Assembly (NCBI GenBank): GCA_944326525.1
Contig: CALVEG010000016.1
Coordinates: 1 to 35,623 of the forward strand
Source: Candidatus Gastranaerophilales bacterium
Lineage (GTDB): Bacteria > Cyanobacteriota > Vampirovibrionia > Gastranaerophilales > Gastranaerophilaceae
Length of the DNA stretch: 35,623 nucleotides
Direction of reading: 5' to 3'
Shown: piece by piece, positions 1-35,623 of the stretch
Numbering within the stretch: position 1 is the first letter of the stretch
Layout: each line of letters starts with the position of its first letter
Translations under genes and position numbers: made by a program
The notes under the pieces: model-generated
Database searches by the model: none
What the model was told of the DNA's origin: nothing
What the model saw: only the letters and a program-made list of their open reading frames with translations

Positions 1-144
1 AGGTGCTTCAGATCCCTTAGGTGCTTCAGATCCCTTAGGTGCTTCGGGTCCCTTAGGTGCTTCAGATCCCTCAGGTGCTTCAGATCCCTTAGGTGCTTCA
101 GATCCCTTAGGTGCTTCAGATCCCTTAGGTGCTTCAGATCCCTC
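1..144. repeat. 18-bp tandem repeat inside a coding region
   Basis: Eight consecutive copies of AGGTGCTTCAGATCCCTT (plus-strand reading) run from the window edge, differing at few positions (one copy has CGGGTC, two end in CTC). Three degenerate 9-bp half-units follow at 145-171. The unit is a multiple of three, so copy-number change would lengthen or shorten the minus-strand protein without a frameshift. The near identity points to recent expansion or homogenisation. More copies may lie beyond the edge. Confidence 0.95.
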
Positions 145-531
145 AGGTCCTTCAGGTGCTTCTGGTGCCTCTGGAGTATTTGTGTTTTTAATTACCACGC
201 CCATCGCTTCGTAAATCTGCGCGGTTTCTTCTGCTGTAAAACTTATTTCTTGATTAGGATGTACTACAAAGCTGTTATGCCATCCGGCACGTGTTTTATC
301 TGTTCCGCCTCCAAAGATTGATGCTTTTCCTTGTGCTTTCCTGTTATTTTGCAGTTCTACAAGCTTATCTAATACGGCATTCCACTCTTTCAGCGTAATT
401 TTTCCGTCGGTTAATTCTGCTTTTTTCTGCTTGATTAAATTGTCTACAGCATCTTTTAAGGCATGTGTTATACCTTTATCCTTCTTAATCTTAATAGTAA
501 TAGCATCTACGCTTGGCACATTCTCACTCAT
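1..531 (-). CDS. Repeat-tailed protein of unknown function, C-terminus cut off by window edge
   Basis: I do not recognise a named family. The ATG at 531-529 follows a good ribosome binding site (AGGAG at 539-543 on the minus strand), and the frame stays open for 177 codons to the edge, so the C-terminus is missing. Residues 1-118 look globular, with no signal peptide or membrane segment. They align with the first ~105 residues of the protein at 33611-34798: the same order of a TIKIKKDKGIT-type start, a (K)LT/ITLKEW helix, a GGG/GGS turn and a final FTAEET..I..AMGV segment. Residues 119-177 are low-complexity, a hexapeptide G-S-E-A-P-K/E repeated, i.e. alternating collagen-like GSE and APK triplets. 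The tail suggests an extended stalk or spacer; that is inference. A CTTTATATA motif lies about 40 bp upstream. Confidence 0.85.
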   Translation of the reverse strand, partial: MSENVPSVDAITIKIKKDKGITHALKDAVDNLIKQKKAELTDGKITLKEWNAVLDKLVELQNNRKAQGKASIFGGGTDKTRAGWHNSFVVHPNQEISFTAEETAQIYEAMGVVIKNTNTPEAPEAPEGPEGSEAPKGSEAPKGSEAPKGSEAPEGSEAPKGPEAPKGSEAPKGSEAP

Positions 532-716
532 AATGAATCTCCTTATGTTTATCCCGTATGTTATAAATATATAAAGCTTATATGCTGCTAAAAATTGCCA
601 TTTCATTATTTACAATTTCTGATTTGTTTTGAAAATGCTTGTTATTATTGAAAATAAGAGATTTAATACGTGTTTACAAAACTTAATAATAGATGCTTTG
701 TTAATATTTTTTTTTG

Positions 717-750
717 AATAATTAAAAAATCCTTAAGGTTTTTAATTATT
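717..750. repeat. AT-rich palindrome upstream of groES
   Basis: Arms AATAATTAAAAA (717-728) and TTTTTAATTATT (739-750) are exact reverse complements and flank the self-complementary CCTTAAGG (731-738). It sits just ahead of the most plausible groES promoter position. It could be an operator, or a terminator-like hairpin for a divergent transcript. Confidence 0.6.
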
Positions 751-785
751 TTTCAAATTCGTTATATAAATAATATTGTAGTAGT

Positions 786-840
786 TATCCTGAATTTATT
801 TCAGGAACTGGATAGATTTTGAAATAAGTTCAGAATGACA
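786..840. repeat. Imperfect inverted repeat, dispersed-element type
   Basis: The left arm (786-806, TATCCTGAATTTATTTCAGGA) and the right arm (819-840, ending TTCAGAATGACA) are near-complementary over about 21 bases with a short spacer. The CCTGAA..TTCAGGA signature is of the kind seen in short palindromic repeats scattered between genes in many bacterial genomes. It ends 26 bp before groES, so it would lie in the groES 5' UTR if the promoter is upstream. Only one copy is visible here. Confidence 0.6.
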
Positions 841-865
841 GAGTGGTAAATAAGGAGAAAATATT

Positions 866-1150
866 ATGATTAAACCTTTAGCAGACAGAATTGTTATTAA
901 AGTTATCGAAGATACTGAACAAACTTCAGGTGGAATTTTTATTCCAGACAGCGCTAAAGAAAAACCTCAAAAAGGTGAAGTTGTTGCTGTAGGCTTAGGC
1001 AAAACTAACGAAAAAGGTGAAAGAGAACCTATGGATGTTAAAGTAGGGGATGTTGTTCTTTATGCTAAATATGCAGGAACTGACGTTAAAATGGACGGAG
1101 TAGAATATAAAATTCTTTCTATCAAAGATGCTTTAGCAATTATTGAATAA
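866..1150 (+). CDS. groES: Co-chaperonin GroES
   Basis: This is the 10-kDa co-chaperonin that caps the GroEL ring in the cytoplasm during ATP-dependent folding. At 94 residues it has the normal family length. The N-terminus ([12 protein letters not shown]) and the mobile loop (TSGGIFIP, about residues 20-27) that contacts GroEL are intact, followed by the conserved GEVVAVG strand. The ATG follows AAGGAG with good spacing. groEL starts 45 bp downstream, so the two form the usual operon. No CIRCE element is visible, so HrcA control in its standard form is not supported by this sequence. Confidence 0.98.
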
Positions 1151-1165
1151 TAGTTGTAAATTTGA

Positions 1166-2856
<1,691 letters not shown>

Positions 2857-2911
2857 TGAACATCGGCCAGATGTTAGAGAAAATCGCTTTATTAGATAAC
2901 AGAAAAACATA

Positions 2912-2953
2912 AAAAAGACATGTATTGGCGCTTATGTCAGTACCTGTCTTTTT
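2912..2953. terminator. Bidirectional terminator between groEL and cysK
   Basis: AAAAAGACA (2912-2920) and TGTCTTTTT (2945-2953) are complementary, and the stem extends inward with GTA/TAC after a mismatch. With A- and T-runs on both sides it can end both groEL (plus) and the convergent cysK operon (minus). Confidence 0.75.
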
Positions 2954-2981
2954 GATAACTACAAATAACTTTTGTGCTGAA

Positions 2982-3896
2982 TTACTCAAACAATTCACTT
3001 GAAAGGTATCTTTCGCCGCTGTCGGGTAAGATTACTGCAATTAATTTATCTTTGTTTTCAGGACGTTTTGAAAGTTCATTTGCTGCCCAAAGTGCAGCAC
3101 CTGATGATATTCCTGATAAAATCCCTTCCTCTTTTGCCATTCGGCGGGCTGTAAGAATAGAATCTTCACTTTTTACGGGAATTATTTCATCAATTAAGTT
3201 GTTATCAAAATTTTTCGGAACAAAATTTGCGCCAATACCTTGAATTTTATGTGCACCTGCGTTTTTACCTTCTAAAACCTGACTTTCATAAGGTTCTACG
3301 GCTATTGCTTTTATGTTTGGATTTTTGGCTTTTAAAAATTTTGAAATTCCGCAAATTGTCCCGCCTGTTCCAACGCCTGCAACGACAATGTCAACTTTGC
3401 CGTCTGTATCTGACCAGATTTCTTCGGCTGTTGAAGAATGAGAATCGGGGTTTGCAGGGTTGGCAAACTGCTGTGGAATAAAGGAATTTTTGATTTCCTG
3501 ATGAAGTTCTTCGGCTTTTTCAACTGCTCCTTGCATTCCTTTTTGCCCTTCTGTAAGAACAAGTTCAGCGCCGTATGCAGATAGAAGTTTTCGCCTTTCC
3601 AAGCTCATTGTCTCCGGCATTGTCAAAATCATTCTATATCCTCGAATTGCACACACTAAAGCAAGCCCTATTCCTGTATTGCCGCTTGTCGGTTCGATTA
3701 TTACGGTGTCTTTATTTATTAATCCTGCTTTTTCTGCTTGTTCTATCATATTAAGAGCAGGGCGGTCTTTGACAGAACCTGCAGGATTTTGTTTTTCAAG
3801 TTTTACGACAATTTCAGCCCCGCCGTCATTCATTCTGTTAATTTTTACAAGCGGTGTTTTGCCTATTATTTCCAAAATATTTTCAGCAATTTTCAT
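2982..3896 (-). CDS. cysK: Cysteine synthase (O-acetylserine sulfhydrylase)
   Basis: This PLP enzyme makes L-cysteine and acetate from O-acetylserine and sulfide in the cytoplasm. At 304 residues it has the family length. The PLP lysine is K43 in [11 protein letters not shown]. The phosphate- and substrate-binding loop TSGNTG is at residues 70-75, the GVGTGGT cofactor loop is in the middle, and PDSGERY lies near the C-terminus. It is the last gene of uppS-rdgB-hydE-cysK, 20 bp after hydE, with an AAAGGA ribosome binding site. It could be CysK or the CysM isoform; overall similarity favours CysK. Confidence 0.95.
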
Positions 3897-3916
3897 TATA
3901 AAAATTCCTTTCTTTT

Positions 3917-4930
3917 TTATTTTAAAAAGTCTTTTCTGTAACCTTTTCGGTTAGAAATTTTTCGTCCGATATTTTCAAGGTCTGTTTGTAATTTTGAATA
4001 ATTTACCGAAGCTTTGTTCGGATAGATTTCGTAATTCTTTTTGCATTTTTCAAACGTGATATTCGGCATAATAACGTTTGCCCCTGCTTGAAGTGCCATA
4101 ATTCTGCCTTGAGGATGTAAGGTTTCCATTGCCGTTGTTGCAGGAATATTTATATCTGGCAAAAGCAGGCGCGTTAGAGCTAAAACCTTTATTGCCAATA
4201 TTAAATCCCCGTTTTTTTCATCTTTTAGCGGTGTTTCAGGATGAACAATCAAAGGGCCGATACCTATCATATCCGCATCAAGTTCTTTATAGAATAAAAT
4301 ATCTTCTGCAAGACTTTCCAAAGTTTGCCCAGGAAGCCCTATAAGTGAGCCTGTACCTGTTTCAAACCCGAGTTTTTTTAAATCAAAAAGACATCTTTTT
4401 CTGTTTGCAAAATCCATATTCGGGTGCATTTTTTTGTATAAATTTTCATCCGTTGTTTCAATTCTAAGTAAAAACCTGTCTGCTCCAGCTTCTTTTAGGA
4501 TTTTGTATTCTTCAAATGTTCTTTCACCTATGCTTAAGGTTATTGCGACATCTGATTTTTTTATTTCTTTTATAATTTCTGCAAGATAATTCGCTTTAAA
4601 AAATAAATCTTCTCCGCTTTGGAGAACAATAGTTTTGTAACCCGATTGGATTGCAAAGTTTGCAAGTTTTATTATTTCATCTTTTTCAAGTCTGTAGTGT
4701 TCAATATTTTTATTATCTCGTCGTATTCCACAGTAGCAGCAATTGCATCTGCAAATATTTGAAAATTCAATCAAGGCTCTTAAATAAACTTCATCGCCTT
4801 TAAATTTTTTTCTTACTTCGTCTGCAGATTTAAAAAGATAGTCATTTACGGAATTGTCTTTTAATATTTTAACAATTTCTGATTTTGTAAGAGAATGTTC
4901 TTTTTTTGCTTTATCAATAAGATTTTGCAT
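3917..4930 (-). CDS. hydE: [FeFe]-hydrogenase H-cluster maturase HydE (radical SAM)
   Basis: This is a radical SAM enzyme that, in the known family, helps build the di-iron subcluster of [FeFe] hydrogenase together with HydF and HydG. The 337 residues include the [4Fe-4S] motif C60-x3-C64-x2-C67 in a [12 protein letters not shown] context typical of HydE, then an LQSGED segment. The closest alternative is the sister family PylB (methylornithine synthase), which I consider less likely from the IRRDN context. No hydrogenase, hydF or hydG is present in this window. There is no Shine-Dalgarno, but a TGC-GATAAT extended -10 ends exactly 6 nt before the ATG, suggesting an additional leaderless transcript inside the operon. 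Confidence 0.9.
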
Positions 4931-4936
4931 ATAAGA

Positions 4937-4945
4937 ATTATCGCA
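4937..4945 (-). promoter_or_regulatory. Putative extended -10 promoter for leaderless hydE
   Basis: On the minus strand TGC (4945-4943) precedes GATAAT (4942-4937), and 6 nt separate it from the hydE ATG at 4930. No ribosome binding site is present, so transcription would start at or next to the start codon. Confidence 0.5.
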
Positions 4946-4957
4946 TAAAAATAAGGT

Positions 4958-5536
4958 TTATTTTTTCAAATAATCAAAAAGTTTTTGCATAGCACGGCTT
5001 CTGTGAGAAATTTTGTTTTTTTCATCTTCTGCCATATCAGCCATTGTTTTGGAGGTTCCATCAACTAAAAACACAGGATCATAACCAAATCCGTGGGTGC
5101 CGGATTGAGTTGTCGCAATTTCTCCAAGGCATTCTCCTCTTGTCGTAAATTCTACTTCGCCTGAGGGGTTTATAAGAGTGAGTGCGCAGACAAATTTTGC
5201 TTTGCGATTTTGTGAATTTTTAAGTGCATCGAGAAGTTTGTCAATTCTTTTTTGTGCGGTGTCAGCATATCTTGCAGAGTGAATTCCGGGCGCCCCGTCT
5301 AGTGATTCAACACATAAGCCTGAATCATCAGCAAGTGTGTATTCTCCTGTCAGGCGGTTTGCTTCTTTGGCTTTTATAAAAGAATTTTCTTCAAATGTCT
5401 GACCGTTCTCGTCAGGGTTAAATTCTAAACTGCTGTCGATTGCTTCAAATTCAATTCCGCTCATTCCGTAAAGCTTTGCAATCTCTCTTATTTCCTCGAC
5501 TTTATGAGGGTTTTGGGTGGCTATTATTATCTTCAT
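4958..5536 (-). CDS. rdgB: XTP/dITP pyrophosphatase (RdgB/HAM1 family)
   Basis: This is a house-cleaning nucleotide hydrolase that removes XTP, ITP and dITP from the pool by converting them to monophosphates. At 192 residues it has the expected length. It shows the N-terminal IATQNPHKVEEI motif (family form: A(S/T)xNxxKxxE), the central ADDSGLCVE substrate loop, GFGYDPVF in the middle, and C-terminal ISHRSRAM. An AAAGGAG site precedes the ATG. It lies 16 bp after uppS and 27 bp before hydE on the same strand. Base-analogue clearance has no obvious functional link to its neighbours. Confidence 0.96.
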   Translation of the reverse strand: MKIIIATQNPHKVEEIREIAKLYGMSGIEFEAIDSSLEFNPDENGQTFEENSFIKAKEANRLTGEYTLADDSGLCVESLDGAPGIHSARYADTAQKRIDKLLDALKNSQNRKAKFVCALTLINPSGEVEFTTRGECLGEIATTQSGTHGFGYDPVFLVDGTSKTMADMAEDEKNKISHRSRAMQKLFDYLKK

Positions 5537-5552
5537 AAAGCTCCTTTAATTC

Positions 5553-6293
5553 TTATTTCCCGTAGCGTCTTTGTCTTCCGTAAAACTCTAAAATCGCCTC
5601 AGAGAGTGCTTTTTTGTCAAACTCAGGCCAGTATCTTTTAGTAACTATAAACTCACTGTAGGCTATTTGCCATAAAAGATAATTTGAAACCCTCATCTCT
5701 CCGCCTGTTCGGATTAGCAAGTCAGGATCGGGAATGTTTTTAGTGTATAAATTATTTGATATTATATCTTCGGTTATTTCATCAATTGAAAGCTCTTTTG
5801 ATTGAACTTTTTTACAGATGTTTTTAACTGCATAAACTATCTCATCTCTTGCTCCGTAATTAAAGGCTATTTGAAGGTTTACGCCTGTATTATTTTTTGT
5901 TGTTTCAACGGCGTTTTTTAAAATCTTTTGAAGTTTTTCGCTTAATTTTGTAGTATCTCCGATGAAGCTTATAACAACATTATTTTCGTGCATCTCCTTA
6001 AGCTCGTTTTGAAGTGTTGTTCCGAGTAAATCCATCAGAAATGAAACTTCTTCTGGTTTTCGATTCCAATTTTCGGTCGAAAATGCGTAAACTGTTAGAT
6101 ATTTTATCCCGAAATCGTCACAGGCTCTCATTGTTGCTTTCAGGGCATCCACACCCTTTTTGTGCCCGAATGCTGAGGGTAAATTGTGAGCTTTTGCCCA
6201 GCGTCTATTCCCATCCATTATGATTGCTAGATGTTTTAAGTCTGTTTCTTTGACTATCTCTTGTATTCTTTCTTCATTTGATGCTACAGACAT
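5553..6293 (-). CDS. uppS: Undecaprenyl diphosphate synthase (cis-isoprenyl transferase)
   Basis: It condenses isopentenyl diphosphate units onto farnesyl diphosphate to make the C55 lipid carrier for peptidoglycan and surface polysaccharides. The 246 residues include the signature IMDGNRRWAK with catalytic D27, the TVYAFSTENWNR segment, and the C-terminal DLLIRTGGEMRVSNYLLWQ and YSEF motifs. An AAAGGAA ribosome binding site lies upstream. It is the first gene of the uppS-rdgB-hydE-cysK unit and has a near-consensus promoter directly upstream. Confidence 0.97.
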   Translation of the reverse strand: MSVASNEERIQEIVKETDLKHLAIIMDGNRRWAKAHNLPSAFGHKKGVDALKATMRACDDFGIKYLTVYAFSTENWNRKPEEVSFLMDLLGTTLQNELKEMHENNVVISFIGDTTKLSEKLQKILKNAVETTKNNTGVNLQIAFNYGARDEIVYAVKNICKKVQSKELSIDEITEDIISNNLYTKNIPDPDLLIRTGGEMRVSNYLLWQIAYSEFIVTKRYWPEFDKKALSEAILEFYGRQRRYGK

Positions 6294-6316
6294 ATTTTTA
6301 ATTCCTTTGCCTGTTT

Positions 6317-6345
6317 ATTATATATAAAATCCGGATTTGTGTAAA
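6317..6345 (-). promoter_or_regulatory. Sigma70-type promoter of the uppS operon
   Basis: On the minus strand TTTACA (6345-6340) and TATAAT (6322-6317) are separated by 17 bp. Transcription would start about 17 nt ahead of the uppS start, leaving a short leader that carries AAAGGAA. Confidence 0.8.
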
Positions 6346-6367
6346 GAATTACCTTTTATCCATTAAA

Positions 6368-6401
6368 AAATCCCTGTAAAATTTTACGTTCACAGGGATT
6401 T
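6368..6401 (-). terminator. Intrinsic terminator of the 6425-6934 gene
   Basis: ACAGGGATTT (6392-6401) pairs with AAATCCCTGT (6368-6377). Read on the minus strand the stem is followed by a run of Ts, placing it just after the stop codon at 6425. Confidence 0.8.
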
Positions 6402-6424
6402 AGTCTTTTATTTTGGTTGATGCT

Positions 6425-6934
6425 TTATTTTTTAAATCCTTTTATAAAATCAATTGCTTTACCAATTCCGTTAATACCTTTTTCTGTCCATTTTGCGACA
6501 AAACCGTCAATTTTTTGAGCATAAGTTTTTGGATTTTTTATTACGTCGTCTACTTTATTTTTTATATTTTCACCTGTCTTTTTAACTTTTTGTCCGCTTT
6601 CGCTGTTTACAAGATTATCTATAACTTCTTTTGTTTGAGAAGATTTGAAAAATTTCTTGATGTCTTTACGGTAAATCACACCTGCAATTGTTCCTGCTGT
6701 TAAAAGTGTCAACATTGCTTTTGAGAAAAATGACATCGGTTTTTTGAATTTGATATCTTCTCCTGATTGGAGTTTATTTTCATTTTGTATAATATTTTTT
6801 TCAAACTGATCTCGGGTTAAGATTTTAGTTTTACCATTCTTATCCGTTACGTGATAATGATTTTTGTTATCAATTTGTACCAGATTCCCGCCGATTACCG
6901 AAGAATTAAACGCATTAACCATTTCTGTTTTCAT
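6425..6934 (-). CDS. Single-pass membrane protein of unknown function
   Basis: I do not recognise this family. I chose the ATG at 6934 (169 residues), because the in-frame TTG at 6952 is immediately followed by the GGAAGG that serves as its ribosome binding site, 10 nt before the ATG. The N-terminal ~65 residues are polar. One hydrophobic segment (about residues 70-87, FFSKAMLTLLTAGTIAGVIY) follows, and then ~80 lysine-rich, probably helical residues. There is no signal peptide cleavage motif or lipobox. It has its own terminator and a CTTTATATA motif shared with other unknown genes here, so it is probably monocistronic. Confidence 0.8.
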   Translation of the reverse strand: MKTEMVNAFNSSVIGGNLVQIDNKNHYHVTDKNGKTKILTRDQFEKNIIQNENKLQSGEDIKFKKPMSFFSKAMLTLLTAGTIAGVIYRKDIKKFFKSSQTKEVIDNLVNSESGQKVKKTGENIKNKVDDVIKNPKTYAQKIDGFVAKWTEKGINGIGKAIDFIKGFKK

Positions 6935-6960
6935 TTTAAACAAACCTTCCAATTACACTA

Positions 6961-6980
6961 CTTATTTATATAAAGTACGG
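6961..6980 (-). promoter_or_regulatory. CTTTATATA promoter-like motif
   Basis: The minus strand reads CCGTACTTTATATAAATAAG. The 9-mer CTTTATATA recurs upstream of three other uncharacterised genes in this window (569-577 minus, 19591-19599 plus, 30198-30206 plus). No matching TTGACA-like -35 is evident. Confidence 0.4.
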
Positions 6981-7054
6981 AAGACCATTAATATTGTTAA
7001 TTTTTAAGGCTATTTTTACGAAAGTTTACAATGATTTACTTATTATTTAACTTA

Positions 7055-7082
7055 AAAGACCTGCTTTTTTAAGCAGGTCTTT
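7055..7082 (-). terminator. Intrinsic terminator of nrdJ
   Basis: AAAGACCTGC (7055-7064) and GCAGGTCTTT (7073-7082) form a perfect 10-bp stem. It lies 26 bp past the nrdJ stop codon; the minus-strand 3' arm runs into TTTTAAG. Confidence 0.85.
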
Positions 7083-7107
7083 AATGGTTAATATTGAAAG
7101 TTGTTTC

Positions 7108-9144
7108 CTATGAACAACCTGAGTATCCGCATTTTAAGCAAATGAAGCAACCTTCTGCCATTTGAATTTCATTTCCGCATTCAGGGCATTTAACGGTTTT
7201 GATTTCGCCTGTCGGGTTGTAATCTTCAGCTTTTGATTCTTTAATCGGATTTGTTATTTCAGGTTTTTTCTCAGGTTCAGAAACTGTTTTCATTGATTTT
7301 TCAGCTTCAACCTGTGCTTCTGATTTTTTAGCATCCAAATTCATCGGCTGGAATTGACGGCTGTTATTTCTGTAAACAGTAATTCCTTTTAGATTGTTTT
7401 CGTATGCCAAAATGTAAGCTTGTTCAATATCTTCACGAGTTGCATGTTCTTCAAAGTTTACGGTTTTTGAAACAGCGTTGTCTGTGTGAAGCTGGAATGC
7501 TGCTTGCATTTTTACGTGCCAGTATGGTGAAACATCGTGAGCTGTTACAAAAATCTTTTTAGCATCTTCCGGAACTCCAGCAATATGGGCAACAGAACCT
7601 GTTTTGGCGATTTCTTTCATTAAGCTTTCAGAATAGAATCCGTGTTTAATTGCGTATTCTTTAAATATTGGGTTAACCTCAAGCATTTCTGTGCCATCCA
7701 TAATTAATCTTGAAAATACAAGACCAAATAAAGGTTCAACTCCGCCTGAAGCACTTGCAATCATTGAAATTGTTCCGGTCGGAGCAATACAAGTTGTAGT
7801 TGCATTACGAATACCGAATTTTTCAATTTGTGAATCCAATTCTTTCCATTGTTCATCGGAAATTTTGCCTGCGGATTTACCTTTGTATTTGTTGTATAAG
7901 AAGTTTCTACCGTCGTAAATGCTTCCTTTAAAGTTGTTAAATCTGCCTCTTTCCTTTGAAAGTTCTATTGATTCACATTTTGATTCGTAATCTATGAATT
8001 CCATAATTTGTGAAGCAAGTTTTATACCTTCTTCAGAGCTGTAAGAAATTCCCATTTTCATAAGCATATCAGCCCAGCCCATTACGCCAAGTCCGATTTT
8101 GCGGTTGTTTTGAACCATTTCCGAAATCTGTGGAAGCGGATAATTGTTTACTGCAATTACGTTGTCCAAAAATCTGATTGCTGTTCTTGTTGTATCAGCA
8201 AGTGTTTTCCAATCAATTTCAGGACCGTTTGAGCCTTCAACAACCATTCTGCCTAAGTTGATAGATCCTAAATTACAAGCTTCGTAAGCTAATAGAGGAA
8301 CTTCTCCGCAAGGATTTGTTGATTCAATTTGGCCTACTAAAGGTGTCGGGTTGTCTGAATTCATTTTGTCAATGAAAATTATACCGGGTTCACCGTTTCT
8401 CCAAGCTCCGTCAACAATTAAATCAAATACTTTCTTTGCGTTTAATTTTGCAACTACTTGGTTGTTTTGCGGATTTACTAAATCGTAATCTTCGCCCTTT
8501 TTAAGAGCTTCCATGAATTTATCGGTAATTGCAACCGAAATATTAAAGTTATTCAATTTGTTGTTATCTGATTTACAATTGATAAAATCCAAAATATCAG
8601 GGTGATCAACTCTTAAGATACCCATATTAGCACCGCGTCTTGTGCCGCCTTGTTTAACGGCTTCAGTTGCTGCGTTAAAAACTTCCATAAATGAAACAGG
8701 GCCTGAAGAAACACCCATTGTTGATTTTACAACGCTGTTTTTCGGGCGGAGTCTTGAAAATGAAAAACCTGTTCCGCCGCCTGATTTGTGGATTAGTGCG
8801 GTATTTTTAACTGTTTCAAAAATTCCTTCCAAACTGTCTTCAACCGGCAATACAAAGCAAGCTGCCAATTGTCCAAGTTCTCTTCCTGCATTCATTAATG
8901 TTGGAGAATTTGGCATAAAATAGCATTTTGTAATAAAATCGTAAAAACGTTCAGCAAGCTTGTCTACGTCAGCTTGTGATTTGCCAAATTTTAAATCTCC
9001 AGATGCAATTGCCATTGCTACGCGTCTAAACATATCAGCCGGTGTTTCTGTACAATTGCCGTCTTTATCACGTTTCAAGTATCTTCTTTCGAGAACTTTT
9101 TTTGCGTTTTCGGATAAATTTAATTTTTCTTCCACTAAGTTCAC
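7108..9144 (-). CDS. nrdJ: Adenosylcobalamin-dependent (class II) ribonucleotide reductase
   Basis: It reduces ribonucleotides to deoxyribonucleotides with adenosylcobalamin as radical generator, so it needs no oxygen or separate radical subunit. About 678 residues. Visible motifs are MPNSPTLMNAG and QLAACFVLP near residues 77-100 (redox cysteine), NPCGEVPLL with further conserved cysteine and glutamate, APTGTISMIA, and a C-terminal zinc-ribbon-like CPEC..CFICLKCGYSGC. I chose GTG at 9144, 5 nt after GGAGG. The upstream ATG at 9156 overlaps that GGAGG and has no site of its own, so it would add four residues only if used. It has its own promoter and terminator. No cobalamin riboswitch is recognisable in the leader. 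Confidence 0.95.
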   Translation of the reverse strand: MNLVEEKLNLSENAKKVLERRYLKRDKDGNCTETPADMFRRVAMAIASGDLKFGKSQADVDKLAERFYDFITKCYFMPNSPTLMNAGRELGQLAACFVLPVEDSLEGIFETVKNTALIHKSGGGTGFSFSRLRPKNSVVKSTMGVSSGPVSFMEVFNAATEAVKQGGTRRGANMGILRVDHPDILDFINCKSDNNKLNNFNISVAITDKFMEALKKGEDYDLVNPQNNQVVAKLNAKKVFDLIVDGAWRNGEPGIIFIDKMNSDNPTPLVGQIESTNPCGEVPLLAYEACNLGSINLGRMVVEGSNGPEIDWKTLADTTRTAIRFLDNVIAVNNYPLPQISEMVQNNRKIGLGVMGWADMLMKMGISYSSEEGIKLASQIMEFIDYESKCESIELSKERGRFNNFKGSIYDGRNFLYNKYKGKSAGKISDEQWKELDSQIEKFGIRNATTTCIAPTGTISMIASASGGVEPLFGLVFSRLIMDGTEMLEVNPIFKEYAIKHGFYSESLMKEIAKTGSVAHIAGVPEDAKKIFVTAHDVSPYWHVKMQAAFQLHTDNAVSKTVNFEEHATREDIEQAYILAYENNLKGITVYRNNSRQFQPMNLDAKKSEAQVEAEKSMKTVSEPEKKPEITNPIKESKAEDYNPTGEIKTVKCPECGNEIQMAEGCFICLKCGYSGCS

Positions 9145-9237
9145 ACTAACCTCCATTTATTAATCCAAGTCTTCTTATTAGAAACTAAAAATCATCCCCA
9201 TAAATAAAAAAATATTTAAAGCATGGTTCGTTCTACA

Positions 9238-9266
9238 ATTTTACATCAATTTAAAAAGTCATGCAA
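9238..9266 (-). promoter_or_regulatory. Sigma70-type promoter of nrdJ
   Basis: On the minus strand TTGCAT (9266-9261), a 17-bp spacer and TAAAAT (9243-9238). The predicted start near 9231 leaves a leader of about 85 nt before GGAGG and the GTG start. Confidence 0.65.
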
Positions 9267-9334
9267 CATGGTATTTTATTTATATGGCGCTTTTGTAACA
9301 AAATGTTTTTAAAAAGTTTTGAGTTGTTTATGTT

Positions 9335-9340
9335 TATAAT
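9335..9340 (+). promoter_or_regulatory. Putative -10 box of the symporter-ileS unit
   Basis: A perfect TATAAT lies 25 bp before the TTG start. I see no convincing -35 at the usual distance. Confidence 0.35.
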
Positions 9341-9365
9341 ATAATAACAGCCGAGGTGAAAACTT

Positions 9366-10670
9366 TTGAAACACTCAAGACTTACAGCCCTGATATTTAT
9401 AGCATTATTTTTAGGCATAATCGTTGGACATATAGCCCCTGATTTTGCAGTAAGAATGAAGCCGTTTGCAGAAATTTTTCTGAGAATGGTAAAGATGATT
9501 ATTGCACCGTTGTTGTTTTCGACTTTGGTTGTTGGGATTGCAGGTCACGGCGATGCTAAAAAACTAGGTAAAATAGGGCTTAAAACAATTGTTTATTTTG
9601 AAATTGTGACGACACTTGCTCTTATAATCGGGCTTACTGTCGGAAATATATTTAAACCCGGTGTTGGATTTGTATCCGGAACATCACCTCATGCAATAGA
9701 GATGCAGGCTGCAGGAATTATTGCCGCAAGCCAAGCGCATACTTCAATTAGTGCGATGGTTACGGATATTTTCCCGACAAGTGTTGTTGATGCAATGGCA
9801 AAAGGAAATTTGCTTCAAATTGTTGTATTTTCAATATTTTTTGCACTCGCAATTTGTGCTGTCGGTAAAAAAGCTCAACCGGTTTTGGATGTTTTAAATT
9901 CTGTTTCGCAAATAATGTTTAAGTTTACGGAATATGTTATGTATTTTGCGCCTTTAGGAATTTTCGGTGCAATAGCTTCTACAGTTGGAGCAAACGGTCT
10001 TGCTGTTCTTAAAAATTATTTTAAAATAATTGGTGCATTGTATTTTGCGCTTGCAATTTTTGTTATATTGGTTTTATTTTTGGTTTGTAAAATTGTAAGA
10101 ATTTCGTTTAGAAATTTACTAAGAGCTTTGCAAGAGCCCGCACTTTTGGCGTTTACGACTGCAAGTTCAGAGGCTGCTTTTCCTAAAGCAATGGAAATTA
10201 TGGAGCGGTTTGGTGTTCCAAAAAATATAGTAGGATTTGTTATGCCGACGGGTTATACTTTTAACCTTGACGGAAGCACGCTTTATCTTGCAATGGCTGT
10301 TTTGTTCTCATCTCAAATTGTTGGAATTCATTTGGATTTAAACCAGCAAATAGTTATAATGTTGGCTTTAATGCTTACAAGTAAAGGTGTTGCTGGAGTT
10401 CCCAGAGTTTCTTTGATCGTGCTTGCTGGAACCTTAGCAAGTTTTGATATTCCTATTTTAGGAGTAGCTATTTTACTTGGTATTGATCAGATTCTTGATA
10501 TGGGAAGAACAACCGTAAACTTAATCGGTAACTGTGTTGCAACGGTTGTAATTGCAAGATGGGAAAAAGTTTTTGATTATGATAAAATGAAAGAGTTCGT
10601 GATTCAATCGAAAGCTGAAAGTATTGGAGCAGATATCGAAAATTTTAGAAAAAATCACGAAAGAAATTAA
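9366..10670 (+). CDS. Dicarboxylate/amino acid:cation symporter (DAACS family)
   Basis: This is an inner-membrane transporter of the GltP/DctA family that takes up C4-dicarboxylates or acidic amino acids with Na+ or H+. The 434 residues have many hydrophobic segments, a serine-rich re-entrant loop (TTASSEAAFPKAM), the NLDGST ion-binding motif (family form NMDGT), and C-terminal DQILDMGRTTVNLIGN with the substrate-contacting D, R, T and N residues. The start is TTG, supported by GAGGTG seven bases upstream; no nearby ATG fits. ileS follows after 33 bp. Substrate choice (glutamate, aspartate or dicarboxylate) cannot be settled from sequence alone. Confidence 0.92.
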   Translation: MKHSRLTALIFIALFLGIIVGHIAPDFAVRMKPFAEIFLRMVKMIIAPLLFSTLVVGIAGHGDAKKLGKIGLKTIVYFEIVTTLALIIGLTVGNIFKPGVGFVSGTSPHAIEMQAAGIIAASQAHTSISAMVTDIFPTSVVDAMAKGNLLQIVVFSIFFALAICAVGKKAQPVLDVLNSVSQIMFKFTEYVMYFAPLGIFGAIASTVGANGLAVLKNYFKIIGALYFALAIFVILVLFLVCKIVRISFRNLLRALQEPALLAFTTASSEAAFPKAMEIMERFGVPKNIVGFVMPTGYTFNLDGSTLYLAMAVLFSSQIVGIHLDLNQQIVIMLALMLTSKGVAGVPRVSLIVLAGTLASFDIPILGVAILLGIDQILDMGRTTVNLIGNCVATVVIARWEKVFDYDKMKEFVIQSKAESIGADIENFRKNHERN

Positions 10671-10703
10671 TTAAATACAATTAAAAAAGAAGGATAGAAT
10701 AAG

Positions 10704-13517
10704 ATGAGTGAAAGTACGAAAGTTGAATTTAAAGACACCCTTAACCTCCCTCAAACAAGCCTTGCGATGAGGGCAAATGCAACGGTCAGAGAACTTGAAA
10801 TTCAAAAGTTCTGGGAAGAAAACAAAATTTACGAAAAATCTGTGGCAAATAAAGATAAAACAAATAAGTTTATTCTTCACGACGGGCCACCGTATTTGAG
10901 TAGTGAGAAAATTCACGTAGGAACAGCACTCAATAAAATTTTAAAAGATATTTTAACCAAATACAAATCACAAAGAGGCTTTTATTCTCCTTATGTTCCG
11001 GGTTATGACGGACACGGACTTCCGATTGAAAATAAGGTTGTAAAAGAGATTAAAGGTGGCAGAAGTGCTGTCACACCATATGAACTCCGTCAAAAATGTC
11101 GTGAATTTGCACATAAAAACTTAAAGGGACAAGAAAGTGAATTTAAGCGTCTTGGAGTTTGGGGAGATTGGGAAAATCCTTATTTGACAATCAACCCTGA
11201 ATATGAAGCCGAACAGGTAAGAGTTTTTGGCGAAATGTATAAAAAAGGTTACATTGAAAAAGGTATGAAACCTGTTTATTGGTGTGCCTCTTGCGAAACT
11301 GCACTTGCTGAAGCCGAAGTTGAATATGCAGATCATACATCAACTTCTATTTATGTAAGATTTAAGTTTGATGATGAAAGTACCAATAAAATTAACAGTA
11401 AAATTTTAGGCGGTAAATCTGACAAAGATATTTACGCAATAATTTGGACAACAACCCCATGGACAATTCCGTCAAATATGGCAATCAGTATGCACCCTAA
11501 ATTTGAATATACTTTCTTTGAATTTAAAGGCGATGTTTATGTTGTTGCACAAGAACTTTTAGGCGCATTTTTAAATGATGTTGAGTGGGAAGAAAAAGAC
11601 ATTAAAGTTGTCGGATCTTGTGTTGGACAGGATCTTGAGCTTTTGAATACAAAACATCCTTTGTACGACAGAAAATCTCCAATAATTTTAGGGGAACACG
11701 TTACTCTTGATGCAGGTACCGGATCTGTTCACACAGCTCCCGGACACGGTTTAGAGGACTATGAAGTTGGATGCAGATACGGAATAGAGGTATTTTCTCC
11801 TCTTGACGGGCGTGGAATTTGGACAGATGCTGTTCAAGATAAGGATCTTGAAGGGGTTCCTTATTACAAAGGAAACAAAATCGTAATAGAAAAACTTCAA
11901 AATTGCGGTGCTTTATTGAAGGCTCAGGATATAAACCACAGTTATCCTCACTGCTGGAGATGTAAAAATCCGGTAATTTATCGTGCAACACCTCAGTGGT
12001 TTGTAAAAGTTGACAAATTCAGAGATAAAGCGTTAGAGGCAATTAAAAATGTAAAATGGATTCCAGCGAGTGGTGAAAACAGAATTTCAAATATGGTCGC
12101 AGGACGCACGGATTGGTGTATTTCCCGCCAAAGAGCTTGGGGTGTTCCGATTCCTGTATTTTACTGTGAAGATTGCGGAGAAGTTATCGTAACCGATGAA
12201 ACAATAAATCATATCGCAGAAATTTTTGAAAAAGAAAGTTCTGATGCTTGGGTTAAGTACAGCGCAGAAGAACTTTTGCCGAGCGGATTTAAGTGCCCGA
12301 AATGTGGTAAAACTCACTTCAAAAAAGAAAATGACATTATGGATGTCTGGTTTGACTCAGGTATAAGCTGGAGAGCTGTTGTTGAAAAAAGAAGTGAGCA
12401 GCTTGGAACAACTCCTGTTGAAATGTACTTGGAAGGTTCAGATCAGCATAGAGGCTGGTTCCAATCATCCCTTCTAACTTCAGTTGCGACAGAAGGAAAA
12501 GCTCCATATAAAACAGTTCTTACTCACGGTTTTGTATTCGGAGAAGACGGCAGAAAAATGTCAAAATCTTTAGGAAATTATATTCGCCCTGATGATATTA
12601 TAAAAAATTATGGTGCTGATATCTTAAGACTTTGGGCAGCGTCTGTCGATTACAGAAACGATACCAAAATCGGTGATAATATCGTAAAACAACTTGTTGA
12701 AATCTTTAAGAAAACAAGAAATACTGCAAGATTTTTGTTAGGCAACCTTTTTGATTTTGACCCGAAAGTTGACTATGTAAAATACGAGGATTTGAAAGAA
12801 TTGGATAAATTCGCACTTCATAAGCTCAACAATCTTATAGAAGAAGTAACCGTTGCGTTTGAAAATTACGAATTTTATAAATATTTCCAACATCTTCAAA
12901 ATTTTGCAGCCGTTGACTTAAGCTCATTCTACTTGGATATTGTAAAAGACAGACTTTATACAGCGGGCAAAAAATCAATTTCCCGCAGAGCTTGCCAGAC
13001 TGTAATGTATGAAATTTTGCAAGCCCTAGTCAGAATGCTTGTTCCAGTAATGCCTCATCAGGCAGAAGATATTTGGATGAGTGTTCCGGAAGTTCAAAAA
13101 GGCGGATTAGAAAGTATCCTTCTTTCAACTTGGCCTGAGGCAAAACCGGAATGGAAAAATGAAAAATTAGATGAAGAATTTACTCAGATTCTAAAAGCTC
13201 GTGAAGTCGTAAGTCGTGCGATCGAGCCATTGAGAGCAGATAAAAAAGTTGGAAGTTCTCTTGAAGTTGCGGTATACGTGAGCGTAAAAGATAATAGCGT
13301 ATTAAAGGCAAATGAAGATGAACTTTGCAATATTTTCATAACTTCACAGGCTTATGTAACCGACGAAAAACCATCTGATGTTTTGAACGAATATAAAGAA
13401 GATGATTATACAGTTTGGGTTACAAAAGCAGAAGGCGAAAAATGCGCACGTTGCTGGAAGTACAGAAAACTTAATGCTGACGGAATTTGTGAAGAATGTC
13501 TTGAGGCTATAAGATAA
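10704..13517 (+). CDS. ileS: Isoleucyl-tRNA synthetase
   Basis: It charges tRNA-Ile with isoleucine and edits misactivated valine. The 937 residues match the bacterial zinc-containing type. The class I nucleotide-binding motif is HVGT (residues 71-74) instead of the usual HIGH, in the context PPYLSSEKIHVGTALNKILKD. The YVPGYDGHGLPIE segment, the TTPWTIPSN editing-domain motif, KMSKS (618-622) and a C-terminal C-x2-C...C-x2-C zinc site (near 914-933) are intact. GAAGGA precedes the ATG. It follows the symporter closely and ends at a strong terminator. No T-box leader is present in the 33-bp gap upstream. Confidence 0.97.
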   Translation: MSESTKVEFKDTLNLPQTSLAMRANATVRELEIQKFWEENKIYEKSVANKDKTNKFILHDGPPYLSSEKIHVGTALNKILKDILTKYKSQRGFYSPYVPGYDGHGLPIENKVVKEIKGGRSAVTPYELRQKCREFAHKNLKGQESEFKRLGVWGDWENPYLTINPEYEAEQVRVFGEMYKKGYIEKGMKPVYWCASCETALAEAEVEYADHTSTSIYVRFKFDDESTNKINSKILGGKSDKDIYAIIWTTTPWTIPSNMAISMHPKFEYTFFEFKGDVYVVAQELLGAFLNDVEWEEKDIKVVGSCVGQDLELLNTKHPLYDRKSPIILGEHVTLDAGTGSVHTAPGHGLEDYEVGCRYGIEVFSPLDGRGIWTDAVQDKDLEGVPYYKGNKIVIEKLQNCGALLKAQDINHSYPHCWRCKNPVIYRATPQWFVKVDKFRDKALEAIKNVKWIPASGENRISNMVAGRTDWCISRQRAWGVPIPVFYCEDCGEVIVTDETINHIAEIFEKESSDAWVKYSAEELLPSGFKCPKCGKTHFKKENDIMDVWFDSGISWRAVVEKRSEQLGTTPVEMYLEGSDQHRGWFQSSLLTSVATEGKAPYKTVLTHGFVFGEDGRKMSKSLGNYIRPDDIIKNYGADILRLWAASVDYRNDTKIGDNIVKQLVEIFKKTRNTARFLLGNLFDFDPKVDYVKYEDLKELDKFALHKLNNLIEEVTVAFENYEFYKYFQHLQNFAAVDLSSFYLDIVKDRLYTAGKKSISRRACQTVMYEILQALVRMLVPVMPHQAEDIWMSVPEVQKGGLESILLSTWPEAKPEWKNEKLDEEFTQILKAREVVSRAIEPLRADKKVGSSLEVAVYVSVKDNSVLKANEDELCNIFITSQAYVTDEKPSDVLNEYKEDDYTVWVTKAEGEKCARCWKYRKLNADGICEECLEAIR

Positions 13518-13534
13518 GAACTCTAATAAAATTT

Positions 13535-13573
13535 AAAGTCGAAGCTTGTTTTATCAGGCTTCGACTTTTTTTT
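13535..13573 (+). terminator. Intrinsic terminator of ileS
   Basis: AAAGTCGAAGC (13535-13545) pairs with GCTTCGACTTT (13558-13568), followed by more Ts. A canonical strong terminator 17 bp after the ileS stop. Confidence 0.93.
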
Positions 13574-13613
13574 GTTTAAAAGTAAATGTTTCAAGTTGCC
13601 CATGTAATTAATA

Positions 13614-13641
13614 TTGCTTTTTGAAATGGATTTTGTATAAT
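13614..13641 (+). promoter_or_regulatory. Promoter of the RND efflux operon
   Basis: TTGCTT (13614-13619), 16-bp spacer, TATAAT (13636-13641). An inverted repeat follows immediately at 13647-13662. Confidence 0.6.
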
Positions 13642-13646
13642 TGAAT

Positions 13647-13662
13647 TGTTGCAAAAGCAACA
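13647..13662. promoter_or_regulatory. Candidate operator, inverted repeat TGTTGC-N4-GCAACA
   Basis: TGTTGC and GCAACA flank AAAA, centred about 14 bp after the -10 box, where a repressor would block transcription. RND operons are often repressed by TetR- or MarR-type proteins, but no regulator gene is adjacent. The repeat is short and could be chance. Confidence 0.35.
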
Positions 13663-13714
13663 TAATTTTTTAAAAATATACAAATATCCGATTAAACAAG
13701 ATTAGGGGAAAATT

Positions 13715-14896
13715 ATGAAAAAAAATATAATAATAATATTGGCGGTATTATTGGGTGCTATTGTTGCAAGATATAGTGTAACGGTATTTAATAATATAAA
13801 AAGCGGAAAAGCTTTAAGGAACAAACCTGCGCCGCAAGTTGTAGTAGAAGAAATTCAAGATAGAAGTATAATAAGAACTTATGATGCTCCAGGAAGGGTT
13901 GTTTCAAAATATAGAGTTGATGTTCTGGCACGTATTTCTGGATATTTAACAAAGAGTTATTTTAAAGAAGGCGATTTTGTAAAAGCAGGTCAGACATTGT
14001 TCCAGATAGAACCGACTGAATTTGTAAATTCGTCAAAAGTAGCAAGTGCTAACGTTGCAAATTTAAAGGCTCAGTTGGCATACGCAGAAAAACAGCTTAA
14101 AAGATCAGAAGAATTGGTAAAGAACGATTACATTGCAAAATCCCAGTATGATCAAATGCTTTCACAGCGTGATTCTTTGAGGGCGCAAGTAGCATCAGCG
14201 GAAGCAAGCTATAACGATAGTCAGCGAATTATGGGCTATACAATGGTTAAATCTCCGGTTGATGGCAGAGTCGGGATAATAAACGTAACTGTCGGCAACT
14301 ATGTAACCCCTTCATCAGGAGCGTTAACGACAATTAACAGTACAAATCCTATCTATGTAACATTCCCGTTGGATTCAAACGATTATGCAATTTTAGCAAA
14401 TTCAGATGCGGAGGCAAATTCGAACAGAAAAACCGAACTTTATCTATCAAACGGTGAAAAATATAAATATGATGGAGTTCAGGATTTTCAGGATAACAAA
14501 GTAGACCAATCAACAGGTACAATTACAATGAGGGCAACTTTCCAAAATCCAAATAATGCTTTGATTCAGGGAGAATTTTTGACAGTAAAACTTTATGCAA
14601 ATAAGCCGTCAAATATTCCGGTAGTTCCGCAGACCGCAGTGCAGGAAAATCAGGCAGGTAAATTTGTTTATAAAATGGATGAAGATAATTTGCCACAGTT
14701 AGTTTATATAAAAACAAAAGGTCAAAGCGGTAATGATTGGATTGTTGAAGAGGGGCTAAAAAAAGGTGACAGAATAGTAACAGACGGATTGCAGAAAGTT
14801 GTTCCAGGCAAACCTGTTACAATAGTTTCCAAAGAAGAAATGAAAAAAATAAAAAGCAAAGAAATAACAGATAACACTAAACCGGAGAAAAAATAG
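13715..14896 (+). CDS. RND efflux periplasmic adaptor (membrane fusion protein)
   Basis: This AcrA-type adaptor links the inner-membrane RND pump to the outer-membrane channel. The 393 residues start with a basic N-terminus and a hydrophobic signal anchor (about 5-20). There is no lipobox cysteine, so it appears to be membrane-anchored rather than lipidated. Then come the barrel-sandwich/lipoyl half-motif (ISGYLTKSYFKEGDFVKAGQTLFQIEP, about 72-99), an alpha-helical hairpin (about 105-170), the returning lipoyl half (VKSPVDGRVGIINVTVGNYV), a beta-barrel, and the membrane-proximal domain. The pump gene begins 2 bp after its stop. Substrates cannot be inferred. Confidence 0.94.
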   Translation: MKKNIIIILAVLLGAIVARYSVTVFNNIKSGKALRNKPAPQVVVEEIQDRSIIRTYDAPGRVVSKYRVDVLARISGYLTKSYFKEGDFVKAGQTLFQIEPTEFVNSSKVASANVANLKAQLAYAEKQLKRSEELVKNDYIAKSQYDQMLSQRDSLRAQVASAEASYNDSQRIMGYTMVKSPVDGRVGIINVTVGNYVTPSSGALTTINSTNPIYVTFPLDSNDYAILANSDAEANSNRKTELYLSNGEKYKYDGVQDFQDNKVDQSTGTITMRATFQNPNNALIQGEFLTVKLYANKPSNIPVVPQTAVQENQAGKFVYKMDEDNLPQLVYIKTKGQSGNDWIVEEGLKKGDRIVTDGLQKVVPGKPVTIVSKEEMKKIKSKEITDNTKPEKK

Positions 14897-14898
14897 AA

Positions 14899-17800
14899 AT
14901 GGCAGAGAATAACGGTAATCTTTTTATAAAACGCCCGAAACTTGCGATAGTAATATCTTTGGCGATTATTCTTGCGGGAATGCTAATGATAAATCTTCTT
15001 CCTTTGGAAGAATACCCGTCTATTACTCCGCCTCAGGTTGTTGTAACAGCGACATATGCAGGTGCAAGTTCAGATGTAGTAGAATCTACTGTTGCTGCTC
15101 CAATTGAAGCGCAGTTAAACGGTGTTGAAGATATGATTTATATGTCTTCAACATCTCAAAACGGTCAATATCAGTTGACTTTATATTTTGAGATAGGCTC
15201 CGATCCTGATATGGCGGTAGTAAACGTTCAAAACCAGCTTCAGCTTGTAACCCCAAGGCTGCCTGAAGAAGTTAAAAGATACGGTCTTTCAGTTAAGAAA
15301 TCGACTGGTGGCCCAGGGTTAATGATGATTGCCGTAAATTCTCCTACTCATACTTACGATGCTTTGTACGTCGCAAACTATGCTTCAATTTATATTAAAG
15401 ATGAACTTGCCCGTATAAAAGGTGTTGGTAAAGTTTCGGTATTTGGTTCTGCGGATTATTCAATGAGAATTTGGCTAGATGCTTCAAAAATGGCAAACTT
15501 AGGGGTGTCAATTTCAGAGGTAAGCAAGGCTATCCAATATCAGAATACTCAAAGTCCTGCGGGTGATTTGGGTGTTGAACCAATGAAAAATAAGCAGATG
15601 ATCAAGCTTACGATGAGAACAAAGGGCAGATTGCAGGACGTAAAAGAGTTTGAGGATATAATTGTTCGCTCAAAACCTGATGGTTCTCAGATAAAATTGA
15701 AAGATATAGCAAGAGTTGAACTTGGCGCTGAAAGTTATTCATATTTTTCAAGAATTGGCGGAAGAAATTCTGCGATTATTTCAATAAGCCAGCTTCCGGA
15801 AGCAAACGCAATTGATCTTTCAAATAAGATAAGAAAAAAAATGGCGGAACTTTCAAAAAGTTTTCCGCAAGGAATTGAATATAAAATTGAGCGTGACGAA
15901 ACGGATTTCGTAAGAGAATCAATTAAAGAAGTTATAAATGCAATCGGTTTAGCGATTGTTTTGGTCGGAATTGTAACTTACGTATTTTTAGGAAGCGCAA
16001 GAGCTGCCTTAATTCCATTTTGTGCAATTCCGGTTTCTTTAATTGGTGTATTTATATTTATGAACCTTTTAGGTTTTTCAATAAACTTGCTGATATTATT
16101 TGCATTAGTTCTTGCAGTTGGGTTGGTAGTAGATGATGCGATTGTTGTTTTAGAAAATACTCAGCGCCATATTCAGGAGGGTAAAAATCCGAAAGACGCA
16201 ACTGAAGTTACTATGCAAGAAGTTTTTGGGGCTGTTTTAGCGACATCTCTTGTATTGATGGCTGTATTTGTACCGGTTTCATTTATGGCAGGGATTACAG
16301 GTAGGATGTTTAGACAGTTTGCACTTTGTATAGCATCTTCTATCGGTTTGTCAACACTTGTTGCTTTAACTTTAGCACCTGCTCTTTGTGCGATGATTTT
16401 AAAATCAGGAGAAGAACAGAGTCATTTGAAATTTATTCAAAAATTTGATGAATGGTTTAATCGAGTTCGTGATAAATACCTTGTAGGGGCTAAATTTTTT
16501 ATAGATTCGCCAAAGGCTACTATGGTAACATTTTTGATAATAGTTGCATTTATTGCATTTTTAGGTAAATTAATCCCACAAGGGTTTTTGCCGACTGAAG
16601 ATAAGGGTGCGATATTTTCACAAATACAGCTTCCTGACGGATCATCAGCTTCCAGAACAGATATTGTTGCTACGGAAATAGAGAAGAAAATCTTAGCGAT
16701 CCCCGGAGTAGAGACAACGATTACACTTGTAGGATATTCCGGTGAAAATACGGCATTGATTGTTGCAAGACTTTCTGAGTGGTCAAAGAGAAAGAAAAAA
16801 GAACTTTCGATGCAAAGTATTATGAGTAAAATGCAAAAGGAATTTTCAAACTATCCTTCAGCAAAAATTGCGGTATTTTCGCCGCCTTCAATATCAGGTT
16901 TGGGTATGTTCGGAGGTTTTGAGTACGAACTTCTGGATAAGGGTGATAGAACTCCGCAGGAATTGTATGAAGAAGCTGAAAAATTAATAGCGGCAGCAAA
17001 CAAAAATCCTGCATTTCAACTTGTTTATACTTCATTTACGGCAAATCTTCCGCAGTTGTTGATTAACGTAAACGCAGATAAAGCAATGGCGCAAGGGGTT
17101 GAAATGTCAGAAATTTATAGTGCTCTTGCCGGATATTTCGGAAAATCTTATGTAAACGACTTTAATAAATATGGTCGTGTATATCGTGTTTATTTGCAGG
17201 CGGATTCTGAGTTCAGAGAAAAGCCTGCTGATATTAATAAAATTTATGTGAAAAACAATTACGGTAAAATGGTCCCGTTAACTTCCGTTGTCGAGGTTAA
17301 GGAAATTGTCGGGCCTTACAGTTTGACAAGGTTCAATATGTATCCTGCAATTACGATTAACGGAATGACAAAAACGGGTGTAAGCTCAGGTGATGCAATA
17401 AAGATTATGGAGCAGGTTTCTGATGAAGTTTTGCCGGAAGATATGGGATATGCTTGGTCCGGAAGTTCATTGCAAGAGCAGGAATCTTCAGGACAAATCT
17501 TGCCGATTATTATAATGTCATTGGTATTTGTATATCTGTTTCTTGTCGGATTATATGAAAGCTGGATGTTGCCTGTTGCGGTAATGTTAGTATCTCCTGT
17601 TGCAATTATGGGGGCATTGTTCTTCCAGTATGTATCAGGAATTTTTGGAACATTTGCGGGGCTTTCTCTTGATATTTATGCTCAAATCGGACTTGTAATG
17701 TTGATAGGTTTATCAACCAAACAGGCAATTTTGATTATAGAATTTGCAAAAGATGCTCACGAGAGCGGAATGCCTTATAAAGAAGCCGCTTTAGAAGCAG

Positions 17801-18057
17801 CAAGATTGAGATTTAGGGCCGTAATGATGACAAATATAGCATTTATATTAGGGTTGCTTCCGTTAGTATTTGCAAAAGGTGCGGGTGCTGCAAGCCGTAA
17901 TTCTGTTGGTATGACTGTATTTGGCGGAATGATGGCTGTTGCATTTATCGGAACTTTTCTTGTACCGGCTTATTATGTTATCATTGAAAGCTTTAAGGCA
18001 AATACTCACAAACTTGCTCAAAAATACAAAGAAAAGAAAAATAAGGAAAATTTATAA
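14899..18057 (+). CDS. RND multidrug efflux pump, HAE1 (AcrB-like) family
   Basis: This inner-membrane proton/drug antiporter forms a trimer. Its length of 1052 residues is typical. N-terminal TM1 precedes the first large periplasmic loop (TYAGASSDVVESTVAAPIE, DMIYMSSTS). The proton-relay aspartates D412 and D413 (VGLVVDDAIVV) and K941 (LSTKQAILIIEFAK) match the essential residues at positions 407, 408 and 940 of E. coli AcrB, so the pump should be functional. GGAGA in the end of the adaptor gene is its ribosome binding site, and the outer-membrane gene follows after 3 bp. Confidence 0.96.
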   Translation: MAENNGNLFIKRPKLAIVISLAIILAGMLMINLLPLEEYPSITPPQVVVTATYAGASSDVVESTVAAPIEAQLNGVEDMIYMSSTSQNGQYQLTLYFEIGSDPDMAVVNVQNQLQLVTPRLPEEVKRYGLSVKKSTGGPGLMMIAVNSPTHTYDALYVANYASIYIKDELARIKGVGKVSVFGSADYSMRIWLDASKMANLGVSISEVSKAIQYQNTQSPAGDLGVEPMKNKQMIKLTMRTKGRLQDVKEFEDIIVRSKPDGSQIKLKDIARVELGAESYSYFSRIGGRNSAIISISQLPEANAIDLSNKIRKKMAELSKSFPQGIEYKIERDETDFVRESIKEVINAIGLAIVLVGIVTYVFLGSARAALIPFCAIPVSLIGVFIFMNLLGFSINLLILFALVLAVGLVVDDAIVVLENTQRHIQEGKNPKDATEVTMQEVFGAVLATSLVLMAVFVPVSFMAGITGRMFRQFALCIASSIGLSTLVALTLAPALCAMILKSGEEQSHLKFIQKFDEWFNRVRDKYLVGAKFFIDSPKATMVTFLIIVAFIAFLGKLIPQGFLPTEDKGAIFSQIQLPDGSSASRTDIVATEIEKKILAIPGVETTITLVGYSGENTALIVARLSEWSKRKKKELSMQSIMSKMQKEFSNYPSAKIAVFSPPSISGLGMFGGFEYELLDKGDRTPQELYEEAEKLIAAANKNPAFQLVYTSFTANLPQLLINVNADKAMAQGVEMSEIYSALAGYFGKSYVNDFNKYGRVYRVYLQADSEFREKPADINKIYVKNNYGKMVPLTSVVEVKEIVGPYSLTRFNMYPAITINGMTKTGVSSGDAIKIMEQVSDEVLPEDMGYAWSGSSLQEQESSGQILPIIIMSLVFVYLFLVGLYESWMLPVAVMLVSPVAIMGALFFQYVSGIFGTFAGLSLDIYAQIGLVMLIGLSTKQAILIIEFAKDAHESGMPYKEAALEAARLRFRAVMMTNIAFILGLLPLVFAKGAGAASRNSVGMTVFGGMMAVAFIGTFLVPAYYVIIESFKANTHKLAQKYKEKKNKENL

Positions 18058-18060
18058 ATT

Positions 18061-19512
18061 ATGTTAAAACGTTTTTTAATAATAATTTTAATATCAATGT
18101 TTGGAACTTTATCGCAAGCGGAGGAAGTTGCACAAAAAACCGGAAATACAATAAATCCGAAAGAATTTCCGCATGCAGAAGAAGTTTTGCCTAAAAAAGT
18201 TGATGATAAAATAGTTATCGAAGGTTCTGTTGAGAAAAACATTGATTTGACGTTGGAAAGATGCTTGGAAATTGCGCTTGGAAATAACCCTCAAATTAAT
18301 GCGGCATTTCACGATGTTTTGGCATCAGACACAAGAATAAAACAGGTTTGGTCGAATTATTTTCCGCAATTCAGCTGGCAAACGGGTTATACAAGAATCA
18401 GGCAGCTTCAATTATCGGATGCGTTGGGCAGGAATTTGACGTTTAACTATTATATTTTAGGTCAGATTACTTTGCAGCAAATGCTATATGACTTTGGTGT
18501 AACCCAAAATCAGGCAACAATCCGTAAATTGGAATATGAAGGTCAAAAATCAACTTTATCTGAAACTATAAATACTGTAATTTATGAAACAAAAGATGCT
18601 TATTTTAATCTTTTGTATGCATATGAAAATAAAAGAGTTGCCGAAAATACGGTTGCGCAATACACAATGTTTTACGATCAGGCAAAAGCATTCTATGAAA
18701 TCGGATTAAATCCGAAAGTTGATGTGACTATTGCGGAATCAAATTTGAGTAATGCAAAGTTACAGCTTATTCAGGCAAGTAATTCAGTAAATTTAGCAAT
18801 AGCAAGGCTAAATAATGTAATGGGTGTTCCTTTTATAGAGCCTTATGATGTTAAAGAACGTTTGAGGTATGAACCTGTAGATATAACTTTGGAAAAGGCG
18901 GTGGAAATAGCACGAGATTCTCGACCTGATTTGAAACTTGCGGAAACTAAGGTTGAAACAGCAAAACAGACTTTAAAGCTGGTTAAAAAATCATATTTCC
19001 CAACACTATCAATAGAAGGTCAAGGCCAAGTCGGCGGTAAAAGCTTTACTTCAAATTACGGTTACAATATAGGCGGATACTTGAATTTTCCAACGATTAA
19101 CGGAATGCTCATAAAGAATGAAATTAAAGAAGCAAGATATCTTTATGATAAAGAAATAGCCAATGCAATTAATACTCAAAACCAAATATTTTTGGAAATT
19201 CAAAATGCATATTTGACTTTGGTAGAAAAGAAAAATCAAATTCCTGTTGCTATTTTGCAGGTAAAACAGGCAAAAGAAAATTATGAGCTTTCATACGGCC
19301 GTTATAGAGTAGGTGAAGCTGACCCGATTGAGTTGAAAGAAGCGCAAACGACTTACCAAACTGCTCAATTGAATTATTACGGCGCATTGTATCAATATAA
19401 CGTTGCAAAAGCTTCGTTAGAAAAAGCAATAGGTAAAAACCTTGCCTCTCAAGAAGAAGAAGATATCCAGCTTGAGTTTGACGAAGATGTAAAAACCTCC
19501 CAAAACCGCTAG
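18061..19512 (+). CDS. TolC-family outer-membrane efflux channel
   Basis: This is the outer-membrane exit duct of the tripartite pump. The 483 residues begin with a Sec signal peptide (basic start, hydrophobic core LIIILISMFGTLS, cut likely after SQA around residue 20). A ~40-residue polar stretch follows, then two OEP repeats beginning with DLTLERCLEIALGNNPQINAA and DITLEKAVEIARDSRPDLKLA. Each repeat has long helices rich in Q and N. The two-repeat layout is that of TolC/NodT proteins. It is the last gene of the operon. No strong terminator is visible in the 130 bp after it. Confidence 0.94.
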   Translation: MLKRFLIIILISMFGTLSQAEEVAQKTGNTINPKEFPHAEEVLPKKVDDKIVIEGSVEKNIDLTLERCLEIALGNNPQINAAFHDVLASDTRIKQVWSNYFPQFSWQTGYTRIRQLQLSDALGRNLTFNYYILGQITLQQMLYDFGVTQNQATIRKLEYEGQKSTLSETINTVIYETKDAYFNLLYAYENKRVAENTVAQYTMFYDQAKAFYEIGLNPKVDVTIAESNLSNAKLQLIQASNSVNLAIARLNNVMGVPFIEPYDVKERLRYEPVDITLEKAVEIARDSRPDLKLAETKVETAKQTLKLVKKSYFPTLSIEGQGQVGGKSFTSNYGYNIGGYLNFPTINGMLIKNEIKEARYLYDKEIANAINTQNQIFLEIQNAYLTLVEKKNQIPVAILQVKQAKENYELSYGRYRVGEADPIELKEAQTTYQTAQLNYYGALYQYNVAKASLEKAIGKNLASQEEEDIQLEFDEDVKTSQNR

Positions 19513-19585
19513 GTGAAAGTCTTAATGTGAGCTCGTTAATATTTCTTAACAAAACACAAACAAAAAAGGCAATTTTTTTATTCTT

Positions 19586-19603
19586 ATATACTTTATATAT
19601 ACG
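19586..19603 (+). promoter_or_regulatory. CTTTATATA promoter-like motif
   Basis: The sequence ATATACTTTATATATACG precedes the small gene at 19645 and matches the motif ahead of 30230 almost exactly. It probably gives the small gene its own promoter. Confidence 0.4.
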
Positions 19604-19644
19604 TAAGAGATAAATAAAGAGAAGTTAAGAAAGAGAGCAAACAA

Positions 19645-19929
19645 ATGTTACCTACAACATCAGGTTCAAAAAACGATACAAACGGAAATGGACAGTTTGG
19701 AACTTTGGTTAGAAAAAGAACCAGACGCAGAAGTAATAAAGGTTTTTCTTATGAAGATTACACATATTTGGATAAGAAAGACAAAAGGATGAGATTTAAC
19801 AATTCACGTGACCCGATCTACTATGTATTTGATTGTCTTGAAAACAGACCAGTAAGCACGTTAGCAAAAGAGTTTGTAAAAGATACATTTTTTGAGATTA
19901 CAAATTTTGTATCAAGAGTCGTTGCATAA
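19645..19929 (+). CDS. Small basic protein of unknown function
   Basis: I do not recognise a family. The 94 residues have a disordered, G/N/S/T-rich start (1-20), a strongly basic patch RKRTRRRSNK (about 23-32) that could bind nucleic acid, an aromatic stretch (YEDYTYLDKK), and a hydrophobic/amphipathic C-terminus ending in VSRVVA. There is no signal peptide. It has its own putative promoter and a terminator, so it is likely monocistronic. The ribosome binding site is weak (AAGAGAG at -9). A real gene is supported by its terminator, by the motif shared with other genes, and by its strand and spacing. Confidence 0.7.
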   Translation: MLPTTSGSKNDTNGNGQFGTLVRKRTRRRSNKGFSYEDYTYLDKKDKRMRFNNSRDPIYYVFDCLENRPVSTLAKEFVKDTFFEITNFVSRVVA

Positions 19930-19951
19930 TTAATAGGAAATAGGAAAATTA

Positions 19952-19979
19952 AAAAAGACGGTTTAAATACCGTCTTTTT
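19952..19979. terminator. Bidirectional intrinsic terminator
   Basis: AAAAAGACGGT (19952-19962) pairs perfectly with ACCGTCTTTTT (19969-19979). With A- and T-runs on both sides it ends the small plus-strand gene and the convergent acyltransferase gene. Confidence 0.9.
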
Positions 19980-19998
19980 AATGTTTAAAATTTATTAT

Positions 19999-20820
19999 TT
20001 ACACCCCGGAAACAGGAGGAAGATCTATCCGTTTAAGCCTTTGTTCAATTCTTCTGTACCATTTGAGGTGTTGTTTAAAGAGTATTTTATAATCTGAAAT
20101 TTCGCCGTGAGAAATTTCTTTATCTTGTTGGTCGCAAACTTCAGTTAAAGCACTTTCAAGGAAGTGAGTGTATTGTTTTCTGTCAATATTTGGATCTCTA
20201 AGTTCAATTCTCTTGCCGAATTTAACGATAACTTCCGGTCTGTTATCTCTTAGAAAGCAGTAATTAATAGCAATAGGTATCAAATTAACTTTACCATAGC
20301 GTTTAACTGCATTTTGCGCAATGTAAGCAAGTCCTGTTTGAAATTCAAAAGGTCTGAAGTGAGGAGGTCTAATAATTCCTTGCGGGAAAATGCAAAGCAA
20401 GTTTCTTGTATCTCCAACAACTTCAACGGAATATTTAAGCGCTTGCATAGCTGATTGTGGCGATTTTTTATTTACTGAATAAGCACCGCCTCTGCGTAAA
20501 AGCGGAAAACGGTTAAGTTCTTCAACCATAAGCCGAATTTCTTTATGAAAAATTCGGTGAGTTATATTATAGTAAACTATTCCGTCCCACCAGTTGCAGT
20601 GTGGAGCAAAAAGAATAGTTGGAACATCCTGTCCGCCATCGAAATAATTTTCTTCCCCCTGATATCGGAATGCATAGAATCTGTTTTGCAGCATATTAAA
20701 AAAGAACAAACTTGCTACCCAAAGCCAAAATTTATTTGTCTTTGCCGGTTTGAATTTCTCCTCTTTGTTCCGAAGCTTTGTCGGAGGGATGTCAGAATAT
20801 AATTGTTCCTCTAATGCCAT
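19999..20820 (-). CDS. PlsC-like lysophospholipid acyltransferase
   Basis: It probably transfers an acyl chain to a glycerol- or lysophospholipid at the inner membrane. The 273 residues contain the catalytic H-x4-D motif (H74-CNWW-D79), an interfacial hydrophobic stretch (about 31-44), the family block LLCIFPQGIIRPP (usual form FPEG, here with Q in place of E), and a VNLIPIAINY strand. The E-to-Q change and the lack of a multi-pass N-terminus suggest a subgroup distinct from classic PlsC. There is no Shine-Dalgarno: a TTGCCT-N17-TAGAAT promoter ends 6 nt before the ATG, so the mRNA is predicted leaderless. Confidence 0.87.
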   Translation of the reverse strand: MALEEQLYSDIPPTKLRNKEEKFKPAKTNKFWLWVASLFFFNMLQNRFYAFRYQGEENYFDGGQDVPTILFAPHCNWWDGIVYYNITHRIFHKEIRLMVEELNRFPLLRRGGAYSVNKKSPQSAMQALKYSVEVVGDTRNLLCIFPQGIIRPPHFRPFEFQTGLAYIAQNAVKRYGKVNLIPIAINYCFLRDNRPEVIVKFGKRIELRDPNIDRKQYTHFLESALTEVCDQQDKEISHGEISDYKILFKQHLKWYRRIEQRLKRIDLPPVSGV

Positions 20821-20826
20821 AAATAA

Positions 20827-20855
20827 ATTCTACTCTGCTAAATCAAATTAGGCAA
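20827..20855 (-). promoter_or_regulatory. Promoter of the acyltransferase, predicted leaderless
   Basis: On the minus strand TTGCCT (20855-20850), exactly 17 bp, then TAGAAT (20832-20827), then 6 nt to the ATG at 20820. Confidence 0.65.
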
Positions 20856-20941
20856 TTGCTTTTTTGTTTTTTTAAGAAAAATTAACTTTATGATTAAATT
20901 TAAATAATTGTTTTTAGTTTAAAAGAGTAATTGTTTTTAAT

Positions 20942-20970
20942 TTGCCATTTATTTTTTATTGTTTTATAAT
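20942..20970 (+). promoter_or_regulatory. Sigma70-type promoter of atpD-atpC
   Basis: TTGCCA (20942-20947), 17-bp spacer, TATAAT (20965-20970). The start is expected near 20977, giving a ~15-nt leader that carries AAAGGAG. Confidence 0.8.
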
Positions 20971-20973
20971 TAA

Positions 20974-22401
<1,428 letters not shown>

Positions 22402-22444
22402 TTAGGTATTAAGCTTAATTAAGGGCTTTAAATAAGAGGAATTT

Positions 22445-22837
22445 ATGCATTTAAAAATAATTACTCACGAAAAAGTTGTATTTGATGAAGAAGTAGATGA
22501 AATTTATACACGCGGTACGGATGGCGAATTTGGTATTTTGAAGAATCACGTGCCAATAATGGCAGCTTTGGACATAGGCGTTACAAAAGTCAAAAAAGGT
22601 GACGAATCAAAGTCTTATACAACAATGGGCGGGGTTCTTCAGTTTAAAGACAACGAATGTATAATATTAACAACAACAGCAGAGTGCGGTGATGATATTG
22701 ATGTAGCACGAGCAGAGGCAGCGTTAAGAAGAGCAAAAGAAAGACTTGCGGATAATGATGCCTCAATTGATGCGAAACGAGCAGAAGCCGCAGTTGCAAG
22801 AGCGATGGCACGATTGAAAGCGACCTTGAATAATTAG
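22445..22837 (+). CDS. atpC: F1Fo ATP synthase subunit epsilon
   Basis: This is the central-stalk subunit that couples rotation to catalysis and can inhibit ATP hydrolysis. The 130 residues show the N-terminal beta-sandwich (HLKIITHEKVVFDEEVDEI, GTDGEFGILKNHVPIMAAL) and the C-terminal helical hairpin (ARAEAALRRAKERL...AVARAMARLKA). An AGAGGAA site lies ahead of the ATG, 43 bp after atpD. The transporter gene that follows starts one base after its stop codon, so they are probably cotranscribed. Confidence 0.96.
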   Translation: MHLKIITHEKVVFDEEVDEIYTRGTDGEFGILKNHVPIMAALDIGVTKVKKGDESKSYTTMGGVLQFKDNECIILTTTAECGDDIDVARAEAALRRAKERLADNDASIDAKRAEAAVARAMARLKATLNN

Positions 22838-22838
22838 T

Positions 22839-23399
22839 ATGGAAAAAACATTATACGAGATATTTAAAGTATTTTTTAAAATCGGGACATTGTTATTAGG
22901 CGGAGGATATGTAATTTTACCTATAATGCAGTCCGAGCTTGTTGAAAAGCGAGGTTGGATTGATAATGATGAGTTATGTGAGTATATGGCATTAAGTCAA
23001 AGTTTGCCGGGGTTAATAGCTGCAAATCTTTCAATATTTGTCGGGTATAAGTTAAGGCGTACAATGGGTGCTATTACGGCGATTTTTGGAATGGTATTGC
23101 CTGCTTTTTTGTTTATCGTTGTTTTAGCAAAGCTTTTGGAAGAACTTATTAATTTGAGATTTATACAAGGGATTTTCTGGGGCGTTGGAATTGGGGTTCT
23201 TGTTTTAATTTACCTTGCTATAAAAGAGATTTGGCATAAAAGTGTAAACGGAAGATTTACATTTTGGGTATTTTTTGTAATATTTTTGTGTTCACTTTGT
23301 TTGAAAATTTCTCCTGCAATACTTGTGATTTTAGCAATATTAACTGGTGTTATAAGGCAGTTTATTTTAAACAGAAAAAAATTGGAGGTTAAAGAATGA
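22839..23399 (+). CDS. Chromate transporter-type membrane protein, first half (ChrA/CHR family)
   Basis: This is a short-chain CHR protein, one of a pair that together equal one full-length ChrA. The 186 residues carry FKIGTLLLGGGYVILPIM (FxxGxxxFGGGxxxxP family motif), GWIDNDELCEYMALSQSLPGLIAANLSIFVGY, and several membrane helices. It starts 1 bp after atpC with no obvious ribosome binding site, suggesting translational coupling. Characterised CHR proteins export chromate; for gut-type organisms the true substrate is uncertain. The next gene overlaps its end by 4 bp (ATGA). Confidence 0.88.
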   Translation: MEKTLYEIFKVFFKIGTLLLGGGYVILPIMQSELVEKRGWIDNDELCEYMALSQSLPGLIAANLSIFVGYKLRRTMGAITAIFGMVLPAFLFIVVLAKLLEELINLRFIQGIFWGVGIGVLVLIYLAIKEIWHKSVNGRFTFWVFFVIFLCSLCLKISPAILVILAILTGVIRQFILNRKKLEVKE

Positions 23400-23926
23400 T
23401 TTATCTTCAATTATTTTGGGAATTTTTTCACATAGGATTATTTTCATTTGGCGGCGGATATGCGACAATACCATTTCTATATCATATAGCGGAAACTCGT
23501 CATTGGTACAGCGCAAAGCAATTAACTGATATGATTGCAGTTTCTTCAATTACTCCTGGGCCTGTTGGGGTTAATGTTGCTACATTTGCGGGGTTCACTA
23601 CTTCAGGAATTTTAGGTTCTTTGGTTGCTACAGCATCAGTTGTTTTGCCATCGTTAATTATTGTTATAATCGTTTCTAAAATTCTTAAAAAATTTGAAGA
23701 TAATGAATATGTAAAATCAATTATATATTGTTTGAAGCCAGCCGGTTGCGGTTTGTTGGCAGCAGTTGGCGTAAATATGTTTTTAAATGAATTTAGCTTA
23801 TTTGGATTAGGTTTATTTATAATACTTTTTGTTATGAGTATAAAGAAAAAGCATGATCCGTTGGTATATTTGGGAATTTCAGCGATAATAGGTTTGATCG
23901 TTTATCTTGTCAATCCAAATATATAG
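23396..23926 (+). CDS. Chromate transporter-type membrane protein, second half (ChrA/CHR family)
   Basis: The partner of the preceding gene: 176 residues with FFHIGLFSFGGGYATIPFL and the classic MIAVSSITPGPVGVNVATFAGF motif, plus about five hydrophobic segments. It has its own GGAGGT ribosome binding site inside the end of the first gene and overlaps it by ATGA. This shows a normal two-gene system and not a frameshifted single ORF. Each half carries its own GGGY motif, as expected for inverted monodomain pairs. Confidence 0.9.
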   Translation: MIYLQLFWEFFHIGLFSFGGGYATIPFLYHIAETRHWYSAKQLTDMIAVSSITPGPVGVNVATFAGFTTSGILGSLVATASVVLPSLIIVIIVSKILKKFEDNEYVKSIIYCLKPAGCGLLAAVGVNMFLNEFSLFGLGLFIILFVMSIKKKHDPLVYLGISAIIGLIVYLVNPNI

Positions 23927-23978
23927 TGTTATAATAATTAAAATAAAATGTGGGTGAAGATTAAAAGATAAGGTGATG

Positions 23979-24662
23979 ATGGTTATAAAGAGAAGATTAT
24001 TGGAAGGAATGACAATATATAGGTTTTTAATTAATATTGGTATTTTTATACTTTTTGTTGCTGTCATGACTGTAATTGTTCATAAACACGTTGCTAAAAG
24101 AAGTTATTCATTGAGGTTGAAGAAGTCAGTATTTATTTTAAACGAAGCAATGCGTTATGTAACGACTCAACCTTTTGAAAAAGATGATGGAAATGATATT
24201 TATTATTGGTATTTGGCTGATGCTATAAAAAGAAATTTAAAAAGCTTTGAGTGTGGAAAGTCAAATAGAAGTAAAAATAAAGCTTGTCCGGCAAAAGACT
24301 ATCAAACAATGAACGGTAAAGCTAGTATGTCTGAATTAGTATATAAAAATGGTATAGATATTGTTGTTGACGACAAGCTGTTTAGAGTTGGTAAACCTAC
24401 AATGAAGGATGATCCTTTAATAGTTGTAATGGATATAAATGGCGGGCATAATAAACCTAATAAAATGGGGTATGATGTTTTTGTATTCCAGTTAATAAAT
24501 AAGAATTTTGTTCCATTAGGAGAACCCGGAACTATGTACCCAATCACAAATTATAAATATTATTGTAATCCCGAAAGTATATCAAGGGATGAACTTTTGG
24601 GAGTTAATTGTGCTTATTATGCAACAAAAGACAGTAAGTATTTTTTGAATTTGAAATTTTAA
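23979..24662 (+). CDS. Pilin-like (type II/IV pseudopilin-like) protein
   Basis: I infer a pilin-like role from architecture, not from a clear family match. I chose the ATG at 23979, 5 nt after AAGG; a GTG at 23973 and an ATG at 23976 lie closer or overlap. A short basic leader ending in EG is followed by MTIYRFLINIGIFILFVAVMTVIV, one N-terminal helix like a prepilin but without the glutamate normally at mature position 5. A soluble domain follows with paired cysteines (CGKSNRSKNKAC, later Y-C-N and N-C-A) and the block VMDINGGHNKPNKMGYDVFVF, which resembles the D-x-N-G..PN..G-x-D-x-F segment of bacterial pseudopilins. Its last 4 bp overlap the convergent yifB/comM gene. Confidence 0.6.
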   Translation: MVIKRRLLEGMTIYRFLINIGIFILFVAVMTVIVHKHVAKRSYSLRLKKSVFILNEAMRYVTTQPFEKDDGNDIYYWYLADAIKRNLKSFECGKSNRSKNKACPAKDYQTMNGKASMSELVYKNGIDIVVDDKLFRVGKPTMKDDPLIVVMDINGGHNKPNKMGYDVFVFQLINKNFVPLGEPGTMYPITNYKYYCNPESISRDELLGVNCAYYATKDSKYFLNLKF

Positions 24663-26197
24663 GTTAATGTTGTGTTAATAAACGTTCTGTATTGAAGAGC
24701 TTGCATGATATGGGTTTGTTTGATATCAGCTGAATTTTCAAGGTCAGCAATAGTTCTTGCAAGTTTTAAAATTCTGTCATAGCGTCTTCCTGAAAGTTGG
24801 TATTTAACTATTGCGGTTTTAAGTAGTTCTTCAGAGGGGGCGTCTAATTTACAGTATTTTTTAATAAGTTTTGGGGTAAGTTCGGCATTTGTAAGAATAT
24901 TATCATTTTTATATCTTTCCGTTTGAATTTTTCGGGCTGAAATTACTCTTTTTCTGATTTCAGAAGAAGATTCTTCTAAGGCTGTTGATTTAAGCAGTTC
25001 TTCAGAGGTTAATCTTGGGACTTCTATTTGAAGATCAATTCTGTCCAAAAGCGGACCTGAAAGCTTTGAAAGATACCTGTTTATTTGAAAATCCGAGCAG
25101 GTGCATTGTTTTTCCTTATCGCCAAGATATCCGCACGGGCAAGGGTTCATAGCTGCAAGAAGCATAAATTGTGCAGGATAAGTTATTGAATGGTTAGCAC
25201 GAGAAATTACAACTTTAGCATCTTCAAGAGGTTGTCTTAAAACTTCCAGAACTTGGCGAGGGAATTCTACAATTTCATCTAAGAATAAAACGCCGCGGTG
25301 CGCAAGAGTAATTTCTCCTGGCTTTGGGTTAGACCCCCCGCCAATAATTCCGTTTGCGGATGCCGTGTGATGAACGGGGCGGAACGGGCGTTTTGTCATT
25401 AAAGGCTCATCAGAGGATAAAAGCCCTGAAATACTGTATATCTTTGTAATTTCTAATGCTTCACTCAGCTCAAGCGGGGGTAAAATTGACGGAAAACATT
25501 TTGCCATCAATGTTTTTCCAGATCCGGGCGAGCCTGACATAAGAAGATTATGCCCGCCTGCTGCTGCAATTTCTAATGCTTTTTTGGCTTTTTTTTGACC
25601 TTTTACATCTTTAAAATCATAAATATATTCATTTCCATCAGAGTTTGTTAAATAGGAATTTATGTCAATTTTGGTTATTTTCAAAGGTGTTTCAATAAAA
25701 TGGTTTACAACATCAGTCAGATATTCTGCGCCATAAATATTTATTTCGTCAACAAGTGCAGCTTCATTTGCATTTACAGAAGGTACGATTACATTTTTAA
25801 CTCCTGCGTTTTTAAGTCCTAAAATAATTGGAAGCACTCCACTTACCCCTCTGATTTTCCCATCAAGAGAAAGCTCTCCGATAAATGCATATCCTTTTAT
25901 TTTTTCACTGTCGATAACTTCTTCTTCAGCCAAAATTCCGACAGCAATCGGAAGATCAAAATTAGTTCCGTTTTTCTTTAAGTCAGCAGGTGCAAGATTT
26001 ATTACAACCTTTTTCGTTGGAAAAGTGTAACCGCTGTTTTTAATTGCTGATCTAACTCTGTCACGTGCTTCATTTACTGCAGTATCAGGAAGTCCGACAA
26101 TTGAAATCCCGGGAAGCGAATTAATAACATCAATTTCGACTGTTATTTTGTAGGCATCCAGCCCTATAACTGTTGCTGTCGTTACTTTATTTACCAT
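24659..26197 (-). CDS. comM: YifB/ComM family Mg-chelatase-like AAA+ ATPase
   Basis: This family includes ComM, a helicase promoting branch migration during natural transformation. The 512 residues have the N-terminal domain (GLDAYKITVEIDVINSLPGISIVGLPD), an NLAPADLKKNGTNFDLPIA segment, Walker A GSPGSGKT (about 220-227), Walker B GVLFLDEI, the four-cysteine NPCPCGYLGDKEKQCTC patch, and the C-terminal YQLSGRRYDRILKLARTIADL motif. There is no Shine-Dalgarno; TATAAT ends 6 nt before the ATG, implying a leaderless mRNA. The neighbouring pilin-like gene and this gene would both fit a DNA-uptake system, but that is a loose inference. Confidence 0.93.
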   Translation of the reverse strand: MVNKVTTATVIGLDAYKITVEIDVINSLPGISIVGLPDTAVNEARDRVRSAIKNSGYTFPTKKVVINLAPADLKKNGTNFDLPIAVGILAEEEVIDSEKIKGYAFIGELSLDGKIRGVSGVLPIILGLKNAGVKNVIVPSVNANEAALVDEINIYGAEYLTDVVNHFIETPLKITKIDINSYLTNSDGNEYIYDFKDVKGQKKAKKALEIAAAGGHNLLMSGSPGSGKTLMAKCFPSILPPLELSEALEITKIYSISGLLSSDEPLMTKRPFRPVHHTASANGIIGGGSNPKPGEITLAHRGVLFLDEIVEFPRQVLEVLRQPLEDAKVVISRANHSITYPAQFMLLAAMNPCPCGYLGDKEKQCTCSDFQINRYLSKLSGPLLDRIDLQIEVPRLTSEELLKSTALEESSSEIRKRVISARKIQTERYKNDNILTNAELTPKLIKKYCKLDAPSEELLKTAIVKYQLSGRRYDRILKLARTIADLENSADIKQTHIMQALQYRTFINTTLT

Positions 26198-26203
26198 AAG
26201 TTA

Positions 26204-26209
26204 ATTATA
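26204..26209 (-). promoter_or_regulatory. -10 box of comM, predicted leaderless
   Basis: TATAAT on the minus strand (26209-26204) with 6 nt to the ATG at 26197. The -35 region is poor. It lies back to back with the GT9 promoter in a 63-bp gap. Confidence 0.55.
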
Positions 26210-26242
26210 CATAAAAATTTTTTTATGACTCTAAAATTTTTT

Positions 26243-26251
26243 TGCTAAAAT
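26243..26251 (+). promoter_or_regulatory. Extended -10 promoter of the GT9 gene, near-leaderless
   Basis: TGC-TAAAAT (26243-26251) is an extended -10. The ATG is 9 nt further on, so the 5' UTR would be about 0-4 nt, and no ribosome binding site is present. Confidence 0.5.
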
Positions 26252-26260
26252 ATAGATGTT

Positions 26261-27259
26261 ATGAAAAATGATTATAAAAATATTTTAGCAATAAATTTTG
26301 GCGGAATCGGTGATGAAATATTTTTTCTGCCTACATTAATTTCTTTGAAAAAAGAATTTCCTAATTCAAAAATTACTCTTGCGTTAGAGCCCAGAAGCAA
26401 ATCGGTCAAAGATTTGACGAATATTATTGATGATTTGATTTTGATTGATGTAAAAGGTAAAAATAAATATTTAGAGCTGGTAAAACTTATCTTAAAAGCA
26501 AGAGCCGGAAAGTTTGATATAGTGATATCTTCAGGCGGAAATAAGTTAATAAGTGTTTTATTATTTTTGACAGGAATTAAAGAGCGTTACGGATATGATA
26601 CTGGTAATTTAAGCAGAAAATTTCTTACAAAAGCAATTCCGTTAAATAAAAATCAATATGCCTGTAAGATGTATCATGACTTAGTTTCAGTATTGACGGA
26701 TTTTGTAACGGAACTTCCTGAAATTGATATTCAACCACAGGAAAAAATACCAAATTCAATACTTATTCACCCCGGAGTCAGCCGTTTAAGTGTTCAAAAG
26801 GGCATGATTAAAACGATTACGCCGGAAATTTGGGCGGAAACTATTAATATACTTTTATCTAAAGGCAAAAAAGTTATGTTGGCCGGAGGCCCTGATGATG
26901 CGGAATGTATTGAAATTATTCTTAAAAATGTCAAAGATAATGAATTGTTTGAAAATTATTACGGTAAAACAAAAAGTCTAAAAGAACTTGCTGTTTTAAT
27001 AGGAAAAGCAGAAAGGTTTATATGTTCTGATTCGGCGCCTTTGCATGTAGCGGTTGCAATGCGCACAAAAACGTATGCAATTTTTGGCCCGACAGATGAT
27101 AAAAAATTAATACCGCAATCAAATCTTGTCACAGCAATAAAAGCAAATGATTCTTGTCCTTTAAAACCATGTTTGTGGGAACGAAGACAAACTACTTGTG
27201 AAACCTTGGATTGTTTGAAAATTTCAGCTGAAACTATTGCAAATACAGTTTTAGCGTAA
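26261..27259 (+). CDS. Glycosyltransferase family 9 (heptosyltransferase-like)
   Basis: It is likely to add a sugar to a lipopolysaccharide core or another surface glycan from the cytoplasmic face. The 332 residues show the GT9 start (NILAINFGGIGDEIFFLPTLISLKKEFP), the donor-side ILIHPG and VMLAGGPDD segments, and the FICSDSAPLHVAVAM...AIFGPTD block. C-terminal cysteines (CPLKPC...TTC...LDC) form the cluster seen in many GT9 enzymes. It fits a diderm envelope. Translation appears leaderless (see the promoter entry). The small gene at 27303 follows after 43 bp. Confidence 0.92.
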   Translation: MKNDYKNILAINFGGIGDEIFFLPTLISLKKEFPNSKITLALEPRSKSVKDLTNIIDDLILIDVKGKNKYLELVKLILKARAGKFDIVISSGGNKLISVLLFLTGIKERYGYDTGNLSRKFLTKAIPLNKNQYACKMYHDLVSVLTDFVTELPEIDIQPQEKIPNSILIHPGVSRLSVQKGMIKTITPEIWAETINILLSKGKKVMLAGGPDDAECIEIILKNVKDNELFENYYGKTKSLKELAVLIGKAERFICSDSAPLHVAVAMRTKTYAIFGPTDDKKLIPQSNLVTAIKANDSCPLKPCLWERRQTTCETLDCLKISAETIANTVLA

Positions 27260-27302
27260 TAAAATACTTTCGTACCCCAAAAATTGAAAGGAATATATAA
27301 AA

Positions 27303-27680
27303 ATGAGAGTTCAAAATGTTACCCCAAATAACGCGCAGTCTTTTTGTGCTTTAAAACGTGATTCATTAAATGTTTCTGAAGAGTTGTTTAATTCAATAAA
27401 GAAAATGCCTGCAATTGATTCTTTTTCAAAAAAATACGATTCAGTTGTAAGTATGAAACCTTTTGTAAGTAAGAATGATCCGAAGAAAGTTCGATTAGCT
27501 CTTTGCTTTTCAGATATAAAACCGCGAAACATTTTTGAGAAGATTTATAATAAGTTTCATCATGCAAAAATTAATGAAGTTGTATTGAAAACCAGAGCTA
27601 TAGATGAAATTGGTGTGTGTGAAGAACTTGAAAAAGTATCAGAGCATCGTTTAATAGACATATATAATGAAAATAAATAG
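27303..27680 (+). CDS. Small protein of unknown function
   Basis: I do not recognise a family. The 125 residues begin with an NVTPNNAQSFCALKRD stretch, then mixed charged and helical sequence with two further cysteines and a C-terminal helix. No signal peptide or membrane segment is present. AAAGGA at -11 supports the ATG. It may share a transcript with the GT9 gene upstream. It ends only 8 bp from the end of the convergent SDR gene, leaving little room for a terminator; a short AATAG/CTATT repeat overlaps the ends. Confidence 0.75.
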   Translation: MRVQNVTPNNAQSFCALKRDSLNVSEELFNSIKKMPAIDSFSKKYDSVVSMKPFVSKNDPKKVRLALCFSDIKPRNIFEKIYNKFHHAKINEVVLKTRAIDEIGVCEELEKVSEHRLIDIYNENK

Positions 27681-27688
27681 TTGATCTA

Positions 27689-28393
27689 TTAAATTCCGAC
27701 ACTAAGCCCTGCACAAAGATTGATTCCTTGTCCTGTAATTCCTCTTGCATCATCTGATATTAGATATTTTGCAAGTTTTGCAATTTCGTCAGGTGTTACA
27801 AATCTTTTTTGAGGAATACAGTCAAGGATTTCTTCCTTTGTAAATTCGGATTGTTCAATGGAATCATTTCCAAGATTTGTTTCTACCCAGCCGGGGTTTA
27901 TTGTGTTTACGGTAATATTAAATTCAGCTAACTCAAGCGCTAAAGCTTTTGTAAGTCCCATAAGCCCTGCTTTGGATGACGAATAAAGGCTTGCATTTGC
28001 TTCGCCCATTACCCCCGAAATTGAGCCGATATTAATTATCCTGCCGAATTTTTGTTCTTTCATATATGGAACGGCGCGGGATATTAGATATGCGGGCGCA
28101 ATTAAGTTTGTCTTGTGAATTTTTTGAATTTCTTCAATTGTCATTTTGTCGATTGCACCGTAAATATATTCTCCTGCGTTGTTAACTAAAACATTTATAT
28201 TGTTTTTTACAATGAAATCTCCAAGAATTTCAGGAGTATTTGCAATATCGCAAATACAATAATCTTTGGCACCAATAGAGGATAAGGCATCTTTATTTCT
28301 GCCTGTAACAAAAAGATTTCCGCAAGTTTTCAATTCTTCCGCAATTTTTCTTCCGATACCTTTAGAAGCGCCTGTTACTAAAATATTTAGCAT
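27689..28393 (-). CDS. Short-chain dehydrogenase/reductase (FabG-like)
   Basis: This is an NAD(P)-dependent oxidoreductase with a Rossmann fold. The 234 residues include TGASKGIG (cofactor loop, about 7-14), NNAGEY, the catalytic serine in IGSISG, the Y-x3-K pair in SLYSSSKAGL, and the NPGWVETN segment. FabG (3-oxoacyl-ACP reductase) is one possibility, but the neighbours give no fatty acid context. The start codon overlaps the tcdA stop as TAATG, and AAGGA lies just before, so translation is coupled. Confidence 0.92.
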   Translation of the reverse strand: MLNILVTGASKGIGRKIAEELKTCGNLFVTGRNKDALSSIGAKDYCICDIANTPEILGDFIVKNNINVLVNNAGEYIYGAIDKMTIEEIQKIHKTNLIAPAYLISRAVPYMKEQKFGRIINIGSISGVMGEANASLYSSSKAGLMGLTKALALELAEFNITVNTINPGWVETNLGNDSIEQSEFTKEEILDCIPQKRFVTPDEIAKLAKYLISDDARGITGQGINLCAGLSVGI

Positions 28394-29139
28394 TATTCAA
28401 TTCCTTCAATAAATTTTCTGACTATAAATGATGCCATAAAAATTCCTGCACAACTAGCAACAAATGGTGTAGAGGCCGGAGTTATCTTGGTAAATTCAAG
28501 CTTTTCTCCTGAATTTTTAATGACGATTTCCTTGTTTTGAATTTTTTCTTTAGAGTAGGGCTTTTCTCTACTTGCAACAACTGTTATTCCTTTTTCAATA
28601 CCTAGTTTTTTTAATTGGTAGATACAGTTTGATATAAAGGGCGCATTTTTATTTTCAATTTCGGAAATATCTGAAATGTACAAATTTTCTGGTGCAATCC
28701 TGTTCCCTGCCCCCATAGAGCTAATTACTGGAATCCCTTTTTTGTAGCAGCTTTCAAGAAGTGAAATCTTTGCTCTTAGAGTGTCGATTGCATCGGCAAC
28801 AAAATCAACCCCGTCTATAATGGAGTCTTCATTAGTGTAAAAATCATTAACTATAATTAATTCAATATCGGGGTTTATGTCTTTAAGTCTTTGGGCTGTT
28901 ACGTCTGTTTTCTTTAGGTTTACGGTAGAATGAAGTGCTGCAATTTGGCGGTTTATATTGGATTTAGAAACAGTATCAAAGTCGATTATTGTTAATTCCC
29001 CGATACCAGCTCTTGCAAGGGTTTCTGCGCAATATCCGCCGACTCCGCCAAGACCGAAAACAGCTACATGTTTTGATGCCAAAACCTTTTGAGCTTCTAC
29101 TCCCCAGTATAATTCGTTACGCGCAAATATTTCACTCAT
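28393..29139 (-). CDS. tcdA: tRNA threonylcarbamoyladenosine dehydratase (TcdA/CsdL)
   Basis: In the known family this E1-like enzyme uses ATP to cyclise the t6A modification at position 37 of ANN-decoding tRNAs into ct6A. The 248 residues show the ThiF-fold nucleotide motif VFGLGGVGGYCAETLARAG (about 28-46), the D-x-D-x-V-x-x-SNINRQ segment, DAIDTLRAKISLL, and a C-terminal hydrophobic stretch (ASTPFVASCAGIFMASFIV) typical of TcdA. AAAGG precedes the ATG. It sits between secG and the SDR gene on the same strand. Confidence 0.93.
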   Translation of the reverse strand: MSEIFARNELYWGVEAQKVLASKHVAVFGLGGVGGYCAETLARAGIGELTIIDFDTVSKSNINRQIAALHSTVNLKKTDVTAQRLKDINPDIELIIVNDFYTNEDSIIDGVDFVADAIDTLRAKISLLESCYKKGIPVISSMGAGNRIAPENLYISDISEIENKNAPFISNCIYQLKKLGIEKGITVVASREKPYSKEKIQNKEIVIKNSGEKLEFTKITPASTPFVASCAGIFMASFIVRKFIEGIE

Positions 29140-29167
29140 AATCTGCCTTTAAAAATTACGAGAGAAT

Positions 29168-29392
29168 TTATTTTATAATCCCGTATCCGAGAAGGAATGT
29201 GCAAATAATGAATACTGCAGCAACAATTCCCGTAACTTTATTAAGCCCTTTTTCAGCGCTTTTTTGTGATGAAAAAATCTGTGATGCTCCGCCAAATCCC
29301 GCAATTCCATCGCCTTTCGGAGAGTGAAGAAGTATCAATATTATTAAAAGCAAAGCTGATACGATTTGAACTGTCCAGATAAATGTAACCAT
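29168..29392 (-). CDS. secG: Preprotein translocase subunit SecG
   Basis: This small subunit of the SecYEG channel assists protein export at the inner membrane. Its 74 residues fit the family: an N-terminal membrane helix (about 5-23), the conserved cytoplasmic loop LLHSPKGDGIAGFGGASQIFSS, and a second helix (about 53-71). It starts 3 bp after the regulator gene, with GGAG(A)AAA inside that gene's end as ribosome binding site. Confidence 0.93.
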   Translation of the reverse strand: MVTFIWTVQIVSALLLIILILLHSPKGDGIAGFGGASQIFSSQKSAEKGLNKVTGIVAAVFIICTFLLGYGIIK

Positions 29393-29395
29393 TTT

Positions 29396-30079
29396 TTATT
29401 TTTTCTCCTTTTTATTCGAAATAAAATGCGCACGTTTTGAATTAAGTTTGATATTTTCAAAAGTATAAAGACGTGCAGGTCTTTTGGATGAGGATTTTGT
29501 GTATTCATCCAGTTCAATAAGACCGTCTGTTGAAAGTGCTTTTTTACGGAAATTACGTTTATCAAGCTTTTTGGACATTATAAGTTCATAAGCTTTTTGC
29601 ATTTCCGTAAGGGTAAATTTTTCATTTAATAATTGATATGCAACCGGACAAATTTCTAATCTTTCTCTGGTGCGTTTTAGTGAATATTCAATAATTTCTT
29701 TGTGGTCGAACGCAAGAGGCGGCAAATCTGATATCTTATGCCATCCGAGTTCCGGTGAAGAAACAATTTGAATATCTTCAGCTCTCACAAGTGCAAAGTA
29801 TGCGCAAGTAATGACACGTGAATTAGGGTGTCTGAGCGGATCTCCAAATGTATAAAGCTGTTCAAGATAAATATTGTCAACATTAGTACGCTCTTTTAAA
29901 ACTCTTAATGCAGCTTGATCAAGGTTTTCAGATAGGCGTACGTAACCTCCCGGGATTGCCCATTTATCTTTAAATGGCTCATTCAGCCTTTTTACAAGCA
30001 AAACTTGTAATGAACCGTTCTTGATGGTTAATATAACAACGTCTACAGTAATCTCGTGCGTCTTTGTCTCATTAAACAT
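29396..30079 (-). CDS. NrtR-like Nudix-domain transcriptional regulator
   Basis: The layout is that of NrtR: an N-terminal Nudix domain that senses ADP-ribose-type ligands and a C-terminal winged helix that binds DNA, in known cases repressing NAD metabolism genes. I chose ATG 30079 (227 residues) with AAGGT 10 nt upstream; the in-frame TTG at 30109 overlaps the TATAAT at 30101-30106. The Nudix box (from G45) is degenerate: the REUxEE core reads RVLKER and the later G is N, so hydrolase activity is doubtful. The winged helix is about residues 148-215 (FTLTEMQKAYELI...KRNFRKKAL...RPARLYTF). No NAD genes are adjacent, so the target is unknown. Confidence 0.85.
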   Translation of the reverse strand: MFNETKTHEITVDVVILTIKNGSLQVLLVKRLNEPFKDKWAIPGGYVRLSENLDQAALRVLKERTNVDNIYLEQLYTFGDPLRHPNSRVITCAYFALVRAEDIQIVSSPELGWHKISDLPPLAFDHKEIIEYSLKRTRERLEICPVAYQLLNEKFTLTEMQKAYELIMSKKLDKRNFRKKALSTDGLIELDEYTKSSSKRPARLYTFENIKLNSKRAHFISNKKEKK

Positions 30080-30194
30080 AATTATTTTTACCTTAATTGA
30101 ATTATACAATAAAAATTTTTTTTTACATAAATTAATAAATAAATTAATATTTTTTTACAAATTGAGCTTTATATGTAAATTAATGCATACGAAA

Positions 30195-30213
30195 ATACTT
30201 TATATATATAACG
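30195..30213 (+). promoter_or_regulatory. CTTTATATA promoter-like motif
   Basis: ATACTTTATATATATAACG ends 17 bp before the ATG of the gene at 30230. The short distance leaves only a GGGGATAAGGG-type ribosome binding region, which fits a -10-like role. Confidence 0.45.
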
Positions 30214-30229
30214 GGGATAAGGGAAAATT

Positions 30230-31180
30230 ATGTCATACGGAATGATTGGATTTAATAACTGTTATTTGAACGGGCTTGGCCTAGGCAGTTGTTTTGGCTC
30301 TTTTAGCCCTGTTTTTTCGTATTCATATTATAATCCGTTTTGTTCTTTTAATATTTTCCCGACGTTATTTAACACAAGTTGGATGATGCCATCATTTCCG
30401 ACCGTTTTTTCTTTTTACAGTAATAATACTTATAACAATGCTTATAATAACAATTACCAATTTCCGCCAATAACTGCCCCAAGCAGTTTTCCTACAAATT
30501 TTGATAGCCTAAACAGTAATTGGAATTTGTATAGTTTTGATAATAATTCAAAAAATGATTATTCTAATGTTTTTGGTGCTATTACTGCAAAAACAAGTGT
30601 TGCTAATAATTTAACAAAACCTATTTCTTATAATTATTCTTCTACTCCAAAATATTCTACTCTTAGTAATGATTATTTGAACAAGGAGTTTTTGAATAAG
30701 GTTAAGCAAGTTGCAAAAAATATTAATTGTGACTATGAAGATTTACTTGCGTTAATGAATTCAGAATCGAGTTTAGATCCTACAGCGGCGCACAAAAATA
30801 AAAACGGAGAAAAGACAGCAGTTGGTCTGATACAGTTTACAAAAAGTGCTGCAATTCCTGAATTGAACAAAGTTTACGGGCTAAATTTAACATTGGAAAA
30901 AATCGAAAAAATGAGTGCTTTAGAGCAGCTTGATTTAGTTGAAAAATATTATAAGATGAATGCTAATAAGTTGCCTAAAGGTAAAAAACTTACAGCTGCA
31001 GATCTTTATGCAGTGACATTTCTTCCAGCAAGAGCAAAAAAAGAAGTTTTAACAAGAAGCGGAGAAGACTACTATAAAAGCAATAAAGGTTTGGATGTAA
31101 ACAAAGATGGCGCTATTACTAAGTCTGATTTGAATGCAAGACTTGCTCAAAAACGTGTAAATCTTAATACTTTTGCTTAA
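30230..31180 (+). CDS. Lytic-transglycosylase-like protein with N/S/Y/F-rich N-terminus and EF-hand-like end
   Basis: The first ~145 residues are low complexity, rich in N, S, Y, F and P, with no classical signal peptide. Residues ~154-282 resemble soluble lytic transglycosylases, including those on phage tail proteins: the catalytic-type glutamate E179 in LMNSESSLDPTA, AVGLIQFT (198-204, family form GLMQ), the MSALEQLDLVEKYY helix, and ADLYAVTFLPAR. The end has an EF-hand/dockerin-like loop D289-x-N-x-D-G-x-I-x-x-x-D300. The module is shared with the protein at 33611-34798. Peptidoglycan cleavage is inferred from motifs only. The route of export is unclear; it lies directly upstream of minCDE. 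Confidence 0.8.
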   Translation: MSYGMIGFNNCYLNGLGLGSCFGSFSPVFSYSYYNPFCSFNIFPTLFNTSWMMPSFPTVFSFYSNNTYNNAYNNNYQFPPITAPSSFPTNFDSLNSNWNLYSFDNNSKNDYSNVFGAITAKTSVANNLTKPISYNYSSTPKYSTLSNDYLNKEFLNKVKQVAKNINCDYEDLLALMNSESSLDPTAAHKNKNGEKTAVGLIQFTKSAAIPELNKVYGLNLTLEKIEKMSALEQLDLVEKYYKMNANKLPKGKKLTAADLYAVTFLPARAKKEVLTRSGEDYYKSNKGLDVNKDGAITKSDLNARLAQKRVNLNTFA

Positions 31181-31212
31181 TTTAATAAATATTACAATTT
31201 TAAGAGAATAAG

Positions 31213-31241
31213 TTGCAGAGAAAAATTGTTTCGTGTATTGT
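31213..31241 (+). promoter_or_regulatory. Possible promoter of minCDE
   Basis: TTGCAG (31213-31218), 17-bp spacer, TATTGT (31236-31241). Both boxes are weak. A start near 31248 would give an ~85-nt leader ahead of minC, in which I see no strong structure. Confidence 0.35.
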
Positions 31242-31332
31242 CATGGAATAGTAACTGTTTTAGTAAAAATAGTTATTGCGGTAAAAGGCTCAAGATTTTA
31301 ATGGAGCAAACCGGATTAGCGGAAGGATAAGA

Positions 31333-32205
31333 ATGGATAAGGGATATATTGAAAACGGTTTTATCGTTGACTTAAGCAACGCCAAAAAAACATCCGAAAT
31401 TATTTATGAGTTAAGCAGAATTTTGGATTTGCCAGAAGCAAAAGATAAGAATGTATGTCTTAAATTAGGGGAAGTTAATCTTAATCAGTCGCAGCTTATT
31501 AGTGTAAAAGCTTTGATTGAATCAATGGATAGCAATTTGGCTTTTATATCAACAATTAATGAAGAAACCAAAAGTTCAGCAGAAACTTTAGGCATAGCTT
31601 TGATGGAATTTGAAAATACTGTAGAAGCTCCGGAATTTAAGGAAGATGGAACTCCAGAAACTGAAGTTAATCAGGAGTTGGAAAGTGCTTTAGATAAAAT
31701 TTTTGGAGAAGGCGATTTTGAAGAAAGATATCCTGAAGAAGAAGACATAAAAGAGGAAATCAGATCAGATTCCGAAGTTGAGCAAATAGATTTTGAAGCA
31801 GATGAAGAAACGATTTCAGAAATAAAGAAGCAGATGAAAGAAGCAGAAAAGCTTCCTACATTATATATACAGAGAACTTTGCGTTCAGGGCAGAGTTTAA
31901 AGTCAGAAGGAAATATAGTTATAATAGGCGATGTGAACCCCGGCGCCGAAGTTATTGCAAAAGGCGATATTACAGTATGGGGAGTTTTGGGCGGAATTGC
32001 ACAGGCAGGATCAGACGGAAATAATTACTCAAGAATCCGTGCTTTGAAACTAAATGCGATTCAGTTGAGAATAGGTGAAATTTTTGCCCGCAGACCGGAC
32101 ACTGTGAATGTACCCTACGTTCAAAAAACGGATTCTTTTATCCCGGAAGAAGCAAGAGTCAGCCGAAAACATATTGTCATTTATAAATTGCATGAAGCTT
32201 CTTAA
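31333..32205 (+). CDS. minC: Septum site-determining protein MinC
   Basis: It inhibits FtsZ ring assembly away from mid-cell when recruited by MinD. The 290 residues have an N-terminal FtsZ-inhibitory-type domain (about 1-95), a long acidic linker (about 96-175, many E and D), and the C-terminal beta-helix (about 178-272) with TLYIQRTLRSGQSLKSEGNIVIIGDVNPGAEV and GDITVWGVLGGIAQAG, which dimerises and binds MinD. The acidic linker is longer than in typical MinC. GGAAGGATAAG precedes the ATG. It is first in minC-minD-minE. Confidence 0.94.
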   Translation: MDKGYIENGFIVDLSNAKKTSEIIYELSRILDLPEAKDKNVCLKLGEVNLNQSQLISVKALIESMDSNLAFISTINEETKSSAETLGIALMEFENTVEAPEFKEDGTPETEVNQELESALDKIFGEGDFEERYPEEEDIKEEIRSDSEVEQIDFEADEETISEIKKQMKEAEKLPTLYIQRTLRSGQSLKSEGNIVIIGDVNPGAEVIAKGDITVWGVLGGIAQAGSDGNNYSRIRALKLNAIQLRIGEIFARRPDTVNVPYVQKTDSFIPEEARVSRKHIVIYKLHEAS

Positions 32206-32250
32206 GCTTTTGCAGAAGAATTAAAAGTAAAATAATCAAAAGGAGAAATA

Positions 32251-33066
32251 ATGAGCGGTCGAGTTATAGTAATTACTTCGGGAAAAGGCGGAGTAGGCAA
32301 GACAACAACCAGTGCAAATATAGGAACTGCTTTAGCCAGAGCGGGTAAGAAAGTCGTGTTAATTGATACCGATTTAGGATTAAGAAACCTTGACCTTTTG
32401 CTTGGGCTGGAAAACAGAATCGTATATACAATTGTGGATGTAGTTGAAGAACGCTGCAAGTTAAGACAAGCACTTGTAAAAGATAAGAAAAATCCGAACT
32501 TATGTCTTTTGGCAGCGGCGCAGACAAGAGATAAATCCGCAATTACACAAGAACAATTGAAAGATATATGCGAAGAACTTAAAAAGGATTACGATTTTAT
32601 ATTAGTTGATTGTCCTGCAGGTATTGAGCAAGGATTTCAAAATGCAATTGCCGGAGCAACTGAAGCAATAGTTGTTACGACACCGGAAATGTCAGCAGTA
32701 AGAGATGCTGATAGAATTATCGGGCTTCTTGAAGCAAAAGAAGAAATTCAGTCTTATAAACTATTGTTGAACAGGGTTCGTCCAAATCTTATTAAATCAA
32801 ATGATATGATGAGCGTTGAGGATGTTGTTGAAATTTTGTCAGCGGACTTAGTTGGTATAATTCCTGAAGATACCGGTATCATAACATCAACCAATAAGGG
32901 TGATCCGATAGTAAATGATGATAGTTCACTTGCCGGCAAGGCATACAATAATGTTGCAAGAAGAATAATGGGCGAAGATGTTCCTTTTTTGAATCTTGAA
33001 GAAAGCAGAGGAGTTCTTTCAAAAGTTAAGAAATTTTTCTCCGGCCTTATAGGAAAGGAGAAGTAG
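32251..33066 (+). CDS. minD: Septum site-determining protein MinD
   Basis: This membrane-binding ATPase oscillates or forms gradients with MinE and activates MinC. The 271 residues contain the deviant Walker A GKGGVGKTT (about 10-18), LIDTDLGLRNLDLLLGLENRIVYT, VDCPAGIEQGF, and the C-terminal amphipathic membrane-targeting helix VLSKVKKFFSGLIGKEK. AAAGGAG lies at a good distance. minE starts 1 bp after its stop, with AAAGGAG inside the end of minD. Confidence 0.97.
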   Translation: MSGRVIVITSGKGGVGKTTTSANIGTALARAGKKVVLIDTDLGLRNLDLLLGLENRIVYTIVDVVEERCKLRQALVKDKKNPNLCLLAAAQTRDKSAITQEQLKDICEELKKDYDFILVDCPAGIEQGFQNAIAGATEAIVVTTPEMSAVRDADRIIGLLEAKEEIQSYKLLLNRVRPNLIKSNDMMSVEDVVEILSADLVGIIPEDTGIITSTNKGDPIVNDDSSLAGKAYNNVARRIMGEDVPFLNLEESRGVLSKVKKFFSGLIGKEK

Positions 33067-33067
33067 A

Positions 33068-33538
33068 ATGAGGGATATATTTCAGGACTTGTTTAATAAA
33101 GTCTTCGGCTTTTTCCGACAGGCAGAAAAGGAAGAAAATGCAAAAGAAACAGCAGTAAATCGTTTACGAGTTGTTCTTATGCAGGACAGAACCAATTTAA
33201 CACCTGAGCTTCTTGAGAAGATGCGCGGTGAGCTTATAGAATTGCTTTCAAAATACGTGGAGATGGACAAAGATGCATTAGAACTTAATTTCGAACAAGA
33301 AGGAAATCAAATGGCGTTAATGTTATCAATTCCTGTATTGAGAGCAAAAGATGAAGATGAAATTGAGGCAGAAGAATCTGAAAATTCTGAAGAAGCAGAC
33401 GAAAACGCAGAGGAAGAAATTTCAGATGCCGAAAAATCTGAGGATTCTGAAAATGCTGAATCTACAGATGAAGAAAATCAGGATGAGCAATACGAATCAG
33501 AAGAATCTAATACCAACTCAAAAGATAAATCAAAATAA
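33068..33538 (+). CDS. minE: Cell division topological specificity factor MinE with long acidic tail
   Basis: It stimulates the MinD ATPase and confines MinCD to the poles. The first ~92 residues are a normal MinE: an amphipathic N-terminus (MRDIFQDLFNKVFGFF), the MinD-contact helix AVNRLRVVLMQDRTNLTPELLEKMRGELIELLSKYV, and a beta-strand topological domain ending in MALMLSIPVLR. Residues ~93-156 are an extra tail almost entirely of E, D, S, N and K, absent from the ~90-residue MinE proteins I know. The reading frame and the terminator after it are intact, so the tail is not an obvious sequencing artefact. Its function is unknown. Confidence 0.94.
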   Translation: MRDIFQDLFNKVFGFFRQAEKEENAKETAVNRLRVVLMQDRTNLTPELLEKMRGELIELLSKYVEMDKDALELNFEQEGNQMALMLSIPVLRAKDEDEIEAEESENSEEADENAEEEISDAEKSEDSENAESTDEENQDEQYESEESNTNSKDKSK

Positions 33539-33540
33539 TC

Positions 33541-33602
33541 CTCTGAATTATTTCAGAGATAGGAGAGAGAAAATATCAAGCCGCAATAGCGGCTTTTTTT
33601 TA
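33541..33602 (+). terminator. Tandem hairpins and terminator of minCDE
   Basis: A first perfect hairpin CTCTGAA/TTCAGAG (33541-33547, 33552-33558) is followed by AAGCCGC-AATA-GCGGCTT (33578-33595) with a long T-run. The second is a canonical intrinsic terminator for the plus strand. Confidence 0.9.
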
Positions 33603-33610
33603 TGTAAAAA

Positions 33611-34798
33611 TCAGACAACAACTACATTAACTCTAAAGTCATCGAGCTTTGCAAGAACATCGGCTCTGGTTATAATTCCATCATTACCCACATCAATACC
33701 TCTATTTGATTCGTAGTAATTTAGGAGTTTACCATTAGAATTAGTTTCTCCTGCTTTGCATAAAATATCTTTGCCGGCACGAGCCGGAAGAATGATTGCT
33801 GTATATAAATCAGCAGCATCAATATTTTTCTTGTTGCGAAGTCGTGGAATTCTTGAAATACACATTTTCAGATATTTGCCGACAAGATCAATTTGCTCTT
33901 CAGCACTCATAGCCGTGATACTCTCTTTTGTTAAGTTTAGCGAATATGTTTTATTTAAATCTTTAATGGCTCTATTTGTAAATTGAATAAGCCCAACGGC
34001 TTTATTTTTTTTGCCAGCCCCTTCTTTTGGGTTCATTCCGCTTTCGAAGTTTATAACAGTAATAAGGTCTTCGTATTTACAATGAAGCTCATCTGCTAAT
34101 TGCATAATTTTTGTATGAAGTTTGTGAGAAATTGTTCTGGTTTTACCGCCAAGTCCTCCTGGTTTAGGTGTTTTAATTTCAAACGGTGGCGCCAAGTTAA
34201 TTGTATCAGAAGCTGCAGTTACAATAGTTGGAGACATCGATTTTTCCATTTCGTCAAACCGTGCAGCCATATAATTTATAAAAGCGGAAGGTTCTTTTAA
34301 TTGTCCTTGCGCAGGTGAAAAAAGTCCATTATTAGGAGTGCTTTTCATTTTGTTCAAGGTATCGTTAACAGTATTTTCAAAGTTAGAAACTTGAGTGCTG
34401 TCAGGGGGATAAACTTCATTATTTTTTAAAGAGTCAATTGTAGAGTTTTTTTCGATTGATAACCCCATAATAGGTTTTTCCTCAGGAAGTTTAAGAGTAT
34501 CAGTTGTTTTAGATACCCCCATTTCTTTTAGAATTCTAGCCATTTCATCTTGGGTGAAAGTAATAGAATTTTTAGTAATTACAAAATTTTCGTTAATATC
34601 ACCGTAAAGGTTTGAACCACCTTGATAAATAGCATTTTCAGAAGATCTTTTGCTGTTAATTTCAGCGATAATTTCCATTGTTTTTTGCCATTGTTTAGAG
34701 GTTAATTTAACATCTTTCCCGCCGTTAATAGATTTTGCATAATCAGTAAGGATGTAAGTAAGTCCTTTATAATTGGTATCTATTTTAATATCGCCCAT
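33611..34798 (-). CDS. Lytic-transglycosylase-like protein with conserved novel N-terminal domain
   Basis: The 395 residues form three parts. Residues 1-105 match the N-terminal domain of the repeat protein at 1-531 (IKIDTNYKGLT, KLTSKQW, FTQDEMARILKEMGV). Residues 106-222 are a linker with S, T, N, P and a GGLGGK turn. Residues ~226-395 match the C-terminal module of the protein at 30230: E252 in INFESGMNP, AVGLIQFT (267-274), AEEQIDLVGKYLK, ADLYTAIILPARAG, and an EF-hand-like loop D369-VGNDGIITRA-D380. No signal peptide is visible. AAAGGA supports the ATG. It is not an operon partner of the Min genes, which converge on it. Peptidoglycan hydrolysis is the likely activity, by inference. Confidence 0.82.
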   Translation of the reverse strand: MGDIKIDTNYKGLTYILTDYAKSINGGKDVKLTSKQWQKTMEIIAEINSKRSSENAIYQGGSNLYGDINENFVITKNSITFTQDEMARILKEMGVSKTTDTLKLPEEKPIMGLSIEKNSTIDSLKNNEVYPPDSTQVSNFENTVNDTLNKMKSTPNNGLFSPAQGQLKEPSAFINYMAARFDEMEKSMSPTIVTAASDTINLAPPFEIKTPKPGGLGGKTRTISHKLHTKIMQLADELHCKYEDLITVINFESGMNPKEGAGKKNKAVGLIQFTNRAIKDLNKTYSLNLTKESITAMSAEEQIDLVGKYLKMCISRIPRLRNKKNIDAADLYTAIILPARAGKDILCKAGETNSNGKLLNYYESNRGIDVGNDGIITRADVLAKLDDFRVNVVVV

Positions 34799-34908
34799 GT
34801 TGAAAGTCCTTTATATCACTTCACTAATAATAAAAAGTTTTTTAAAGAGAGAAAAAATTAAAAAGAGCAAAAAAATTTACAAATCTAAACAAAGTGACAA
34901 AATCATTG

Positions 34909-34937
34909 TTGACAGGGTTTTATGTTTATACTAATAT
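34909..34937 (+). promoter_or_regulatory. Strong sigma70-type promoter of rpsJ
   Basis: A perfect TTGACA (34909-34914), 17-bp spacer and TAATAT (34932-34937). Transcription should start near 34944, leaving a ~137-nt leader before rpsJ that carries the pseudoknot at 35012-35047. Confidence 0.85.
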
Positions 34938-35011
34938 CAGTATGCTTGAAGTATAGTAAATTTTTACAGATACCCGAAATTATTTACAAATAGCGAATCA
35001 GGCAAAACAAA

Positions 35012-35047
35012 GGCGGCAAGGAGGTTCCCGCCAAGTGTAAAAACCTC
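35012..35047 (+). ncRNA. Candidate pseudoknotted 5' leader RNA of rpsJ
   Basis: Stem 1 pairs GGCGG (35012-35016) with CCGCC (35028-35032). Stem 2 pairs GAGGTT (35021-35026) with AACCTC (35042-35047). The order 1-2-1'-2' makes a compact H-type pseudoknot with a 1-nt junction and an A-rich loop 3 (35033-35041). An AAGGAGGT that looks like a perfect Shine-Dalgarno lies inside stem 2 but not before a gene. The position suggests ribosomal-protein autoregulation; this is inference from complementarity only. Confidence 0.5.
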
Positions 35048-35080
35048 ACGGTGTAAAAGCGAAAAAGAAAAGGAATAAAA

Positions 35081-35398
35081 ATGGCAAGCACAAAAAGACA
35101 AAGAATCAGAGTTTGTTTAAAGGCATACGATCACAAATTGATTGATGTATCTTCAGACAAAATCGTAGAAACTGCAAAGAGAACAGATGCAAAAGTTGCA
35201 GGCCCGATTCCTTTACCGACCAAAAGACGTATATATTGCGTACTTCGTTCACCACACGTAGATAAGAAATCACGTGAGCATTTCGAATTAAGAACGCACA
35301 AACGTATAATAGATATATACGAACCGACTCAACAGACAACTGAAGAGTTAAGTAGATTAGATTTACCGGCTGGAGTAGATATTGAAGTAAAACTTTAA
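35081..35398 (+). CDS. rpsJ: 30S ribosomal protein S10
   Basis: A component of the small-subunit head that also serves as NusE in antitermination. The 105 residues match the family: [57 protein letters not shown], and a C-terminal [20 protein letters not shown] precedes the ATG. It begins an S10-type gene cluster with rplC downstream, but 200 bp with their own promoter-like box and RNA structure separate the two, which is unusual because they are normally close together. Confidence 0.98.
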
Positions 35399-35440
35399 TA
35401 AACATTAAGGTCGAATTGAAAATTAAATAAGCATTATGCA

Positions 35441-35446
35441 TATAAT
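35441..35446 (+). promoter_or_regulatory. Putative -10 box of a second promoter before rplC
   Basis: A perfect TATAAT lies 43 bp after the rpsJ stop. The best -35 is TTGAAA (35416-35421) with a long 19-bp spacer. A start near 35453 would coincide with the first base of the structured region. Confidence 0.5.
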
Positions 35447-35452
35447 GTGATC

Positions 35453-35597
35453 TACTACCCGCCCGATAAAGGCGCGGAGGGTGAAAGTCCCGTTGGTAAA
35501 GTACAAGGCAGCAAGTAGCGCTCGCAAGTGAAAATGCAAACCCGAAAGAGGGGCGGAAAGTGTCCGCACCAAGTAGGGCGAGCTAGAAAGGTAAAAT
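35453..35597 (+). ncRNA. Candidate structured leader RNA of rplC
   Basis: This GC-richer 145-nt stretch contains many complementary segments. A closing stem pairs TAC/TACC (35453-35459) with GGTA/GTA (35495-35498, 35501-35503). Inside it are the hairpins CGCC/GGCG (35460-35463, 35471-35474) and GGG/CCC (35479-35481, 35489-35491). A 3' domain has GCTCGC/GCGAGC (35520-35525, 35578-35583) enclosing CCC/GGG and GCGGA/TCCGC (35553-35557, 35563-35567). TTGGT (35493-35497) can instead pair with ACCAA (35568-35572), making a pseudoknot that excludes the closing stem. No protein is encoded. Confidence 0.5.
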
Positions 35598-35623
35598 ATG
35601 ACACTAGGTGTAATAGGTAAAAA
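35598..35623 (+). CDS. rplC: 50S ribosomal protein L3, first codons only
   Basis: The final 26 bases read M-T-L-G-V-I-G-K-(K), the start of L3 (usual form M-x-x-G-(I/L)-(I/L)-G-K-K), preceded by AGAAAGG as ribosome binding site. Its position after rpsJ matches the S10 operon order. The gene runs off the window. Confidence 0.85.

Follow-up and report, generated by a model that had tools for sequence, protein, structure and literature searches.

Organization of the locus

The window analysed here is a single contig (C16) of 35,623 nucleotides from the 1.95-Mb genome (G000) of a Candidatus Gastranaerophilales bacterium. It carries two genes encoding a shared N-terminal domain (hereafter N-domain), one of which also encodes a lytic transglycosylase (LT) domain (N-LT), and a second LT gene, P0001, on the other side of minCDE (Table 1). 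The names given to the min genes, rpsJ, groEL and other neighbours are family-level assignments. The 395-residue N-LT reading frame lies on the minus strand, the plus frame being full of stops, and its ATG is preceded by a Shine-Dalgarno-like AAAGGA; in both N-domain genes of the window such a site lies directly 5' of the domain. Between the two domains of N-LT, the structure model has pLDDT below 50 for most of residues 120-169 and 188-217. The data derive from MAGs, and some N-domain proteins, the window's repeat protein among them, are cut at contig ends.

Table 1. Features of the window discussed in the text
Feature	Position	Strand	Remarks
N-domain + LT protein (N-LT), 395 aa	33611..34798	minus	convergent with minE
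N-domain, residues 1-110	34469..34798	minus	helices 13-24 and 34-50 (conserved W), GG turn, strand 79-82, helix 83-92; from alignments and models
Linker, residues 111-215	34154..34468	minus	low confidence for the most part; one predicted helix, 171-188
LT domain, residues 216-395	33614..34153	minus	phage-tail-LT type; putative catalytic Glu252 (NFES); AVGLIQFT at 267
N-domain + GSEAPK repeat protein	1..531	minus	cut by the contig end; start at 531 backed by AAGGAG
N-domain of the repeat protein	151..504	minus	profile match E = 3.5e-47
P0001, second LT, 316 aa, without signal peptide	30230..31180	plus	immediately 5' of minC
P0001 N-terminal low-complexity region	30230..30664	plus	N/S/F/Y-rich: 24 N, 23 S, 16 F and 14 Y per 145 residues
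P0001 LT domain	30665..31177	plus	putative catalytic Glu179; AVGLIQF at 197
minC (31333-32205), minD (32251-33066), minE (33068-33538)	31333..33538	plus	flanked by both LT genes
rpsJ (ribosomal protein S10)	35081..35398	plus	right-hand neighbour of the N-LT locus; conserved

Two window proteins share an N-terminal domain

A search of the genome with the 395-residue protein returned exactly two relatives, both within the window: one at 30503-31165 on the plus strand, matching query residues 170-392 (45% identity, E = 1.3e-37), and one at 157-480 on the minus strand, matching residues 10-107 (34% identity, E = 9.2e-7). A preliminary description, made from the letters of the window, had aligned the first ~105 residues of N-LT with the N-terminal part of the protein running from 531 to 1, and its C-terminal part with that of the protein at 30230-31180. 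Both similarities withstand shuffling. The N-domain alignment scored 114 (maximum of 5000 shuffles, 65, none being as good) and the C-terminal alignment with P0001 scored 354 (maximum of 3000 shuffles, 62). Profile-profile comparison of eight LT-type N-domains with 86 others gave a probability of 99.7% (E = 1.1e-25), and each predicted secondary-structure element of one window domain has its counterpart in the other (LT protein, H13-24/H34-50/E79-82/H83-92; repeat protein, H16-29/H42-62/E90-93/H95-105). These comparisons argue firmly that the two N-domains are homologous.

The same description had grouped the three proteins into one modular family. The pairwise relationships are real, but P0001 has just the LT half in common with N-LT and lacks the N-domain: its N-terminal region scores 26 and 33 against the N-domain, the same as shuffles, and is unrelated. 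The repeat protein does carry the N-domain, but its supposed GSEAPK stalk is a fragment, because the contig end truncates the gene; relatives run on into RHS-like repeats.

Distribution and novelty of the N-domain

Profile searches found the N-domain in 20 of 59 relatives and in 82 of the 288 genomes (16 of 41 genera) of one Gastranaerophilales family. In a class-wide draw, 56 of 240 genomes carried it, and among the matches listed all came from that family. The genomes of relatives contributed about 100 members beyond the window's own. The domain has no sequence match in Pfam, NCBIfam, PHROG or the PDB. A phage, plasmid or viral origin was considered and rejected, the domain not being found in collections of any of the three. 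We regard it as a so far unnamed small domain.

For the N-domain of the repeat protein, the AlphaFold model (pLDDT 81, pTM 0.68) gave no Foldseek match and, in VIA, nothing above Z 2.4, and fold searches of the PDB and BFVD returned nothing below E 0.5, an outcome that is no proof of a new fold. Identity with LysM, which a start like 'KxGxGIT', an end like 'VHPGQxI' and a helix-helix-strand order might suggest, was rejected on sequence evidence: the Pfam LysM profile matched none of 22 N-domain members at E 10, and hhalign against a LysM from relative G046 gave 0.6%. The N-domain model runs strand-helix-helix-strand with extra elements and has no PDB match, and the LysM fold is b-a-a-b; we leave open a likeness that would be at most a distant fold resemblance.

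An N-terminal position, no signal peptide and interchangeable cargo

The N-domain starts no more than 25 residues into the longest reading frame in about nine in ten complete proteins. By hydropathy, the measure used here in place of SignalP, a hydrophobic N-terminus is absent from all 92 complete proteins; their top 12-residue N-terminal value was 1.62, versus 2.65-3.08 in five signal-peptide controls drawn from the same loci. This bears out the earlier remark that a classical signal peptide is lacking. A TM-like stretch occurs in only 2 of 101 proteins.

The C-terminal parts of these 101 distinct proteins fall into 27 similarity groups, several of which are single truncated proteins, and no C-terminal region is common to all cargo clusters. 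Counted per distinct protein found, relatedness ignored, the cargo comprises phage-type LTs (8), Slt-type LTs (5; PF01464 at 3.3e-26 in the one scanned), YkuD L,D-transpeptidases (2; 4.3e-12 and 1.1e-11, with an S-N-G-C-V/I motif), a pair that may be lysozyme-like (2; assigned by eye, the motif in one), a CHAP-like domain (1; 1.9e-4, below cut-off), an HExxH cluster that belongs to no Pfam family and has HEANH in 10 of 10, a weak calpain-like match (1), RHS/DUF2963 repeats (26) and EF-hand proteins. The proposal of a new N-terminal domain paired with differing C-terminal modules thus stands in its essentials. At the level of sequence, these data establish that the N-domains are a single homologous family, located at or close to the extreme N-terminus, and that their cargo, several predicted wall enzymes included, is interchangeable.

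The lytic transglycosylase domain is exchanged at a conserved minCDE locus

The focal LT scores 21.8 bits against Pfam SLT PF01464 (cut-off 21.3) and the P0001 LT 23.6 bits. The SLT superfamily hallmarks are present in the focal LT, namely the catalytic glutamate (putative Glu252) and a G-L-x-Q motif within AVGLIQFT. Foldseek matched the modelled domain to 9udh (E = 5.4e-6), and VIA-align placed the same bacteriophage lytic transglycosidase first (Z 14.4 over 146 residues, 3.6 Å, 27% identity), followed by phiKZ gp144 and MltE (Z about 10 for MltE). The peptidoglycan-lyase module of the preliminary description therefore has a lysozyme-like LT fold, and sequence and model agree in making residues 216-395 a lytic transglycosylase and putative enzyme. 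The EF-hand-like loop noted there is not a feature apart; an equivalent stretch is found in 9udh, and it is therefore part of this LT type. PHROG matches were to baseplate-hub and large virion proteins (phrog_196, 4.3e-15). The domain thus resembles phage tail and virion LTs in both fold and sequence, but it sits in a chromosomal, host-conserved gene beside a host-specific N-domain, and of the focal protein the LT domain alone looks phage-derived.

Genomes of the window's genus repeat the order nudix, P0001-type LT, minC, minD, minE, convergent N-LT, rpsJ, and the P0001-type LT is retained immediately 5' of minC in at least four further genera. The aromatic/Asn-rich N-terminal regions of P0001-type orthologues are highly variable, being of GYYGGYYGG type in some. 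In genus g51, where minC, minD and minE follow one another in the same order, the slot between minE and rpsJ/rplC is again occupied by a convergent gene for an N-domain protein, but one with an Slt-type LT. An N-domain tree of 107 columns places the 13 LT-bearing proteins in one clade (99/100) made up of two sister groups, across which the N-domain is 47% identical and the C-terminal parts score 46, which is chance level. The address was thus retained while the enzyme was swapped: gene position and N-domain are conserved between genera and the predicted LT domain is exchanged, which makes the locus a clean test case of modularity provided by nature. A partner gene common to the N-domain loci was sought and rejected, since the recurrent neighbours (groES/EL, min, the ribosomal operon, cysteine synthase) mirror orthologous loci.

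A second flagellar-type export apparatus in the order

The genome has two operons of flagellar export genes, FliE-FliF-x-FliH-FlhA and FliM/N-FliO-FliP-FliQ-FliR, and FliE, FliF, FliH, FlhA, FliO, FliP, FliQ and FliR all exceed their Pfam cut-offs; FliI is present in the apparatus operon of relative G046. By Pfam, FHIPEP occurs in 58 and FliP in 57 of the 59 relatives, and flagellin in 29. Among the 20 N-domain-bearing genomes the counts are 20 for FHIPEP, 19 for FliP and one for flagellin. Flagellin (PF00669) is found in none of 14 genomes of the window's genus, 13 of which have weak rod-type matches (PF00460).

Nearly all flagellin-bearing genomes have FlhA and FliP in two copies each. In the FlhA tree these copies form two clades (100/100), with 36% identity between them and 67-91% within the second, and the FlhA of our genome falls in the second, apart from the flagellar FlhA that coexists with it in flagellated relatives. 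The apparatus genes retained by non-flagellated members are therefore those of a second system, not decayed flagellar copies. A third FlhA-like gene, at L193:7302-8777 (minus) on contig C5 of the same genome, encodes about 490 residues whose match to FHIPEP is confined to its cytoplasmic half (positions 321-653, 166 bits), without the membrane half; it is present in most genomes of the order.

Secretin was found in 36 of 36 genomes tested, adjoining PilB/PilC-like genes by eye. A T4SS route was dismissed, the T4SS ATPase VirB4 occurring in 0 of 59 relatives.

Proposed function and alternatives

We propose that the N-domain is an addressing or delivery module for proteins that lack Sec/Tat signals and act outside the cytoplasm, a reading we hold to be somewhat likelier true than false; the pattern suggests a new way to address proteins outward. 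In the focal protein, the N-domain would carry the polypeptide across the inner membrane, and the exported enzyme would then cut glycan strands of peptidoglycan. Its place beside minE hints, speculatively, at a role around division.

The most likely exporter, tentatively, is the second, flagellin-less flagellar-type type III apparatus, the link being circumstantial. This apparatus is near-universal in the order and is also found in genomes without the N-domain, so its presence does not discriminate; for the same reason, a test of joint gain of N-domain and apparatus proved uninformative and was abandoned. N-domain genes are scattered outside the apparatus operons. In relative G046 (L205:3951-6354), tandem EF-hand proteins adjoin fliPQR, one of them with an N-terminal LysM (2.8e-6) and without a signal peptide, and in relative G031 a repeat-type protein adjoins fliF; these neighbours point towards the apparatus and prove nothing. 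A structured domain within the first residues is atypical for a type III signal and counts against this route; residues 1-10 of the focal protein are predicted to be disordered. In the fullest version, the N-domain would be what a flagellum-derived secretion system, the second FlhA/FliP apparatus, recognises; this system, near-universal in gut Gastranaerophilales and retained after the loss of motility, would export a polymorphic repertoire of wall enzymes, repeat proteins and peptidase-like proteins, either into the gut or onto cells nearby. We find this version conceivable but on balance doubtful.

The strongest alternative, which we judge unlikely, is that the N-domain comes into play after export, as a module for anchoring or assembly that binds the wall or surface or oligomerises, with export by another signal-less route such as type I/TolC. 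The window does contain an RND pump with a TolC-like protein, the repeats, EF-hands and P/E/A/T-rich linkers of some cargo resemble surface proteins, and in one relative a true LysM occupies the equivalent N-terminal place; yet the cargo clusters share no common C-terminal region, and P0001 has an LT of the same kind without either N-domain or signal peptide. We give still less credence to cytoplasmic proteins that reach peptidoglycan only at cell lysis, in autolysin-like fashion, with an intracellular role for the N-domain. The lack of signal peptides and the scarcity of TM-like stretches would fit, as would solitary genes beside housekeeping genes (groEL, minE, the ribosomal operon), but such a role makes it hard to explain repeated independent pairing with two LT types, an L,D-transpeptidase and, weakly, CHAP. 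Delivery by a phage-tail-like particle or prophage, with the LT as tail lysozyme, had been raised in the preliminary description and accords with the phage-like LT, but is very improbable given that the contractile sheath (PF04984) is lacking in this genome and present in only 4 of 20 N-domain-bearing relatives, that the minCDE/rpsJ neighbourhood is fixed across species, and that the phage, plasmid and viral collections hold no N-domain.

Comparison with known systems

Delivery by the N-domain would have a partial precedent in FlgJ, a dual-domain protein that combines a flagellar rod cap with a peptidoglycan hydrolase. FlgJ leaves the cell through the flagellar type III apparatus and has no signal peptide. 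The two functions of FlgJ and its type III export have been described (PMC8517470). Like FlgJ, N-LT joins a non-enzymatic N-terminal module to a C-terminal wall enzyme, has no signal peptide and is encoded in a genome with flagellar-type apparatus genes. Unlike FlgJ, its N-domain has no match to the Rod-binding (FlgJ N-terminal) Pfam family and bears many other cargoes, and the gene lies at minCDE, away from rod genes.

The delivery domains of polymorphic effectors (LXG, MIX, PAAR) likewise combine a conserved N-terminus with interchangeable C-terminal cargo and no signal peptide. In contrast to these, the N-domain matches no Pfam or NCBIfam model, and the settings differ: this genome encodes no contractile sheath, and all relatives tested lack a T4SS ATPase. 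Immunity genes were not seen beside N-domain genes.

Gastranaerophilales of the gut, relatives of cyanobacteria, are uncultured and common in animals. As a marker of many signal-less, secreted-looking proteins, the N-domain offers a handle for listing their exported proteome. Incomplete flagella gene sets in several Gastranaerophilales have been taken as loss (Soo et al. 2014, PMC4040986). Our genomes agree in having flagellar export genes and an incomplete flagellum, though the gene sets may differ. Unlike the loss reading, however, the retained FlhA is a paralogue coexisting with the flagellar FlhA in flagellated relatives, which suggests that what look like 'partial flagella' in their non-motile kin could represent a second, intact system and not a relic.

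Other signal-less proteins

The idea that small signal-less proteins share a recurrent 'NxxFxG' tag at the N-terminus was considered and rejected, the motif count not exceeding that at control positions. At L193:5191-7251 (minus), a 4-alpha-glucanotransferase-like protein carries an extra Ser/Thr-rich N-terminal tag, MRVTGINSQIHSQSTTFGRR, and several small proteins in relatives start much alike (MQITNQKNTSFTG, MRIENSSNTNFQA). On contig C1 of the window's genome, signal-less proteins starting with MGMAASQARYLGLTARKTNVEYEGQQINQ are encoded 5' of the fliE-fliF operon (L191:8730-10298 and the left end of L190). One of them has a coiled-coil-like C-terminal end, and such proteins might serve the second export system as axial-type substrates.
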